Below are positions 1-64,000 of a DNA stretch of 64,000 nucleotides, one piece after another (the first letter of the stretch is position 1; the number at the start of each line of letters is the position of its first letter). The DNA comes from an uncultured Bacteroidota bacterium (GTDB lineage Bacteria; Bacteroidota; Bacteroidia; Chitinophagales; Chitinophagaceae). The notes below the pieces were generated by a model. It was given only the letters and a program-made list of their open reading frames with translations, ran no database searches and was not told where the DNA came from. The stretch is from NCBI GenBank assembly GCA_903839875.1, contig CAIMDZ010000113.1, forward strand, positions 1 through 64,000. The letters are read 5' to 3'. The translations under genes and the position numbers were made by a program.

Positions 1-72
1 ATAAATATTTAAAATACAAAACAAATTGTTTACTTTGCAATAAACTTATCTGATTAACAGGCAATAGGAAAT

Positions 73-579
73 ATGTTTACTTGTACACATCAATATCAGT
101 TTTCCATACCTAAAGAGCATCTGAAATACAGGCTTGCAGGTCATCATGTGAAGATACATGATATGGATTTTGAGTTGCTGGAAGAAGACCAGGATCTGAG
201 CATAGTGCCGCATACTGAGGAAGGCAGTCCAAAATTAACATTGCCATTCACACAGGTTGAACTTAAAGAATACGGTAATAAAACACAGGTAGTGCTCACA
301 TCGAAGATGCGGCCAATAGATTCTGGCGGCGCAATTGTATTGATGCTGTTTTGCGTGTTCTTCATGATTGCTTCACTTATTCTTTTGTTCGTTGGCAAGG
401 ACCCGGTTCTTACAATTACACTTGGCGGTATCAGCCTGGTCGTATTCACCATGTTTCTTATCCGCATGCAAGCAGGCTACTACAATTATGTGCGTAAGAT
501 AAACACCTACGTAAAAGTAACCGGCGACGAGATCACCAATGATGTAAGGTGGCAACTCTTCAAGCATAAGAAGAAGTGA
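73..579 (+). CDS. Hypothetical protein with two membrane segments
   Basis: I do not recognise the family. The 168-residue product has a soluble N-terminal half (about residues 1-80), two closely spaced hydrophobic segments (about 86-107 and 113-131) forming a membrane hairpin, and a short basic C-terminal tail ending in KHKKK. No signal peptide or catalytic motif is visible. It is convergent with the dnaE2-like gene and about 120 bases separate the two stop codons. The start is the first ATG after the 5' spacer. It is probably a small inner-membrane protein; function unknown. Confidence 0.7.
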   Translation: MFTCTHQYQFSIPKEHLKYRLAGHHVKIHDMDFELLEEDQDLSIVPHTEEGSPKLTLPFTQVELKEYGNKTQVVLTSKMRPIDSGGAIVLMLFCVFFMIASLILLFVGKDPVLTITLGGISLVVFTMFLIRMQAGYYNYVRKINTYVKVTGDEITNDVRWQLFKHKKK

Positions 580-698
580 TGCGGCTACCCGGATGTAACA
601 GTTCAACAGTTTGCAAACACGCCCTGAAAGAGAATTATATAACACCTTTATCCCCCTTTAAAACACAACATAGAAAATTACGTATGCCCTGCCTGGCA

Positions 699-3623
699 TC
701 ACACACTCCTCGGATCCGCTTTTATAGGCAGCTTTGCCATCTTGTCTACCTCTATGCTTGGAAAACCAAACTCCTCAACCACCTTACCCAGTATAAGATA
801 CACCCCGGCGCCTTTGAAGGGATAGCTGCGGAGCGCAGGCGGGAAGTGAGTGGTATCAAAAAAGTCGCCCCTGGCATCTGTAAATGTGCCGAAGTTCATT
901 GCTTCATTACGCACTGTACGCACATGCTTTGATGCAATGAAATTACCTGCCATGCGCACCTGCTGACCTACCTTTGTTATCAGTTCCTTTGCCATTATTT
1001 CTCCCCGGAAGTCAGTCCTCAGCAGATCGAACATAGAACCGGAGACGGGGAAGCCCAGCAGCTCAATTTCATCGTAGGCATCCTCAATAGCGCAGGTATC
1101 CAGGGCCGGCAGTGCGAACTTCTTGGTGCGGGTGTAGAATAGCTGTGCCGCTTCATACTTAGCCGCAGTAGCGCTGAGTATAGTATGCGCTTCCCACAGC
1201 AGTTCCTTTTTGTTCATCCCCGTGAAGCGGAGCGCTCCTGCGCGGATAAGTATGATCAGTTGTTCCAGGGTAATATGGGTCCGTTCAATGAAGTCATCCA
1301 GGTCTTTGTAATCCTCATTCATATCCCGCTCCTTTGGTACTAACTGAGCATAGCTGCTTTCCAGGTCTTTGATGTGGATGAAGCCAAGGTAAATGTGAAT
1401 GCCATGTATAGAGGTATAGTGCAGGCTTTTGTTCACGCACGGCAGGTGAATAACAGCGCCGGCCTTCTTAGCCTCATTCACATATACCCTTGTAGCATAA
1501 AATCCGCCGAAGTTATTGATTACAGCCGTCATGAATTCCAGCGGGTAGTAGGTCTTCAGATACAGGCTTTGATAGCTTTCCACAGCATAGGAGGCGGAGT
1601 GGGCCTTGCTGAAACTATACCCTGCAAAGCTTTCTATCTGCCGCCACACTTCCTTCGCCACTGCTTCAGGGTAGCCAAACCGCTGACAGTTGCCGTAGTA
1701 TTTGCGCTCTATTTCCAGCAGGTGTTTTTTGTTCCTGCTCTTGCCGCTCATCATCCTGCGCAGCACATCGGCATCAGCAAGGTCCAGACCACCGAAGTGA
1801 TGGCCCACTTTCAGCACATCTTCCTGGTACACCATTACCCCATAGGTTTCTTTTAGCTGCTGCTCCATTACAGGATGCAGGTACAATACCTTGCCGGGGT
1901 CATGAAAGCGCTCTATGTAGGCGCGCATCATGCCGCTCTTGGCCACACCGGGGCGGATGATGGAACTGGCCGCTACCAGCGTCAGGTAGTCATCGCACTT
2001 CAGCTTTTTAAGCAGTCCGCGCATAGCCGGGCTCTCTATGTAAAAGCAACCTATAGTATCGCCCGACCTCAATTGTTCCCTCACCTTTTCATCCTTCTTG
2101 AATTTCACCACATCATGTATGTCCACCTTCTCGCCACGGTTCTTCAGTATTATTTCTGCCGACTCTTTTATATGGCCTATGCCGCGCTGGCTGAGGATAT
2201 CGAACTTCTCAAAGCCTATATCTTCAGCCTGGTACATGTCGTACTGAACAGTGGGCAGCCCCTTCGGCGGCAGGTCCAGCGCGGAATAATTGGTGAGCGG
2301 ATATTCAGATATCAGCACCCCGCACGGATGTATAGTCCGCAGGTTCGGAAAATCTTCCATCTGCGAATAGACTGAAAGTATGAGGTCAGTGATCTCATGT
2401 TTATTCAGTACCGCATCGGGCTCGTCTATAATGCGGTCTATATCGCTTTTGGGCAGACCATACACCTTGCCCAGTTCGCGGATGATGCTTTTATCCCGGA
2501 AGGTGCTCATGGCGCCCAGCAGCGCGGTGTTCTTGTGCCCGTAGCGCTTGAAAATATACTCATGCACATCGTCGCGCTGGTCCCAGCTATAGTCTATATC
2601 AAAATCAGGCGGCGACTTCCTTTTCGGATTCAGGAAACGCTCGAAATACAGGTCCAGTTCTATGGGGCAAACATCTGTTATCCTCAGACAGTAGGCCACC
2701 ACGCTGTTGGCGCCGCTCCCCCGCCCCACATGATAAAATCCGCGCGACATAGAATACCGGATGATATCCTGCGCGATGAGAAAATAAGATGAAAACCCAA
2801 GCTCCTCAATTATTGCCAACTCACTGTTTACCCGCCTCAACGCTTCCTTATTACCGGTGCCATAGCGGTATTTCAGGCCATTATACGCCAGCATTTTCAG
2901 CAGTTGCATATCATCATACCTGCCGCCTGTAAATGTCTTTTTATTTTTCCCTTCATCAAAATCAAATGAGAATGTACACTGCGACAATAATTGCTCCGTA
3001 TTCCTGATGATAGCAGGGAATGAAGAAAAAGCCTTCAGCAGGTATTCTTTGGTATATAGCAGTTCATCCTGCGCTACCTGCTGCATCTGAAGCTGCGATA
3101 ACAGTATATTGTTGTTGATGGCCCTCAGTTGGCAATGCAGTTTATATCCTTTTTTATCAAGGCAGGTTACCGGCTGCCACATCACATAGCGGTGGCTGGT
3201 ATCCTCCATCCGTATTTTATTCAGCTGCTTCGGCCTTATGCCTGTGTACTCATATTCCCTGCCCGCAGTTTGTTTACCGAAAGGGTAAATGATGAATACA
3301 TGCTGCATGGGCGGCGGCACCGGTGGCAGGGGTGTTTTGTTAAGGTTGCTTTCCGTCATCAGTTCATTCAGCTCACGAAAGCCCTGCTCATTTTTCGCAA
3401 TGCCAATATACAATAGCTCATCCCCGTTCCTGAACTCCATACCGCCCAGGCCGTTGAAGCCCTTTTCTTTACTCAGCTTTATAAACTCCAGCACACCGGA
3501 ACTGTTATTGATATCGGTAAGCACAGCAGTATCATACCCCGCCTGCATCAGCAGGCCGATCAGATCCTCAATTTTCAATACGCCGTAGCGGAGGCTGTAA
3601 TAACTGTGTACGTTCAGCAGCAT
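699..3623 (-). CDS. dnaE2: DNA polymerase III alpha subunit, DnaE2/ImuC-like (error-prone type)
   Basis: C-family replicative-type polymerase of 974 residues, much shorter than the main DnaE (usually over 1100). Order: N-terminal PHP domain (about 1-95, with HSYYSLRYG; the usual TDH is TDIN, so metal-site residues are altered), polymerase core with VGRGSGANS (about 299-307), the catalytic PDFDIDYSW block (D342, D344) and a third aspartate in EKFDIL (D475), helix-hairpin-helix region, and a C-terminal OB-fold (about 885-960). It starts two bases after the dinB-like stop, so the two genes form one tightly coupled operon. Known relatives (ImuC/DnaE2) act with Y-family polymerases in damage-induced mutagenesis; the role here is inferred from size, PHP changes and partner. 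No imuA or lexA is adjacent. Confidence 0.88.
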   Translation of the reverse strand: MLLNVHSYYSLRYGVLKIEDLIGLLMQAGYDTAVLTDINNSSGVLEFIKLSKEKGFNGLGGMEFRNGDELLYIGIAKNEQGFRELNELMTESNLNKTPLPPVPPPMQHVFIIYPFGKQTAGREYEYTGIRPKQLNKIRMEDTSHRYVMWQPVTCLDKKGYKLHCQLRAINNNILLSQLQMQQVAQDELLYTKEYLLKAFSSFPAIIRNTEQLLSQCTFSFDFDEGKNKKTFTGGRYDDMQLLKMLAYNGLKYRYGTGNKEALRRVNSELAIIEELGFSSYFLIAQDIIRYSMSRGFYHVGRGSGANSVVAYCLRITDVCPIELDLYFERFLNPKRKSPPDFDIDYSWDQRDDVHEYIFKRYGHKNTALLGAMSTFRDKSIIRELGKVYGLPKSDIDRIIDEPDAVLNKHEITDLILSVYSQMEDFPNLRTIHPCGVLISEYPLTNYSALDLPPKGLPTVQYDMYQAEDIGFEKFDILSQRGIGHIKESAEIILKNRGEKVDIHDVVKFKKDEKVREQLRSGDTIGCFYIESPAMRGLLKKLKCDDYLTLVAASSIIRPGVAKSGMMRAYIERFHDPGKVLYLHPVMEQQLKETYGVMVYQEDVLKVGHHFGGLDLADADVLRRMMSGKSRNKKHLLEIERKYYGNCQRFGYPEAVAKEVWRQIESFAGYSFSKAHSASYAVESYQSLYLKTYYPLEFMTAVINNFGGFYATRVYVNEAKKAGAVIHLPCVNKSLHYTSIHGIHIYLGFIHIKDLESSYAQLVPKERDMNEDYKDLDDFIERTHITLEQLIILIRAGALRFTGMNKKELLWEAHTILSATAAKYEAAQLFYTRTKKFALPALDTCAIEDAYDEIELLGFPVSGSMFDLLRTDFRGEIMAKELITKVGQQVRMAGNFIASKHVRTVRNEAMNFGTFTDARGDFFDTTHFPPALRSYPFKGAGVYLILGKVVEEFGFPSIEVDKMAKLPIKADPRSV

Positions 3624-3625
3624 AA

Positions 3626-4765
3626 CTACATGATGACGGCTTTCTTAATGATCTCTTTACCAAACCGCATCCTGATGCTGTCCATCGCCCTGTTCAGATT
3701 GATCTGTGTCGCCACATCGTTGAAGAGGTCTATCTGTTCACTGCCCGGTACTATATCGGTAAACTTCACCCCAACCAGCCTTATCAATACCCTGCGGGAA
3801 TAAACTTTTTCAAAGAGCGCAAGGGCATACTCGGTAAGCTTTGTGGTAGATGCAGTATACGTGATCTTCTTCTGCATCTGGTTAGTATTAAAGTCTGAGT
3901 ACCGCACCTTCACTGCAATACAGGCAGTCAGCTTCTGCTCTTTGCGCAGGTCGAATGCCAGCATGTCAACCATGGAGGTAATGACCTTTTTCAGGTACTG
4001 CATATCAATGGTGTCTTTATCAAAAGTCTCTTCCTTGCTGATGGATTTCCTTTCAGAGCAGGGCACTACCGGCGAAGTATCAATACCGTTGCATTTGTTC
4101 CAGATGGTCACCCCGTTATCTCCAAGCACTTTATGCATCAGCTCTATATCCATTTGCTGTATGGTACCCACTTTCGATACACCCATGTTGCGCAGGCGTA
4201 TAAAGGTCTTATCACCTATCATGGGTATCTTCTTTATAGACAGCGGCGCCAGGAAAGGTTTTTCGGTACCGGTGTCCACCTTTATCTGCCCGTTAGGTTT
4301 TGCCTGCCCTGTGGCAATCTTCGACACCGTCTTATTCACTGAGAGCCCAAACGATATGGGCAAGCCTGTTTCCTTTATTACCTTTTGCCGCAGCTCAGAG
4401 GCCCACTTCAGGCAGCCGAAGTATTTATCCATACCGCTCAGGTCCAGGTAGTGTTCATCTATGGAGGCCTTCTCTACCACAGGCGCTTTATCCGTGAGTA
4501 TATCCGTGACCATCCGGGAATATCTGGAATAAGCATCGTAGTCACCACGAATGAAAATGGCTTGCGGACATAGCTGCCGCGCCATTTTTATTGGCATTGC
4601 GCTGTGCACACCAAACTGCCGTGCCTCGTAGCTGCAGGATGCCACCACCCCCCTGTCAGAGGTGCCGCCAACGATTACAGGCTTGCCATTCAAAACACTA
4701 TTCTGCAGGCGCTCTACGGAAACAAAGAAAGTATCAAGGTCTAAATGCAGGATATTTCGGTCCAT
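3626..4765 (-). CDS. dinB: DNA polymerase IV-like Y-family polymerase
   Basis: Y-family translesion polymerase of 379 residues. The catalytic acids are intact: HLDLDTFFVSVE near the N-terminus (D9) and SIDEHYLDLS (D103, E104); the usual alanine after SIDE is histidine. The little-finger domain follows from about residue 240. Unlike the inactive ImuB proteins it should be catalytically competent. Start choice: an in-frame ATG lies at 4798, but a good promoter (TTG at 4812-4810, TATTTTTG at 4790-4783) would place transcription initiation near 4776, downstream of it; the ATG at 4765 also gives the canonical N-terminus. It is first gene of the dinB-dnaE2 operon. Likely role: damage tolerance and mutagenesis together with the downstream C-family polymerase. 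Confidence 0.9.
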   Translation of the reverse strand: MDRNILHLDLDTFFVSVERLQNSVLNGKPVIVGGTSDRGVVASCSYEARQFGVHSAMPIKMARQLCPQAIFIRGDYDAYSRYSRMVTDILTDKAPVVEKASIDEHYLDLSGMDKYFGCLKWASELRQKVIKETGLPISFGLSVNKTVSKIATGQAKPNGQIKVDTGTEKPFLAPLSIKKIPMIGDKTFIRLRNMGVSKVGTIQQMDIELMHKVLGDNGVTIWNKCNGIDTSPVVPCSERKSISKEETFDKDTIDMQYLKKVITSMVDMLAFDLRKEQKLTACIAVKVRYSDFNTNQMQKKITYTASTTKLTEYALALFEKVYSRRVLIRLVGVKFTDIVPGSEQIDLFNDVATQINLNRAMDSIRMRFGKEIIKKAVIM

Positions 4766-4782
4766 TATGACAATTATTTTGA

Positions 4783-4812
4783 CAAAAATACTGAACATAA
4801 TTCATTTGTCAA
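4783..4812 (-). promoter_or_regulatory. Promoter of dinB-dnaE2 with overlapping inverted repeat
   Basis: On the minus strand, TTG (4812-4810), 19 bases, then TATTTTTG (4790-4783): an exact match to the Bacteroidota TTG-N19-TAnnTTTG promoter. An 8-base inverted repeat, TTGACAAA (4779-4786) and TTTGTCAA (4805-4812), overlaps both promoter boxes, so it could be an operator. Promoter is supported by sequence; operator is inference. Confidence 0.65.
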
Positions 4813-4968
4813 GAAATATGTCTTAAAATAATGTAAGAAAATCTGTAATTGTCACGATATCACTGCATTTGCGGTCAGGCGAATGAGTATCCCAAAAACC
4901 GCTTGTGGTGGCTGTATAACCTGATGTTATGGTAAATCCTTCGGCACAAATTCCCTACATTTAACTTC

Positions 4969-6090
4969 ATGAAGATCAAAAGGAAATTAATAATGATGCT
5001 TTCGCTGGTTATTTTACTGGTCGTCGCATTGTATTGTTTTTCTGAATATCCCTCGCTTATCCCTGTTTACAATAAGTATATCTTTTATCCATTCCAATGG
5101 TTGCGGGGCCTTTTATTTGGGTTCCTTCCCTTTAGCCTGGGCGATATAATTTATATACTTGGAGGAGTCTGGCTTTTAATGACTGTTGTAAAATGGACCA
5201 GGTATCTGCTAAAATTTCGCAGCCAGAAATCACAACTGCTTGCCTCTTTTTTAAGTACGATCAATACCGTCCTTATCGTTTACCTGTTGTTCCTGTTTGG
5301 CTGGGGCGCCAATTATTACAAGCAGCCACTCAGGGAATACTGGAACCTTAATAAGGCAGATGTGGCATCAGCATCTTTCTCAAAGGAAGAGCTAAAATTA
5401 AAAACCAAAAAAGACTTAATAGCCTTTGACAGCTTCCTGGTATGCAATCTGAATAATTACGCACCACATTACTATTCCCTGTCGGGGAAGACAATCAATG
5501 AGCGTGCAATAGCTTATTACAACCGGTACACTGACACGTGGATGAAAAAATTCGGGCTTGGGGTAAAACCTGCTTTCTTCAGCTATTTTATGGAGCGAAC
5601 CGCAGTAGAGGGTTATTACAATCCCTTCACCGGCGAAGGGCAGTTTGATAATGGATTGCCTGCATTTGTTTTGCCTTTCCTGGTAACTCACGAAATTGCC
5701 CACCAGGCAGGTATTGCAGCCGAGGGTGACGCCAACCTCATGTCCTATGCGCTATGTACAGCCACTAACGATAGTACATTCCGTTATTCGGCCTACTTGG
5801 AAATATGGATATACACCAATAACCGCCTGTATCTCAGGGACTCTGCCCTGGCAGACAAATTTGAAGCGCAGCTAAATAAACTAACTGCAGCCCACATTGA
5901 TACACTTGAACAACTAAGCAAAAAGTATCACAACGAATTTGCACGGTACAGCAGCGAGTTCTATGACAGTTATCTGAAAATGCAGAATCAAAAGGAAGGC
6001 ATCAGAAGTTATGGAAATGTATCATCAAGCGCGTGGCAGTTGGAATTAAACAGAATGAAAAACGGGAACAGACCCATCACGATCCCTTAG
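4969..6090 (+). CDS. DUF3810 family membrane protein, zinc-peptidase-like
   Basis: DUF3810 family, characteristic of Bacteroidota. The 373-residue protein has an N-terminal signal anchor (about 8-26), two further membrane segments (about 50-70 and 98-118) and a large extracytoplasmic domain. The domain contains FLVTHEIAHQAGI (near residues 237-249), an HExxH-like zinc motif in which the catalytic glutamate and both histidines are present (HEIAH), followed by a downstream EGDANLMSY element. This suggests a membrane-tethered metallopeptidase; activity is inferred from the motif only. It is divergent from dinB, with about 170 bases between. A TACATTTA box lies just upstream of the ATG. Confidence 0.85.
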   Translation: MKIKRKLIMMLSLVILLVVALYCFSEYPSLIPVYNKYIFYPFQWLRGLLFGFLPFSLGDIIYILGGVWLLMTVVKWTRYLLKFRSQKSQLLASFLSTINTVLIVYLLFLFGWGANYYKQPLREYWNLNKADVASASFSKEELKLKTKKDLIAFDSFLVCNLNNYAPHYYSLSGKTINERAIAYYNRYTDTWMKKFGLGVKPAFFSYFMERTAVEGYYNPFTGEGQFDNGLPAFVLPFLVTHEIAHQAGIAAEGDANLMSYALCTATNDSTFRYSAYLEIWIYTNNRLYLRDSALADKFEAQLNKLTAAHIDTLEQLSKKYHNEFARYSSEFYDSYLKMQNQKEGIRSYGNVSSSAWQLELNRMKNGNRPITIP

Positions 6091-6133
6091 CGATTGATTA
6101 GTTTGCTACCAGGAAAAAATTAATATTGAAGTT

Positions 6134-6760
6134 ATGTTCAGAAAGATTGCAATTGCCCTGATCTCCCTGGCGCTTACAGTGCCTCACGCAAATGCGCAAA
6201 TGAAACCCGGGTGGGTCTTTCATGACGAACTAATTGCGGGGCTGGAATCAACAGGGGATACGATTTATATCCAGGACAGAAAGAAACTGGAAAAATTGAC
6301 TGGCCTTCGGGCGTATGATGATAGCAGCGTAGTCAACTGCAAAACCCGGACGGGAGACCGTATTCATATTGCCATTGAACGAACTGATTATGTTGCCACC
6401 AATCATGCATCACACGAGTTAATGACAAAGAACATCATTGATCGTAATAATGCCTATGGTGTTGACGAAACGAACCCAAAGAAAGAACTAAAAAACCCGA
6501 GGATAAAATGGAACCAACATTGGATCGCTATCCCGAAAGATGCCTACTCAAATTTATACAATCCCGGCATTAACATTGAAGCATACTTATCAAAAAACCG
6601 GAAACTACTTTATGTATATATGCAAGGCGGTGACGGAGCTAGAAGCTACTCAGTAAAATTTGTTTTTGATAAAACACATTACCTAACACGCTTGATAACT
6701 ACCAATGAATGCGTAGATGAATTTGACTTTCTTGATGCTACATCAGGCGACTGCAAGTAG
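6134..6760 (+). CDS. Secreted hypothetical protein
   Basis: Unrecognised 208-residue protein. A typical signal peptide (about 1-21, ending ANA before QMK) predicts export to the periplasm or cell surface. The mature part is hydrophilic with aromatic positions scattered through it and two cysteines near the C-terminus (NECVDEF and SGDCK). No T9SS sorting domain or lipobox. It follows the DUF3810 gene by 43 bases in the same direction and may be cotranscribed with it. Its stop lies one base from the stop of the convergent mutase gene. Confidence 0.7.
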   Translation: MFRKIAIALISLALTVPHANAQMKPGWVFHDELIAGLESTGDTIYIQDRKKLEKLTGLRAYDDSSVVNCKTRTGDRIHIAIERTDYVATNHASHELMTKNIIDRNNAYGVDETNPKKELKNPRIKWNQHWIAIPKDAYSNLYNPGINIEAYLSKNRKLLYVYMQGGDGARSYSVKFVFDKTHYLTRLITTNECVDEFDFLDATSGDCK

Positions 6761-6761
6761 C

Positions 6762-8315
6762 CTACCCCTTATACTCTCCCCATACCTCCCGCAAAGTATC
6801 AGCTATCTCACCAAGCGTGCAAAGATTTTCCACCGCATCAATAACAGCTGGCATCAGGTTTTCAGTAGTGGATGCTTTTTGCTTAATGGTGGAAAGGCAG
6901 GCGTTGGCGGCTTCATTATTCCGCTCTGCTCTAAGCTTTTTCAGTTTTTCGCTTTGCTGTATCCTTATAGAATCATCTATGCGCAGCAAGGGCGGTGTGG
7001 CTTGTTCTTCGGACGTGAATTTATTTACCCCGACAATTATTTTACTGTTGTCTTCTATTGCCTTGTTATATGCATAGGCCGACCGCGCAATTTCATCCTG
7101 CATAAAATGGTGCTCTATTGCTTTCACCGAGCCGCCCATTGAATCAATTTTTTCTATCAGCTTCCATGCTGCGGCTTCCACATCATTGGTCAGGTTTTCC
7201 ACATAGAATGATCCTGCCAGGGGATCCACAGTATCGGTGGCGCCGCTTTCAAAGGCCAGTATCTGCTGCGTTTTTAAAGCCAGCCCTGCAGCCTCTTCCG
7301 TAGGTAATGAAAGTGCTTCATCATAGCCATTGGTATGCAATGACTGCGTGCCCCCAAGTACTGCCGAAAGGCCCTGCAAGGCAACACGCACTATATTGTT
7401 CTTCGGTTGTTGAGCCGTAAGCGTACTTCCACCTGTCTGGGTATGGAATCGCAGCATCTGTGCACGTGGGTCGGTAGCGCCTAGTTCTTGGGTAATATGT
7501 GCCCACATCCTTCTGGCTGCCCTGAATTTCGCGACCTCTTCAAATAAATTGTTGTGCGCGTTGAAGAAGAAAGACAGCCGCTGTGCAAATACATTTATAT
7601 CCAGCCCTTTATCTAAGGCAGCTTTCAAATAAGCCTTCCCGTTTGCAAGCGTGAACGCAAGTTCCTGCACTGCATTAGCCCCTGCCTCCCGAATATGGTA
7701 ACCGGAGATGGATATAGTATTCCACTTTGGTACCTCCTTACTGCAATACTCAAATATATCCGTGATCAGCCTCATGGAAGGTGTTGGCGGATAAATATAA
7801 GTGCCCCGGGCAGCATATTCCTTCAGTATATCATTTTGAATAGTACCTGATATTTTCTTTATGTCTGCTCCCTGTTTTTTGGCAAGGGCAATATATAGTG
7901 CCAGCAAAATAAAAGCTGTCGAATTAATGGTCATGGAAGTGGAGATATCAGCAAGCCGGATATCTTTGAACAACAATTCCATATCCTGCAATGAATCAAT
8001 TGCTACACCCACTTTACCTACTTCTCCTTCTGCCATCGGATGGTCAGAGTCATAGCCTATCTGTGTAGGCAGGTCGAATGCAACTGATAATCCGTTTACA
8101 CCCTGGCCCAACAGGAAGTGATACCTCTTATTTGATTCTTCAGCCGTACTGAAACCTGCATACTGCCGCATGGTCCACAACCTGTCGCGATACATTGATG
8201 AATGCACACCGCGAGTAAATGGAAATTGACCCGGCAATTCATCCATCCTTACCGGCTCACAATACAATTCCTTAATAACAATTCCCGAATCCGTTTTTAT
8301 CGTTTTATTATCCAC
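6762..8315 (-). CDS. Methylmalonyl-CoA mutase, catalytic large chain without B12 domain
   Basis: Acyl-CoA mutase catalytic TIM-barrel chain, interconverting (R)-methylmalonyl-CoA and succinyl-CoA with adenosylcobalamin. Family motifs visible: [15 protein letters not shown] (tyrosine in RQYAGF is the methylmalonyl-type residue), [41 protein letters not shown], and the C-terminal GVNKF element. At 517 residues it ends after the barrel; the roughly 130-residue C-terminal cobalamin-binding domain with DxHxxG is absent. Such split enzymes pair with a separate small B12-binding subunit, which is not adjacent here. Substrate could also be another acyl-CoA, but methylmalonyl-CoA fits best. No meaB-like chaperone gene is in the neighbourhood. 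Confidence 0.88.
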
Positions 8316-8372
8316 CTCTGTTTAACCTTTAAATTTTATTATCAAAATCCTCCATTCCACAAAAAGCCGGCA

Positions 8373-8476
8373 TTTCCACATCTCCACATTTTCAAATTCT
8401 CACATTTTCACATCTCCACATTTTCACATTTTCACATCTCAGAATTTTCAAATTTCCACATTTTCACATTTTCACA
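8373..8476 (-). repeat. 8-base tandem repeat (13 units) directly after a stop codon
   Basis: Read on the minus strand, thirteen near-perfect 8-base units of TGTGAAAA type (variants TTTGAAAA, TGTGGAAA, TGTGGAGA) run without a gap from the base after the TAA of the gene ending at 8477. The same unit follows the stop codons at 31412, 31542 and 56752. It fills most of the space to the mutase start. Confidence 0.85.
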
Positions 8477-9028
8477 TTAAATAGACCCCATCGACATTAC
8501 CCTTTTGCATTCGTCATTGATTATCTGAAGCGCCATATCGGTAGGCAGTTGTTCATCCGCTTTCAATAGAATGTCAAGGATACGTTTATGCAGTTCCTTA
8601 CCGGGTGCATCCGGATTTAAAGTCTGGGAAATACGTATGGCCATATTGATCTCCTGCTCTTTAACATTTTTCACTGTTTCCCAAACATTTTTGGATACGT
8701 ATATCTGCTGGGCAAGGTTATGCTCAAACTCAGCACGAATATTTATCACAATTGCCTGCTGCAAATCACTTACCGTCATTGCCGGAACATAGATACGCGG
8801 AATGAGCTGGCCGGGATTGATACGCTCAACAAACAACACGAGGCGCTCATATGCCTGCAACCGTAAACGCAGGGTAATATCCTGCGACTCCTGGAATATG
8901 GCCAGTTGTTTCCTCTGTACCTGCGATACAAGGAATTTCTTTACAATGCTATGGCTGGCTGCCAGCACAATAAGCGCAGGTATAGTGTATTTTAATATTT
9001 CGAGTAGTGTTGTTGTTACATTATCCAT
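8477..9028 (-). CDS. Membrane-anchored hypothetical protein
   Basis: Unrecognised 183-residue protein. One N-terminal membrane segment (about residues 8-30) is followed by a long, charged, mostly helical cytoplasmic region rich in Q, E and R (about 35-175), probably coiled-coil. An upstream in-frame ATG (9070) would prepend a poorly conserved-looking tail and overlap the region upstream of the divergent gene, so the ATG at 9028 (MDNVTT) is preferred. The stop codon is followed at once by the 13-unit 8-base repeat. Confidence 0.7.
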   Translation of the reverse strand: MDNVTTTLLEILKYTIPALIVLAASHSIVKKFLVSQVQRKQLAIFQESQDITLRLRLQAYERLVLFVERINPGQLIPRIYVPAMTVSDLQQAIVINIRAEFEHNLAQQIYVSKNVWETVKNVKEQEINMAIRISQTLNPDAPGKELHKRILDILLKADEQLPTDMALQIINDECKRVMSMGSI

Positions 9029-9100
9029 AATAGGGACAAAAATAAAGTGTTTATCGGGGATATGGCACAATTTTTAGGTAGTTCAGTTAAAATAGTACTT

Positions 9101-9571
9101 ATGGAAAAGCAGGAATCAGTAAATGAATTACTAAATGATCTCTTAAATATTAATAATGACCGCATTGCAGGATATGAAAAGGCTATATCAGAAACCAAAA
9201 ACCTTGACATTGATCTGAAAGCCATATTTGATGGAATGATCAGGCAAAGTCAGTTATGTAAAGAAGAACTTGCCGCTGAAATAGTTAAAAACGGAGGAAT
9301 TGTAGAAGATGATACAACATCTGCCGGGAAAATCTATAGGGCATGGATGGATATTAAATCTGCGATCACCGACAGCGACCGGCTTTCTATACTTGGATCA
9401 TGTGAATTTGGCGAAGATGCAGCCCAGCGGGCATATGAAGCGGCATTAACTTCCGATAATCTGGTTGGCGATGAATTGAGAAAACTGGTAGAGGATGAAC
9501 GCAATGCCCTTAAAAAATCGCACGACCTGATCAAAAACCACCATGAGGTGCATAAGGAGTTGCAAAAATAA
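9101..9571 (+). CDS. PA2169-type four-helix protein (DUF2383)
   Basis: The 156-residue product fits the DUF2383/PA2169 four-helix-bundle family: an N-terminal VNELLNDLLNINNDRIAGYEKA helix, then AIFDGMIRQSQLCKEEL, and a C-terminal ERNALKKSHDLIKNH helix. These ferritin-like small proteins are often induced by stress; no enzymatic role is established. The longer reading from 9047 adds residues unlike the family, so the ATG at 9101 is chosen. It is divergent from the membrane protein at 8477-9028 and is followed 43 bases later by a second small gene in the same direction. Confidence 0.8.
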   Translation: MEKQESVNELLNDLLNINNDRIAGYEKAISETKNLDIDLKAIFDGMIRQSQLCKEELAAEIVKNGGIVEDDTTSAGKIYRAWMDIKSAITDSDRLSILGSCEFGEDAAQRAYEAALTSDNLVGDELRKLVEDERNALKKSHDLIKNHHEVHKELQK

Positions 9572-9614
9572 ACTACACAAAAACTTAAATTTCACTGAAC
9601 CAAAAAACGTTTTT

Positions 9615-9971
9615 ATGACTGAACAAACCACAAACAACAATATCCCGGTAGAAATCCCGCCAATGAATACACTGACTGACCGTGTAAATAAAGAAATAAA
9701 AAACGGATATACCGCAAATTTATCAGTAACCAGGCAAGGGTTATATTCCTCAACAAATGATAAAACATATCTTCCATCGCAAGTTTCAATAAAGGACTTT
9801 TACCGGTTTGAAGGTGAATCTGACCCTGCTGACAGTGCCATTATGTACGTAATTGAAACCGCAGACGGGTTGAAAGGCACCCTTATAGACGCTTATGGGG
9901 CATATGCCGAAGAAAATGTAAATAAATTCATAGCAGAGGTTGAAGAAATCAACAAAAAGGAAAAATCATAA
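9615..9971 (+). CDS. Small conserved Bacteroidota protein
   Basis: A 118-residue soluble protein with a disordered N-terminus (about 1-22), then a compact domain containing FYRFEGESDPADSAIMYVIE and KGTLIDAYGAYAE. I recognise this as a small family common in Bacteroidota that databases sometimes label phosphoribosylpyrophosphate synthetase, almost certainly wrongly because no PRPP-binding motif is present. Function unknown. It is probably cotranscribed with the DUF2383 gene just upstream. The upstream in-frame ATG at 9543 lies inside that gene, so the start at 9615 is preferred. Confidence 0.7.
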   Translation: MTEQTTNNNIPVEIPPMNTLTDRVNKEIKNGYTANLSVTRQGLYSSTNDKTYLPSQVSIKDFYRFEGESDPADSAIMYVIETADGLKGTLIDAYGAYAEENVNKFIAEVEEINKKEKS

Positions 9972-10035
9972 ATTGTAAGAATCTCATAAATATTTAACGT
10001 TAAAGAGTGATAGATGGAAATGACGGGGGCTACTC

Positions 10036-10068
10036 AGATTTGACAACTTTTTAAAAGTTGTCACATCT
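10036..10068. repeat. REP-like palindrome upstream of the rpoN fragment
   Basis: An 11-base perfect inverted repeat (TGACAACTTTT, one T, AAAAGTTGTCA, 10041-10063) is extended by outer AGAT/ATCT arms. It sits about 35 bases before the point where rpoN homology begins and may mark the truncation junction. It could also fold as a hairpin without a U-tract. Confidence 0.6.
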
Positions 10069-10098
10069 AAAACACTAACTCATAACTTTTCGCACTAA

Positions 10099-10199
10099 TT
10101 TTTTGTCTTGCACCTTTTGTTGCAGTTAAGATCAATGAACCGGGAAAGACCGGATGTAAAATTTGCCATTTCGCTTTTAGAAGACCACTACAACGACCT
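10099..10199 (+). pseudogene. rpoN: 5' remnant of rpoN in a different frame
   Basis: Read from 10099 this frame gives LLLQLRSMNRERPDVKF then AISLLEDHYNDL, which matches the sigma-54 core-binding region leading into the HYxKI segment. The next part of the protein continues in another frame from 10200 (MHRQFEKI). Restoring one base at the CTATGC junction (about 10200) would give a continuous LLEDHYNDLMHRQFEKI. Homology does not extend left of about 10099, where an in-frame stop and a palindrome lie, so region I and most of the N-terminal half are missing. Confidence 0.65.
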
Positions 10200-10970
10200 A
10201 TGCACCGGCAATTTGAAAAAATCCATTATATCCTTAATATAGATGATGAGGAACTGCATTTAGTACTTAGCCTTATAGCCAAACTTAAATTTCATCCTGT
10301 TACGGAAATTTCAAAACGCGATCCTAAAAACACCATCATCCCTGATTTTATTATCACTAATTATGGTGATAACATACAGGTGAATTTATATTCCGGCAAG
10401 GCAGATGCAGTTTTCGTGAACCAGTCACTTTATGATCAGTTGGCCGGCCAGGTTAGCAATAAAGACAGAACAGCTTACCAGTATGTGAAAAGCAAACTAA
10501 GCAGCACCCAATGGTTTGTAAATGCCGTAAAACAAAGGGAAGAAACTATGCTGCGCTTTATGAGAACCATAGTTGACCTTCAGCACGACTTCTTTATTGA
10601 CGGCGACATAAGACTGTTGAAGCCAATGGTAATAAGAAATATAGCTGACATAACGGGTCTCGATATTTCTACAATCTCCCGTATTACCGGCAATAAATAT
10701 GCAGAAACACATTTGGGCTTGCTGTACCTCAAAAAACTGTTCAGCGAGGGAATAGCAGATAAAAAAGGTGAGGTAATAAGCAATAAAGTAATTCAATCGC
10801 TCATTGGCGAAACCATACAATCGGAAGATAAGAAACACCCCTATACCGATCAGCAACTTGTCAACCTGCTTTCAGCCGGCGGATATATTATTGCACGGCG
10901 CACAGTAGCCAAGTACAGGGAACAAATGCAAATACCAATTGCTCAGATACGTGCCGTTTGGGCAGGCTAA
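10200..10970 (+). CDS. rpoN: RNA polymerase sigma-54 factor, C-terminal fragment
   Basis: C-terminal 256 residues of sigma-54: part of the core-binding region, KWF-type segment (STQWFVNAVKQREETML), the helix-turn-helix (IADITGLDISTISRITGNKY) and the RpoN box (ARRTVAKYRE) that reads the -24 promoter element. Full-length sigma-54 is about 480 residues; region I, needed for activator response, is absent. A single-base frameshift separates it from an upstream remnant. As it stands it could bind DNA but not form normal open complexes, so it is probably a pseudogene or at most a modulator. It lies 89 bases before a sigma-54-type activator gene, hinting at a former functional pair; an intact rpoN presumably exists elsewhere. 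Confidence 0.75.
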   Translation: MHRQFEKIHYILNIDDEELHLVLSLIAKLKFHPVTEISKRDPKNTIIPDFIITNYGDNIQVNLYSGKADAVFVNQSLYDQLAGQVSNKDRTAYQYVKSKLSSTQWFVNAVKQREETMLRFMRTIVDLQHDFFIDGDIRLLKPMVIRNIADITGLDISTISRITGNKYAETHLGLLYLKKLFSEGIADKKGEVISNKVIQSLIGETIQSEDKKHPYTDQQLVNLLSAGGYIIARRTVAKYREQMQIPIAQIRAVWAG

Positions 10971-11059
10971 ATCATATAGCTAAGTAGTTGGCCAGGGTTA
11001 ATTTGTTATGTGGCTTGGTAAAGGCAATTTCGGTATATTTGAGGTACTTAAAAGAAAAT

Positions 11060-12499
11060 ATGCATAAAATACTGGTAGTTGACGATGATAACGATATGTG
11101 CTTGCTGCTTAACCGTTTCCTTACAAGAAACGGATATGTAGTTGTCAGTGCAAACAGCGGCCAGGCGGCATTAGAATGGCTTAAGAAAAACAAACCAGAC
11201 CTTATCCTTTGTGATTTCAGACTTGACGATATGACCGGCATCCAGTTGCTGGGCAGGATCAAGGAAATGCATCCTAAGGCAATTGTGATTATTATTACAG
11301 GATACAGCGATGTAAAGGACGCTGTGGAGGTTATGAAAATGGGAGCCTTCGATTATGTAACCAAACCTTTATTCCCCGAAGAAATTCTCCTGACCATAAA
11401 AAAAGCACTTAGTGAAGAACCAAAAGAACATGGGATCACAAAACCTGCAGACATCAATAATACTCTATCATCCGCAAAATCAAAAACCGGGTTCAATAGT
11501 CAGTATGTTATAGGCGATAGCCCGCAGTTTGCAGAGATAATCAAACAGATCGGGCTGGTAGCTCCTACCAATTTCAGTGTAATTATTTATGGAGAAAGTG
11601 GCAGCGGTAAAGAAGCCATTGCTCACCAGATACACCAGTTAAGCACACGTGCTGACAAGCCATTTGTGGCAATTGATTGCGGAGCATTGTCTAAGGAACT
11701 GGCGGGTAGCGAGCTCTTCGGACATGAAAAAGGGTCATTTACCGGGGCACTTAACCAAAAGATCGGTAGTCTTGAAATTGCCAATGAAGGAACTGTATTC
11801 CTGGATGAAATAGGCAACCTGTCTTATGAGATCCAGGTGTCATTATTGCGGGTAGTGCAGGAGAGAAAAATAAAGCGCGTGGGCGGAAACAAAGATATTG
11901 ATATTGATGTGCGCATCATTATTGCAAGTAATGAAAGGCTTTGGGATGCAGCAAGGGCAGGAAAATTCAGGGAAGATCTGTACCATAGGTTTAATGAATT
12001 CACTATTGAGGTACCTTCGCTCCGCGAACGCAGCGGGGATATAATGCTGTTTGCAAAACATTTTCTAAACCTCACTAATAAAGAACTGGGGAAAGACGTG
12101 AAAGGATTTACGAAAGAAGTGGAAGATGTACTGAACAATTATGTTTGGTATGGCAACCTCAGGGAACTTAAAAATGTGATCAAAAGAGCTACTTTGCTTA
12201 CCGACAGCGACTACATTGATGTAAAATCCCTGCCGTTTGAAATAAACAACTTCTATAAGCTTCAATTTGACGCTCCTGCTCCCAATGCAGCAGAAAAGGC
12301 AGGCACTATACAACCTGACAACCCTCCTGAATATGAAAATAAATTAAAAAGTGCTAACCTGGATGCCGAATATGAGGTGATACTTGACGCACTAAAGCAG
12401 TCTGATTTCAATAAAAGCAAAGCTGCTAAACTATTGAATGTTGACCGGAAAACTCTGTATAATAAAATGAGGCAGTTTAAGGAATTTAATTTGGAATAG
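11060..12499 (+). CDS. Sigma-54-dependent response regulator (NtrC family)
   Basis: NtrC-type activator of 479 residues. REC domain about 1-120 (acidic pocket DDDND, phospho-aspartate in LILCDFRLDD near 53, lysine in YVTKP); AAA+ domain about 150-385 with Walker A GESGSGKE, the sigma-54-contacting loop as GSFTGA (usual form GAFTGA), Walker B TVFLDEIG and arginine finger FREDLYHRF; C-terminal Fis-type helix-turn-helix (NKSKAAKLLNVDRKTLYNKM, about 440-475). It should hydrolyse ATP to remodel sigma-54 holoenzyme. The ATG at 11060 gives the canonical REC start; the upstream start adds non-family residues. It precedes two histidine kinase genes and probably receives phosphate from one of them. Confidence 0.9.
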   Translation: MHKILVVDDDNDMCLLLNRFLTRNGYVVVSANSGQAALEWLKKNKPDLILCDFRLDDMTGIQLLGRIKEMHPKAIVIIITGYSDVKDAVEVMKMGAFDYVTKPLFPEEILLTIKKALSEEPKEHGITKPADINNTLSSAKSKTGFNSQYVIGDSPQFAEIIKQIGLVAPTNFSVIIYGESGSGKEAIAHQIHQLSTRADKPFVAIDCGALSKELAGSELFGHEKGSFTGALNQKIGSLEIANEGTVFLDEIGNLSYEIQVSLLRVVQERKIKRVGGNKDIDIDVRIIIASNERLWDAARAGKFREDLYHRFNEFTIEVPSLRERSGDIMLFAKHFLNLTNKELGKDVKGFTKEVEDVLNNYVWYGNLRELKNVIKRATLLTDSDYIDVKSLPFEINNFYKLQFDAPAPNAAEKAGTIQPDNPPEYENKLKSANLDAEYEVILDALKQSDFNKSKAAKLLNVDRKTLYNKMRQFKEFNLE

Positions 12500-12510
12500 C
12501 GTTTATAAAA

Positions 12511-14121
12511 ATGAAACAACCTGGAATCACATTAAGCAATACAAAGGAAGAAAAAGAGGCAGATAATAACAATGCATCTTTTTTTAAGAACATGGCTATG
12601 GGTGGGCCGGGGCTTAATGCGCTTATCCAATTTCCAGACCTGAAATTAATTTTCGTAAATCACCAATTCGAACACTACCTGGGTTATGCCAATGAGGATA
12701 TAAAAAATGAAGGGATTTACCTGACAGATCTGTTTGAAGAAAACCAGTCAGATCGCTTTTTATACCAGTTAAGAAGTGTGAAAGAAGATGAGGAAGCACA
12801 ATCCATGTTTGTCATATACAGGCTCAAAAACAGAAAGGGTAGCCTCATTTCTTTCTATCTATACGCCGCCTTGTTAACCGGAATAAATGACACTATCGAA
12901 AATGGCGCAGATATTTACCACATTATACTGCATCCTGTTCATTCGAAGTGGAATATTCCGTTTACTTCATTTGTAACTAAAGAGCTCTTCCTGGAGCATT
13001 TTAACAGCAATGACTTCGGCACATTTGAATGGATTATTGATATTGACAAGATTTTCTGGTCAATTGGTGTTTATAGAATCTATGAAATAGAAGACCACCG
13101 CGAGCAGGTAAATATACTATTTGAAGAATCCCTGATCCATCCCGCCGACAGGCAGAGGGTTGGTGATGAGACAAGAAAAGCGCTGAATACCGGGGAAGAA
13201 CTGGATATCGAGTTTAAAATTATTACTGATAAGGAGCATATCAAAATAATTCATTGCCTGGCAAGAACAGTAAAAAACAACAAAGGCAAAACCTTAAAAT
13301 TCGCAGGCAGTTTAAGGGATGTTACGAATCAGCGTATGATAGAAGAAGACCTGAAAAATAATGTGCAGGAATTATACCACTCTAATAAAGAACTGGAGGA
13401 ATTTGCATACGTAGCCAGTCATGATCTGCAGGAACCATTAAGAAAAATATCCATTTTCAGCGACCGGCTTTCTGATAAGTATAAAGACGCACTTACCGGA
13501 GATGGCGCCAAATACCTTACCCGCATGATCGCCGCTGCTGATAATATGCGTTCGCTTATTGATGATTTGCTGCAGTTCTCGAAAATTTCAAAAAATTCAC
13601 AACCTTTTGAATTAGTAAAACTCGATGATATTCTTAAACAGGTAAGTACCGAACTGGAATTGACCATTGAAGAAACAGCAACAACCATTACCACCAATCA
13701 GCTGCCTGAAATTGAAGCTATACCATCCCAAATGAAACAATTATTTACCAATATCATTGGTAACGCAATAAAATTCCATAAACCCGGTGTAGCGCCGGTA
13801 ATAAAAATAGAAGCCGGGGCGCTTAATAAGTCTGGTGCAATCGGCCTTAATCTGGGTACTAATACTACCTGGTACAAAGTGCAGGTCACTGACAATGGAG
13901 TAGGTTTTGAAGAAGAATATGCTTTGCGTATTTTCCAGGTTTTCCAGCGCCTGCACGGCAAATCGGAATACCCAGGGTCGGGCATAGGACTTGCTATATG
14001 CAAAAAGATCGTCGAATTCCACAAAGGGATCATCTATGCCGAAAATATTCCCGGCGAAGGTTCCCGTTTTGTATTTATTTTACCCAGGCATCAACAGCCA
14101 ACTAAAGGAAAAAGTGCATGA
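12511..14121 (+). CDS. PAS-domain sensor histidine kinase
   Basis: Sensor kinase of 536 residues without membrane segments, so probably cytoplasmic. Two PAS-type regions (about 30-140 and 165-275) are followed by a HisKA domain with the H-box YVASHDLQEPLRKI (His near 304), N-box IIGNAIKFH, G1 VTDNGVGFEEEY and G2 YPGSGIGLAICKKI. The FQRLHGKSEYPGSGIGL form is typical of phytochrome-like and bacteriophytochrome-related kinases in this phylum. It starts 11 bases after the sigma-54 activator gene and overlaps the next gene by four bases (ATGA), so the three are one operon. The sensed signal is unknown. Confidence 0.88.
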   Translation: MKQPGITLSNTKEEKEADNNNASFFKNMAMGGPGLNALIQFPDLKLIFVNHQFEHYLGYANEDIKNEGIYLTDLFEENQSDRFLYQLRSVKEDEEAQSMFVIYRLKNRKGSLISFYLYAALLTGINDTIENGADIYHIILHPVHSKWNIPFTSFVTKELFLEHFNSNDFGTFEWIIDIDKIFWSIGVYRIYEIEDHREQVNILFEESLIHPADRQRVGDETRKALNTGEELDIEFKIITDKEHIKIIHCLARTVKNNKGKTLKFAGSLRDVTNQRMIEEDLKNNVQELYHSNKELEEFAYVASHDLQEPLRKISIFSDRLSDKYKDALTGDGAKYLTRMIAAADNMRSLIDDLLQFSKISKNSQPFELVKLDDILKQVSTELELTIEETATTITTNQLPEIEAIPSQMKQLFTNIIGNAIKFHKPGVAPVIKIEAGALNKSGAIGLNLGTNTTWYKVQVTDNGVGFEEEYALRIFQVFQRLHGKSEYPGSGIGLAICKKIVEFHKGIIYAENIPGEGSRFVFILPRHQQPTKGKSA

Positions 14122-15566
14122 GCCTGGCAAATACTAATGCAAAAATTCTGATTATTGACGATGATGAAGATGATTTCTTTATTACCAGCGAATATATAAA
14201 GGAGATTCCCGGCAACTCCTATAAAATCGAATGGTGCAGGAATTATAATACCGCACTAAACCATTTGCAAAGTAATGACTATGATCTGTATTTTGTTGAT
14301 TATCGGCTTGGTGCAAAATCCGGGGTAGATTTCCTTAAAGCTGCACAACAATTTAATGTTGAGGAGCCTATAGTCTTACTCACCGGGCAGGGCAACTACA
14401 ATGTAGATATACAGGCTATGAAACTTGGTGCAGTTGATTACCTTGTTAAAACCGACCTTTCAATAGAAAAAATGGAGCGTTGTATCCGGTATGCGCTCGA
14501 ACATGCAGCCACGCTGAAAGCCCTCAGAACCAATGAACGTAAATACCGTAACATTTTTGAAAAGTCGAAGGATGTGGTTTTTGTAACCAATTTTTTATTT
14601 GATTTCAAGGATGTGAACAATGCTGTACAAACCCTGTTAGGTTATGAAAAAGAAGAGGTTCTGAAAATGAACCTCAGCGATTTAATAGGGCAGGAACAAC
14701 ATAAAAAATTTCTCCGGCAGGCGCTCGTTTATAATAACCAGGTCAATGACATGGAAGTCATTATGACAACGAGAAGCGGAGAAAAAAAATATTGCATTCT
14801 TAATGTTACAATGGAGGAAGGCCTTGATTTAGAAAATGGCTACGTTCAGGGCATTATACATGATATCTCCAACCTGAAAAAAATGGAGAAAGCCACATTG
14901 CTGGGCGAAAAACTTGCAGCCGCAGGCAGACTTGTCAGAACCATAGCCCACGAAGTGAGAAATCCACTGAATAATATTACACTCTCTGTAGAACAAATGC
15001 AGCATGAAATAAAAGACGAGCATTTGCAATTGTACATGAACATCATTCAGAGAAACGGGAAACGTATCAGCGACCTGATAAGCGAACTGCTGAATACTTC
15101 TCACCCTGCCGAACATATTCTTCAAAAGCAAACCATCCAAAATATTATTGATGATGTTATTGCTGCTTCAATAGACAGGCTTACTTTAAAGCAAATAAAA
15201 TTGGAGGTCAATTATTCCGATACTCCTGAAATAATATTGGCAGACAAGGAAAAACTAAAACTTGCTCTTCTGAATATTGTCATAAATGCCATTGAGGCAA
15301 TGGAAGATAAAAAAGGAAAGCTTAAAATAGATGTTTACCATTTAAACAAAAACGTTGTTCTGGTCATTTCCGACAACGGCGTTGGAATTCCTGAAGAACA
15401 TATTTCAAAATTATTCGAACCTTATTTTACTCAAAAACGCAACGGAGTGGGATTGGGTTTAACATTTACACTCAATATTTTACAAGCCCATAAAGCCAAT
15501 ATAGAGGTATCCTCTCAGCCAGGAGTTGGCACTACATTTACCATTACTTTTCCTTCCGCACTTTAG
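14118..15566 (+). CDS. REC-PAS hybrid histidine kinase
   Basis: A 482-residue protein with an N-terminal receiver (acidic pocket IIDDDEDD, phospho-aspartate in LYFVDYRLG near 61, lysine in YLVKTD), a PAS domain (about 145-255), HisKA with IAHEVRNPLNNITLS (His near 279), and a HATPase domain (NIVINAIEAM, ISDNGVGIPEE, GVGLGLTF). An inverted order, with REC before the kinase, suggests it relays a signal from the preceding kinase. It overlaps that gene by four bases. No membrane segments. Together with the activator it forms a likely phosphorelay. Low-complexity or transfer signs are not evident. Confidence 0.88.
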   Translation: MSLANTNAKILIIDDDEDDFFITSEYIKEIPGNSYKIEWCRNYNTALNHLQSNDYDLYFVDYRLGAKSGVDFLKAAQQFNVEEPIVLLTGQGNYNVDIQAMKLGAVDYLVKTDLSIEKMERCIRYALEHAATLKALRTNERKYRNIFEKSKDVVFVTNFLFDFKDVNNAVQTLLGYEKEEVLKMNLSDLIGQEQHKKFLRQALVYNNQVNDMEVIMTTRSGEKKYCILNVTMEEGLDLENGYVQGIIHDISNLKKMEKATLLGEKLAAAGRLVRTIAHEVRNPLNNITLSVEQMQHEIKDEHLQLYMNIIQRNGKRISDLISELLNTSHPAEHILQKQTIQNIIDDVIAASIDRLTLKQIKLEVNYSDTPEIILADKEKLKLALLNIVINAIEAMEDKKGKLKIDVYHLNKNVVLVISDNGVGIPEEHISKLFEPYFTQKRNGVGLGLTFTLNILQAHKANIEVSSQPGVGTTFTITFPSAL

Positions 15567-15631
15567 ATGGTTTATTATGTCAACTTCACCCGGTGGCACA
15601 GTATTATTAGTTACTATTGAAAAACAATACT

Positions 15632-15787
15632 ATGAGATCTCTACTGTATTTAATCGCTGTTATACTGATAATTGGATGGGTGCTTGGCGCATTCGTTTAC
15701 AGTGCAGGATCAATTATTCACATTTTGCTGGTACTGGCAATCGTATCACTCCTGCTTGGTTTTATAAGAACCGGGAGGGTGGAATAA
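15632..15787 (+). CDS. Small lmo0937-type membrane protein (DUF5670)
   Basis: A 51-residue protein, short enough to be missed by length filters. It consists of two hydrophobic segments (about 3-20 and 29-45) with the family pattern LLYLIAVILIIGW and SIIHILLVLAIVSLLLG, ending in a short basic tail. This matches the lmo0937/DUF5670 family of stress-associated inner-membrane peptides; its function is not established. It lies 65 bases downstream of the hybrid kinase gene and may be read from the same transcript or its own promoter. Confidence 0.8.
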   Translation: MRSLLYLIAVILIIGWVLGAFVYSAGSIIHILLVLAIVSLLLGFIRTGRVE

Positions 15788-15976
15788 CACACTTGCCACC
15801 TGGTATTAATAGTGCCTTTACGGCCCATTCATCTATGGTTTTACAAAGCCATACGTGAATGGTTTTTTTTGCTAAAATACATCCATAAGCAACAAAATAG
15901 AATGGATAATAATCCTATTAGGGATAATGACGAAGCTCAAGTCGGCTAAGTTGGATAGTTATTTTCAATCATACCA

Positions 15977-16330
15977 TTAGAAATTCGAAAATTGCTTATC
16001 AAGATCGGTAAAGCTGATAGGTTTTTCCAGGGCGCTGTATTTCGCATTCGGCGGCATTTGCGGCATTGACGGATGAAATGCACTAATTAAGACTATGAAT
16101 AGATTGGGAAAGTCTTTGGCTATAGCAGGGGCTGCGCTCCATCCGGTACCATCAGGCAAATTATTATCGAGAAAAAGAATATTGGGCATGCCGGAAACCA
16201 AAAGTGCCTTCCCTTCATTGAGTGTGTGAGAAACCATCACTTCATAATTCTTTCTCAGAAAATAATCTTTCAATAAGAGGCAAAGGTCAATTTCATCTTC
16301 AATTATCAGAATTTTTTTATTGTTGGGCAT
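15977..16330 (-). CDS. Single-domain response regulator
   Basis: A 117-residue stand-alone receiver domain: acidic pocket IIEDEID, phospho-aspartate in NILFLDNNLPDGTGW (near 55), the conserved serine in LISAF and lysine in ALEKPIS. No output domain, so it acts through protein contacts, as in a phosphorelay or by binding a partner. It is transcribed opposite to the kinase operon that lies to its left and could be one of its targets; the partner is not determined by sequence. Confidence 0.88.
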   Translation of the reverse strand: MPNNKKILIIEDEIDLCLLLKDYFLRKNYEVMVSHTLNEGKALLVSGMPNILFLDNNLPDGTGWSAAPAIAKDFPNLFIVLISAFHPSMPQMPPNAKYSALEKPISFTDLDKQFSNF

Positions 16331-16495
16331 ATTTTCAGATTAATATATTTTTTGTTCGTAAAATAGCAAACGGCTGTAAACGTTGCAATAGTTCTCTTTC
16401 CGGGTCAAATTCAATATAATAAAACATTCTGCTCCATATTTTAGAATTAATGCAGATGTCATTACTATTAAACAAAAACAATGCCGCAAGGCAAA

Positions 16496-16921
16496 TCAGG
16501 GGTTATTCGTAGTATTGATCCAATAACTACGTAATGCAGCAACTGTTTTAATCAGGCTGTCAAAGCTATTAGGCTTGGTTATGTATGAGTTAGCGCCTAA
16601 TTCGTAACACCTTTTCATTTCCAGCTCATTATTTGTAGTGCTGAATATGATAACCGGTATTTTTTTAAGGAATTGGTTCTGTTTTATCTCTTTCAATACT
16701 TCCCGGCCATCCTTTTTTGGCATATTCAGGTCGAGCAGTATGAACCTGGGCAAAGTGGATTCTATCCCTTCCAGTTCAATATTGTGTAAATAATTGATCA
16801 TTTCCACCCCATTCTCTACAAAATGTATCTTGTCGGTATACCCATTTTCATCAAATGCCGACTGCAACAGAAAACGATCATCAGCATCATCCTCAGCAAT
16901 TAAAATAAAAATTTCCTCCAT
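16496..16921 (-). CDS. Single-domain response regulator, Rcp1-like
   Basis: A 141-residue receiver of the Rcp1 type, the class that serves bacteriophytochrome-like kinases. Visible elements: IAEDDADDRF acidic pocket, RFILLDLNMPKKDGREVL with the phospho-aspartate near 68, IIFSTTNN and the lysine in YITKPNSFD. This type often pairs with kinases carrying the FQRLHGKxEYPGxGIGL signature, and such a kinase is encoded at 12511-14121, so that kinase is a plausible partner (inference). Confidence 0.88.
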   Translation of the reverse strand: MEEIFILIAEDDADDRFLLQSAFDENGYTDKIHFVENGVEMINYLHNIELEGIESTLPRFILLDLNMPKKDGREVLKEIKQNQFLKKIPVIIFSTTNNELEMKRCYELGANSYITKPNSFDSLIKTVAALRSYWINTTNNP

Positions 16922-17129
16922 CTTTAAATCAGGTGTAATGTGAAGGTATGGAATATATTTGTCTATACATCGCTTGCAATCATTAATTTCCGAATGGATT
17001 TTTAGGTAAATTATGTTTTGTCCCGGCGATTACCCAATTATTTCACTTCAATATTGCAGTTGCTCAACAACTCTATACCGTCTTAATGGCACAGTATTTA
17101 AGAGTAGCCTATCAATAAAACCAATTAAA

Positions 17130-17354
17130 ATGGAAAAGAAAAATCAACAAGCGTAGCAGGACAAGTCAGGTCAGCAGCAGAGTGAGCAACCAAACCAATC
17201 AGGTTCAGGACAACAAAAAGGACAAGAGCAATCCCGGCAAAACAAACAAAGCGGAAAGCCAGACCCTAATGACCCAAGGAAGACTAAGGATTCCCTGCGC
17301 CAGAACAGCCATTCGCTTTCTTCTTCGGAAGATGACGACACAGAAGGATTATAA
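17130..17354 (+). pseudogene. Small Gln-rich hydrophilic protein interrupted by in-frame TAG
   Basis: From ATG 17130 to TAA 17352-17354 is one reading frame of 74 codons with a single TAG at codon 9 (17154-17156). The eight residues before it (MEKKNQQA) and the rest (QDKSGQQQSEQ, repeated Q/S/G, then an acidic SSSEDDDTEG tail) have the same composition, so they look like one protein of the hydrophilic, disordered stress type. TAG could come from CAG (glutamine) by one transition, matching the surrounding Q codons. No alternative start follows the stop. Probably a nonsense-mutated gene; read-through or a sequencing error are alternatives. Confidence 0.55.
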
Positions 17355-17398
17355 ACCATGAAAGTAAAAATTGACTATACTGCAAACGTGATAAGTTA

Positions 17399-17517
17399 GT
17401 GCATTTAACATACGGGGTTTGCGAGCTTGAAAACATTATAATCTGGTCACTATCCAGGTAATAATTGCGCCTTTGCGTGAAACTTTTTTTGCACTGATCT
17501 ATGCCGCGTGAAGTATA
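17399..17517 (+). repeat. Dispersed 120-base intergenic repeat, copy A
   Basis: Shares its whole length, at roughly three quarters identity by eye, with 25083-25200 in the same orientation. Shared blocks: GGGGTTTGCGAGCTT, TTGCGCCTTTGCGTGAAA, TTTGCAC..ATCTATGC and CATGAAGTAT-like end. A short piece (CTTTGCGCCTTTGCG) recurs near 58712. Confidence 0.65.
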
Positions 17518-17524
17518 ACATCAG

Positions 17525-17552
17525 AAAGCCCCCGCCATAGCGGGGGCTTTTC
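17525..17552. terminator. Rho-independent terminator of the rpmB-rpmG operon
   Basis: Perfect 11-base stem AAAGCCCCCGC, loop CATA, GCGGGGGCTTT, followed by T-rich sequence on both strands. It lies about 60 bases past the DUF4295 stop on the minus strand and is bidirectional. Confidence 0.85.
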
Positions 17553-17613
17553 TAATAAGTTTATAAGTCCTAAGTCTATAGTAAAAGTGTAGTGCTTAGG
17601 CTCAGAGGGGCTG

Positions 17614-17787
17614 TTATTTTACATTAGCCAGGTAATCCTTCACTTTATCTTTATGCACTATACCCTCCTTAAAGGTATAAGCGCCTGATTTTGGGCTACG
17701 AACCGCTTTGATAACTTTTGAATAGTTCTTAGCTTCTGCTGCCAGCTTGGGGTCTTTCTTAATCGCGGTTTTAGCTGCTTTTGCCAT
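17614..17787 (-). CDS. DUF4295 family ribosome-linked small protein
   Basis: A 57-residue basic protein starting MAKAAKTAIKKD and containing NYSKVIKAVRSPKSGAYTFK, then EGIVHKDKVKDYL. This is the DUF4295 family, which in Bacteroidota is almost always encoded right after rpmG (L33) and rpmB (L28), as here. The association suggests a role in ribosome structure or assembly; it is inferred from context. The gene is 21 bases downstream of rpmG. In many relatives ftsY follows; here a terminator does. Confidence 0.9.
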   Translation of the reverse strand: MAKAAKTAIKKDPKLAAEAKNYSKVIKAVRSPKSGAYTFKEGIVHKDKVKDYLANVK

Positions 17788-17808
17788 TGCTTAAATATTT
17801 TAAATAGA

Positions 17809-17991
17809 TTATTTAATTTCTTTGTGAACCGTTACACGTTTCAGAATGGGATTGTATTTCTTCAATTCCAGGCGTTCAGTCGTGGTTTTCTTATTTTTTG
17901 TGGTAATGTAACGGCTGGTACCGGGCATACCGCTGTTTTTATGCTCGGTGCATTCCATTATTACCTGAACGCGGTTTCCTTTCTTTGCCAT
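17809..17991 (-). CDS. rpmG: Large ribosomal subunit protein bL33
   Basis: A 60-residue bL33: [18 protein letters not shown] start, [12 protein letters not shown], and a [16 protein letters not shown] tail. The CxxC pairs of the zinc-binding form are missing, so this is the zinc-independent type. It is the middle gene of the rpmB-rpmG-DUF4295 operon. Confidence 0.96.
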
Positions 17992-18025
17992 TGTTATCTT
18001 TTTACTTTTACATTTTACTTTCTTC

Positions 18026-18060
18026 TGTCAACTGCAAATTGCCAACTGCAAACTGCCAAC
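18026..18060 (-). repeat. 7-base tandem repeat (5 units) directly after the rpmB stop
   Basis: On the minus strand five 7-base units (GTTGGCA, GTTTGCA, GTTGGCA, ATTTGCA, GTTGACA) start at the base following the rpmB TAA and run toward rpmG. Same stop-anchored arrangement as the 8-base repeats elsewhere, but a different unit. Confidence 0.8.
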
Positions 18061-18297
18061 TTAAACAGTTATTCCCCTGGCACGCAGCGCATTCACTGTA
18101 GTTAGCAGCCCGTTCTTATTAATAGTACGGATAGCATCGGTGCTTAATTTCAAAGTGATCCAACGGTCTTCTTCAGCAAGGAAAAAGCGTTTGGTCTGCA
18201 GATTAGGCAGAAAACGACGCAATTTTTTCTTGTTGGAGAATGACACCTTGTGGCCAACTACTGGTTTCCTTCCTGTTACCTGACAAACGCGAGCCAT
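18061..18297 (-). CDS. rpmB: Large ribosomal subunit protein bL28
   Basis: A 78-residue bL28 with the family start MARVCQVTGRKPVVGHKVSFSN, central KRFFLAEEDRWITLKLST and C-terminal TINKNGLLTTV. Only one cysteine of the zinc-binding form remains, so it is the zinc-independent type, matching the bL33 downstream. It is first in its operon and has a well-formed promoter 24-54 bases upstream. Confidence 0.96.
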   Translation of the reverse strand: MARVCQVTGRKPVVGHKVSFSNKKKLRRFLPNLQTKRFFLAEEDRWITLKLSTDAIRTINKNGLLTTVNALRARGITV

Positions 18298-18320
18298 GAT
18301 TTAGATTTTTTTTGGGATTG

Positions 18321-18351
18321 CAAAGGTCTTGATTTTTTATTGAATAGCAAA
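18321..18351 (-). promoter_or_regulatory. rpmB operon promoter
   Basis: Minus strand TTTG (18351-18348), 19 bases, then GACCTTTG (18328-18321): the Bacteroidota promoter with one change in the first base of the downstream box. Predicted start near 18315 leaves a leader of about 18 bases. Confidence 0.6.
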
Positions 18352-18389
18352 ATATTTCTGAAAAAATATTTACTCAGTGCTTCCTGTTG

Positions 18390-19133
18390 TTAAAACGGCT
18401 TCAATTTACCTTTTATTAGCTTTATCTTTAACTTATTCAGGTCATCAGTACCCTTTATGTCTATCCGCTTTATTTCAAAAAGGTCACGCGGAGGTATTGC
18501 ACTTACCTGGTTTCCTATCCGGAAGGCGGCTTTAAAACCCGAATCAGCCATAATCTTCTTAATGGCAGTTGAATTTTTGCCGGGCCTTTTCCCATAAGGA
18601 TAAGCCCATACCTTGTAATAGGACAGTCCGCCAGTATCAAATGCCTTTACAGCATTGCGCAGAACAGCTCCATTTTCCTGCAGGGTCAACCTGCTCATAT
18701 CTTCATGAACATATCCATGAATCCCTAACTGAACGACGGCAGGATCGAGCGAATGCAATTCAGGCAGGGTCATTTTTTGCAAAACCCCCTTTTCATTTTC
18801 TTCACCAGCGCCGTCAATCATATTGCCGGTAATGAAAAAGGTAGCCTGCCAGCCAAACTCTTTCAAAAGCGGATAAGCATACTCCAGGTTATTCCGGTAG
18901 CCATCGTCAAAGGTTATCAGTATGGCTTTTTGGGGTTGCTTGCTTTTGCCGTTAATAATATCAAGGTATTCAGGTAGCGATAGCGTATGGTAACCGTCCT
19001 CTTTAAGGAATTGCCAATGGTCGCGCAAACGCTCAGGAGTAATAGTAAGATCGTCAGTCAGATCAGGCCAAACCCGGTGATACATAAGTACCGGAATTCC
19101 TTTCCGACGGGGAATTAACCAGTTAAGGTTCAT
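18390..19133 (-). CDS. Polysaccharide deacetylase family protein
   Basis: NodB-homology carbohydrate esterase (CE4) of 247 residues. Motif 1 ILITFDDGYRNN gives the catalytic aspartate and metal aspartate; motif 2 appears as LGIHGYVHEDMS (HxxxH metal histidines); motif 3 is WAYPYGKR. The N-terminal VLMYHRV and MxxPEL segments are typical of deacetylases acting on peptidoglycan or poly-N-acetylglucosamine. No signal peptide is visible, so a cytoplasmic or atypically exported protein is possible; the substrate is unknown. Monocistronic by context. Confidence 0.88.
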   Translation of the reverse strand: MNLNWLIPRRKGIPVLMYHRVWPDLTDDLTITPERLRDHWQFLKEDGYHTLSLPEYLDIINGKSKQPQKAILITFDDGYRNNLEYAYPLLKEFGWQATFFITGNMIDGAGEENEKGVLQKMTLPELHSLDPAVVQLGIHGYVHEDMSRLTLQENGAVLRNAVKAFDTGGLSYYKVWAYPYGKRPGKNSTAIKKIMADSGFKAAFRIGNQVSAIPPRDLFEIKRIDIKGTDDLNKLKIKLIKGKLKPF

Positions 19134-19301
19134 AAGAAAACTAAATTAAATGTCAAAGATAGGTAAATGTAAATTGGATGTTAAAGATAGGAAATTAAGG
19201 GAAATATAAATGAAGAAAAATTAAGTTAAATAAACTTCTTATGTATCAGGGTATATATGCCTGGTTGTCAACTCTTCAGGAAACAAAGTGCTTATAATAT
19301 T

Positions 19302-19436
19302 TTATTTCAAAGGTTTAATGGCAAATGGCTTTTCTCCGTTTTTGCAGAGTTCCCGGTCGGCCAGTAACTCATCTTTGCGGATATCTATCCAGGCTGTCAA
19401 AGCTAGTAAAAGTTGGATAATGACCTTCATGGTCAT
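19302..19436 (-). pseudogene. DUF4160 C-terminal fragment
   Basis: A 44-codon reading on the minus strand (ALTAWIDIRKDELLADREL then CKNGEKPFAIKPLK) closely matches the C-terminus of the DUF4160 domain and of the LamG-DUF4160 protein encoded at 20455-22191 (TAWIEIHKDELLADWEL). The N-terminal part of the domain is absent. It is therefore a decayed copy of the same 3' end, about 1 kb away and in the same orientation. The remaining 120 bases up to the next gene hold no feature I can name. Confidence 0.75.
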
Positions 19437-19498
19437 GAAAAGGCATTATTAATTCAATTATCAAATCATTAATGACCCTAATCATTACCCTGTTTGAC

Positions 19499-19525
19499 TT
19501 TGATCATTCCTTTTTGTTTTGATCA
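19499..19525. promoter_or_regulatory. Paired TTTGATCA motifs upstream of LamG gene
   Basis: TTTGATCA occurs at 19499-19506 and again at 19518-19525, 19 bases apart (about two helical turns), 31 bases before the ATG at 19556. Each holds the palindrome TGATCA. It may be a tandem regulator site; no regulator is identified. Confidence 0.3.
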
Positions 19526-19555
19526 ATGCTAATATTGAGGCAGAAAATCAATTTT

Positions 19556-20266
19556 ATGAAACACATCTTGTTAACCTTCTGTCTCCTGTTAGCCATTAGT
19601 TATATAAACGCACAAACCGTTTACACATACCAGTTCAATAATACCCTGCATACCAGCAATGGCGGGCCTGATCTGAAGGCAGTTTGTAATCCCACCTACT
19701 CACCCCATACATTTGCCAACCTGAAAGGAATTATTCACACAGTGTGCCATTATGACAAGTCCTGCGGATTTATGTTTACTGATACCGCAAACGTGCTTAG
19801 TTCCGGGGCCTATACAATTGAAATGTACTTTGCACCCGACATCACCAATGGCTATGCAAAACTAATAGACTACAAAAGTCTCACCGACGATAATGGCCTG
19901 TATGACAATAACACCGCATGTACCTTCCGTGGCCCTGGAACTGTATCTGGTGAATTTTTCAGCTCAGGCAAATATAGTTTTGTGACTATTACCAGGGACG
20001 GTAATTCGAAGGAGGTAAAAATGTATGTGGACGGTAAATTCGTAGATGGCTTCACAGATTCGGAACATGATTATGCTGTTTATGACGGCAGCAAAACAAT
20101 TCGTTTTTTCCAGGATGACACCTATTCAAATGGCACTGAATGCAGCTCAGGAAATATCGCCCTGCTAAAAATATACAACAGCCCTATTGATGAAAAAACA
20201 GCTATAGGACATTATGCAGCATTAAGAGACACAAGTTGGTTTAAGCCTGTGATGAAACATCCGTAG
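19556..20266 (+). CDS. Secreted LamG/concanavalin-like protein
   Basis: A 236-residue secreted protein. Signal peptide about 1-20 (ends INAQ). The rest is one beta-sandwich of the LamG/concanavalin A-like class: strands ending in TIEMYFAPDI, KYSFVTITRDGNSKEVKMYVDGKFVDGF and a closing GNIALLKIYNSPIDEKTA helix-turn segment. Such domains bind carbohydrates or cell-surface ligands. No C-terminal T9SS domain, so export by a different route or periplasmic location is likely. It is convergent with the LamG-DUF4160 gene. The ATG at 19556 precedes the signal peptide directly. Confidence 0.75.
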   Translation: MKHILLTFCLLLAISYINAQTVYTYQFNNTLHTSNGGPDLKAVCNPTYSPHTFANLKGIIHTVCHYDKSCGFMFTDTANVLSSGAYTIEMYFAPDITNGYAKLIDYKSLTDDNGLYDNNTACTFRGPGTVSGEFFSSGKYSFVTITRDGNSKEVKMYVDGKFVDGFTDSEHDYAVYDGSKTIRFFQDDTYSNGTECSSGNIALLKIYNSPIDEKTAIGHYAALRDTSWFKPVMKHP

Positions 20267-20271
20267 TGAGA

Positions 20272-20422
20272 ATGTCAAAATAATTCCTACGATATGGCGC
20301 AGTTATTTTTCTTTTTTTTAAGGCGTAAAATCTGCGAATACCAAGGTATTTAAAGACTTTTACAACGCCGAAAAAATGGAAAAGAACAAGTCAGATTGTA
20401 GGAATTATTTTGTCATCGTTCC
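20272..20422. mobile_element. MITE-like element, copy 1
   Basis: About 150 bases bounded by inverted repeats ATGTCAAAATAATTCCTAC (20272-20290) and its near-perfect complement (20398-20416), with no coding capacity. Its interior (GGCGCAGTTATTTTTC, AAGGCG, CTGCGAATA, TATTTAAAGA, AAAAAATGGAAAAGAACAAG) is shared in order with 61529-61685. The left end is partly eroded beside the LamG stop codon. Either a non-autonomous transposon or a dispersed structured repeat. Confidence 0.7.
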
Positions 20423-20454
20423 TTAGTTTACAGTCAGATACTATTTCCCTGAAA

Positions 20455-22191
20455 TCATTTCAATGGTTCAATGGCAAACGGTTTTTCCCGGTTTCTGCAT
20501 AGTTCCCAGTCTGCGAGCAATTCGTCTTTGTGGATCTCTATCCAGGCGGTTACCAGTTTTAATTGTTTGGGGGATAGAGCGCCGTCTATGACGCTCCCGT
20601 TGTTGATATTAATAGTTGCATTTTCCTTTTGATAGACAACGTTGACAATTGGAGTATTGAAGGCATCGGAAATATTGCCAATACGGATAATGATGCCATA
20701 GAACATCGAGACATTAGTATAGTTTGCGTCAATTTTAGGATACATATGTATGCGGGGATGTTCACCATCAGGTGGCTCGCCGGGCAAGTAGTGATCAAAG
20801 AACCGGGGTGTTGCTTCGTAAAGACCCTGAATTTCTCCGGGGGAAAGAGCGCGGTTCCAGATGGCTATATCATCTATTGACCCGGTAAAGCCATTTGTGC
20901 CTTTTGCGTTATTGCCGAATGTGAGGTAGCCTGACGATGGTCGCCGGTTTCCTATGGGGCCGCTGAATGAGTACACACCGTTATTGTAAACAGAAAATGT
21001 ATGCGCCTCCTGGTCAAACACCATATAAATATGGGTCCATTGATCTGGTGATATAACATCCGGCCCGCATGCCGATGGATTGTAGAATGGATAATTCTGT
21101 GCTGCCGGAACTCCGGCACTGCAAAGCGTGTGGTCACTGTAAAAATCATAGTTGCTTCTGTTTTCCGTAGTTCCGTCCATGTATTGCCATACCATTCTGC
21201 TTGCAGTTGCTGAACCAGTCTTTTTAAACCAGAATGAAGTGGAATAGTAACGCGACTCAGCCGGAGCATCATGCGCAGGCATTACAAGCTGAATCATGGA
21301 ACTGCCGTTGAATTTGTATGCGCTATTTGGGTTGCCAAACCGGTCTTCAGTCAGCACTGCTCCGGAAACCAGGCCGTTATTGCCATGCATGCTGCCGTCA
21401 ATTGCATTGCCGGAGAACGGATACCATGCTACAAGGCCCGATGTAACTGCCGGAGCGGCTACAATAATTTCCGGTGATGAAGGTGCCGGATTAAAAAGTG
21501 CCCTCACCTCGCTCTCGCTGAGCGCACGGTTGTATATTGCAATATCGTCCACGCTGCCCCGGAAGCCTTTCCAGTAATTATTCAGGCTCTTGCCGATTCG
21601 CGTTACGTATGGGTGTTCGTTAACGGGTGTTTCGTATTTTACGGTTTCTGTCTTTACTCCGTCTTTGTAGCATGTGCACTGGTTGCGCGATACAGTAAAC
21701 GCGACATGATGCCATTTATAGTCTGCAATGGTGGTGATGGTTTGTGCGCCGGCGCAGCCCTGTGGCGCACTGCACATGGTAGACAAATGGCAAGCGCCGC
21801 CAATTTCGTATATGGCCCATGTGTCGGCAAAGTGGCCTGCTCCATCCACCCTTGACATAATAGAAGGATTAGGATACTCTGTTTTTTCAACAGTCTTTAC
21901 CCAAAAAGAAATGGAAAAGGTGCGGTTATCAAACCTGGAACTATTAGGAAGCTCAATATAATCATTGATACCGTTGAAACTGTAAGCGCTGTTTGCGTTA
22001 CCGAATCTGTCCGTGGTTAATGTTGCGCCGGATACTGTGCCGTTGATCTTATGCCCGCTGTAGTCGTTGGCGTTGCCATTAAAAGGATACCATACTACCA
22101 ACCCCTTTTCAGGAAGATATTTTGGTATGTCCCTGGCAAAAGTAAGGAGGCTCGAAATGACGAATAAGAAAATAAAGGTCCGGGTTTTCAC
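20455..22191 (-). CDS. Secreted double-LamG protein fused to a DUF4160 domain
   Basis: A 578-residue exported protein: signal peptide (about 1-19), two LamG/concanavalin-like domains (about 28-235 and 250-465; each ends in DDIAIYNRALSESEV or DDIAIWNRALSPGEI), then, instead of a sorting domain, a DUF4160 domain (about 490-578: SMFYGIIIRIG, TININNGSVIDG, LVTAWIEIHKDELLADWEL, FAIEPLK). DUF4160 is normally a small separate cytoplasmic protein often beside DUF2442; its usual histidine cluster (HxxPHxH) is replaced here (AFNTPIVN). The join is in frame. A second copy of the DUF4160 end lies at 19302. LamG parts suggest surface binding; the fused tail has unknown effect. A 17-base palindrome sits 30 bases upstream. 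Confidence 0.8.
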   Translation of the reverse strand: MKTRTFIFLFVISSLLTFARDIPKYLPEKGLVVWYPFNGNANDYSGHKINGTVSGATLTTDRFGNANSAYSFNGINDYIELPNSSRFDNRTFSISFWVKTVEKTEYPNPSIMSRVDGAGHFADTWAIYEIGGACHLSTMCSAPQGCAGAQTITTIADYKWHHVAFTVSRNQCTCYKDGVKTETVKYETPVNEHPYVTRIGKSLNNYWKGFRGSVDDIAIYNRALSESEVRALFNPAPSSPEIIVAAPAVTSGLVAWYPFSGNAIDGSMHGNNGLVSGAVLTEDRFGNPNSAYKFNGSSMIQLVMPAHDAPAESRYYSTSFWFKKTGSATASRMVWQYMDGTTENRSNYDFYSDHTLCSAGVPAAQNYPFYNPSACGPDVISPDQWTHIYMVFDQEAHTFSVYNNGVYSFSGPIGNRRPSSGYLTFGNNAKGTNGFTGSIDDIAIWNRALSPGEIQGLYEATPRFFDHYLPGEPPDGEHPRIHMYPKIDANYTNVSMFYGIIIRIGNISDAFNTPIVNVVYQKENATININNGSVIDGALSPKQLKLVTAWIEIHKDELLADWELCRNREKPFAIEPLK

Positions 22192-22220
22192 ATTTATATT
22201 TTTAGGTAAAAAATTAGGGG

Positions 22221-22237
22221 GTACAAATTATTTGTAC
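22221..22237. promoter_or_regulatory. Palindrome upstream of the LamG-DUF4160 gene
   Basis: Perfect inverted repeat GTACAAAT, T, ATTTGTAC, centred about 38 bases before the start codon. Its position fits an operator or a promoter-overlapping site; the regulator is unknown. Confidence 0.4.
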
Positions 22238-22488
22238 TTTAAAATTAATCCACTTCTGATAATCAAGACGAATCTTTTGAATATTACCTTGGGCGGCAGC
22301 TAAAATTTAACTTTTCTGTTTGTTACAGTTTTCTTCTGATCTTCACTTGCAGGGTCTGATCGATCCGTTTGCCTGAGGCTGATTAAAATCATTGGAACTT
22401 TTGATTTATTAACGCAAACTTGCTTAGGTAATGATAGCTGCGTAAATGAAAAAAGTGGGATGGCCTGATTTTTAAAATGGTTATAAAC

Positions 22489-23064
22489 ATGAAATGGATA
22501 TTGAATTTTATATTGCTGATGCCTGCTTTAGTATTTGCCGGTAACGGTGCCGACAATACCTATACGGTTGCAAAAGATCATTCAATTACTATTCATGGCA
22601 CATCCAATCTTCACGACTGGACAGAAACAGCCGGAATTGTAACCGGAAATTTTAATATCACCTGGAATAACGATGGCACCTTCGACATAGATGCTGCCAG
22701 CTTAAAAATAGATGTACGTTCTATTAAAAGCGACCACAGTGCAATGGATAACAATACTTATGATGCATTGAAAGCTAATGAAAATCCTGAAATCCTGTTC
22801 ATACTCAGCACACCCGTCAAAAACATTCAGACAAAATCGGGCGAAACAACCATATTCATAAAAGGCAACCTTAGCATTGCCGGAGTAATGAAAAATGTTG
22901 GCCTTGCGGTAAAAGTACTGATACCTGCATACAGGCGATTAAAATTCGAAGGTTCGCAACTCATTAAGTTGTCGGATTACAATATAGACCCGCCCACTGC
23001 TCTTTTCGGGGCGCTGAAAACAGGAAATGAAATAAAGGTAGATTTCAAAATCGGCCTGCAATAA
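22489..23064 (+). CDS. YceI family periplasmic lipid-binding protein
   Basis: YceI-family beta-barrel of 191 residues. Signal peptide about 1-17 (ends VFAG). The mature part follows the family: DHSITIHGTSNLHDWTETAG, DAASLKIDVRSIKSDHSAMD, ENPEILFILS, GNLSIAGVMK, and a final VDFKIGL strand. YceI proteins bind isoprenoid-like lipids inside the barrel and are exported, often stress- or pH-responsive. An in-frame ATG lies 12 bases upstream (22477); MKW is chosen because it starts the signal peptide directly. No operon partner is evident. Confidence 0.88.
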   Translation: MKWILNFILLMPALVFAGNGADNTYTVAKDHSITIHGTSNLHDWTETAGIVTGNFNITWNNDGTFDIDAASLKIDVRSIKSDHSAMDNNTYDALKANENPEILFILSTPVKNIQTKSGETTIFIKGNLSIAGVMKNVGLAVKVLIPAYRRLKFEGSQLIKLSDYNIDPPTALFGALKTGNEIKVDFKIGLQ

Positions 23065-23220
23065 TTGGGCTGCACCAGATAATTTCCGTACCGCTTCGCG
23101 CGGGTATTGTGTGGCCGCTGTTTTTTGTGTAGTAACGTCCGCCATGTTCGTGTAAATAAGACATGCTAAAACCCGCAGTTATACAAATAAAGAACCCTGA
23201 AAATCCGTAAGGCGGTGCGC

Positions 23221-24819
23221 TTACCGCTTCACAAACTTCCGGACTTCTACGTTATTGATTTTAACAAAATAAATACCTGGCGGTAAATCACCAATTGCTA
23301 CCGGTATGCTTTCTGAATTGCAGGATTGATTATGTACTGTTTGCCCTAACAAATTTATGACGGTTATGTTCGTTATTTTTTCAGAGCAGGTAACCGTCAT
23401 TTCATTGGTAGCAGGATTCGGATAAATGTTTACAATAGCAGCACCGTCAATGTTGCTCGCATGCAACGGAAGGATTACAGACCCTAAAGTATCCTCGCAA
23501 TAATAAGTTATACTGCATGGTATGTACTCAGTCCACAGGCAGGTATGAGGGGTCGCAGTAACCGTGATGGGTGCCGCCGTAGGAGTAACCGTGCTTACAC
23601 TGAGTGGCAGGGGGGCAACCGCAACCGAATAACTGGTCTGAACACAGAGGCCATGGCCTGTTTCGTCTATTCTGTACATCACGGCATTGCTTGGATTGCT
23701 GGCATTATAAATTATCGTCGAATCGTGCCTGAGGTAAATTCCGCAAAGTGGCGGGCCTTCAGTGGTCCAGCCATGCGGGGTCACCATATTCGTTTCCACA
23801 TACGACCAAACCACATTGCCGGAACTATCAAACTTGGTAAACAGGTTGCGGGGCGCGGCATCTATGGGAGAAGAAAAAGTCTGGGCAACAACCACACCAC
23901 CATCAACCGTTCCGGTGACAACTTCCGCAGCTGATGATGTACCTCCCGCACCGGGGTACAAAACAGGATCAACAAGCGTTATTGTTTTTGCCCAGTAAAT
24001 GTGGCCTGTAACATCGGTGCATACCAGGTAGTCTGTGTTCATCACTGACTGTGTTCCGCTGATCCAGAAAAACCTGCTGCTGTCACGCTGCGAAACCGCC
24101 ATCTTGCCGCCCAGTAACACATTCGATGTGCTGCCGAAATCGTAGACAGGAGATGAATAGGCGGTACCGCTTTTATCAATCCTTGTCAGGGACGCAAGGC
24201 CCCAGTTGCCTATGGTGTTCTGACTGAACAGCAAGAAATTAATGCCGTCGGCAGAATAAATATCTGAAATGTTTTTGGTAGTACCGTTAAACACCTGCGC
24301 CCAGCTTACATTACCGGATGCGTCAATCCGTACAATCGGGTTATTACCAGGGCAGCCGCTTCCGGCAATAATAAATCCGCCATCATTGGTAGCTGCAGAA
24401 GCAAATGTGGTAAACACGCCTATTGTATTAAGCGCTTTCAGCTGCAGAAAATTGCCGTTCGCGTCAACCCTCAGAAATCCGATACTGGCCCCACCCATGC
24501 CATAAACAATAACTACCAGGTCACCGTTCGACATTTTCAATAGTTTTGAAATACCGAATGCTGTATCCAGCTTATATCCTTTCTCCCACACCGGAACGCC
24601 ATTCCCGTTGGTTTTGATAATTACCAGCAAATTCGTGTCGGTTCTTTCTCCGGCCATGTAGAACGTTTCATTACCGGCATAGATCATGTTTACCACGCCG
24701 ATATGGGATATACTTGCCGGCGGGTAATAACCATAAAAAGTGGAGTGTTGGGCAAAAGCCGGCGAACTAAACAAACAGAAAATAACGCCGATTACTGATA
24801 GAAATTTATACTTACTCAT
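23221..24819 (-). CDS. T9SS-sorted surface protein with beta-propeller-like repeats
   Basis: A 532-residue exported protein: signal peptide (about 1-23, ends AFAQ), a long repeat region with recurring (F/L)xRxDxxGN and KxNGNGxPVWEKG blades typical of SBBP/beta-propeller surface proteins, and a C-terminal type IX sorting domain (about 460-532: NIYPNPATNEMTV, IGDLPPGIYFVKINN, KFVKR). It is expected to cross the outer membrane by T9SS and be cell-attached or released. It is paralogous in layout to the protein encoded at 42354-44006. The ligand is unknown. Confidence 0.88.
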   Translation of the reverse strand: MSKYKFLSVIGVIFCLFSSPAFAQHSTFYGYYPPASISHIGVVNMIYAGNETFYMAGERTDTNLLVIIKTNGNGVPVWEKGYKLDTAFGISKLLKMSNGDLVVIVYGMGGASIGFLRVDANGNFLQLKALNTIGVFTTFASAATNDGGFIIAGSGCPGNNPIVRIDASGNVSWAQVFNGTTKNISDIYSADGINFLLFSQNTIGNWGLASLTRIDKSGTAYSSPVYDFGSTSNVLLGGKMAVSQRDSSRFFWISGTQSVMNTDYLVCTDVTGHIYWAKTITLVDPVLYPGAGGTSSAAEVVTGTVDGGVVVAQTFSSPIDAAPRNLFTKFDSSGNVVWSYVETNMVTPHGWTTEGPPLCGIYLRHDSTIIYNASNPSNAVMYRIDETGHGLCVQTSYSVAVAPLPLSVSTVTPTAAPITVTATPHTCLWTEYIPCSITYYCEDTLGSVILPLHASNIDGAAIVNIYPNPATNEMTVTCSEKITNITVINLLGQTVHNQSCNSESIPVAIGDLPPGIYFVKINNVEVRKFVKR

Positions 24820-25082
24820 ACTATTTTTTTATAGGGTGGATATATTTAGTTCATAAAGTTAGCAACTAATTTATAGCATTTGAATTTATTTTTTAATGAT
24901 TAACCGGCAGTTAAATGTGGAGTGCTGGCAGATTTACCATCACAATTACAACTAGAAGTTGGATACAGAAAATCCCGGTCAACGCGTCAATAACACAGCG
25001 TGAGCACATGGATATTGCCGAAAAAAAACCACCTCCACCTCATTTTTTCTGATCGCCCCTGACGCAGTGTCGGGGTAAATAT
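24820..25082. other. Intergenic stretch without a recognised gene
   Basis: Upstream of the T9SS gene. I see no coding potential, no palindrome and no clear promoter box; the copy B dispersed repeat follows at 25083. Confidence 0.5.
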
Positions 25083-25200
25083 GTGCATTACAATAGGGGT
25101 TTGCGAGCTTAAAAACGTAAGCTGGGCACTATATAAATGACAATAAATTGCGCCTTTGCGTGAAAAATGTTTTGCACAAATCTATGCTGCATGAAGTATT
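25083..25200 (+). repeat. Dispersed 120-base intergenic repeat, copy B
   Basis: Partner of 17399-17517 in the same orientation. Conserved blocks are GGGGTTTGCGAGCTT, TTGCGCCTTTGCGTGAAA and ATCTATGC. It carries no open frame of note, so it may be a structured repeat or decayed element. Confidence 0.65.
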
Positions 25201-25268
25201 ATTGCAGTATCGGAATTACGAGCTTAGTCCGTAATTATGACCCTGCATTTTTCAGAGGAGCGTATCTC

Positions 25269-25397
25269 CTAGATATTCTTCTTTTTAAACTTATACACTA
25301 TAATTGCAACCTTTGCAACGAACAATAATAAAAGCGCTAGACAGGCTGTAGAAATAAGAAGATTTGCATTTTTTTCCAGACTAAGAAATGACTCCAT
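25269..25397 (-). CDS. Possible 42-residue single-span membrane peptide
   Basis: A short frame starting MESFLSLEKNANLL, with one hydrophobic span (about 14-34) and a basic KFKKKNI end. The topology is plausible for a small membrane protein, but there is no homolog I recognise and no clear promoter. A longer start at 25475 is unlikely. Weak call. Confidence 0.25.
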   Translation of the reverse strand: MESFLSLEKNANLLISTACLALLLLFVAKVAIIVYKFKKKNI

Positions 25398-25538
25398 TTG
25401 GATTTTGTATTGGTTAGCGCCGCAAAATTCCGACAAGAACAAACCATGGCGACTGATGAATATTTGCCGGATCACTGATTTTCATCAGCCGGCAGGAATT
25501 TGCTTTGATGATAACATCATTTTAAGGGCAAGAAAATA

Positions 25539-25556
25539 ATTTGATAAATGTCAAAT
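25539..25556. promoter_or_regulatory. FNR/HcpR-like site upstream of OMP gene 1
   Basis: ATTTGATAAATGTCAAAT, an inverted repeat (ATTTGA, 6, TCAAAT). The core TTGATAAATGTCAA resembles the CRP/FNR class (TTGAT or TTGAC half-sites). An identical 18-mer lies at 26950-26967 before the paralogous gene. Centre is about 67 bases before the ATG at 25615. Confidence 0.5.
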
Positions 25557-25614
25557 GCCAGGGAAAAAAAGCTTTGTAAAATTGCATTCATATTCACTTA
25601 CTAAACGAACAACA

Positions 25615-26262
25615 ATGAAAAGAACAATTTTACACCTTGCATTATTGATGCAGTTTTCAATAACACTTACATTCAATTCGTACGGCCAGAACAAAACTGG
25701 CACTGGCCCATTCATCTACTCAGAGATAGGGGTTGCCACCGCTAAAATCCCAACCTTTAAAGTAACTGTCAACGCGATATTCAACAGAAATGATTTCATT
25801 TCCCTGGGTTACTACTATAATTGGCGCCCGGCCACACAACTCCCTGCCGATTTTGATCCTGGATTCGACTGGGGCCGAAAGAACGAGCTCCCGGTTAAAA
25901 CGTCATCTATGTGTGGTATCATGTACGGCAAAGTGATTTTCACCAAATCCCGTTTTGTTAGGTACGTCCTGAAAGGAGGTATTTCTATTGGTACCGTCAC
26001 CTTCCCATCCGGATTTAAGGAAGCAACGGTTACCCACAGTTGGGGCCTTTGGCGGGGAGACCATTGGTCATCAAACTACACGTGGTACGATGAAAAGAAA
26101 ATTGTGGCCGGACTGATAGTAAACCCAACCATAGAATTTCCATTGACACGGGGCCTGGGAATCAGCGCGGGGCTATACGGCAACCTGGTTCCGCTTGCTT
26201 CCACCGCTGGTATCGATGTAAGTATCATTTTCGGCAGGGTGCGTGGCAGGAAGCAGAAATAA
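25615..26262 (+). CDS. Secreted outer-membrane-type protein, paralog 1
   Basis: A 215-residue protein with a signal peptide (about 1-24, ends SYGQ) and a beta-rich body typical of a small outer-membrane barrel or porin-like protein: GPFIYSEIGVATAKI, FISLGYYYNWRPATQLPADFDPG, VLKGGISIGT and a final GIDVSIIFGRVR strand. It is clearly paralogous to 27190-27879 (GPFIYAEMGGG, ATNLPADFKP, ILRGGLSFGT). The longer start at 25555 lies inside the upstream FNR-like region; the ATG at 25615 begins the signal peptide. Function unknown. Confidence 0.7.
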   Translation: MKRTILHLALLMQFSITLTFNSYGQNKTGTGPFIYSEIGVATAKIPTFKVTVNAIFNRNDFISLGYYYNWRPATQLPADFDPGFDWGRKNELPVKTSSMCGIMYGKVIFTKSRFVRYVLKGGISIGTVTFPSGFKEATVTHSWGLWRGDHWSSNYTWYDEKKIVAGLIVNPTIEFPLTRGLGISAGLYGNLVPLASTAGIDVSIIFGRVRGRKQK

Positions 26263-26334
26263 TTCGAAAAATAATAGTCAGTTGGTTTAACTCCATGTTA
26301 GACGTATATACTAACAACAACAACAAACAATTTT

Positions 26335-26862
26335 ATGAAAAGAATCATCGTCTATGGAATAGCAGGCCTATTATTGTTTATGCAACTCAATGCCTGCAGG
26401 AAAACAAAAAATGACGGACCACCAGCGCCCAATACACTCACCTGTCAATACAACGGTAAAGCGATTAGTTTTGCAAATAGTTTTATGCAGATCGATATAT
26501 GGACTGGCCCCTTTTTAGGAGGCACAATTACTACCCGTACAATTAATATCGGGGCAAACATTGACAAACAATACATGGTACTCGATACAAGCAGTCCGTC
26601 TATTCATATTTCCTTTGATGACAACGAAGGTGTGCCCGCCAGCGATAAGATTACGATTGAAAGTTTCAGACTGGATTCAAATCTGCTTTCTCCTGTCTCA
26701 TTTGTGGGAGAGGCGCTAAGTTTAACTTTTTATGGCCAGGTTAGTTCATTTCACCCAAGGCTGAAAGGAATAGTTACCGGCCCGATAAAACTATACAACA
26801 ACAATGGGAAACTGATAAGCGATACAACGATAATGAATTGCCAGTTTGATATTGCGTATTAA
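26335..26862 (+). CDS. Putative lipoprotein
   Basis: A 175-residue lipoprotein: N-terminal signal with lipobox LNAC (cysteine near 21) followed by RKTKN. The rest is beta-rich (FANSFMQIDIW, ITIESFRLDSN, GIVTGPIKLYNNNGKL). Family not recognised. It follows the OMP gene by 72 bases and the pair appears to have been duplicated: the last 109 bases recur at 27884-27992 after the second OMP gene, with 8 differences. Probably cotranscribed with the OMP gene. Confidence 0.7.
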   Translation: MKRIIVYGIAGLLLFMQLNACRKTKNDGPPAPNTLTCQYNGKAISFANSFMQIDIWTGPFLGGTITTRTINIGANIDKQYMVLDTSSPSIHISFDDNEGVPASDKITIESFRLDSNLLSPVSFVGEALSLTFYGQVSSFHPRLKGIVTGPIKLYNNNGKLISDTTIMNCQFDIAY

Positions 26863-26949
26863 CATTGCTTCTTTCAGAGGTCACTTCACTTGCTAAATTG
26901 GGAAGGTCCCCCTCATTAGGCCAGTGCAATATCCGACATCAAAAATATT

Positions 26950-26967
26950 ATTTGATAAATGTCAAAT
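26950..26967. promoter_or_regulatory. FNR/HcpR-like site upstream of OMP gene 2
   Basis: The same ATTFGA-type 18-mer, ATTTGATAAATGTCAAAT, as at 25539-25556. Here it lies about 230 bases from the ATG at 27190, with a possible inserted inverted-repeat segment (27063-27148) in between. Confidence 0.45.
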
Positions 26968-27062
26968 GTTGCTTAAGGCAATGTGACTAAGTTTGTGTCA
27001 CTCCTTATTTAATAATGTCAAAACGGGGCGGGGATCGATGGCTCAGGATATGTTTGGCGAGT

Positions 27063-27148
27063 AATAATAGAGAAGGCGCAGAAAAATAGTTGGCGACTGC
27101 GGTTGGGGTGCATTCCGCCGGGTGTTTGGCTCATTATTCTCTATTATT
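27063..27148. repeat. 86-base segment with 12-base terminal inverted repeats
   Basis: AATAATAGAGAA (27063-27074) and TTCTCTATTATT (27137-27148) are perfect inverted repeats enclosing 62 bases, between the FNR-like site and OMP gene 2. Possibly a small insertion that moved the site away from the gene; also could form a long hairpin. Confidence 0.45.
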
Positions 27149-27189
27149 TTGAATTTTTATCTTAAAATAGAAAATGTAAAATAACGACA

Positions 27190-27879
27190 ATGAAAAAAAC
27201 GTTTTCCCTTCTGGCAATAGTAATGGTATTTTTATCAATAGCGAATACTGCCATTTCCCAGGACACGTTGAAAAAAGGCCCATTTATATATGCTGAAATG
27301 GGAGGAGGAGGGGGAAACTTTCAAAGTTGGCATTGCAGCTTGAATGGAATCTTTGCTCATCATCAAACCATCACGGCAGGTTTTTATTACGGCACACGTA
27401 AGGCAACAAATCTGCCGGCTGATTTTAAACCTGCGGATAACGATGGCTGGTTCGGAGTTCAGAAAGATCCGGTTCCCCGGCAAATGCTTTCAATGTTCGG
27501 ATTAATGTATGGAAAAGCGTTTAAAGCCGGGGAAGGCGATGCGAGGTTTATTTTGAGAGGTGGACTATCGTTTGGAACCTATTGGTCCCAATCTGATTTT
27601 GCACCGACGAAAGTAATAACATTTATAGCCCCATACAATGGGCCGTATCTTAGCCACACTTCAAATTATATATGGAAAGAAAAAAGGAAACTCGTCTCCG
27701 GTCTTATTTTAAACCCTTCCTTAGAGTTGCCCGGTTCCCGGATCTTTGGGTTCAGCGCGGGACTCTATGGTAATATCAACGCAGGCGCAAGCTCGGTCGG
27801 TATTGAAGCCAATATTATTTTTGGTAAACTCCGGAACAAGAGGGTTAGGAAACTTTTCGCAACCGGACCGGGCGATTAA
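27190..27879 (+). CDS. Secreted outer-membrane-type protein, paralog 2
   Basis: A 229-residue paralog of 25615-26262 with signal peptide (about 1-23, ends AISQ) and the same motifs (GPFIYAEMGGGGGNF, ADFKPADNDG, GLMYGKAFKAG, FGFSAGLYGNI, NIIFGKLRN). It arose by duplication of the OMP-lipoprotein pair; only the last 109 bases of the second lipoprotein remain after it. Function unknown; an identical FNR-like box in both upstream regions suggests shared regulation. Confidence 0.7.
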   Translation: MKKTFSLLAIVMVFLSIANTAISQDTLKKGPFIYAEMGGGGGNFQSWHCSLNGIFAHHQTITAGFYYGTRKATNLPADFKPADNDGWFGVQKDPVPRQMLSMFGLMYGKAFKAGEGDARFILRGGLSFGTYWSQSDFAPTKVITFIAPYNGPYLSHTSNYIWKEKRKLVSGLILNPSLELPGSRIFGFSAGLYGNINAGASSVGIEANIIFGKLRNKRVRKLFATGPGD

Positions 27880-27883
27880 ATAA

Positions 27884-27992
27884 CCCAAGGCTGAAAGGAA
27901 TAGTTACCGGCCCGATAAAGCTATACAACAACAATGGGAAATTGATCAGCGACACAACGAAAATGAATTGCCAGTTCGATGTTGCGAATTAA
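27884..27992 (+). pseudogene. 3' remnant of a duplicated lipoprotein gene
   Basis: 101 of 109 bases match 26754-26862, the end of the lipoprotein gene, including its stop codon. The 5' part of the gene is missing and the match starts 5 bases after the stop of OMP gene 2, so a deletion removed most of the second copy. Confidence 0.85.
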
Positions 27993-28226
27993 GTGACTAC
28001 TATACTTTCGGACGCACACACCCTGACTGTTCCCCGGTAAGATTAGTAAAGAGCATCGTGTGATTTATGAGGTCAGTTCTGATTGTGTGGAGATACTTTC
28101 TTTGAGAGATTATTATTGAGTGTGTTATTCGCAAGCGGGCACATAAGGAAATAAAAGAAGGCAAGAGGTAATAATAGATGTAAAATATCTATGGGAATAA
28201 CTTTTTCACCAAAAGCCTTGAGCTAT

Positions 28227-28622
28227 TTAAAACAACTGCTCAACTGTACTCATCGAAATAAACATTCTGCCGCTGCCGGGCAATAAAATAAATCCATACT
28301 TTGAATAAAAACTAACGGCATTTTCATCTATGGGATCCACAATTACTGCCATTGAGGCGATGCTGGCGATAGCTGTTTCATAGCTTCTTTTCAGCGCATC
28401 TATCAATAATAAACTTCCGACTCCCTGCCCTTTGAACCTGGCATCTGCCGCCAGTCTCCTTAATAATGTAACCGGTAAATCTTTATAGGAAGTCGGTAAT
28501 TTTTTAGTAATTGCCTGTGGCAATTGGTTGCCGGGAATGGAGGCGTTGGAAAGCGTATAATCCACTGGTCGCAAGCGTCTCGCTTCGTCCTCACATACCG
28601 AAGCGTCCGCTTCCGAATCCAT
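28227..28622 (-). pseudogene. TacT/AtaT-like GNAT acetyltransferase, N-terminus replaced
   Basis: From residue 21 on, the 131-residue product matches GNAT toxins that acetylate aminoacyl-tRNA: DYTLSNASIP, PTSYKDLPVTLLRRLA, the acetyl-CoA loop RFKGQGVGSLLLIDAL, and a final DENAVSFYSKYGFILLP. The first 20 residues (MDSEADASVCEDEARRLRP) are unlike the family and come from a repeated segment (28562-28588, again 28749-28775). About 40 normal N-terminal residues, and the usual DUF1778 antitoxin gene, are missing. So it is probably an inactivated toxin gene; a shortened but translated protein is possible. Confidence 0.65.
28562..28588. repeat. 27-base direct repeat with copy at 28749-28775
   Basis: CCACTGGTCGCAAGC plus TCTCGCTTCGT recurs with two changes 187 bases further right. 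It lies at the junction where the GNAT toxin homology starts. A short hairpin CGTAGAC-TCT-GTCTACG (28668-28684) lies between the copies. Confidence 0.6.
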
Positions 28623-28639
28623 CGTTGTCCGCAGTCTTC

Positions 28640-29100
28640 CAAAACTTAAAAAGAATAGATAGTTCGGCGTAGACTCTGTCTACGTCGAAGTGGACGCCTG
28701 CTGATAACTATAGGCATCCTGATTGGCGAAAATCAACGCACTGGTGCACCACTGGTCGCAAGCATCTCTCTTCGTTCAGCGAAATCCAATAATCAGTTTA
28801 ATCAGCGGTTCAGAATTTATTTAATATCTCCCAAAACCCATTACAAAAAACCGCAAAACCAACACTTCAATCCATCACAGCCAGCCCATAACATATACCC
28901 ACCTAATCCTCAGCCACTTACCACCAAAATAAAATCTTTGATAAACCGCATGGTGTCTGTCATAGACACTGCACAATACCATCATACCGTCCCGATTTCA
29001 TAATGTCATTTTTCCGTCTCAACTTTGCATTCCACGTCCGTTATCAGCCGCCACAGCCATAGCATATGAGGGACCCTGTGCTCTAAGGCGCACACGATTT
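28640..29100. other. Gene-poor region
   Basis: Between the decayed toxin and the helicase there is about 1 kb with no convincing coding frame. It holds the small CGTAGAC hairpin, the second copy of the 27-base repeat, and further right the 29101-29274 repeat. Composition drifts toward A+T to the right. Confidence 0.5.
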
Positions 29101-29274
29101 AGGCCAAATGAAAAACAAGGAAGTAGGGCAACATTCCCAATGATTTCGGCAAATAAAAAAGTGAAAACCCGGAAAGAAACCCAACATTCACGCTTTTTTA
29201 GGCAAATGAAAAAATGAAAAACAAGGAAGAAGGCCAACATTCCCAGTGATTTCGGCAAATAAAAAAGTGAAAAA
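29101..29274 (+). repeat. Two-copy direct repeat of about 70 bases
   Basis: 29101-29168 and 29200-29274 share AGGC-AAATGAAAAACAAGGAAG, AACATTCCCA-TGATTTCGGC and AAATAAAAAAGTGAAAA, with period about 106. A fragment (CCCAACATTC) between them looks like a partial third copy. No coding function is apparent. Confidence 0.7.
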
Positions 29275-29543
29275 CAAATTAATTATTTACTATATTTTAC
29301 CTTTTTTTTACCTTTTTTGGAAGTAAATTATTACTTTTTCACATTTAATAATTAGTCAATTAATTGATAATCAATACAATACCAGGGAAATGGTAAAAAG
29401 CAGGATGATCACAAAATTTTTCACCTTTTCTTTTGGCGATAATACTATACTTATTAATTTGCAATATTCAAACTCAGTATACCAATCGCGGACTTTAGAC
29501 TTAGACTCAAATAACTTAACACATTTTTCTCATTTATTTCCCC

Positions 29544-29551
29544 TACCTTTG
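29544..29551 (+). promoter_or_regulatory. Helicase gene promoter (downstream box)
   Basis: TACCTTTG matches TAnnTTTG. Predicted start near 29557 leaves a leader of about 65 bases before the helicase ATG; long leaders are common for cold-induced helicases. Confidence 0.55.
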
Positions 29552-29621
29552 CACTCCCGGAATAGATCGGGACACGCCGCAGCTATATTGGTGGTGGCTA
29601 TTTAAATAAAAGTTCTTTTTA

Positions 29622-31412
29622 ATGTTAATGAATTCTTTTTCATCCTTCTCCATGCGTGAGGAGCTGACACGAGCTATTTCTGACCTCGGCTTTGAGACAC
29701 CTACTCCTATCCAATTAAAAGTAATACCTCAACTATTATCGGAGCCTATAGATATCATAGGATTAGCCCAGACCGGAACGGGCAAGACTGCTGCATATGG
29801 CATTCCATTGCTGCATCATGCTGATCTGACCGCAAAACATGTACAATGCCTGGTGCTGAGCCCCACGCGTGAACTCTGTATGCAGATACAGGAAGAACTG
29901 AGCAAGTACGGCACTCATATGCGCGGACTGCGTATAACCGCCGTATATGGCGGTGTGCCCATCACAGGCCAGATCCGCGAGATCCGTGCTAATCCGCAGG
30001 TAGTGGTTGCCACTCCCGGCCGCCTCATAGACCTGCTGGAACGCAAAGCTATCAATCTCGACAAAGTAGAGTATGTGATACTGGATGAGGCCGACGAAAT
30101 GCTGAACATGGGCTTCCGCGAGGATATTGACCTGATACTGAAAAACACTCCTGCACGTGAGCATACCTGGCTATTCAGCGCCACTATGAGCAATGAGGTG
30201 CGCGGCATTGCCAAGCGTTTCATGAAGGACTGGAAGGAGTATTCTGTTTCTGCACCAAACACTACCAACGAGAATATAGATCACCAGTACTTTGTTGCCA
30301 ATCATCACAACCGTTTTGAAACACTGCGCCGCCTGCTCGATTTCGCTCCCGGCATTTACGGCATCATCTTTACCCGCACCAAGAGCGATGCGCAGGAAGT
30401 AAGCGAGAAGCTGATGAAGATGGGCTACCATGTTAGTCCGCTGCACGGCGATATGGACCAGAAGATGCGTACTAAAGTAATGGACCGCTTCAAAGCCAAA
30501 CAACTGCAGGCCATAGTAGCTACCGACGTTGCCGCGCGCGGCATTGACGTAAACGACATAACCCACGTTATTAACTACGAGCTGCCCGATGACCCGGAAG
30601 TATATACCCACCGCAGCGGCCGTACGGCGCGCGCAGGCAAGAGCGGTATATGCATGAGCATCGTTTCACCAAAACAGATATCCAACATCCGCCAGATAGA
30701 ACGCCTCGTAAAACAGAAGTTCCACAAAAGCGATATACCCGATGGCGCCGAAGTGGTGCGTAAGAAGCTGTTCTTTTACTTAGAGCAGATAGCCACAGCA
30801 GAGCCCCAGGCCGATTTCGCCAAGCTCTACTGGGATGTAATGCACGAGCAGTTTGCAGACATGGATAAGGACGAACTGATACGCAAACTGATCTGGCTGC
30901 AACTGCGCGAAACCATTGATGCCTACCAGGATGCTGAAGACCTGAACGCAGGCTTTGAAAGCAAGGGGCGCGACAGAGGCGAAAGGGGCGAACGCAGCTT
31001 TAATAACAAGTCTGTGCGCCTGTTTATCAACCTCGGTGAGAAAGACGGCATCAACACAGGCAAGCTGATACAGTTCATCACCGATTCCAGCGACATTGAG
31101 CCTGGCCTTATAGACCGCGTAACCGTGCGTGATATGAGCAGCTTCTTCAATGTACCCGGCGATGCGGCCGAAGGACTTATGGAGATGCTGGGTTCAAAAA
31201 AATTCAAGGGCCGCAAAGTGCGCCTCGACGTAGCCGACCAGCCCATGGGTGGCAGTGGCGGCGGTGGTGGCAGACCATGGGAACGCGGAGGTGATCGTGG
31301 CAGCGACCGTGGCGGAGATTTCCGTGGCAAGCCAAAAGCAGCCAGCTCACGCTATTCAGGCGATGTGAAGGCTTATGGTGGCGGCGGAGGCTATAAGGGA
31401 AAACGCAAATAA
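29622..31412 (+). CDS. deaD: DEAD-box RNA helicase, DeaD/CsdA-like
   Basis: ATP-dependent RNA helicase of 596 residues. Motifs in order: Q motif (GFETPTPIQ), Walker A AQTGTGKTAAYG, PTRELCMQI, TPGRLID, Walker B DEADEMLNMGF, SAT, then the second RecA lobe with IIFTRTKSDAQE, ATDVAARGIDV and HRSGRTARAG. A DbpA-type RNA-binding domain lies at about 470-550, and the tail (about 555-596) is rich in RGG/GGG repeats. These enzymes unwind structured RNA in ribosome assembly and mRNA decay. A rho-independent terminator follows at 31461. Confidence 0.94.
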   Translation: MLMNSFSSFSMREELTRAISDLGFETPTPIQLKVIPQLLSEPIDIIGLAQTGTGKTAAYGIPLLHHADLTAKHVQCLVLSPTRELCMQIQEELSKYGTHMRGLRITAVYGGVPITGQIREIRANPQVVVATPGRLIDLLERKAINLDKVEYVILDEADEMLNMGFREDIDLILKNTPAREHTWLFSATMSNEVRGIAKRFMKDWKEYSVSAPNTTNENIDHQYFVANHHNRFETLRRLLDFAPGIYGIIFTRTKSDAQEVSEKLMKMGYHVSPLHGDMDQKMRTKVMDRFKAKQLQAIVATDVAARGIDVNDITHVINYELPDDPEVYTHRSGRTARAGKSGICMSIVSPKQISNIRQIERLVKQKFHKSDIPDGAEVVRKKLFFYLEQIATAEPQADFAKLYWDVMHEQFADMDKDELIRKLIWLQLRETIDAYQDAEDLNAGFESKGRDRGERGERSFNNKSVRLFINLGEKDGINTGKLIQFITDSSDIEPGLIDRVTVRDMSSFFNVPGDAAEGLMEMLGSKKFKGRKVRLDVADQPMGGSGGGGGRPWERGGDRGSDRGGDFRGKPKAASSRYSGDVKAYGGGGGYKGKRK

Positions 31413-31419
31413 TTCTCAA

Positions 31420-31435
31420 TTTGAAAATGTGGAAA
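31420..31435 (+). repeat. Two 8-base units after the helicase stop
   Basis: TTTGAAAA and TGTGGAAA, seven bases after the TAA, in the sense direction; the same unit type as 8373-8476. Confidence 0.55.
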
Positions 31436-31460
31436 TTAGTACTACAAGAATAGATATAAC

Positions 31461-31497
31461 AATTAGAAAAGCCCCGATAGTCGGGGCTTTTCTAATT
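31461..31497. terminator. Bidirectional terminator between helicase and OMP gene
   Basis: Perfect 17-base stem around AAAAGCCCCGA, loop TAG, TCGGGGCTTTT, with T-rich flanks on either strand, so it can serve the helicase gene and the convergent gene at 31542. Confidence 0.9.
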
Positions 31498-31509
31498 TAT
31501 CTGAGTGCA

Positions 31510-31541
31510 TTTGCACATTTTCAAATTTGCACATTTTCAAA
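31510..31541 (-). repeat. 8-base tandem repeat (4 units) directly after stop codon
   Basis: Minus strand units TTTGAAAA, TGTGCAAA, TTTGAAAA, TGTGCAAA follow at once the TAA of the gene ending at 31542. Confidence 0.8.
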
Positions 31542-32390
31542 TTAATTAAACCTGTCATTCCAGTTATAGGTATCGTGTGTATTCCACCACCTGCTTTCTT
31601 TCCAGCGGCCGGCGAATGGCATGATAATAACCGAACCGATAATGCTGGAGGTTGATACTATTTTGAACGGACCATCAGTCATTCCCGGCACCGGTCCGTT
31701 TACTTCTATCAGCGATACTGTGCCCATTGTATAAGTAGCCCTTAGCTTCAGATCAAAACCCATAAAAAAAGAAACCTCTGCTTTTGCATAAGGGGTAAAT
31801 CCAAAACGGGAGCCATTAGGAAATCCGCTTGGCTCGCTAAGGCTGGTCATGTTGTACGCAGGTATAAACCCAACGCCAAGCGACGTACCCAACGGCAGTC
31901 TCTTCGTATCAAATGCGTCATTACCGCATTTCCAGTCTATGCCGATAGGCAAAGATATCTGCATGGTCTTGGCAGAAAGTATATTGCCTGATGGCGCCAC
32001 CAGGCTGCCATCGTTACCATAAGTACTGTTGATGTTAGTCCAGGTATACATATTCACGCCAAGCTGAACAGCTATAGCCCAAACGCTGATGTGACCAGTT
32101 GCCTTAAACGGCAGCGACAATCCTATTGAGCCGCCCATCCCACCAGTTCCGGCGATATTCCTTTTAATGGTTGTATCGCCAATATAATTGTTGTTGTTTA
32201 CCTGCTGCACGCCCTGAAAATAGCCATTAGGCATCACGTAATTAAAACTAAACTCATACCGCTTTGCGTCCCCCAGGTAACTCATAGTGGGATACAACTG
32301 CATATCGTGCATGTATTGCCCGAACACAGAAGCAGGGATTGCCAGTATGGTAAGCGCAAGAATTAAAAACGGCTTTTTAATAAAATTCAT
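31542..32390 (-). CDS. Secreted outer-membrane-type protein, paralog of next gene
   Basis: A 282-residue protein with a signal peptide (about 1-24, ends VFGQ) and glycine- and aromatic-rich beta-strand segments typical of outer-membrane barrels. It shares IGDTT..RNI, GPFK(I/V) and SxxIMPFAxxWK with the product of 32502-33305, so the two are paralogs in tandem. The ATG at 32390 is chosen because it starts the signal peptide; the longer frame adds 13 residues. Function unknown. Confidence 0.72.
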   Translation of the reverse strand: MNFIKKPFLILALTILAIPASVFGQYMHDMQLYPTMSYLGDAKRYEFSFNYVMPNGYFQGVQQVNNNNYIGDTTIKRNIAGTGGMGGSIGLSLPFKATGHISVWAIAVQLGVNMYTWTNINSTYGNDGSLVAPSGNILSAKTMQISLPIGIDWKCGNDAFDTKRLPLGTSLGVGFIPAYNMTSLSEPSGFPNGSRFGFTPYAKAEVSFFMGFDLKLRATYTMGTVSLIEVNGPVPGMTDGPFKIVSTSSIIGSVIIMPFAGRWKESRWWNTHDTYNWNDRFN

Positions 32391-32501
32391 AACAGGAGCC
32401 TTTAAGTTGTAAAAATATAAAAAGACCATTAAAAAAAGATACTATTTCCTTTAATGCGGTAATAATGTTTAAAATAGCCTTTCAATGAATAGCGTATTAC
32501 C

Positions 32502-33305
32502 CTATTGGTACGGATTATATCTGCCACGCACATTATACCATGTTTCATCTTTCCAATGCCATGCAAAAGGCATAATGACTAAAGACAACATCATATTCGA
32601 CTTGCCCGTAACTTTAAAAGGCCCAGATGTAAATGCAAGGTCATTCTTGGTAAGGTCTATATAAGGCACATTACCAAAAGAATAGATACACCTTAATTTC
32701 CAGCAGATGCCACCGAAAATAGCAACCTCACCCTTTACAAACGGATTGACACTCATGCCTGCACCAATTCCCGCGCCATCTACACCTACCAGCGCCGTAA
32801 GATTGTAAGTGGGGATCACACCCGCGCCGAATGTGCAGCCAAACCTTCTTTTTTTGGAACAGATGGCGTCCGTACCAATTTTGTAATCAATGCTCACGGG
32901 CGCTCCTACTGACACTGTTACGCCAAAAAGATCGGGAAAACCACTAACGGAGAAGTAGCTGCCATCAGCGCTATAGCCCTGGTTGAGCCCTTCCCAGATA
33001 AACTCGTTGTACACAATAGCCATATCCACGGCCCACATATTTTTCTTCCCAACCCTTTTCAACGGTACATACAAGCCTAGAGAATAGCCCGCTCCTGCTT
33101 TAGCAGAAATGTTCCTGTTCACAGTTGTATCCCCGATACGGTTATCGTTCAGATCATAAAACCCTGACTTTCCCGAGAAATGCGCTGTCGCGGTAACATA
33201 CGAATACCCCACTTCCATTCTGTTATACCATTGCGCGTTGGTAACGCACGGCAGGAGTAACAAAAACGAAACAAAAACCACCCTTGGATGTAAATTGAAC
33301 TTCAT
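32502..33305 (-). CDS. Secreted outer-membrane-type protein
   Basis: A 267-residue paralog of the following gene (signal peptide about 1-24, ends TNAQ). Shared elements: RIGDTTVNRNISA, GYSLGLYVPL, VIPTYNLTAL, GPFKVTGKSN, VIMPFAWHWKDETWYN. Probably a beta-barrel or beta-sandwich surface protein. The two genes lie 111 bases apart in the same direction and are likely cotranscribed. Confidence 0.72.
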   Translation of the reverse strand: MKFNLHPRVVFVSFLLLLPCVTNAQWYNRMEVGYSYVTATAHFSGKSGFYDLNDNRIGDTTVNRNISAKAGAGYSLGLYVPLKRVGKKNMWAVDMAIVYNEFIWEGLNQGYSADGSYFSVSGFPDLFGVTVSVGAPVSIDYKIGTDAICSKKRRFGCTFGAGVIPTYNLTALVGVDGAGIGAGMSVNPFVKGEVAIFGGICWKLRCIYSFGNVPYIDLTKNDLAFTSGPFKVTGKSNMMLSLVIMPFAWHWKDETWYNVRGRYNPYQ

Positions 33306-33401
33306 AAGGACTAAATTTGAGTGCTAAAATTATAAAATACCTTATAAAAATACCATTTTTAGTTAAAAAAATAAATTTTCATTATTGATTTACATTTAAT
33401 T

Positions 33402-33788
33402 ATGATCATTCCCCAATTATATATAGGTATTACAGAAAGTAAAGGTCGTGGTATTTTCACTAAAAAAACAATAAAATCAGGCACGGTAGTGGAATCTGAT
33501 CCTGTAATTGTGATGAACAACGAGGATAGAAAGCTGCTCGATAAAACCCTGCTGCATGACTACATATTCGAATGGCAACCCGAAGGAGCTGATATGTGTT
33601 GTATGGCGCTTGGCTGGATTCCGCTCTACAACCATTCCTACAAGTCGAACTGTGAATACTTTATGGACTATGAAAACAATACTATGTTCATAAAAACCAT
33701 GAAAGAGATCCAGCCCGGAGAAGAACTGACCATTAATTATAACGGGCCATGGAATGATAAAAAGAAAGTGTGGTTTGATGTGGAATGA
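33402..33788 (+). CDS. SET domain protein
   Basis: A 128-residue minimal SET domain: N-terminal SKGRGIFTKKTIKSGT, the YNHSYKSNCEYF (NHS) cofactor-binding motif, and GEELTINYNGPW (ELxxxY) that completes the active site. SET domains are S-adenosylmethionine-dependent lysine methyltransferases; pre- and post-SET cysteines are absent, as in bacterial forms. The substrate is unknown. Its small size matches the group found in bacteria. It is followed by two gene remnants. Confidence 0.85.
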   Translation: MIIPQLYIGITESKGRGIFTKKTIKSGTVVESDPVIVMNNEDRKLLDKTLLHDYIFEWQPEGADMCCMALGWIPLYNHSYKSNCEYFMDYENNTMFIKTMKEIQPGEELTINYNGPWNDKKKVWFDVE

Positions 33789-33790
33789 CC

Positions 33791-33899
33791 TTATCTTATC
33801 GTTTCATGCATCTCCAGGTTCACTTTCATATCTGTCATATCAAAGTCGTATATCGTTTTTTGTATCCAGTCGTAAAAGGCTGATACCCGCGTAAAAATC
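33791..33899 (-). pseudogene. 3' end of a secreted-protease-like gene
   Basis: Thirty-five codons on the minus strand (IFTRVSAFYDWIQKTI, then DFDMTDMKVNLEMHETIR and stop) resemble the C-terminus of trypsin-like proteases (TRVSxYxxWI). The homology stops near 33899, where a response-regulator remnant on the other strand begins. Identity as protease is tentative; that it is a 3' gene fragment is better supported. Confidence 0.45.
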
Positions 33900-33902
33900 C
33901 AG

Positions 33903-34337
33903 GTGCAGGATGTAGTTGCCGTATTTAATTCCGGTGCAAATGACTATATCCGTAAGCCATTCAGTATAGACGAATTAATCGCCCGTATTAATAGCTGGTT
34001 GCGGGAAAAATATGGTGCAGGAAAGCAAGATGAGCCAACTGAATTTAAAGCAGGACCATATCGCTTCCTGCCTAAAGAACAACTATTGATAACTCCGGAT
34101 GCATCAATAACGCTGACTTTTAAAGAATCCGTTATTTTAAATACTTTATTCGCTCATCATAACCAGGTGGTTGGCCGCAATTACCTGATGCAAAAAGTCT
34201 GGAACTCAGAAACGATCTACAATTCCAGATCCCTTGATGTTTACATCAATAGACTGAGGAAATACTTTGGCAATAGCCAGAATAAGAAACTCACGCTAAA
34301 AGGCGTAGGCTACAGGTTTATTACAGAATCAGATTAA
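33903..34337 (+). pseudogene. OmpR-family response regulator lacking most of REC domain
   Basis: The 144-residue frame starts inside the receiver, at VQDVVAVFNSGANDYIRKPFS (the last helix and conserved lysine), so the phospho-aspartate is absent. It then carries an intact PhoB/OmpR winged helix (about 50-143: LTFKESVILNTLF, SLDVYINRLRKYF, LKGVGYRF). It is a 5'-truncated gene, and no sensor kinase lies nearby. Could still bind DNA constitutively if expressed. Confidence 0.75.
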
Positions 34338-34341
34338 TTAT

Positions 34342-36084
34342 CTATTCCAGCCTGTACACCGGGTACCTGTTAACACTCTGTTCCATAAAACCGGAATGCC
34401 GGTAAACGAAATCAAGCTGGGCAGCTCCATCTTTGGCAAAGGCAGGATCTTGTTTCTTTTTTTCTTCCAGTTGATACTTTAATGCGGGATTGTTTTTCAG
34501 CATATTGGCTGCCATATCTTCAAACACATAATCGCTGAAATATTCTTTCTGCTGCAAAATACCATCAAAAAAATTCCAGGCAAAAAAACCATCGGGGGCA
34601 GTTGGCTCCAGGGTTTCAATGAGGTATCTTTTTGCAGGTTGGCTGAGGTTCACCAGGTAATCCCCTTCAGAGAAACGCATTGTTACTTCACCTGGTGTCA
34701 CCTGTACATTGCTGTGCAGGTAGTGCTTTTCGTAAGGTTTAGGCAAGGTCTCATATTTGTCAATATGGTAGGCTGTGACGGTTATCGAAGTATCCTTACT
34801 GAAACGCAGCAGGTGCACACCATTATTCCTGAGGATACTTATTACCGATACCCATGCCTTCGGTATAATATATGCCATCGGTGCAGTTACGGTTTTCACC
34901 GCCATGAAATGGTCATAGAACGGCACCGTCCTCGTAAAAGGTTTATCATGGTCGTAATACAACCTTGGCTGGCCCGATACTTCACTTGGTTTATAAATAC
35001 CTTCATAGCCTTTGAATGCTATACTGTCGCAACGGGTGGTATCCACCTTCCAGTCCAGCGGAAAATCTTTTCTCTTCAGCAGTTCCGTGCGATCAATTAT
35101 ACGCACCAGTTTTATCTCCTTCGCGTTTTCTGACCCTAGTTTTATAAAGCTCTTCATGAGTTCATAAGTAGCCATTACCCGGTCTTTAAAAGGCTTTAGC
35201 ATATGTGTCTCCGGCACATAGGCCAGCGTGCTGAACAATGCCGCATAGCCACTTGAAAACCGGGGTGATTCGAAGAATTCCGTCCAGCCCCGTTCAGGAG
35301 TATTATCAAAATTATTTACGTAGGGCACCATCTCTATACCTTTCTGCTTCATGTCCTGGTAAAGCATGGGCGTAAATGTTTTGTACATATAATCTCCAGT
35401 TTCTCCGCCTATCTTATCGTGTTGGGTAGCCAGCAAGGTCATAGTGTACTGGTAGTCGGCGCCGTCGCTTACATGGTTATCAATAAAAATATCCGGGTTT
35501 ACACGGGCAAACAACTCCTCAAACCCCATTGTTTCCGCTGCATCGCATTTTGTGAAATCCCTGTTAAGGTCCAGGTTTTTCGCATTCCCCCTGAACCCAT
35601 AACTTTCAGGCCCATTCTGGTTGGCGCGGCTGGTGCTGTTCCTGTTGAGCGCACCACCGATATTGTATATGGGTATTACCACCAGCACGATGTTGACCGG
35701 TACATTTATTTTCCCCATTGCAGCATCCCTGAGCAACATCATACTTGCATCAACCCCATCAGGCTCACCGGGATGAATGTCGTTATTGATGAGGATCACA
35801 ATCCTTTCATTCTTCTTCCATTCATCCTTTGTGAATTTGCCATCGCGCGTATAATAGACCGCCCTCAATGGGTAACCAATATCCGTAATACCTGCATCCA
35901 CCATCTGCAGGGTTGGATAAGCTGCACAAAGCTTTTTATAGTAGTCCAAAGCCTCGCTGTAGGTAGCCGTCTGCCTTCCGTTGGATCTTTCAAATGGTGT
36001 AATAAAAGCAGTGTCTGCATTAAATGCGTTAGCAAACGGAACCAGGATAAAAACAAAAAATAAACTCAGCAACGATCTCTTCAT
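34342..36084 (-). CDS. M14 family zinc carboxypeptidase, secreted
   Basis: A 580-residue exported peptidase with signal peptide (about 1-20). The catalytic domain shows NDIHPGEPDGVD (HxxE zinc ligands), NLDLNRDFTK (substrate-binding NRD), DIFIDNHVSDGADY (zinc histidine) and a late PETHM glutamate region (about 290-300), all typical of metallocarboxypeptidase M14. A beta-rich C-terminal region (about 330-580) follows, of unknown role. It removes C-terminal residues from peptides; periplasmic or surface location is expected. It lies opposite the remnant region on its left. Confidence 0.88.
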   Translation of the reverse strand: MKRSLLSLFFVFILVPFANAFNADTAFITPFERSNGRQTATYSEALDYYKKLCAAYPTLQMVDAGITDIGYPLRAVYYTRDGKFTKDEWKKNERIVILINNDIHPGEPDGVDASMMLLRDAAMGKINVPVNIVLVVIPIYNIGGALNRNSTSRANQNGPESYGFRGNAKNLDLNRDFTKCDAAETMGFEELFARVNPDIFIDNHVSDGADYQYTMTLLATQHDKIGGETGDYMYKTFTPMLYQDMKQKGIEMVPYVNNFDNTPERGWTEFFESPRFSSGYAALFSTLAYVPETHMLKPFKDRVMATYELMKSFIKLGSENAKEIKLVRIIDRTELLKRKDFPLDWKVDTTRCDSIAFKGYEGIYKPSEVSGQPRLYYDHDKPFTRTVPFYDHFMAVKTVTAPMAYIIPKAWVSVISILRNNGVHLLRFSKDTSITVTAYHIDKYETLPKPYEKHYLHSNVQVTPGEVTMRFSEGDYLVNLSQPAKRYLIETLEPTAPDGFFAWNFFDGILQQKEYFSDYVFEDMAANMLKNNPALKYQLEEKKKQDPAFAKDGAAQLDFVYRHSGFMEQSVNRYPVYRLE

Positions 36085-36675
36085 ATCCTGTAAAGATAAG
36101 AATGAATGCTTTATTCAAAAGGGTGGTCCAAACTTGGTTGCTGCTATTATGCTTCTGTGACGAAGCCTGCTCTGAGGAATCGAAGGGGCACCCTTGTGAA
36201 ACCTATCTCTGTTCGGCATCTTCTGCATACTTAGCCCACGGTTTTAACCGTGGAAAAACAGGCAATGAGTTGGAAGAATTTGATAAAATGGGTGGGGGTT
36301 TTTTATTTGTCTATTTGGATATGTGTAGTCTGGGCGTGAGCGTCCGGCGCGAGAGGACTACCGCAAGGGTAAGCCCCTATATGTCCGGCGCGAGGTTGTT
36401 GGTGGGGACACACAACAACGGCGGGAGATTTTCAATTTGGCACCAGTTGGGTGAATTCCAGTCGGAGACTGGCGGGATTGTCTAGACACGAGTCGGCTGG
36501 GTATGGGCTTTGCTTCAGACATGCACCAGTGGTATCCCGTATTGTACCCCTACTGGTATTTATTTTATAGTTTTGTTCCTTGATTGAGGCTTTGGAACAT
36601 GTTCTGCCGGCCAGAGACCTTCGTACCATAATGGATTTAAGTCTGGAAGACTTAAACCAGTGGAGTGGAGTAACC
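36085..36675. other. Gene-free region with palindromes
   Basis: About 590 bases with no convincing gene. It contains CCACGGTT-TT-AACCGTGG (36236-36253) and TTTAAGTCT-GGA-AGACTTAAA (36636-36656), palindromes of the REP type, plus a GTCCGGCGCGAG motif repeated near 36337 and 36381. Composition is unlike flanking genes. Confidence 0.55.
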
Positions 36676-37398
36676 CTAATTTTTTATAAACCGCCTGACA
36701 GCAATTACAGCTCCTTCAGAATTGACAAAACGGATAAAATAAACTCCCTGCGGGATATCTAAGATGGAAATCTTTGCATTACCGTTTGAGCAACTTTGTG
36801 CATGGATCAATTTCCCTGACACATCAATGATCTCTAACTTGCAAATACCTGAATTGGGGTCAAACAGTGTGTTCAAAATATCATTTGCGGGGTTCGGGAA
36901 AAGGCTGATCTCTTTCTTTACCTTACCTCCTGAAACATCCAGCGCTGCGCCGGCATAACATACATACCAGGTCTCGGTATCAACATCGGTTGGTATACTG
37001 GTGTTATTGAGCCTTACGGTGACGTAAAAACACCCGGTAGTGGAGGCTGGCCCCAGATCAAGTGCAAGGTCCAGAACCCATGTTGACCCGGTGTCATAAG
37101 GTGTTGTATTACAAGTAATTCCCGATGGCCAAAGGGAATAGAGAGTACGGCAGAGATCATGGTCGCAAAACCCTGAAGCACCGGGGGACAACCAATCGGC
37201 CGGAAAATTACAATCAATAACCTTCCATGAATAAGGAACCGCAGAAGAGCCCGTAGATACAGTATCAAATATGGTTTCAGCAGTTGGCGTTGCTGCGTAA
37301 AATATGGTATCGGCAAGCACCGTAAATGACTGAGCCTTAATTTCAGATGCAACCAGGCATATAAAGCAAATAAAAGACAGAATAATGGACTTTTTCAT
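36676..37398 (-). CDS. T9SS-sorted secreted protein
   Basis: A 240-residue exported protein: signal peptide (about 1-22), an unfamiliar cysteine-containing domain (about 30-155), and a C-terminal sorting domain (about 165-240: ISLFPNPANDILN, LEIIDVSGKLI, ILDIPQGVYFIRF, RRFIKN). The fold of the N-terminal domain is not recognised. Expected to be exported across the outer membrane. Confidence 0.85.
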   Translation of the reverse strand: MKKSIILSFICFICLVASEIKAQSFTVLADTIFYAATPTAETIFDTVSTGSSAVPYSWKVIDCNFPADWLSPGASGFCDHDLCRTLYSLWPSGITCNTTPYDTGSTWVLDLALDLGPASTTGCFYVTVRLNNTSIPTDVDTETWYVCYAGAALDVSGGKVKKEISLFPNPANDILNTLFDPNSGICKLEIIDVSGKLIHAQSCSNGNAKISILDIPQGVYFIRFVNSEGAVIAVRRFIKN

Positions 37399-37560
37399 AC
37401 ATTAATTTTTGAGGTTTTACAGTAAAAAGACTACATAAAATACTCAGCCAAACAAATATATGCCAAATATTTATTAAAGTCTTGTCAAGCCCCAGATAAA
37501 TACCCGCTTTTTTAACCTTAGCATGGTTTTTGATTATCTTTTTATTAACAGCAATTAAAC

Positions 37561-37568
37561 TACATTTG
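37561..37568 (+). promoter_or_regulatory. Promoter box of the Prc-type protease gene
   Basis: TACATTTG matches TAnnTTTG; predicted transcription start near 37574, about 40 bases before the ATG. Confidence 0.55.
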
Positions 37569-37612
37569 TATAAAACCGGAAAACAATTAAAAATTATCAA
37601 GTAAACAAGATT

Positions 37613-39802
37613 ATGTTGAAATTCATGAAGAATAAAATCCTGATACCGCTATTCATCGTTGGAATTCTTGCGGCGTTTTTCTCCTTTAAATATGGCAGTG
37701 CCAGATCATCAGAAGCAAAAAGGAAGCTGGTGGTGGAAACGGTAATGAAAACGATACAAAGCGGCCATTTTTCTCCCAAGCCACTTGATGATACATTTTC
37801 AGCAAGAGTGTATACCAAAATGATCCACATGTTCGATTATGATAAACTCTTTTTCACCCAGCAGGACATTAACAGGCTGAAGGCATTTGAGTTTAAGATA
37901 GATGATGAGATCAGGGGAAATTCAATAGAATTTTTTGATACGTTCGATGCTATTTATATAAGGCGCATCAGCGGAGCGGAGAAGTATTACCAGGAGATGC
38001 TTAAAACTCCCTTCACATTCACATCCAATGAAGAATTGCAATTAAATTCAGACAAGGCGCCATTTGCGGCAAATGAAACCGCCCTTGGAGAAAGATGGCG
38101 GCTCTTCCTGAAATACAGAGTACTTGATAAGTATGTAGAGCTGAAAAAAGAACAGGAAAAAAAGAAGGAAAATAAAGATTCTGTTAATGCCGTATTTAAA
38201 ACGGATGCAGAACTGGAAGCACAGGCAAGGGAGGATGTAAAAAAATCGTACGACCGTTTTTTCAAACAGCGTCAGAAAATGAAGGATGATGAACGTTTCA
38301 TTGTTTATGTGAACTCAATTACTGAAACTGAAGACCCGCATACCGCTTATTTTCCACCTGACGAGAAAAAGGACTTTGATGTTACTATGAGCGGCAGCTT
38401 CTTTGGAATAGGCGCAAAGCTGAGCCCGGCAAATGACAAAATAACAGTGTCTGAAATAATTACAGGGAGCCCGTCGTGGAAACAAGGTGATCTAAAAGCC
38501 GGGGATGAGATCATTAAGGTAGCACAGGGCGATCAACCCGCAGTTGATGTTGTAGGCTGGGAATTGAATGATGCAATAAAACTGATTCGCGGAGCTAAAG
38601 GGACTGAAGTCCGTCTTACTGTAAAACGAACTGATGGTTCCACCAAAGTGATTGCTTTAAAAAGGGATGTGATTCAGATAGATGAGACTTTTGCAAAATC
38701 AGCGATCATTAAAAGTAAAGATGGCCCGGTTGGATATATTAACCTGCCTGAATTTTATGCTGATTTCAACCATACAAGCGGACGTAGTTGTTCTGCTGAT
38801 GTGGCTGCTGAAGTGAAGAAATTAAAAGAAGCAGGCGTTGTAGGTATTATTCTGGACCTGCGCAGGAATGGCGGAGGCTCACTGGGCGATGTTGTTGATA
38901 TGGCAGGCATATTCATTGGCAAGGGCCCGGTAGTGCAGGTAAAGAGCAATCATGCATCACCCTCAGTACTTCCCGCTCAGAATGACGGCCCAATATATAC
39001 AGGCCCGCTGGCAATAATGGTGAATGAAGGCAGTGCATCGGCATCAGAGATACTTGCAGCAGCCCTCCAGGATTATAAGCGTGCAGTTATTGTAGGTTCC
39101 ATGACCTATGGAAAAGGAACGGTACAAAAAATGGTGGACCTTGACCAAATGTTAGACCCCATGAGCCGCCTGCAAATTATCAACGACACCGAAGGTTCTC
39201 CCGGCAAGTCATTAGGAGCGGTGAAACTCACCATGGAGAAATTTTACAGGGTAAATGGTGGTTCAACTCAGTTAAAAGGAGTAAAGCCGGACATTGCCAT
39301 ACCCGATGTGTATGATGCTATAGACGACGAAGATCTGGGCGAAAGGCATAACAAATCTGCCCTGCCATGGGATGAAATTCCGGCAGCCAGTTACAAGCCA
39401 ACAAACAGTGTCGGCAATATTTCGCAACTGTTACAATTGAGCAAGAGCAGGATACAGGCTAATCCGACATTTAAACAAATACAGGAAAACTCATTATACT
39501 ATAAAAAGAAAAAAGAAGACAACCGTGTATCTCTGAATGAAATTAAATACAGAAAAGACCAGGAAGAAACGAATGCAACCGCTAAAAAACTGGAGGATCT
39601 TACAAAAAATGCAGTACTGCTTGATATGACCAATCCTCCTGCCGATATGGAGAAGATCAACAGCGACAGTACATCAATTGCAAAAAACAAAGACTGGCTT
39701 AAAAACATTAGTAAGGATATATACATTTCAGAAACAATCAACATTCTTAACGACATGCCTAAGTCGGGCATGAAGGTGAATATTGAGACCGGGATGAAAT
39801 AA
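37613..39802 (+). CDS. prc: Tail-specific protease, Prc/CtpA family
   Basis: A 729-residue C-terminal processing peptidase (S41). N-terminal signal anchor (about 6-24), a Prc-type helical N-terminal domain, a PDZ domain (about 250-335: GSFFGIGAKL, GDLKAGDEIIKV), then the S41 catalytic domain with NEGSASASEIL (catalytic serine near 475) and TYGKGTVQ (lysine near 500). A DUF3340-like C-terminal helical region follows. Such enzymes trim or degrade periplasmic proteins with a hydrophobic tail. Its own promoter and a terminator (39822) make it monocistronic. Confidence 0.93.
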   Translation: MLKFMKNKILIPLFIVGILAAFFSFKYGSARSSEAKRKLVVETVMKTIQSGHFSPKPLDDTFSARVYTKMIHMFDYDKLFFTQQDINRLKAFEFKIDDEIRGNSIEFFDTFDAIYIRRISGAEKYYQEMLKTPFTFTSNEELQLNSDKAPFAANETALGERWRLFLKYRVLDKYVELKKEQEKKKENKDSVNAVFKTDAELEAQAREDVKKSYDRFFKQRQKMKDDERFIVYVNSITETEDPHTAYFPPDEKKDFDVTMSGSFFGIGAKLSPANDKITVSEIITGSPSWKQGDLKAGDEIIKVAQGDQPAVDVVGWELNDAIKLIRGAKGTEVRLTVKRTDGSTKVIALKRDVIQIDETFAKSAIIKSKDGPVGYINLPEFYADFNHTSGRSCSADVAAEVKKLKEAGVVGIILDLRRNGGGSLGDVVDMAGIFIGKGPVVQVKSNHASPSVLPAQNDGPIYTGPLAIMVNEGSASASEILAAALQDYKRAVIVGSMTYGKGTVQKMVDLDQMLDPMSRLQIINDTEGSPGKSLGAVKLTMEKFYRVNGGSTQLKGVKPDIAIPDVYDAIDDEDLGERHNKSALPWDEIPAASYKPTNSVGNISQLLQLSKSRIQANPTFKQIQENSLYYKKKKEDNRVSLNEIKYRKDQEETNATAKKLEDLTKNAVLLDMTNPPADMEKINSDSTSIAKNKDWLKNISKDIYISETINILNDMPKSGMKVNIETGMK

Positions 39803-39821
39803 TAGTAGCTGGAAATAAGTG

Positions 39822-39856
39822 AATGCGTCAATGATCCCAGATCATTGACGCATTTT
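39822..39856. terminator. Terminator after the Prc-type protease gene
   Basis: Perfect 15-base stem AATGCGTCAATGATC, loop CCA, complementary arm, followed by TT-rich sequence. Confidence 0.85.
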
Positions 39857-39879
39857 AGCTATCCTCTGATACCGGTATT

Positions 39880-39910
39880 TTGAATATTACTGTGATGCAG
39901 GTTATATTTG
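39880..39910 (+). promoter_or_regulatory. Promoter of the internally duplicated secreted gene
   Basis: TTG (39880-39882), 20 bases, TATATTTG (39903-39910), close to the Bacteroidota consensus. Predicted start near 39916; leader about 50 bases. Confidence 0.6.
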
Positions 39911-39966
39911 CTTAAGAAATCCCTATGTAGTCAGACAGAACTAAATACCGGCAAAGCATATTGAAT

Positions 39967-41037
39967 ATGAAACGAATAACAGTTTTAGGGGTATTTATTT
40001 TAATGGCTTTGAGCCTTGCTCACCTGCTTGCACAGGACAAGAAAAAGAAAAAGGGGAAAGACAAAGAACCGGTACCTGTATATAATTATGTGGTTGATGA
40101 CCCGATGGATGCCTTTGGTCCGAAAGGTGATGCAACGGATGCGGTAAGGTATTTTATTTTCCCTGAATTCTATACACACTGGCCGGTTGAAAAAAATGAT
40201 ACCATCTATAAATATGACTGCTTTGATATTAACCACAATCCTATAATAGCCGACACCCTGCATGATGTAAATGACATACAATACATATCGCTGGTAAAGA
40301 CCCATAATGACTACCTGCGAACTTACATTGATGCCGAAGGGAAACCAAGGCCATTCCCTGTGTCTCAAACGTTGTATAAATATGAAAGGACAGGAACAGA
40401 TACCTGGAAAAGCCTGGACATGATACATAACTACAGCAGCACATTACAGGAACATAAAGATAAGATCGTCAGGCGTGATACTACCTTTGTAGTTAATCGG
40501 ATAACAGGCAATAAACAAACCACTATACGACAATACTACAAGGTGACTGAGATTGATGGCTCGCAAGTTGCAAATGCTGAAAAATTGCCTACAGAAAACG
40601 GAGACCTTTCCGGTAAGTCAGGAGTAACAACTTTCTATTTCACTGTTCCGGAATTCTATTTTCACTGGCGCAAAAAGAGCAGAGATACCACGTACGAATT
40701 TCTTTGCTACGACGACCGCGACACCCTCATACCCTTTGTGCATAATTTCGATTCGGTACGGTATTATTCTCTTTTTAAATCGTTCATTGATTCTACCAAT
40801 ACCTACAGAGGCAATGATGGCAAGAAGAAACCACTGCCTGTGTCAACCATTGTGAAAAGATATGACCGCACATCCAAAGACAAATGGATAAGCGTAGAAT
40901 ACCCCAGCAATAAATTTACAGACCTTAAGGGCTTCAGAGACGTGATCGTGTTTATTGATACAGAAGCGATCGCTGACCCGGTAACCGAAACAGAAGTACA
41001 GTATATATATAAGCACTTTAAGGTGATTAAGAATTAA
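39967..41037 (+). CDS. Secreted protein with internal duplication
   Basis: A 356-residue secreted protein with signal peptide (about 1-22, ends LLAQ) followed by a KKKKKGKDKE linker. The body has two similar halves: RYFIFPEFYTHWPVEKNDT.. KYDCFD.. TLYKYERTGTDTWKSLD and FYFTVPEFYFHWRKKSRDT.. FLCYDDRD.. VKRYDRTSKDKWISVE, so it arose by duplication. Each half shows a D/N-rich loop and conserved aromatic positions. Family not recognised; no lipobox or sorting domain. TTG at 39961 is also in frame but the ATG at 39967 is chosen. Its end overlaps that of ispH by four bases. Confidence 0.72.
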   Translation: MKRITVLGVFILMALSLAHLLAQDKKKKKGKDKEPVPVYNYVVDDPMDAFGPKGDATDAVRYFIFPEFYTHWPVEKNDTIYKYDCFDINHNPIIADTLHDVNDIQYISLVKTHNDYLRTYIDAEGKPRPFPVSQTLYKYERTGTDTWKSLDMIHNYSSTLQEHKDKIVRRDTTFVVNRITGNKQTTIRQYYKVTEIDGSQVANAEKLPTENGDLSGKSGVTTFYFTVPEFYFHWRKKSRDTTYEFLCYDDRDTLIPFVHNFDSVRYYSLFKSFIDSTNTYRGNDGKKKPLPVSTIVKRYDRTSKDKWISVEYPSNKFTDLKGFRDVIVFIDTEAIADPVTETEVQYIYKHFKVIKN

Positions 41038-42266
41038 TCCTGCACCAATTCCCTGCTAAAGTTTTTCAGTGAAGTGTCATTACCAGTAAGTACTGCAAGG
41101 CGCTGTATTACCCTTTCCACGAGTGCATCAGGGCAGGAAGCGCCGGATGTGATCATCACCTTTAAGGAATTACCTGCATTCAAATTAACTGATGCAGTAC
41201 GTTCGGAATGTGTGTGCAAATCGTAATGCCTGATCTCGGAATTTGAAATGAGGCAGTGCTCATCATTAATAAAATAGGTTGGCAACTTTTGTTCACATAA
41301 TTCAACAAGGTGTGTGGTATTGGAACTGTTGTATCCCCCTATTACCAGCGCCATAGCGGCCTCCTCATCCAGCATATGCTGCACTGCGGTCTGGTTATCA
41401 TTGGTAGCATAGCATAATGTATCGCGGGTATCGGCAAACCGTTCACTTGTCAGATCGGCGGGGGTATTGTAATGACTAAGCATTACTCCTTTTAAATAAT
41501 CGGCAATGGCCTGCGTTTCACTCGCCAGCATCGTAGTCTGGTTTACCACTCCGATTCGCTGAAGGTCTTTTGCCACATCAAAGCCTGGCGAATACTGCCC
41601 TTTAAAATCTACATAGAATTGTTCGCCGGGAAATTTACCTGTAATATAATTTCCCAGCAGAATTGCCTGCTGCATATCTTTTACAACTATAGTAGGCGTA
41701 TGCGCACTGCTGTGAGAAAAGGTGGCCCTGGTTTCTTCATGATTTGGTTTGCCATGTACTACAATGGCATAACCATCATCACCTATTTTCTCCGCACGGT
41801 TCCAAACCTTCTCCACAAAGGGGCAGGTGGTTTCATAGCGCCTGGGATTGATACCTGCGCTCCGGAGTTGTTTTTCGAGTTCGAGGGTAGTTCCGAATGC
41901 AGGAATGATCACCACATCATCAGGGGTAATCTCTTTCCAGTCCATCAGCATATTACCCTTTGTATCCATGATAAACTGAACACCCAGCAACTGAAGATCG
42001 GCATTAACTCCGGGATTATGGATCATTTCGCTCAATAGGAAGATACGTTTACCCGGATTTTCCTCAACAGCCCTGAAGGCAATCTCAATGGCATTTTCCA
42101 CACCGTAACAAAACCCGAAATGTCTTGAGAGTATTACCTTTAAATTACCTAAATCGAGAATGGAAGGAGAAAAATCTTTCTTCATTTTATCATCTCCCTT
42201 CCGCTTCTGCTTAATAGCATTTACAAGCGGACTCCGATAATGTATGGGGACATTGAACGACTTCAT
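41034..42266 (-). CDS. ispH: 4-hydroxy-3-methylbut-2-enyl diphosphate reductase
   Basis: Last enzyme of the methylerythritol phosphate isoprenoid pathway, an iron-sulfur protein reducing HMBPP to IPP and DMAPP. The three cysteines that bind the cluster are in HFGFCYGVENA, TTCPFVEKVW and GASCPDALVE; SxN-type residues occur in YATNDNQ. At about 410 residues it is the long form with an N-terminal extension (MKSFNVPIHYRS, conserved in this phylum), so the ATG at 42266 is preferred to 42284. A TATTTTTG box ends 7 bases before the ATG, leaving almost no leader. Confidence 0.93.
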   Translation of the reverse strand: MKSFNVPIHYRSPLVNAIKQKRKGDDKMKKDFSPSILDLGNLKVILSRHFGFCYGVENAIEIAFRAVEENPGKRIFLLSEMIHNPGVNADLQLLGVQFIMDTKGNMLMDWKEITPDDVVIIPAFGTTLELEKQLRSAGINPRRYETTCPFVEKVWNRAEKIGDDGYAIVVHGKPNHEETRATFSHSSAHTPTIVVKDMQQAILLGNYITGKFPGEQFYVDFKGQYSPGFDVAKDLQRIGVVNQTTMLASETQAIADYLKGVMLSHYNTPADLTSERFADTRDTLCYATNDNQTAVQHMLDEEAAMALVIGGYNSSNTTHLVELCEQKLPTYFINDEHCLISNSEIRHYDLHTHSERTASVNLNAGNSLKVMITSGASCPDALVERVIQRLAVLTGNDTSLKNFSRELVQD

Positions 42267-42273
42267 GGAGGTG

Positions 42274-42281
42274 CAAAAATA
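42274..42281 (-). promoter_or_regulatory. ispH promoter box
   Basis: TATTTTTG on the minus strand, 7 bases upstream of the ATG; predicted transcript start is at or next to the start codon, so the mRNA may be leaderless. Confidence 0.5.
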
Positions 42282-42303
42282 CATTAATTGCCCAAGGTAT
42301 TAA

Positions 42304-42334
42304 TTGGTTGATTTTAAAAATTAACTTATATTTG
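42304..42334 (+). promoter_or_regulatory. Promoter of the T9SS propeller gene
   Basis: TTG (42304-42306), 20 bases, TATATTTG (42327-42334), consensus Bacteroidota layout. ATG at 42354; leader about 14 bases. Confidence 0.6.
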
Positions 42335-42353
42335 ATAAGCAAATCATAATCCT

Positions 42354-44006
42354 ATGTTTAAAACCTTATCATTAGTCCTGCTCTTTTCATTATTTTTCTG
42401 TAGCCAAAATCTATCTGCCCAGGCATGGAAATGGGCCAGGGGAAGTAATTGCCCAAGGGGTCTCATTGAGTCCTGGCCTGTAGCTGTTGATGCATCAGGG
42501 AATACCTATATGGCAGGAACTAACATGCCATCCTGGACCCTACCCTACGATTCATTGAAAAGTTATTTTGGAACAGACTCGGTGAGGGGGTCAGGGCTCG
42601 TGATCGCAAGCGCCGACTCAAATGGCACCTACAGATGGGCTATTGGTGCAAAAGATGCCGGGGTTTGGAATTTATCAGCAGATGCTGCAGGTAATGTATA
42701 TGTATTTGGATATTTCAGCAATCATTACTTTACCCTGGGCACACATACAATTAGCTCAGGCGGTTTCGATAATGCCGGATTTTGCGCCAAATTAGATGCT
42801 GCAGGCAACGTTATCTGGTTAAAAATGATAGCAGACTCATCTATGTGTACAGGCATAGTTGGACCATCAGGCGACATTTATATGGCCGGGCAATTCAGCG
42901 CTGCGCATTTGACTTTTGGAACGACCACGCTCACAAATTCGCTTGTTGGCACGTATGATATTTTTGTTGCTAAACTCGACACGGCAGGCAACGTAATATG
43001 GGCAGGAAGTTTCGGGGGAGACTCGGTAGAAAGTATTGCCTCCAGTAGCCTTGCAGTAACACCCACCGGGGATGCTTACCTGATGGGTACCTACAAATCT
43101 CCAACTATGACCATTGGTACGACAACACTTATAAACCCTACATCGGGCACCATTCCGTATGGATTTGTAACAAAATATAATTCGTCAGGAACGCCTTTAT
43201 GGGCTAAAAGCATTGCTTTTTCCGAACCGATATATCCGCAATTAAATGGAATAGGAACAGACTACTCCGGCAATGTTTACCTGACAGGAGGCTTTAATGG
43301 CACAATTACATTTGGCACATACACCTTAACGTCGGCCATTAGCTCAAAGATGTTCCTGGCAAGGTATGATGTCAATGGAATTTTCAGGTGGGCGAATACT
43401 AATAATTCATCAGCCTATTCAGTTGGTTATTCAGTTGCACCGGATGTTTGCGGTAATGTTTGGGCCTGCGGATATGCAATTGACGTCATGGGGTCTGACC
43501 CGTTAAAAATCGCCAGGTATGATAGTTCAGGTGCCATCAGCGATAGTATTTATATAAGCTCCGGAGGCGACGATCTTGCCAACCTGCTGGTGGATAACAG
43601 GGGCAACCTTTATGTTTGCGGAGATTACTATATGGACAGTTTTGTTGTTGGCCATGATACATTGCGATTGACAGATAGTACCCTGGAAACCTTATTTATT
43701 GCGCGTTATACCTATCCGATATGCAGCATACCTGCCCTTGAGGTAAAAGCGGAAGTTGAGCCGCTGGCAGGCATTTTCCTGTATCCAAACCCTGCCAGCA
43801 ATGAATTGTTGATCCATTCAGGGAGCGGTGTATCAATTATTGAAGCAGAAATATCGGATATTGCAGGAAGACAAATAGCCAAATACAAGCTGACCGGTAA
43901 CCAACCCAGCATTGATGTGAGCAATTTACCACCTGGCGTTTATTTGTGTAAAATGTATACCGCTGAAAATTCAATCATTGTAAGAAAATTCATTGTAACA
44001 AAGTAG
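42354..44006 (+). CDS. T9SS-sorted protein with SBBP-type repeats
   Basis: A 550-residue exported protein: signal peptide (about 1-22), repeated blades with DAxGNVxWxxS and DxAGNVYxxG patterns (SBBP beta-propeller repeats; DAAGNVYVFGYF, DTAGNVIWAGSF, DYSGNVYLTGGF, DNRGNLYVCGDY), and a C-terminal sorting domain (about 475-550: FLYPNPASNELLI, ISNLPPGVYLCKMY, RKFIVTK). Similar in layout to 23221-24819. Probable cell-surface protein; ligand unknown. It has a clear promoter. Confidence 0.88.
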   Translation: MFKTLSLVLLFSLFFCSQNLSAQAWKWARGSNCPRGLIESWPVAVDASGNTYMAGTNMPSWTLPYDSLKSYFGTDSVRGSGLVIASADSNGTYRWAIGAKDAGVWNLSADAAGNVYVFGYFSNHYFTLGTHTISSGGFDNAGFCAKLDAAGNVIWLKMIADSSMCTGIVGPSGDIYMAGQFSAAHLTFGTTTLTNSLVGTYDIFVAKLDTAGNVIWAGSFGGDSVESIASSSLAVTPTGDAYLMGTYKSPTMTIGTTTLINPTSGTIPYGFVTKYNSSGTPLWAKSIAFSEPIYPQLNGIGTDYSGNVYLTGGFNGTITFGTYTLTSAISSKMFLARYDVNGIFRWANTNNSSAYSVGYSVAPDVCGNVWACGYAIDVMGSDPLKIARYDSSGAISDSIYISSGGDDLANLLVDNRGNLYVCGDYYMDSFVVGHDTLRLTDSTLETLFIARYTYPICSIPALEVKAEVEPLAGIFLYPNPASNELLIHSGSGVSIIEAEISDIAGRQIAKYKLTGNQPSIDVSNLPPGVYLCKMYTAENSIIVRKFIVTK

Positions 44007-44015
44007 CTACTCATG

Positions 44016-44705
44016 TCACCTAACAATATTGTATTTTATTAATCGCCAGTCGCGGTTGATACCATGATCCGGGTGGTTCAAAGATATTTCCACCATTCCT
44101 ACGCTGTCGTTGAGATAAAACATGTCCTGGAGTTTGGTGATATTGTTCCCTGCTGATGGATCAGGGTTGGCTTCGTGGTAAACGTGGGCAACATTATAGA
44201 ATGGCAATCCATTTACGATTACAGAACTGTCAATCTGGGTAAGGGCAGCAGTATCGTACCTGCTAAACTGGTCGCCATACAGGAATGGATACCTGAACAA
44301 CGGCTTGAACTGTATTTGATTTTTCCAGCCATAAACATACGCAGTGTAATCATATTCCATCATCACCTGCACACCTTCATAATCAAATATCCAGTTGGCA
44401 GAATCACCGGGATTTGTATTATCTGTATTAATTTCGGCAATGGTAATAAAGTGATAATTATACAGCGTGTATTGCTCGGCCTGCTCGGTATGATAGTTGT
44501 TCCTTACATAAAAGCTATCCGTCCTGCCGCTAAACACATCGCGGTAAATCCAGTAAGTACCGGGCAAAAAATTGTAGTGTTTAATAATAGCTGAGTCGTT
44601 GTCAAGTTCAACATAATCCCTGTGTTTTGTCTTGGTGCAATTACATAGCAAAAGAGCGAAGCATATTACCAGGCCGGATGCTATGTAACTGTTTAATTTC
44701 ACCAT
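44016..44705 (-). CDS. Putative lipoprotein
   Basis: A 229-residue protein with N-terminal lipoprotein signal (lipobox LLCNC, cysteine near 23). The body is aromatic-rich and contains GTYWIYRDVFSGRTDSFYVRN, typical of small beta-rich lipoproteins that begin with a PGxYWIY element in Bacteroidota. No catalytic motif. Convergent with the T9SS gene (9 bases between). Confidence 0.72.
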   Translation of the reverse strand: MVKLNSYIASGLVICFALLLCNCTKTKHRDYVELDNDSAIIKHYNFLPGTYWIYRDVFSGRTDSFYVRNNYHTEQAEQYTLYNYHFITIAEINTDNTNPGDSANWIFDYEGVQVMMEYDYTAYVYGWKNQIQFKPLFRYPFLYGDQFSRYDTAALTQIDSSVIVNGLPFYNVAHVYHEANPDPSAGNNITKLQDMFYLNDSVGMVEISLNHPDHGINRDWRLIKYNIVR

Positions 44706-44813
44706 TTACAACAGGAATTATTTACCCAAAAATACTGAATAATGTAATAACTAACCACCAACAAAAAATCCGGGTATTTGTCACCAGTATCTCTTTATAA
44801 TTCTAATTGATAA

Positions 44814-47237
44814 TTATTTCTTTACCAGTGCAAGACCCAATACTTCAGAAACATCGGATACATAAAGGAAACTGAGCCCCTTAATGTATTCTTTGTTTAT
44901 CTCTTCAATATCTTTTTCGTTCTGCTTCGCCATGATAATATCCTTAATGCCGGCCCTTTTTGCTGCAAGTATCTTTTCTTTAATGCCCCCAACCGGCAAT
45001 ACCTGCCCGCGCAGCGTAATTTCGCCGGTCATTGCAATGTAGGGTTTTACCTTTTTACCGGTAAAGGCAGAGGCAAGCGACGTAAGCATAGTAATACCCG
45101 CGCTTGGGCCGTCCTTAGGCACAGCGCCCTCGGGTACATGCACATGTATATTCACCTCGTCAAATTTCTCGTCGGGGATACCATATTCTGAAGCGTGGGC
45201 CTTAAGATAAGACAATGCGGTACTTGCACTTTCCTTCATTACATTTCCCAGGTTGCCTGTCAGGGTCAGGTTGCCCTTGCCCTTTGACAAAGAGGTTTCG
45301 ATAAACAGTATGTCACCACCAACAGATGTCCATGCAAGGCCTACCACCACACCTGGTGGATGGCCCTTGGTATAAATGTCATTGCTGTAGCGCGGCTTGC
45401 CCAGAGACACTTCCACCTGCTCAAGCGTAACCGTTGCCGCCACCTTTTCTTCCATTGCCACATGCTTGGCTACTGAACGCATCATGGCTGCCAGCAGCCT
45501 GTCCAGTTCACGCACACCGCTTTCGCGGGTGTATTCCTGAATTATCTTCAGTATTATTTTGTCGGGGAATTTCAGCGGCACCTTGGTTAGTCCGTGCAAC
45601 TCTTTCTGCTTTGGCAGCAAGTGGCGCTTGGCGATCTCTATTTTTTCTTCGGGTGAATAACCGGACAACTGAATGATCTCCAACCTGTCACGGAGGGCAG
45701 GTTGTATATCGCTCATGCTATTGGCAGTGGCTATGAACAAAACTTTGGAAAGATCAAACTCAAGTTCCAGGTAATTATCGTAGAAAGAATTGTTTTGTTC
45801 GGGATCAAGAATTTCAAGTAAAGCAGAACTTGGATCGCCTCTGAAATCTTTACCTAGTTTATCTATTTCATCCAGTATAAAGACCGGGTTGGCAGACTTT
45901 ATCTTCCTTAACTGCTGGATGATACGGCCAGGCATGGCGCCGATGTAGGTTTTGCGGTGGCCGCGCAGCTCACTTTCATCATGAAGTCCGCCCAGGCTCA
46001 GTCGCACGTATTTCCGATGTATAGCAGCGGCGATACTGCGGCCAAGAGATGTTTTACCGATACCCGGAGGGCCAACAAAACAAAGAATGGGCGATTTCAT
46101 ATCTCCTTTCAGTTTCAGTACAGCCAGATACTCCAGTATGCGATCTTTGATCTTGTCCATGCCATAGTGGTCATCATCGAGCACCTTCTGGGCCTTTTTA
46201 AGATCATAGCTATCTTCGGTATAGACGCTCCAGGGCAAGTCGAGCATAAGGTCGAGATGATTATAGATCACTGAATAATCAGGTGTGCTGGGATGCATGC
46301 GTTCCAGCTTTTCTATATTCTTTTTGAACAATTCTTTCGCAGAATCTGTCCATTTCATTTCCTCGGCTCTTTTTTGCAGGTCTTTTATTTCGCGGTCATT
46401 GGGATCGCCACCCAGTTCATCGCGAATAGACTTCAATTGCTGCTGCAGAAAATATTCACGTTGCTGCCGGTCAATGTCTGCTCTTGTTTTATTGGTGATC
46501 TCATTTTTCAGTTCTACCAGTTGTAACTCAGATTGCAGCAACTGCAATAATTTTTCAGCCCGTATAGTAATATCATTCTCTTCCAGCATTGCCTGTTTAT
46601 CCTGCAGTTTTGCTGAAATATTTGAAGCTACAAAATGCATGAGAAAGGACTGCTGCTCAATGTTGCGCAACACTATGCTGGCTTCATTGGGCATATTGGG
46701 CGACTGCTGAGCAATACGCTCGGAATAATCCTTTATGGACGATATCAGCGCATCAAAAGAGGCGTCTTTCTGAGGGTATACATCATCCAGGTAACTTACC
46801 TGCGCTACATAAAACGGATCTACCTGCTTGTAAGATTCAATTTTGAAGCGCATACGGCCCATAATGAAGATGGTAATATTCCCGTCAGGCATTTTTATCT
46901 GCTTCACCAGTTTGGCTAATGTGCCTACCTGGTAGATATCATCCGGTTTCGGATCTTCGTTGCTGCTGTCCTTTTGGGCTATAACACCTATCCATTTACC
47001 GGTCTTATGAGCTTCTGCGATTGCTCTTACAGATTTTTCACGGGCAACGGTTATAGGCAATACCACATTAGGAAACAAAACGGTATTCTTTAAAGCAATT
47101 ATAGGGAGTTCAAATGGCAATGAACCTTTCTCCTGTTCATCCATTTCATCTTCTCCAAGCGGTACAATGGGCATGAATTCCATTTCCTGCTCATTCTGGT
47201 TCATAAACATATCTAACAATGATCTTATTTCAGACAT
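44814..47237 (-). CDS. lon: ATP-dependent protease Lon
   Basis: Lon AAA+ protease of 807 residues. N-terminal LON substrate domain (about 35-240), AAA module with Walker [12 protein letters not shown] (near 360), Walker [12 protein letters not shown], and a C-terminal serine-lysine protease domain ([11 protein letters not shown], serine near 711, lysine in [14 protein letters not shown] near 754). It degrades damaged and regulatory proteins. The ATG at 47237 starts only 5 bases after a TAACTTTG box, so the true start may be the in-frame ATG at residues 10 or 12, or the transcript is leaderless. Confidence 0.96.
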
Positions 47238-47242
47238 TCTGG

Positions 47243-47250
47243 CAAAGTTA
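47243..47250 (-). promoter_or_regulatory. lon promoter box
   Basis: TAACTTTG on the minus strand, 5 bases before the annotated ATG; upstream box is a T-run at the expected distance. Predicted transcript start falls on or inside the first codons. Confidence 0.5.
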
Positions 47251-47369
47251 CCCTCAATTTGTTATTAAAAGATCGGTAAAGATAACAGGCAATACTTATG
47301 CCAAAGACAATTACCTGAAATATTTGCAGGGTTTTTTGAAAAAAACCCTAAATAAAAAAGCATAAAGTG

Positions 47370-47398
47370 TTGTTAAAGAGCATAATTTTTTATCTTTA
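47370..47398 (+). promoter_or_regulatory. Promoter of beta-barrel gene 1
   Basis: TTG (47370-47372), 18 bases, TATCTTTA (47391-47398); the paralogous gene at 48335 also has TATCTTTA (48314-48321) just upstream. Leader about 8 bases. Confidence 0.5.
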
Positions 47399-47411
47399 CA
47401 AAAAAACACCC

Positions 47412-48206
47412 ATGATCAACAGGATATTCTTTTTGACATTATTGGTTTCCGGGCTTGTGTCTATGTCATCTTTCGCACAACCGGATACAAAAGATTGCAG
47501 TTCCAAATACCTGGTAAGACACCCCAGCATCCGCAAGTTTTATGTAGCCGGATCAATGGATGGAGCTATTTTCTCAACGGCTACAATTCATCACGATGGT
47601 ATGATGTATGATCCTTCCGGGTCAAATATACCTGCTACTAACACTATGGGAACAATCCGTTTTACCTACCTGGTGAATTTCGGGTTTACCTTCAATTTTA
47701 ATTTCAGCCCGAGTGTAGGCTTGTATACAGGTCTGGACTTAAAGAACATCGGCTATATTGAACAGGATAACGGGTACACCACCAAACGCCGTACTTACAA
47801 TGTAGGCGCGCCGCTTGGATTCAAAATCGGCGACATGAGCAACAAAGGATCTTATTTCCTGCTTGGCGGTGGCATTGATCTGCCCTTCAATTACAACGAG
47901 AAAACCTTTAAAGACAACGATCGGGGTAATAAAACCAGATTTAACGAATGGATGAGCAGCCGCACTAACAATATTATGCCTTACGTATTTGCAGGAGGCT
48001 GTTTCAACCATGGCGTAACAGTGAAGGTTCAATATTATCCCAACAACTTTATGAACCCAGACTTTGTTGATGATTTCGGGGTAAGGCCTTATAAAGGAAC
48101 TGAAGTTCACTTGATCCTGTTAAGTGTAGGATTTGGCATGCACATGAATGCAGAGCATAAACACAAGAAAAAACAGTGTAGTCATAATGCTCCGCCGCAA
48201 AGGTAA
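47412..48206 (+). CDS. Outer-membrane beta-barrel protein
   Basis: A 264-residue protein with a signal peptide (about 1-23, ends SFAQ) and alternating beta-strands (GTIRFTYLVNFGFTFNFNF, GLYTGLDLKNIGYI, YNVGAPLGFKIGD, YFLLGGGIDLPFNYNEK, VHLILLSVGFGMHM), typical of a small outer-membrane barrel. The last 20 residues are basic and hydrophilic. Function unknown. Paralogous to 48335-48982 (GTIRFTALTNIGLTF, AYTGIILKNIGYI, PFGIKVGK). Confidence 0.78.
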   Translation: MINRIFFLTLLVSGLVSMSSFAQPDTKDCSSKYLVRHPSIRKFYVAGSMDGAIFSTATIHHDGMMYDPSGSNIPATNTMGTIRFTYLVNFGFTFNFNFSPSVGLYTGLDLKNIGYIEQDNGYTTKRRTYNVGAPLGFKIGDMSNKGSYFLLGGGIDLPFNYNEKTFKDNDRGNKTRFNEWMSSRTNNIMPYVFAGGCFNHGVTVKVQYYPNNFMNPDFVDDFGVRPYKGTEVHLILLSVGFGMHMNAEHKHKKKQCSHNAPPQR

Positions 48207-48227
48207 TATGCGCAGGAGAATTATTAC

Positions 48228-48262
48228 AAAAATGGACTTCTATCCGGAGTCCATTTTTATTT
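48228..48262 (+). terminator. Terminator between beta-barrel genes
   Basis: AAAAATGGACT stem with AGTCCATTTTT arm, loop about 9 bases, then T-rich sequence. Confidence 0.75.
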
Positions 48263-48334
48263 TAGTGATGCTTATATTCACTCTTTGTTTGTTTATATCG
48301 CGTTTATGTTTCTTATCTTTATGAAAATTTACTA

Positions 48335-48982
48335 ATGAATCGTAATTTTTTGCTTTTGGTTATTACCGGTTTCTTTTTCCCTGTGAATCTGTTTTCACAG
48401 GTTCGCGAAACTGATTCTGTTAAAAAACCACAGGCGCCTTTGCGAAAATATTATACCGGCAACGCTTTTGAAACGGCAACGTTATCAACCGCAATGATCA
48501 ATAAAGATGCGAACGGTGTTGCAACCAGAAGCAATGGTACCATACGTTTCACAGCGCTTACAAATATAGGTCTCACCTTTAACTCCAATATTGATGAGAA
48601 CTTTGGCGCATATACAGGTATTATTCTTAAGAATATAGGCTATATACAGAACACCAATGGTTACACTTACAAACGGCGGGTTTATACTATAGGAGCGCCA
48701 TTCGGAATAAAAGTCGGTAAATTGTCTGTTCCAGAGTGGTATTTTTTCATGGGGGGAGGGGTGGATGTGCCATTCAACTATCGCGAAAAGCAATACCAGG
48801 TCGTTACGGAGAAATCTAAATTCAATGAATGGTTCAGCAACCGTACGCCACATTTCCTGCCTTATGTATTTGCAGGTTTTTCGCCCAACATATGGTGGCC
48901 TACATTTAAAATACAATACTACCCCGGCAATTTCCTGAATCCGGATTATAGTAAAAATGGAGTAAACCCCTTATGCCGGTAA
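48335..48982 (+). CDS. Outer-membrane beta-barrel paralog, frameshifted at 3' end
   Basis: A 215-residue paralog of 47412-48206 with signal peptide (about 1-22, ends LFSQ). The sequence aligns with its paralog throughout until residue 212, then stops early (NPLCR). Removing one T at 48971-48972 restores reading NPYAGNNVKLLMLTIG, then IRLDFKH and a stop at 49059-49061, matching the paralog's RPYKGTEVHLILLSVG strand. So a one-base insertion removes the last transmembrane strand. Either a recent pseudogene or a sequencing error; the last strand usually carries the signal for assembly. Confidence 0.75.
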   Translation: MNRNFLLLVITGFFFPVNLFSQVRETDSVKKPQAPLRKYYTGNAFETATLSTAMINKDANGVATRSNGTIRFTALTNIGLTFNSNIDENFGAYTGIILKNIGYIQNTNGYTYKRRVYTIGAPFGIKVGKLSVPEWYFFMGGGVDVPFNYREKQYQVVTEKSKFNEWFSNRTPHFLPYVFAGFSPNIWWPTFKIQYYPGNFLNPDYSKNGVNPLCR

Positions 48983-49135
48983 TAATGTAAAGCTGCTGAT
49001 GCTGACGATAGGCATCAGACTGGATTTTAAACATTTAAGTAACCTGGCCCACCTTAGTTAGGGCAATTTAAGGAAGCAAAAAAATTTGCATCAGAACTGA
49101 CCATTAAACAAAAGATATTGATTCAGAAAAAGACA

Positions 49136-49651
49136 ATGGAAGAACTAGGGCGAATGAGCCCTGAAGAAGTTAAAGCGTCAGAAAAACACCCGGTAATCGT
49201 GATACTCGATGATGTGCGCAGCATGCATAATGTCGGCTCTGTTTTCCGCACATGCGATGCATTTGCCGTTGAGGCATTATACCTTTGCGGTTACACCCCT
49301 GCCCCTCCCCATCGCGATATACATAAAACCGCACTCGGCGCCACTGAAACCGTAAAATGGAAAAACTTTCCTACTACTATCGAAGCGGTGGATGACGCCC
49401 GGAATGCGGGCTATAAAATACTTGCAGTAGAGCAGGCACATAACAGCACCATGCTGCAGGAACTAAACTGGCGCAATGAAAAAACCGCACTTATATTCGG
49501 GAATGAAGTAACCGGGGTAAATGATGAAGTACTTTCAATGGTGGATGGCTGCATAGAGATACCACAGTGGGGATCAAAGCATTCACTTAATATTTCGGTG
49601 AGTGTGGGGATAGTGTTGTGGGAGATGGTTAACAATGGCTCAATAACCTAA
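49136..49651 (+). CDS. SpoU/TrmH family RNA 2'-O-methyltransferase
   Basis: A 171-residue SPOUT methyltransferase. Motif 1 RSMHNVGSVFRTCDAF, motif 2 LIFGNEVTGV and motif 3 IPQWGSKHSLNISVSVGIVLWE (the trefoil-knot SAM-binding region). It has only the catalytic domain, like TrmL/TrmH short forms that methylate tRNA; substrate not determined. The ATG at 49136 is preferred to the TTG at 49118. Right after its stop a degenerate 8-base repeat begins. Confidence 0.87.
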   Translation: MEELGRMSPEEVKASEKHPVIVILDDVRSMHNVGSVFRTCDAFAVEALYLCGYTPAPPHRDIHKTALGATETVKWKNFPTTIEAVDDARNAGYKILAVEQAHNSTMLQELNWRNEKTALIFGNEVTGVNDEVLSMVDGCIEIPQWGSKHSLNISVSVGIVLWEMVNNGSIT

Positions 49652-49703
49652 TGACTCAATTGCTGAATGAATACGAAAATGAAGAAATTTAAAAATTTGA
49701 AAA
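49652..49703 (+). repeat. Degenerate 8-base repeat after the methyltransferase stop
   Basis: TGACTCAA, TTGCTGAA, TGAATACGAAAA, TGAAGAAA, TTTAAAAA, TTTGAAAA follow the TAA without gap. The last coding bases (TGGCTCAA) look like the same unit, so the repeat extends into the end of the gene. Confidence 0.5.
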
Positions 49704-49713
49704 TAATTATTTC

Positions 49714-50004
49714 ATGTTAGAACTACGACCTGTTTGCGAACATTGTTATAAGTCTCTGCCACCTGACTCTGATGATGCCATGGTGTGCAGCTATGAGTGT
49801 ACTTTCTGCAAAAGTTGTGTGGAGCATGTGCTGCATAATGTATGCCCCAACTGCGGCGGAGGCTTTGAAAAACGCCCTGTGCGGCCGAAGGAAAAATTAT
49901 TAAATGATCCCGCCACAAATAAGATCATTTATAAGCCCGTTGATATGGGTAGCTTTTATGATCTGGACAGCAAGTACAGGAATATCAGGCCGGAGGAAAG
50001 ATAA
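49714..50004 (+). CDS. DUF1272 small zinc-ribbon-like protein
   Basis: A 96-residue protein starting MLELRPVCEHCYKSLPPDS and containing CSYECTFCKSCVEHVLHNVCPNCGGGF. This is the DUF1272 family: cysteines arranged as a compact zinc-binding module. Function unknown. The tail (about 65-96) is hydrophilic. It follows the methyltransferase gene in the same direction. Confidence 0.87.
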   Translation: MLELRPVCEHCYKSLPPDSDDAMVCSYECTFCKSCVEHVLHNVCPNCGGGFEKRPVRPKEKLLNDPATNKIIYKPVDMGSFYDLDSKYRNIRPEER

Positions 50005-50043
50005 CTCCTGAATCCGCTACGGCGGAGCACCACAAATTTAGCT

Positions 50044-50178
50044 TCAGATCTGAAAATCGAACATCATCAAATGATTTAGCGACCCTATCTTTCCCGGAAG
50101 GTTGAAGAGTACGTTGCCTGCGAAAATATATTCGCCTTTGAAGCCCCGGCAAAAGATTCCTCCATAAATGGCAACGCC
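50044..50178 (-). pseudogene. 3' remnant of a PQQ-type sugar dehydrogenase gene
   Basis: About 44 codons on the minus strand (GVAIYGGIFCRGFKGEYIFA, LFNLPGKIGSLNHLMMFDFQI, stop) resemble the last blade of glucose/sorbosone dehydrogenases (GGxxYRG..L.GKYIFGD). The rest of the gene is gone; an 8-base repeat (50180-50219) abuts its broken end. Domain identity is probable, not certain. Confidence 0.5.
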
Positions 50179-50179
50179 C

Positions 50180-50219
50180 TATCAACTTATCAACTTATCA
50201 ACTTATCAACCTATCAACC
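50180..50219 (-). repeat. 8-base tandem repeat (5 units) after the kup stop
   Basis: Minus strand units of AGTTGATA/GGTTGATA type lie 4 bases past the TAG of the kup gene at 50224. Unit differs from the TGTGAAAA family but has the same period and position. Confidence 0.8.
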
Positions 50220-50223
50220 TAAC

Positions 50224-52188
50224 CTAGTCCTCCAGCCTCTTCAAGGTAAAATCAGGGATGGCTGACACATAGATGGGATACTTCTCCAGAGCCACATCGG
50301 ACGGGTCTAGACCAAAGCCGCGTTCTTCTGACAAGCTGAATCTTTTAAGGATAAAGTAGCCGCGCATCATCAGCCGCTCCCACATGGGCAGCGAATTATC
50401 GCGGGAAAGGAATTTCTCCATAACTATGAAACGGAAGTCACCCATTACATTATTCTTGCTCAGCGATTCGTAGCGGCTCACTACATTCACTTCCTTGTTA
50501 TGCACCATCTCTTCCACTACTTTCCTGAACATATATTGGATCCTATGGTCTACCCTGAATCCCAGGCGGAATTCAACACGTATGATTTCATTGGGCACTA
50601 TGGTCTGAACCACATATTCAGTGGTATACGGGTCATCCATTACGTCTACATGCACAAACCAGTAAATATCGGCGCGCTTGGGTTTGCGGTAGAGAATGGA
50701 GTACAAAATCTTATGCTCTATCTCTTTTGGATTATTCGCGCTGGTCAGGTACACAAGATGCGTGGAATACTTGGTGATACTGTTATCATTACTCAGTTCC
50801 TGCAGTATAGGAATATAGTTATCGAGCCGCACAAACTCCACATACCTGTTCTTGATCTTGCGCGATTTAAACCATATCAGCATGGTCATGAATAACCCGC
50901 CCGCAACTATCACCGTTACTACCCCACCCTCCATGAATTTATCATACAGGTTGGCGGCGAGGAATGAAAATTCTATGGTAAGATAAACAACCAGGTAGGC
51001 GACAATCCAAATAATTGGCACCCTTTTCACAAACATATAATAAGCGAAAAGGCACGAGGTCATGATCATGCAAATGGTAATAGATAATCCATAAGCTGCT
51101 TCCATATTAGATGACCGCTGGAAGTACAGAACAATAAGGGTGCATCCGGCAAAAAGGAGGTTATTGATACCGGGTATGAACGACTGCCCGCGCTCCACGG
51201 TGGGATAATTGATCTTCATTTTAGGCCAGAGATTCAGTTTCATCGCCTCACTGATGAGGGTGAAGGAACCTGAAATAAGCGCCTGGCTGGCAATAATAGC
51301 CGCTATGGTAGCAATAACAATGCCCGGCAAAATGAACCAGTGCGGCATAAGGTCATAAAAAGGATTTCTCGTTGCTGAACTCCAGGTCTGGCTTTTAATA
51401 CTCAGAAGATAAGCGCCCTGCCCAAGGTAATTAAGGATAAGGCATGTTTTGACAAATGTCCAGGAGACACGAATATTTTTACGGCCGCAATGTCCGAGGT
51501 CTGAATACAGAGCTTCGGCACCCGTGGTACAAAGGAAAACGGCTCCAAGTATCCAGAAGCCATTTTTATAAACGGTCAGTATTCTAATAGCATAATAAGG
51601 GTTTAAGGCTTTAAAAATGCGCCAGTCTCCTAATACGGATAACTGGTGAAGGCCGAGAACAGCCAGCATCAAAAACCATACAAACATAATAGGGCCGAAT
51701 GCCTTGCCGATATTGCTGGTACCAAACTGCTGGAAAAAGAATAAAATGGTGAGTATAGCAATAACAATATAAACAATGGTCATTACCCCGATATGGTGGA
51801 AGATGGGTACACCCCGAAGCCCCTCGATAGCTGACGTTACAGATATGGGTGGGGTTATCATACCATCGGCCAAAAGTGCCGCCCCGCCTACCATGGCAGG
51901 GTAAACGGTCCACTTGCCATGCCTGCGCACCAATGCAAACAATGAAAAAATACCGCCTTCACCCTTATTATCTGCCCGCAGGGTGAGCATCACATATTTT
52001 ACCGTGGTTTGTAGTGTAAGTGTCCAGATGATGCAGGATAATGCACCCACTATCAATTCCTCATTGATAACCTTTCCATCGCAGATAGAATTCATTACGT
52101 AAAGGGGCGATGTACCTATATCACCATAAATAATGCCCAGCGCTATAACTATTCCTGCTAAAGATGCTTTTTTAAGATTTTGTGTCAA
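50224..52188 (-). CDS. kup: KUP-type potassium uptake protein
   Basis: KUP/HAK/KT potassium-proton symporter of 654 residues with about 12 membrane segments. Family signature GIIYGDIGTSPLYVMNSI near the N-terminus, then ADNKGEGGIFSLFALVRRHG, SVTSAIEGLRG, FLCTTGAEALYSDLGHCG and ASQALISGSFTLISEA; a soluble C-terminal domain about 430-654. The start is a TTG (codon at 52188-52186) because an in-frame TGA sits two codons upstream and the next ATG is inside the first membrane helix. A TAACTTTA box lies at 52226-52219. It is paralogous to the divergent gene at 52405. Confidence 0.92.
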   Translation of the reverse strand: MTQNLKKASLAGIVIALGIIYGDIGTSPLYVMNSICDGKVINEELIVGALSCIIWTLTLQTTVKYVMLTLRADNKGEGGIFSLFALVRRHGKWTVYPAMVGGAALLADGMITPPISVTSAIEGLRGVPIFHHIGVMTIVYIVIAILTILFFFQQFGTSNIGKAFGPIMFVWFLMLAVLGLHQLSVLGDWRIFKALNPYYAIRILTVYKNGFWILGAVFLCTTGAEALYSDLGHCGRKNIRVSWTFVKTCLILNYLGQGAYLLSIKSQTWSSATRNPFYDLMPHWFILPGIVIATIAAIIASQALISGSFTLISEAMKLNLWPKMKINYPTVERGQSFIPGINNLLFAGCTLIVLYFQRSSNMEAAYGLSITICMIMTSCLFAYYMFVKRVPIIWIVAYLVVYLTIEFSFLAANLYDKFMEGGVVTVIVAGGLFMTMLIWFKSRKIKNRYVEFVRLDNYIPILQELSNDNSITKYSTHLVYLTSANNPKEIEHKILYSILYRKPKRADIYWFVHVDVMDDPYTTEYVVQTIVPNEIIRVEFRLGFRVDHRIQYMFRKVVEEMVHNKEVNVVSRYESLSKNNVMGDFRFIVMEKFLSRDNSLPMWERLMMRGYFILKRFSLSEERGFGLDPSDVALEKYPIYVSAIPDFTLKRLED

Positions 52189-52373
52189 ACCTCAGTATAT
52201 AAGTTGTGGAAGCGGGTGTAAAGTTATGAATAAAAAAATTCAAATTTTAAAAAGAAAAAAACAAGAAACTTAAAGATTGGTGAAAGCCCCAGGAGTCCCA
52301 GGGGATGTGAAAAATGAGTACAAAAAACAATGTACCCTAATAAATTGAATTTTAAAATTATAAATAAATAACA

Positions 52374-52381
52374 TAGTTTTG
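52374..52381 (+). promoter_or_regulatory. Promoter box of the right-hand kup gene
   Basis: TAGTTTTG matches TAnnTTTG; the ATG at 52405 would have a leader of about 18 bases. Confidence 0.45.
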
Positions 52382-52404
52382 CGCTCTCATAAATGAGGAA
52401 TATA

Positions 52405-54381
52405 ATGGATTCCAGTCACATTAAGAAGGTTTCTACGGCAGGGCTTTTGATTACTTTAGGAATTATTTTTGGCGATATAGGCACTTCCCCTTTATATACT
52501 TTCCAGACAATATTAAAAGAAGGCGGCGATGCAACTGAGGAACTTGTTCTGGGCGCTATTTCCTGCGTGTTCTGGACATTGACCCTGCAAACCACTTTTA
52601 AGTATATCCTGATTACTTTGCAGGCGGATAATAAGGGTGAGGGGGGCATTTTTTCTTTATACTCACTTGTACGCAGATACGGTAAGAAACTCGTTTTCCC
52701 TGCTATAATCGGTGCAGGAACCCTGCTTGCTGATGGCATCATAACTCCACCTATCTCTGTTACTTCAGCTATAGAGGGGTTAGGAGGTGTTAAGGGAATG
52801 GAGCATCTGATTGTTCCGGGAAACCACTTAGTAATGTGGATAGTTGTGGTCATACTATTTCTGCTGTTTGTTTTTCAAAGATTTGGCACTAAAGTAGTAG
52901 GTGGGTCCTTTGGCCCCATAATGTTCATGTGGTTTATGATGATGGGCTTTTATGGTTTACGGCAAATTGTTCAGTACCCTCATATTTTCACTGCCTTGAA
53001 TCCTATGCATGGAATCAAATTATTAACACACCATACTAAAGGTTTTTGGTTACTCGGCGCCGTTTTCCTGTGCACTACGGGGGCAGAGGCTTTATATTCA
53101 GATCTGGGGCATTGCGGACGAAGGAATATTCAGGTGAGCTGGATATTTGTAAAAATTACCCTGGTACTCAATTACCTCGGGCAGGGCGCCTGGGTTTTAC
53201 TCCAGCATAATCAAAACCTCGGAGACATAAATCCTTTCTTTGCAATAGTCCCCAAAGGATACTTGCTGCCATCCATTATCGTGGCAACAGCAGCCACTAT
53301 TATTGCCAGCCAGGCATTAATAAGCGGTTCTTTTACACTTATCAGCGAGGCAATAAGCCTTAATTTCTGGCCAAAAGTAAAAGTAAAGTACCCTACCACA
53401 ATCCGTGGCCAGATTTACATCCCCAGCATTAATTGGATTTTATTTGTAGGTTGTATTTTAGTTGTATTATATTTCCGTACTTCCGAGGCAATGACTGCGG
53501 CCTATGGTTTCTCCATTACTATTGCAATGCTGATGACCACCATATTGGTTTATTATTTCCTGCGGTATGTAAAACATTTCCCGCTCTGGCTCGTAGTATT
53601 GATACTCGCTGTTTTTGTTACTGTTGAATCATCCTTTTTTATAGCCAACGCAGTGAAAATAGTCAAACGTTTATTCTTCCTGGTTTTTGAGTTTGGCCTG
53701 ATATTTACCATGTATGTCTGGTACACCGCCAGGAAGATAACAAACCGTTTCCTGAAGTTTGTAAACATGAGGGAATACCTTCCCCTGCTAAATGATCTGA
53801 GCAACGATACCAGTATTAACAAGTTCGCCACACATGCTATCTACCTTACCAAAGCCGACCATACTTTCCAGATAGAAGAGCGTATTATTTACTCCATCTT
53901 CAGCCACAAACCCAAAAGGGCGGATATATATTGGTTTGTACATGTGGAACGAACGGATGAGCCTTATACGCTGGAATATTCAGTAGAGGTGCTAAAAAAG
54001 GATAAAGTAATACGGGTAGAGTTCAGATTAGGATTTCGCGTTCAGCCACGCATTAACCTGCTTATGCGAAAAGTAGTCAATGAAATGGCAGAACATAAGG
54101 AATTAAATTTGATCAGCCCTTATCCATCATTAGCCAAACACCACCTCGCCGCTGATTTTGTGTATGTAGTACTGGAAACTTTCCTGTCAACTGATAATGA
54201 ATTCACAGTCAGGGATGGATTTATTTTGAACAGTTATTTTATCCTTAAGCATCTCTCCCAGACAGATGACAAATCATTCGGGCTGGATGCAAGTGAAACA
54301 CGTGTGGAGAAAATACCCATGGTGGTAACTCCATTTACCAAAATGGAACTTAAACGGTCTGATTTTAAAATTCTCGGTTAA
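52405..54381 (+). CDS. kup: KUP-type potassium uptake protein, paralog
   Basis: Second KUP transporter of 658 residues, divergent from the first across a 216-base gap. Same signatures: GIIFGDIGTSPLYTFQTIL, ADNKGEGGIFSLYSLVRRYG, CTTGAEALYSDLGHCGRRN, ASQALISGSFTLISEA. About 12 membrane helices and a C-terminal cytoplasmic domain. Two paralogs may work at different potassium levels or in different directions. The ATG at 52405 (MDSS) is preferred to the one at 52393. No KtrAB or Kdp genes are seen nearby. Confidence 0.92.
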   Translation: MDSSHIKKVSTAGLLITLGIIFGDIGTSPLYTFQTILKEGGDATEELVLGAISCVFWTLTLQTTFKYILITLQADNKGEGGIFSLYSLVRRYGKKLVFPAIIGAGTLLADGIITPPISVTSAIEGLGGVKGMEHLIVPGNHLVMWIVVVILFLLFVFQRFGTKVVGGSFGPIMFMWFMMMGFYGLRQIVQYPHIFTALNPMHGIKLLTHHTKGFWLLGAVFLCTTGAEALYSDLGHCGRRNIQVSWIFVKITLVLNYLGQGAWVLLQHNQNLGDINPFFAIVPKGYLLPSIIVATAATIIASQALISGSFTLISEAISLNFWPKVKVKYPTTIRGQIYIPSINWILFVGCILVVLYFRTSEAMTAAYGFSITIAMLMTTILVYYFLRYVKHFPLWLVVLILAVFVTVESSFFIANAVKIVKRLFFLVFEFGLIFTMYVWYTARKITNRFLKFVNMREYLPLLNDLSNDTSINKFATHAIYLTKADHTFQIEERIIYSIFSHKPKRADIYWFVHVERTDEPYTLEYSVEVLKKDKVIRVEFRLGFRVQPRINLLMRKVVNEMAEHKELNLISPYPSLAKHHLAADFVYVVLETFLSTDNEFTVRDGFILNSYFILKHLSQTDDKSFGLDASETRVEKIPMVVTPFTKMELKRSDFKILG

Positions 54382-54485
54382 TAGCCTGAAAGATTACCAA
54401 TAAATAAAGAGCAACAAACGAAAAATATTACTTATTTTCGTAGTGGATAATGTGTTTTAGTGCAAATTTCTAAACTATTATACCT

Positions 54486-56177
54486 ATGAATAAGCTCCTG
54501 TGCCTGCTATTTTTATTACCTGCATATTTACAGGCGCAGACCATACATATCTCAACTGTTGCCACAACCGTTTGCATAGGAACCCATGTTATTTTTACCG
54601 CTACCGATACTGGTATTTCATCGCCTCATTTTCAATGGAAAGTAAATAATGTTCTTTCCGGTACAGACAGTTCGACATTTACTGCTTCGACTTTGACTAA
54701 TGGAGATTCTGTAAAATGTTTATTGACGAATGGTACGGGAGATACGGTTTTTGCGGTGTCGAATGGGATTGGGATGACTGTTCAGACAATGCCAAATGCG
54801 GGAGTAATTACCGGTATTGATCTCACTGTTTGCGTTGGTGCCACAATAACATTATCCGACACTATGCCAGGCGGTATTTGGAAAACAAGCAATGGTCATG
54901 CATCAGTTACTGGAGGTATTGTTACAGGATTAAGCATTCGTTATGTATTTGAATACAACGTAATCCCTTCGGCCGATACTATTCTCTATATCAAATCAAA
55001 TAGCTGCGGTTCCGACACTGCATTCAAAACAATTTCAATCAATGCCAAACCAATTGCTATGTTTGATCTACCATATTCAATGTGTGAAAAGCAACACGTA
55101 TCTTTAGTCAATGGCAATGGTAATTTCCAAAATCTATTTTCAATAAATGGTGATGTAGTATCCATGGGTAGCGATCTCTATGGCGTCAAGGCTGGGAATG
55201 ATTATCTATACAACATTGTACATAATATTTGTGGTTCTGATACTTTCGGCCAGGCAATAAGAGTTGACCCCCTACCTGTTGTTTATCCAATACAAGCACA
55301 AACTACCGAATTGTGTCCGAATGAGCAACTTACGTTAACAGATTCTGGGATAGGAGATTTCCATTGGTATTCAAATAATGGGAACGCCTCGGTAGGCCCA
55401 TGGAGCGGTGTTGTAACAGCGCTCAATGCAGGATACGCTACAATAATTTTAGACATTTCTAACTATTGCGGATTGGCGAGAACTTCAATTTCCATTCAAA
55501 TTGATCCCCCTAAACCAATCTTAAATACAGGTGAATTTTGTGAAGGAAGCAGGCTTGAGCTAGCCGACAGTACAAAAGGAGGCTCATGGAGTTCAGCTAA
55601 CCCGGCTATCACAAATATGATATCTTCATCGGGAATAGTAACGGCAATTTCCCCTGGAATTGACACAATATTTTACCGACTCCCTAACGGATGTACAGCT
55701 AAGGCAAGTGTGACTGTTAACCCATTACCTGCCCCCATATCCGGTGAATCGATAACCTGTAAGGGATCTTCAATAACATTAACAAATACAGATAATGGAA
55801 AATGGAGATCAACCTTTGACAGCGTAGCTACAGTTGATTCACTTTATGGCGAAGTAAAAACGATCACAAAAGGCTACGCAACTATAAAGTATATACTCCC
55901 TTCAGGCTGCTATGATTCAGTAAACCTACGGGTAGTAAACTGCGACACTGCCGCAACAATCTTCCCCAATCCTTCTGTGAATGAAGTAATCATCCAGGTG
56001 GATACTATTTATTACAATCATTATTTCGTCATAAATATGAGTGGGCAGGTATTGATCAATGAACCAATTATCGAAACACTTACCAAAGTGAATACCGGGT
56101 TACTTATCCCCGGCACCTACCTGGTTTACCTGACCGGCGATAATATGACCTACTATACCAAATTCGTAAAAGAATGA
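54486..56177 (+). CDS. T9SS-sorted Ig-like surface protein
   Basis: A 563-residue exported protein with signal peptide (about 1-18, ends LQAQ), repeated 80-residue Ig-like/PKD-like beta-sandwich domains marked by C(I/V)GxxxT..T and LTNGDSVKCLLTNG, WSSANPAIT, WKTSNGHASV patterns, and a T9SS sorting domain (about 495-563: TIFPNPSVNEVII, INMSGQVLI, GTYLVYLTG, KFVKE). Probably cell-surface adhesin-like. Its stop lies 3 bases from the ykgJ stop. Function unknown. Confidence 0.83.
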   Translation: MNKLLCLLFLLPAYLQAQTIHISTVATTVCIGTHVIFTATDTGISSPHFQWKVNNVLSGTDSSTFTASTLTNGDSVKCLLTNGTGDTVFAVSNGIGMTVQTMPNAGVITGIDLTVCVGATITLSDTMPGGIWKTSNGHASVTGGIVTGLSIRYVFEYNVIPSADTILYIKSNSCGSDTAFKTISINAKPIAMFDLPYSMCEKQHVSLVNGNGNFQNLFSINGDVVSMGSDLYGVKAGNDYLYNIVHNICGSDTFGQAIRVDPLPVVYPIQAQTTELCPNEQLTLTDSGIGDFHWYSNNGNASVGPWSGVVTALNAGYATIILDISNYCGLARTSISIQIDPPKPILNTGEFCEGSRLELADSTKGGSWSSANPAITNMISSSGIVTAISPGIDTIFYRLPNGCTAKASVTVNPLPAPISGESITCKGSSITLTNTDNGKWRSTFDSVATVDSLYGEVKTITKGYATIKYILPSGCYDSVNLRVVNCDTAATIFPNPSVNEVIIQVDTIYYNHYFVINMSGQVLINEPIIETLTKVNTGLLIPGTYLVYLTGDNMTYYTKFVKE

Positions 56178-56180
56178 AAA

Positions 56181-56660
56181 TTATTTCCCTTCCATTTTCA
56201 GTAACCCTTCCATAACCGTAAATGCAATAGGACAAACAAGCGTATTTTTCAGCGTCAATTGCGTGCGTTTCAGGAAAACATCCTCATCGGTATAGGGGTA
56301 CCTCCGGCAGTCACTGGGGCGGTCATCGTAGATATTGCAAGTATTATCTTCAGCCAGGAACGGACAAGGCTTTTGCCGGGCCACATAATCGCCCTCTTCA
56401 TCTATTTTCAGGTATTGTGCCACCAGGTCGCCTTCCTTCATACGAAGCACCTTTGCAATACGTTTTATATCCGGTTGCTTAAAACGGGGAGAATGGTTTT
56501 TACAGCAGTTAGCGCAACTCAGGCAATCTATTTTACTAAAAGCCTCCTCATGCAGATCAGGCAAAGCCTTCAGCATCTTATTAAAGTTGCCCTTCTCCAA
56601 TAAATACTTGTATTCCTTCTGGTGCTCTTTAGCCTCTTTAAGTAATGAGTCGTAAGTCAT
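56181..56660 (-). CDS. ykgJ: YkgJ family cysteine cluster protein
   Basis: A 159-residue protein with the CxxCxxCC cluster motif (DCLSCANCCKNHSPRF), then CPFLAEDNTCNIYDDRPSDCRRYP and a final VCPIAF; these cysteines likely bind zinc or an iron-sulfur centre. Function unknown. Unusually, its start codon and first residues lie inside a 7-base tandem repeat (CTTTCTA, CTTTCTA, CTTATGA, CTTACGA, CTCATTA, CTTAAAG read on the minus strand), so MTYDSLL is encoded by the repeat. The gene may be cotranscribed with parB, whose stop is 91 bases upstream. Confidence 0.85.
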   Translation of the reverse strand: MTYDSLLKEAKEHQKEYKYLLEKGNFNKMLKALPDLHEEAFSKIDCLSCANCCKNHSPRFKQPDIKRIAKVLRMKEGDLVAQYLKIDEEGDYVARQKPCPFLAEDNTCNIYDDRPSDCRRYPYTDEDVFLKRTQLTLKNTLVCPIAFTVMEGLLKMEGK

Positions 56661-56677
56661 AAGTAGAAAGTAGAAAG
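56636..56677 (-). repeat. 7-base repeat (6 units) spanning the ykgJ start
   Basis: Six 7-base units beginning CTT or CTC on the minus strand; the third contains the ATG. Confidence 0.75.
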
Positions 56678-56701
56678 CTGTTATGCAATGGGGACATTTT
56701 C

Positions 56702-56727
56702 AAACCTGCCTGCCGGCAGGCAGGTTT
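56702..56727. repeat. 26-base perfect palindrome between parB and ykgJ
   Basis: AAACCTGCCTGCC followed by its exact complement; it splits the 8-base repeat that follows parB. REP-type element common in this phylum. Confidence 0.85.
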
Positions 56728-56748
56728 CCTCATTTTCAAATTTCCACA
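56725..56748 (-). repeat. 8-base repeat (3 units) after the parB stop
   Basis: Minus strand TGTGGAAA, TTTGAAAA, TGAGGAAA, 3 bases after the TGA of parB; one more unit (TTTGAAAA) lies beyond the palindrome. Confidence 0.75.
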
Positions 56749-56751
56749 TTA

Positions 56752-57672
56752 TCAAAGTTGCATCTTCTCCATGATCCTTTCCAGGTCCTCATCGCTGTAA
56801 AACTCAATGATAACACTTCCTTTGCCTGTTTTCTTTCTATCCAATTTCACCCTTGTTGAAAAGTGTGAAGCCATATTGTCTTCTATACGTTTGTATGCAG
56901 GAGGCAGCTTTACACTGGTTGCAGGTTTGGATTGCGCAGCTTGTTTTTCAGCGCCCATATTCTTCACCATCTGCTCCACCTGCCTTACGGAAAGTCCGTT
57001 CTGCATAGTTTCACGGAACACATACAATTGCTGGTCCACATGTTCGAGGCCAATAATAGCGCGTGCATGTCCCATACTTAGCTGACCGTCGCGAACCGCC
57101 TTTTGAATATCCGGTGGCAGCTTCAGCAGTCGCAGATAATTGGCAACAGTGCTGCGTTCCTTCTTCATCCGGTCAGCCACCTGCTCCTGCGTGAGTCCGC
57201 ACTCATCCATCAACTGGCGGTAACTAAGCGCAATTTCAATAGCGTTAAGATTTTCCCGCTGCAGGTTCTCGAGCAACGCCATTTCCAGCATCCCTTGCCC
57301 GTCAGCAGTGCGCACATAGGCTGGTATATCTGTTAGTCCTGCCAACTTTGAGGCACGAACACGTCGCTCACCCGAAATAAGCTGGTACCTGTTCTGACCG
57401 ATTTTAACAACCGTAACCGGTTGTATGATGTCATGAAGCTTTATGCTTTCAGACAGTTCTTTTAAAGACTGCTCATCAAAATCATGTCGTGGCTGGCTGG
57501 GGTTTACTTCTATCTGGTCTAAAGGTATACGGGCAGTAGTACTTTGCGTATCCGAATTTTTACCGGAAACAGCAGGCACACCTTGCTTGGGAGCATTTAT
57601 CTCATCATCAATGGTATCCAGCAGCGCGCGGATGCCCTTGCCCAATCCCTGTTTTTTATTGATCTGCGCCAT
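56752..57672 (-). CDS. parB: Chromosome partitioning protein ParB
   Basis: ParB/Spo0J-type CTPase and DNA-binding protein of about 306 residues: N-terminal lysine-rich start (GLGKGIRALLD), ParB CTPase domain (about 55-150: IPLDQIEVNPSQPR, ELSESIKLHDIIQPV, SGERRVRASKLAG), a helix-turn-helix (about 155-210: LTQEQVADRMKKERSTVANYLRLLKLP) and a C-terminal dimerisation domain. Binds parS and, with ParA, segregates origins. The start at MAQ (57672) overlaps the parA end by 17 bases; 57687 also possible. No parS consensus was seen in the window. Confidence 0.93.
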   Translation of the reverse strand: MAQINKKQGLGKGIRALLDTIDDEINAPKQGVPAVSGKNSDTQSTTARIPLDQIEVNPSQPRHDFDEQSLKELSESIKLHDIIQPVTVVKIGQNRYQLISGERRVRASKLAGLTDIPAYVRTADGQGMLEMALLENLQRENLNAIEIALSYRQLMDECGLTQEQVADRMKKERSTVANYLRLLKLPPDIQKAVRDGQLSMGHARAIIGLEHVDQQLYVFRETMQNGLSVRQVEQMVKNMGAEKQAAQSKPATSVKLPPAYKRIEDNMASHFSTRVKLDRKKTGKGSVIIEFYSDEDLERIMEKMQL

Positions 57673-58480
57673 GCTCATCTGTTTCAAATATTTTGTCCTC
57701 GTTCTTAATCCTTGTCATATTGTTTTTCTGAAGGATCTCCTTTGCGAGGTTCAGATAATTGATAGCTCCGGTGCTTTCCGCATCATACAATAATGCCGGC
57801 ATCCCGAAACTAGGCGCCTCGCCCAGTCTCGTATTCCTGTGCAGAATAGTATTGAATACAAGGTCGCCAAAGTGGTTCTTTATTTCTTCCACTACCTGGT
57901 TGCTCAGGCGCAGGCGGCCATCATACATGGTCATCAGTATGCCTTCTATCTTCAGGTTCGAGTTGATCCTTGTCTGTACAATTTTTATAGTGTTCAGCAG
58001 TTTCCCCAATCCTTCCAGTGCGAAATACTCACATTGCACGGGTATCACCACACTATCTGCTACAGCCAGTGCATTCACAGTTATCAGCCCAAGTGAAGGA
58101 GAACAATCTATAATAATAAAATCATAGTTGGCCAGTTCAGGTTCCAGCGCTTTACGCAGCACATACTCCCTGTTTGGGTGATTGATGAGTTCTATCTCTG
58201 CCCCTACCAGGTCCAGGTGACTGGGCACTATATTCAGGTTGGGCGTTTGTGTTTCCAGTACTACCTGCGAGATTGGTGTCTCATTCACCATGCAGTCATA
58301 CAGGCTTATTTGTATATTTTTCAGGTCAAAGCCATTGCCTGTTGTACTGTTTGCCTGCGGATCGGCATCCACCAGCAAGGTCTTGTATTCCAGCACAGCC
58401 AGGCTTGCAGCCAGGTTTATTGCAGTTGTGGTCTTCCCCACCCCACCTTTTTGATTCGCTATTGCTATTACTTTAGCCAT
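57656..58480 (-). CDS. parA: Chromosome partitioning ATPase ParA (Soj)
   Basis: Walker-type ATPase of 274 residues: deviant Walker A KGGVGKTTTAINLA near the N-terminus, DADPQANST, and Walker B-like FIIIDCSPSLG. Acts with ParB to move origins. The gene pair parA-parB overlaps and forms one operon. Hairpin AAACCC-CTGA-GGGTTT lies 6 bases before its start. Confidence 0.96.
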   Translation of the reverse strand: MAKVIAIANQKGGVGKTTTAINLAASLAVLEYKTLLVDADPQANSTTGNGFDLKNIQISLYDCMVNETPISQVVLETQTPNLNIVPSHLDLVGAEIELINHPNREYVLRKALEPELANYDFIIIDCSPSLGLITVNALAVADSVVIPVQCEYFALEGLGKLLNTIKIVQTRINSNLKIEGILMTMYDGRLRLSNQVVEEIKNHFGDLVFNTILHRNTRLGEAPSFGMPALLYDAESTGAINYLNLAKEILQKNNMTRIKNEDKIFETDEHGADQ

Positions 58481-58485
58481 ACTCC

Positions 58486-58501
58486 AAACCCCTGAGGGTT
58501 T
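58486..58501. promoter_or_regulatory. Hairpin next to the parA start
   Basis: AAACCC, loop CTGA, GGGTTT, 6 bases upstream of the parA ATG, in its leader. It may affect translation; a terminator role for plus-strand transcripts is also possible because T-runs follow on the plus strand. Confidence 0.35.
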
Positions 58502-58758
58502 TTATATTTTTTTGTTGAGCCCATGAGAGCTTAAATACTTTACCTATACTTCTCTTTGTCACTATCCTATACAAGGAACAATCAAATATAAGTAGTCTGT
58601 TATTACCTTTTAAAATTTGTTATGCACAATTCACTCAGGCATCCTCTGAAAAAAGTAAAAAACACCTTTTCTCTACTCCTTTGCGATCTTATCTTATACT
58701 ATTACTGATTACGAAACGCCTCTTTGCGCCTTTGCGAGAGACTTTTCACAATGCCTTT

Positions 58759-59436
58759 CTACAGATTAAAAGGCACCCCTATTTCCGGCAATATTAGTTC
58801 TTTACCGGCATCCCTGAATTTTTTCTTTGTCGCTTCGTGATCTATTTTAATATATCCAAATGTATCGAAATGAACACCTATGATCTTTTTGCACTGAATA
58901 AAATCTGCCGCAATTACTGCATCATCTGCATCCATGGTAAAATTTCCACCTATTGGCAATATAGCGAAATCCAGCTTTGCATATCGTGGCACCAGTTGCA
59001 TATCCATCATCAGGCAGGTATCTCCGCTATAGTAAAACTTATACTCTTCCCCATGTACCAAAAAGCCCCCCGGATTGCCGCCATATTCGCCGCCCGGCAT
59101 GCTGCTGCTATGCCATGCAGGCAAAAAATGCAGCTTCCCGAAATCAAAATTAGCCGATCCGAAGTTGACAGGATGGGTGTTTTTCACCCCCTGGTTTTGC
59201 GCCCAGGTAACGATTTCATAGGCGCCTATCACTTTGGCGCCTGTTCTCAGTGCAATACTCACCAGGTCGCCCACATGATCACCATGACCATGAGATGCCA
59301 GGATAAAATCAGCTTCAATGCTGTTGACATCAATATGCTTTGCCAGTTCATTGCCCGTAATAAACGGATCAAATAGCATTTTCTTACCCCCTGTTTCAAT
59401 ACCAAAACAAGAATGGCCGTAATAAGTAAACTTCAT
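58759..59436 (-). CDS. UPF0173-type metal-dependent hydrolase (MBL fold)
   Basis: A 225-residue metallo-beta-lactamase-fold protein of the UPF0173 type: LASHGHGDHVGD (HxHxDH), FYYSGDTCLMMDM (metal aspartate) and IGVHFDTFGY (final histidine). Starts MKFTYYGHSCFGIET. Binds two metals; substrate unknown. No operon partner. Confidence 0.9.
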   Translation of the reverse strand: MKFTYYGHSCFGIETGGKKMLFDPFITGNELAKHIDVNSIEADFILASHGHGDHVGDLVSIALRTGAKVIGAYEIVTWAQNQGVKNTHPVNFGSANFDFGKLHFLPAWHSSSMPGGEYGGNPGGFLVHGEEYKFYYSGDTCLMMDMQLVPRYAKLDFAILPIGGNFTMDADDAVIAADFIQCKKIIGVHFDTFGYIKIDHEATKKKFRDAGKELILPEIGVPFNL

Positions 59437-59666
59437 TTTAAGGGAAAATTGTTCTTTGCAAATTTAAGCAAATAAAAACAGGAAACGACCATTCTAAAGC
59501 TGACGATTAGCAAACAGAGCAATGAAAATTCAACTGCTCAACTTTATCCTGCTGATGCCGGGAGTTCCATCCGGCCAATAAAAAGATAATTATTTTCGGA
59601 TGAAAATAATAAAGAAAACAGGTTGACGTTTGGGACATAAAACGGAGCTGGCATTGAAAAAATCGT

Positions 59667-59674
59667 TATCTTTG
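59667..59674 (+). promoter_or_regulatory. Promoter box of hicBA
   Basis: TATCTTTG matches TAnnTTTG; ATG at 59693, leader about 13 bases. Confidence 0.5.
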
Positions 59675-59692
59675 TTTATATAATTTTGCTGT

Positions 59693-59908
59693 ATGAAACA
59701 AAGTATTTTGCAAAATGTAGTGTGGAAGGAAGGAAAATATTATGTGGCACAATGCCTGAATATTGATATTTCCAGTTTTGGTGACACAAGAGAAGATGCA
59801 TTGAAAAATCTGGATGAGGCAATAAGTTTATACCTTGAAGATGAACATGAAGACATTCAGAATGTAGAGGATCCTGTTATTATCCCCGTTACTGTTAAGT
59901 ATGCCTAA
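59693..59908 (+). CDS. hicB: HicB-type antitoxin
   Basis: A 71-residue HicB: VWKEGKYYVAQCLNIDISSFGDTREDALKNLDEAISLYLED is the partial RNase H-like fold of the family. There is no added DNA-binding domain, so autoregulation may need another factor. It overlaps hicA by 8 bases; the antitoxin comes first, the reversed order of the classic hicAB. Confidence 0.88.
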   Translation: MKQSILQNVVWKEGKYYVAQCLNIDISSFGDTREDALKNLDEAISLYLEDEHEDIQNVEDPVIIPVTVKYA

Positions 59909-60113
59909 GCTTTTTTCTTCGTTCCATATTCTTAAAGTGCTGTATGCTCATGGCTTCCTTTTCATATCACAAAAAGGAAGCCACATAAAATTAAGAAAAC
60001 CGGGAAACCCTGTCTTAACTGTAATTGTACCGGCCGAAAGAAAGGAAATGCCTCATGGTACCTTCAAATCCATTTTACGCCAAAGCCAACTAACCCTTGC
60101 GGACTTTGAATAA
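59901..60113 (+). CDS. hicA: HicA-type mRNA interferase toxin
   Basis: A 70-residue HicA: double-stranded RNA-binding-like fold with the catalytic histidine in ISQKGSHIKLRKPG and the KSILRQSQLT end. It cleaves mRNA to stop growth when free of HicB. Overlap with hicB implies coupled translation. Both genes look intact. Confidence 0.88.
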   Translation: MPKLFSSFHILKVLYAHGFLFISQKGSHIKLRKPGNPVLTVIVPAERKEMPHGTFKSILRQSQLTLADFE

Positions 60114-60275
60114 ACAATACATTTTTGTGTACCGGGTTGGTCTTACTTCCTGACCAACAACCTCCAATCCCAAAAACTGACAACAATCTAATCAACGTAT
60201 ATGGAGCCGATGACCTATTCTCCAGCGAAACCCCGGAACAAGGTCCCGCTTTTTCAGCAGGAGGGATTTAGGGCT

Positions 60276-60692
60276 TTACTTCGCCGGATTCCCCGGAATC
60301 GGCACAGGAACCTTATTATGCTCCTTATCTGCCGGGTACATCTTCATATAGTGCGGATAATTCTGCTCGGGGTGCAGGTCCAGGCTCAGCCCTTTTAGTA
60401 TTTGTATCCTCGACTTACTCATATCCACCTTCTCAAGGAAGGATGGCACCGAAGGTGAGAAACTCCATTTACTGTTTTCCCAATACACATATCCACCCCG
60501 TTCCGGATCATAGAAAGTGTAAAAATCAGGGAAATAAACATGTGCTGTGGCATCATATTGCTGGGCAGCAGCCCAGGAAGGTAATGCCCTTGATTTGGTT
60601 ACCTTTTGGTTAATGTCAACTTTAGCACTTTTTTGCGCCCCTGCTATAATTGGTAAAATGATCAGAAACAAAACCACCCAAATCTTTTTCAT
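60276..60692 (-). CDS. Secreted hypothetical protein
   Basis: A 138-residue protein with signal peptide (about 1-19, ends AGAQ). The body contains VYFPDFYTFYDPERGGYVYWENSKWSFSPS, a pattern (PDFYTFYDPxRGGYVYWxxxxW) found in small secreted Bacteroidota proteins of unknown role. The ATG at 60692 is chosen over 60731 since it starts the signal peptide. Convergent with hicA; about 160 bases between. Confidence 0.7.
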   Translation of the reverse strand: MKKIWVVLFLIILPIIAGAQKSAKVDINQKVTKSRALPSWAAAQQYDATAHVYFPDFYTFYDPERGGYVYWENSKWSFSPSVPSFLEKVDMSKSRIQILKGLSLDLHPEQNYPHYMKMYPADKEHNKVPVPIPGNPAK

Positions 60693-61007
60693 AAATTCAG
60701 TTTTTAACTCTTTGGCATTTCTTTCATTCAAAGAGTTAATAATATTATGCCATGATTCTATTCCGAACTATGATGATCGTCAGTGTACTCAATAATATGG
60801 CCAGTATACTGAATATTCTACAGTCAATGCCGTATTTTTCAGCAAGAACGGATATCATTACCAGTATTTCAGTGCAGTAGTATATCCATAGTAAAACTGC
60901 AAATTGTCAACTTCGCCTGCTGCCAACCCACCCTTAAGGCATACTTTTTTTGTCTATTATTGAAAATACCTGTTTATTCTCTTATTTTTATCCAAATTTA
61001 CAAAATT

Positions 61008-61502
61008 ATGAATGCAACCATAGGCGTCTACGACAATCATGACCTGGCTGTCGAAGCCATTCAAAAACTAAAAGATTCAGGCTACCCTGTTAATCAGTTG
61101 TCCATTATGGGACTAATGGAAACAGAGGTAGTTGATGACAAAATGCATGTAATGCCTAAAAGCTCTATTAAGGCAGGCGGCCTTGGAGCAGGTACGATTC
61201 TGGGTACTACGCTTGGCATTCTTACTGGTGTCGGTATGTTTGCAATACCGGGAGTTGGTTTCCTGTATGGAGCAGGCGCTTTAGTTGGCGCCATAGCCGG
61301 ATTTGATTTCGGCCTCATCGGAGGCGGTATAGCGTCAGCCCTTGCCTCTGTTGGTGTACAAGACGAAATGGCTAAAAAATACCATGATGACCTTGTTGCA
61401 GGAAAATACCTGGTTATAGCCCATGGCAGTGAGGAGCATGTTAACCAGGCAAAGGCTACCCTCGATGAACATGGCACTCATGAAGAAATAGCATTGCATT
61501 AA
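61008..61502 (+). CDS. General stress protein 17M-like membrane protein
   Basis: A 164-residue protein: N-terminal ATIGVYDNHDLAVEAIQKLKDSGY (general stress 17M-like fold), then a glycine-rich hydrophobic region (about 60-115: GGLGAGTILGTTLGILTG, GFLYGAGALVGAIAGFDFG) and a C-terminal HGSEEHVNQAKATLDEHGTHE. Family members are induced by envelope or oxidative stress; precise function unknown. The ATG at 61008 is preferred to 60960. A MITE-like element follows 27 bases after the stop. Confidence 0.82.
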   Translation: MNATIGVYDNHDLAVEAIQKLKDSGYPVNQLSIMGLMETEVVDDKMHVMPKSSIKAGGLGAGTILGTTLGILTGVGMFAIPGVGFLYGAGALVGAIAGFDFGLIGGGIASALASVGVQDEMAKKYHDDLVAGKYLVIAHGSEEHVNQAKATLDEHGTHEEIALH

Positions 61503-61528
61503 TAGCTCTGAAAAAGGTTTTTTACTAA

Positions 61529-61685
61529 GGAACGTTGACAAAATAAGTTCCGCAAGTTGGCGCAGTTATTTTTCTTTTTTTCAAGGCGAAAAAACTGCGA
61601 ATATGAGCAGTATTTAAAGATTTTTCAACGTAGAAAAAATGGAAAAGAACAAGTCAGGTTGTGGAAGTTATTTTGTCATCGTTCC
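61529..61685. mobile_element. MITE-like element, copy 2
   Basis: 157 bases with 23-base terminal inverted repeats (GGAACGTTGACAAAATAA and complement; 21 of 23 match), the better preserved of two copies. Interior order matches 20272-20422. No coding frame. No certain target-site duplication. Confidence 0.75.
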
Positions 61686-61817
61686 TATATGGTTGCCCGG
61701 GCTTTTAGTCCTGGTCAATAAAGAGTAGAGTTTGCTTTAGCAGAAATAAAACTGATAAGTATTACTAATTTAAAATGAGCACCTGTATAAAATCAGTGCT
61801 TAGTTTACCAGATTATT

Positions 61818-63524
61818 GTGAGTACTAAAAAACAACCTGCCCCAAATAGATTTGTTAAGAGCACTGTGCCGGCAAAACCTGTGGCAAATGTAAAAACGGG
61901 TGAGTTCAGGGTACCCTACCCTGCTTTGTGGTTAGCGCTTGCTGCGCTTCTTTTGTATTGCCGTACATTTTCCTTTGACCTGACCGAACTGGATGACTCG
62001 ATTTTTATCAGAGACTTCCATGAATTCAATGAAAACATAAGGAATATATTCACGTCGTTCCACCGCGGATTATTCGATGCTGGTAAAGACCCTTATTATC
62101 GCCCGCTCTTCCTTGTTTCCATGATTCTTAATTACCTCGGCAGCGACCATGGGAAAATGCTGGCCACCTACCATATTATTAATGTGGCGTTCCATATCGT
62201 TTCTGTTGTCCTGCTCTTTAAATTATGTATCAAACTCAATGTAAAACAGGTTCACGCTTTTATTCTTGTTTTATTGTTCTCCGTTCTGCCAGTTTTAGCA
62301 CAGGACGTAGCATGGATCCCCGGCAGGAATGATACCATGCTGGCTATCTTCACCTTTTCCTTCTTCATTTATTCTATCAACTACACCAACTCCGGGAATA
62401 CAAAAGATCTTTTTTTATCTGCCCTTTTCCTCCTGCTGGCATTCTTTACCAAGGAAACCGCAGTTTTTGCAATCCCGGTGGCAATTGTAATGCTGGTGTT
62501 TGTGTTGCAAAAAAAATGGCTGGACAAAAGCAACCTTACCCTTTATGTTTTTTGGGCAGGGTGCTTTCTTATCTGGTTCACTGCAAGGTCCTTATCCACC
62601 ACACAATCAGGTGTGAGGCCGGACCAGCTACTTTCTGAAGCAGTTCACAGGCTGCCTATTATTGTGCAATACCTCGGCAAGATCTTCCTGCCTTTCAATT
62701 TAAGTGTCTTTCCTATCCAGAAAGACATAACCATCTGGTATGGCATTGCCACTATAGTTTTGCTTGCTGTCGCAGTACTGCTGGCAAAAGAAAAAAACTA
62801 CAAGATCATCTTCAGCGGATTGGCTATTTTTATCTTATTTCTGTTGCCCGCCCTTTTAGTACCCAGCAATCTGAACAAGCAGGTTTTCGAACATCGTTTA
62901 TACCTGCCTGTTATCGGAATATTACTGATATTGCCACAAACTATTTTATTACGCAATAAGCTAACCGATATTCAATTACTATACGGAGGCATAGCTGTAT
63001 CTGCTATATTTGCTATAATAAATTTTATCCACCAGGAAAATTTTCAGGACAGGTTGGCTTTCTGGACCAACGCTGTTGAAACATCTCCCCACTCCGGTTA
63101 TGCCAAAATGATGCTTGCAGCAAGGTTAGATGACACAAAGGAATCGTATGCACTATTCCGTGAGGCATACCGGCTCGACCCTAATGAAAAATACATCAAT
63201 TATTACTATGGCGTTATGCTCCAGAAAGAAGATTCAGTAATGGCCTCTGAGAAGTACCTGCTGACTGAAAGAAATACCAGTGGCTATTTTGAAAGCCACT
63301 TCTACCTGGCACGTGTTGATATGGAAAAGAAAGATTTTTCCGGCGCTATCAGCCAACTGGATTCATTCCTGGTCTTTACCCCTGATAACGAAATGGCCAA
63401 CAACAATCTGTTGCTGCTCTACCTGCAAACCCAGCAAACTGCCAAAGCGAAAGAACAGGTAAAACACATGCGGCAGTTCGGACTAAAAGTACCACCGCAG
63501 ATTTTACAGCAATTAGGTATGTGA
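61818..63524 (+). CDS. Multi-pass membrane protein with C-terminal TPR repeats
   Basis: A 568-residue protein with about 10-11 membrane segments (about 30-410), an early TELDDSIFIRDF and later DVAWIPGRNDTM, the pattern seen in TMTC/GT-C-like glycosyltransferase-type proteins, then three or so tetratricopeptide repeats (about 425-560). GT-C enzymes use lipid-linked sugars; the catalytic residue set is not certain. The start is GTG at 61818, there being no nearby ATG. Function is inferred only in broad terms. Confidence 0.78.
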   Translation: MSTKKQPAPNRFVKSTVPAKPVANVKTGEFRVPYPALWLALAALLLYCRTFSFDLTELDDSIFIRDFHEFNENIRNIFTSFHRGLFDAGKDPYYRPLFLVSMILNYLGSDHGKMLATYHIINVAFHIVSVVLLFKLCIKLNVKQVHAFILVLLFSVLPVLAQDVAWIPGRNDTMLAIFTFSFFIYSINYTNSGNTKDLFLSALFLLLAFFTKETAVFAIPVAIVMLVFVLQKKWLDKSNLTLYVFWAGCFLIWFTARSLSTTQSGVRPDQLLSEAVHRLPIIVQYLGKIFLPFNLSVFPIQKDITIWYGIATIVLLAVAVLLAKEKNYKIIFSGLAIFILFLLPALLVPSNLNKQVFEHRLYLPVIGILLILPQTILLRNKLTDIQLLYGGIAVSAIFAIINFIHQENFQDRLAFWTNAVETSPHSGYAKMMLAARLDDTKESYALFREAYRLDPNEKYINYYYGVMLQKEDSVMASEKYLLTERNTSGYFESHFYLARVDMEKKDFSGAISQLDSFLVFTPDNEMANNNLLLLYLQTQQTAKAKEQVKHMRQFGLKVPPQILQQLGM

Positions 63525-63716
63525 GCTGATCATTATTTTACTAAATTTGATTAAACAGTTTTATTCCAATTGGACACAAATCGTGTACCTTCCTGAAAAT
63601 AGTTGCCCAGACATTTGGTCAAAATAGTTCAGTAAAGGGATGTTGCCAGGTTTATACACAGTATCCGGATTTAAAATAAAAGAGGTAACTTTATTAAATA
63701 GTTCATACTTCATAAA

Positions 63717-64000
63717 ATGAATAAAATTAAAAAACCGGATATTTCAGCCAAAGCTTTCTGGGATGTAGATTTTGAGTCAATTGATTATGAAAAGAATAGT
63801 CTTTTTGTAATGGAGAAAGTTTTGAATTTCGGTTTGTGGAAGGATGTAGTTGCTTTATTTTCATATTATGGAAAAGAAAGGATAAAAAAAGAAGTAGTGC
63901 AAATAGCCGACCTTAGAAAAGATACCATTAGTTTTTTAAGTTTACTCCTCCATCTGAAGCCTTCTGATTTTACATGCTACAATCGCAGACAGATAGGCGG
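63717..64000 (+). CDS. DUF6922-type protein, 3' end beyond window
   Basis: Partial gene: 94 codons are present with no stop before the edge. It begins MNKIKKPDISAKAFWDVDFE, then VLNFGLWKDVVALFSYYG and LHLKPSDFTCYN. This resembles DUF6922 (FWDVxFxxIDxExNxxFxxExVL), which often sits immediately upstream of an AbiEii/AbiGii-type nucleotidyltransferase toxin. If so, this would be the antitoxin-like partner of a system starting at the edge of the window. Confidence 0.7.
   Translation, partial: MNKIKKPDISAKAFWDVDFESIDYEKNSLFVMEKVLNFGLWKDVVALFSYYGKERIKKEVVQIADLRKDTISFLSLLLHLKPSDFTCYNRRQIG

Follow-up and report, generated by a model that had tools for sequence, protein, structure and literature searches.

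Filamentous cyanobacteria carry the STRR heptanucleotide repeats, several 7-nt tandem families per genome that are intergenic and dispersed. Three heptanucleotides of Calothrix are mentioned in the accessible sections of a study on the GGGNATC/GGGGA(C/T)T heptamers of Xanthomonas and Nostoc (Rehm et al. 2015, PMC4692102). According to these sections, the GGGNATC repeats are mostly intergenic and dispersed, and most of them are found no more than 50 bp past a stop (sense) or ahead of a start (antisense). Convergent inverted pairs occur in Xanthomonas, array length and sequence differ between species, and most loci are common to both Xanthomonas species compared. G-quadruplexes were suggested for these repeats, and their functional role was described as still to be elucidated. 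The TAACTGA direct repeats, as presented in the available part of MacGregor 2015 (PMC4679880), are heptamers known from Beggiatoaceae, cyanobacteria and five Bacteroidetes; they number 2–6 copies, and elsewhere as many as 43. They are mostly "forward" before starts; one set in Flexibacter litoralis is reversed directly after a stop. In the REP/RAYT system, REP termini often provide the TAG stop of flanking ORFs (excerpts of Di Nocera et al. 2013, PMC3733652). A 2025 short tandem repeat survey, in the portion available, reports a high density in Bacteroidota (PMC12699852).

The window is the whole 64-kb stretch of DNA analysed here, from the genome of an uncultured Bacteroidota bacterium, probably of the Chitinophagaceae. 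It holds the following repeats at gene ends:

8371..8476, minus strand: octamer array TGTGAAAA/TGTGGAAA/TTTGAAAA (TKTGRAAA family), about 13 units; TRF scores 97–123
18025..18060, minus strand: heptamer array AGTTGGC/AGTTTGC, 5 units, 0 nt past the rpmB stop (18061–18063)
31418..31438, plus strand: 2 octamer units, 5 nt past the stop of the DEAD-box RNA helicase gene 29622–31412; weak alone
31508..31541, minus strand: 4 octamer units, 0 nt past the stop of gene 31542–32429; perfect 16-bp period, TRF score 70
49677..49704, plus strand: degenerate A-rich octamer-like stretch downstream of the SpoU-type methyltransferase stop (49651); weak
50178..50221, minus strand: octamer array of the GTTGATAA family, about 5 units, 2–4 nt past the kup stop (50224); TRF score 71
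56641..56677, plus strand: heptamer array AGTAATGAGTCGTAAGTCATAAGTAGAAAGTAGAAAG (AGTNNNA family), overlapping the start codon (56660) of the minus-strand gene 56181–56660
56725–56750, minus strand: TKTGRAAA-family octamers, 3–4 units, 1–3 nt past the parB stop (56752), depending on the unit start chosen

The initial annotation had named seven stops in the window that are followed by repeats read in the sense of the gene. All seven repeats are present; five of them stand on their own, and those after the helicase and methyltransferase genes are weak. The methyltransferase stretch is accepted by one detector, at 25 nt past the stop, and the detector that requires five identical columns accepts none there. 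At the minus-strand DUF7935 gene (8477–9070), the octamers start immediately 3′ of the TAA and reach to about 8371; one long array of this kind can be scored as two pieces (8368–8441 and 8442–8481). The units after rpmB run AGTTGGC-AGTTTGC-AGTTGGC-AATTTGC-AGTTGAC. Because rpmB is absent from our own gene calls, its array was wrongly scored as near a start and inward in both detector runs. The two units at the helicase stop face the array of gene 31542–32429, with a GC-rich hairpin in between, and that gene belongs to no NCBIfam or Pfam family. In the parB region (56695..56750, minus strand), the octamers are followed by the palindrome CCTGCCTGCCGGCAGGCAGG (56705–56724) and then by one unit-like stretch running from 56704 to 56695.

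The heptamers at 56641–56677 had been missed by the initial annotation. They point away from the CxxCxxCC-family gene 56181–56660, whose start codon lies in the array, and they continue into AAAGCTG (56674–56680), which matches the tail type AAARCTR described below. The first codons of this gene are composed of repeat units. Autocorrelation 3′ of stops gave small peaks at 8 and its multiples, and an Rfam scan of the window gave 0 matches at gathering scores. Upstream of the helicase gene, a long intergenic region contains a 53-bp tandem repeat (3.2 copies, 29109–29277 of the window).

The scan for arrays was run on the window plus 80 further stretches, together 1.383 Mb of the 5.293-Mb genome, or about one quarter. 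One set of these stretches was chosen in favour of contigs holding the octamer, and another set mostly extends contigs already sampled. Genes were called by a simple codon-based method, 1153 in all, which left 846 gaps of 25–800 nt. Arrays were called when at least five columns were identical across three consecutive units with a period of 7 or 8 nt, a detector that favours column-wise conservation; the repeat families were recognised partly by eye. An array was scored as outward when its purine-richer strand, the one in which G also exceeds C, runs away from the gene; the strand was taken from a combined purine and G-minus-C score or, for each family, from the motif. G>C alone was dropped as the criterion since it misplaced the T-rich strands of some families. 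By these definitions the 846 gaps hold 134 arrays of period 7 or 8, against 8 in Markov-shuffled gaps.

At stops as well as at starts, the arrays are directed away from the gene. In the 1.38-Mb sample, 56 arrays within 20 nt of stops were outward and 6 were inward, and the corresponding numbers for starts were 22 and 5. More than 20 nt from gene ends they were 31 and 14, one of the 14 being the misplaced rpmB array. Over all distances the ratio is 109 to 25 (binomial, 1e-13). When arrays were placed and oriented at random within these gaps, 18.5/18.5 outward/inward were expected at stops and 13.8/13.9 at starts; the outward number at stops had a standard deviation of 3.7 and a maximum of 32 in 2000 trials. 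With arbitrary contigs only, the bias was weaker and its direction unchanged (stops 17/4, starts 6/3, total 31/13). The outward strand is the coding strand after stops and the opposite strand before starts.

The initial annotation had put several unrelated units under one position and strand rule at stops, and this rule lies well beyond chance. The scan for enrichment and strand bias that it had proposed, run here on about one quarter of the genome, found both. The rule is not confined to stops, since arrays also abut starts in the opposite sense. This two-ended arrangement weakens the 3′ UTR or termination as the whole explanation; the factor common to both ends is "away from the coding sequence".

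The same picture was obtained with 12 motif patterns. In the window's genome they gave, within 30 nt of gene ends, 50 outward and 3 inward at stops and 44 and 0 at starts; the Sediminibacterium counts were 34/3 and 17/1. Far from ends, the two genomes gave 34/20 and 35/14, respectively. These counts omit 56 and 19 matches inside ORFs, and the outward strand of each family was picked after the earlier results, with one choice per family. With that one choice, one strand per family is outward at both gene ends, independent of the unit sequence. Outward arrays stand at both ends of one gap in 6 of the 674 gaps of at least 80 nt (expected 2.3), and some convergent pairs within one gap mix different families. 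Arrays at both ends of one gene were seen in 5 cases (expected 1.5).

In the window's genome, the density of array heads from stops, per kb of available positions, was 2.95 per kb at −16..−1, 2.19 at 0..9 and 1.01 at 10..19 nt, and 0.14–0.21 per kb beyond 40 nt. From starts it was 2.05 per kb at 0..9 nt, 0.12–0.79 farther out and 0.12–0.55 beyond 40 nt. The outward excess over the deep-gap density is therefore 10- to 21-fold at stops and 4- to 17-fold at starts (0–9 nt), where the deep-gap density is possibly lowered by genes that the caller missed. Array tails show no peak at gene ends and are scarce near them. Since a filter can only deplete and cannot raise the density of the right orientation, the arrays are anchored at gene ends, beyond the mere removal of wrong orientations. 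In Sediminibacterium, heads reach 5.9–9.3 per kb up to 19 nt from stops and 0.3–1.5 beyond. At its starts, the outward density is near background, inward arrays are absent, and there are 0 tails within 29 nt; this looks more like filtering than anchoring.

We compared other genomes. A 400-kb part of Sediminibacterium goheungense holds 133 arrays in 263 gaps, against 2 in shuffles. Within 20 nt they are oriented 53 outward to 6 inward at stops and 12 to 0 at starts; farther away the ratio is 42 to 20. The units are mostly different ones (GTGAGTA, GATGTCA, AAGTCCG, AATGGTG), with TTTGAAAA common to both genomes. The GGCTAA family of Sediminibacterium behaves in the opposite way (1 outward and 3 inward near ends), in few cases, and the other strand may be the outward one. 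No array was found in 150 kb of E. coli K-12 (80 gaps; 1 in shuffles) or in 400 kb of Shewanella kaireitica (244 gaps; 4 in shuffles). Among congeners, 79 loci (307 kb) scored by G>C gave 13 outward and 1 inward at stops and 5 and 3 at starts. Three successive octamer units occur in 8 of 40 genomes of the order, our own genome included.

Arrays of the TGTGAAAA octamer were found at no fewer than 114 loci in contigs of named genomes. They stand 49 outward to 8 inward at stops and 24 to 6 at starts, counts that omit 39 arrays in called ORFs and 3 that were far away or at contig edges. Of those 39, 35 sit in ORFs on the opposite strand, the complement being open in all frames. Among the best 80 of the at least 114 loci, 73 are in Bacteroidota by name and none in a cyanobacterium; the 7 others are in Shewanella (3), Alteromonadales/Alteromonadaceae (2) and one verrucomicrobial assembly (2). 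Shewanella species hold such arrays at few places (three loci), yet the 400 kb of S. kaireitica has none, and a horizontal arrival in Shewanella is possible. Very long octamer arrays of 200–315 bp were seen at four loci, and a Draconibacterium metagenome assembly gave 155 matches of the octamer pattern, overlapping ones counted.

The units share a plan of constant and variable letters. GTTGA is followed by three variable letters, TKTGRAAA varies at positions 2 and 5, AGT is joined to variable positions, and there is an ATTNGGA family. The three main families (TGTGAAAA, GTTGATAA and AGTNNNA) make up 106 of the 134 arrays. The TKTGRAAA, GTTGANNN and AGTNNNA consensus sequences contain no run of three G, and ATTNGGA has GGG in some units only.

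Unit families occur at many loci with identical variant letters. In the AGT family, two distal tails recur: YYGCGR is found in 12 of 85 arrays, against 1 at the head and an expectation of 1.3, and AAARCTR is found in 10 of 85, against 0 at the head and an expectation of 0.7. A scan of the remaining families for enriched six-letter words gave mostly fragments of the units themselves. A variable head at the gene with a common distal tail suggests a polar element copied between loci. The initial annotation had preferred a generating process or a function to one spreading element. That preference is now doubtful, since families recur with the same variant letters and one of them has common distal tails, a pattern that looks like dispersal of several elements.

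The rule also holds for a non-tandem element. The C-rich hairpin element AACCCC-n-CCCCTAAAGGGG, which was first noticed past congener kup and parB stops at seven loci, has 24 matches in the window's genome, 18 outward and 2 inward, with 2 others inside ORFs and 2 at edges. Of the outward ones, 12 lie within 20 nt of stops and 4 within 20 nt of starts. Because this element obeys the rule, the outward rule is independent of being a tandem array. Hugging of gene ends is also not a property of every repeat: the palindrome CCTGCCTGCCGGCAGGCAGG is common in gaps of the genome, and only 4 of its 36 placed matches hug gene ends when both strands are counted and 9 further matches inside ORFs or at edges are omitted.

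Orthologous stops were compared at 20 loci for kup, 25 for parB and 24 for DUF7935, our own locus included; the comparison was read by eye and 4 loci end before the stop. Within one genus, the same stop is followed by octamers, heptamers, AATGGCTT octamers, the C-rich element or nothing, depending on the species. The protein ends of these orthologs are mostly alike. Judged from these comparisons, such turnover argues against a function that is conserved and tied to the gene, and in favour of what would be repeated arrival at the same place.

How do these arrays relate to the described systems? As with the STRR repeats, several dispersed intergenic 7-nt tandem families are present, and 8-nt families too. 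The STRR hosts are filamentous cyanobacteria, whereas the host phylum here is a different one, and the TGTGAAAA octamer is in no cyanobacterium among the matches listed. The likeness to GGGNATC, as far as that repeat is described in the available sections of PMC4692102, is the outward position close to the ORF at both ends, and convergent outward pairs in one gap, as in Xanthomonas, occur here too. Unlike GGGNATC, which is one unit with a G-tract, there are many 7- and 8-nt families here, mostly free of G-tracts. In the same sections most loci are common to the two Xanthomonas species, whereas more distant congeners rarely share loci here. Two further differences are the distal tails common to one family here and the non-tandem element that obeys the rule as well. 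The initial annotation had known of no described mechanism: none is established in the accessible text of PMC4692102, although the geometry itself had already been described there for GGGNATC.

The available part of PMC4679880 describes TAACTGA as one unit acting upstream of starts, with no notice of a two-ended rule; the Flexibacter litoralis case given there fits such a rule. The units found here differ from TAACTGA. The arrays are, like REP/RAYT elements, dispersed, polar and mostly intergenic, and REPs are often paired in opposite orientation (PMC3733652, in the excerpts available). Unlike REPs, which are palindromes tagged GTAG/CGTC, the arrays are direct repeats with no stem of their own. 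The genome has 3 matches to Y1_Tnp transposase over the Pfam cut-off and 1 below. By eye, palindromes adjoin the Y1 genes, and no 7- or 8-nt array directly flanks any of the 4 places; no link from arrays to a RAYT gene was found there. At one of these four RAYT-like genes the stop TAG falls in the palindromic element. A literature search limited to open-licence papers found no description of the two-ended rule in Bacteroidota, and the exact repeat strings gave only unrelated matches in that literature.

The arrays are lineage-specific families of dispersed, polar 7- or 8-nt tandem elements, whose 5′ head, on one defined strand per family, tends to be flush with the coding sequence at its stop or start and which point into the intergenic DNA. 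For their origin, several explanations were weighed. One is selection as a filter only: repeats would be born without orientation anywhere in gaps, harmful orientations would be lost and outward ones would remain. Purine-rich repeats might be harmful before starts, through stray start codons or mimicry of ribosome binding, and pyrimidine-rich ones after stops. This fits the near absence of inward arrays at starts by motif (0 of 44 in our genome, 1 of 18 in Sediminibacterium), the purine richness of most outward strands and the near-background outward density at Sediminibacterium starts. However, the excess at gene ends over the deep gap, already given, is more than a process that only depletes would leave. 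Gene ends that carry no array show no marked purine skew, and base composition was rejected on this ground as a source of the strand rule. The element AACCCC-n-CCCCTAAAGGGG points outward in spite of its pyrimidine-rich head. Avoidance of start codons upstream cannot act alone either, since AAAAGTC-type units place TTG start codons on the strand preceding the start and still obey. We consider the filter, in its general as in its detailed form, unlikely as the only cause. Bias coupled to transcription or replication is excluded by logic as the sole cause, because the orientation flips between two ends that are transcribed in one direction.

A positive function in RNA would make the arrays past stops, and their complements ahead of starts, binding sites or spacers for protection of mRNA 3′ ends or for control of translation or antisense transcription, with multimeric or multi-domain RNA-binding proteins reading one core per 7–8 nt. 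The flush position, the strand rule and the conserved cores with variable spacer letters agree with it. TAACTGA repeats before starts were proposed as sites of a translational regulator (available part of PMC4679880), and Xanthomonas repeats are mostly transcribed, with transcript starts and stops commoner at the G4-forming ones than at controls (accessible sections of PMC4692102). Against it, many unrelated cores follow the rule, and congeners do not keep the arrays at the orthologous stops of the three genes compared. Among the gap ends sampled, an array head lies within 20 nt at 61 of 863 stops and at 24 of 913 starts, where the number of ends is the bases of the counting interval divided by 37. 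The genes next to repeats span functional classes in the same sections of PMC4692102, where a regulatory role could not be identified. Termination had also been raised by the initial annotation. Terminator-like hairpins follow 7 of 35 array stops and 24 of 150 other stops (sampled from 521), about equal, and the best hairpin within 140 nt is if anything weaker after array stops (median −9.5 vs −11.3 kcal/mol), so no sign of terminator action was found and intrinsic terminators were rejected. A promoter-like TAnnTTTG was seen at 9 of 17 start arrays. An RNA function is in our view improbable, and we place it just behind the filter. Stop codons in all three frames after the gene, supplied by the units as a guard, would suit the TGTGAAAA, GTTGATAA, AGTCGTA and AATGGCTT units, which hold TGA, TAA or TAG, and the genes that end inside an array; AGTTGGC, AAAAGTC and TTTGGAA are free of stops in every frame in their consensus and obey the rule all the same, and stop-free units also flank start codons, which makes this reading very hard to sustain. 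A G-quadruplex function as proposed for GGGNATC has the identical geometry in its favour (available text of PMC4692102), but the main families, 106 of the 134 arrays, lack GGG in their consensus; we give it practically no credit. G-quadruplexes are not the general cause, because most units have no G-tracts.

The reading we rank highest, above the selection filter and the RNA function, is a polar insertion or extension confined by the coding sequence, together with slippage and copying, although we put it somewhat short of an even chance and its enzymatic steps are those we infer. New repeats would be added 5′-to-3′ from the end of the coding sequence, where the last indispensable bases lie, into dispensable DNA. 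Local growth and diversification would proceed by slippage, as runs of identical unit variants suggest, and copying between loci could account for the common unit variants and for the common distal tails in one family. In a concrete version, repair of a break in the intergenic DNA would first trim each 3′ end as far as the gene and then add repeat units to it. The excess was found both within gaps (6 vs 2.3) and within genes (5 vs 1.5), so that a break model at the level of the gap is not singled out. A telomerase-like reverse transcriptase was considered and set aside: the genome has no match to RVT_1 and no candidate enzyme. Selection would form a second layer at start codons, where arrays in the wrong orientation are few. 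Under the polar reading the elements would be mostly selfish or neutral DNA, and no G-quadruplex would be needed. The conserved cores with variable positions (GTTGA kept, the last three letters variable) count against it; they could reflect selection for binding, although the detector itself favours such columns.

In two other bacterial groups the two-ended geometry is known from a single repeat type; here it is found with many types, in Bacteroidota. With a rule that spans many units and a non-tandem element, the G-quadruplex is removed as a general cause. More tentatively, we suggest a possible general polar process in Bacteroidota that lays repeat DNA outward from both ends of coding sequences, with any unit and even with non-tandem elements. 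On this same reading, a like process would also have produced the repeats of Xanthomonas, Nostoc and Beggiatoa. If true, it would mean a process at the level of DNA that reads gene boundaries, or is confined by them, regardless of the direction of transcription. An oddity of two genera thereby becomes a testable question, how intergenic DNA arises and is replaced. With 133 arrays in 263 gaps in the sampled part of S. goheungense, the non-coding DNA of some Bacteroidota may owe much of its make-up to elements of this kind.
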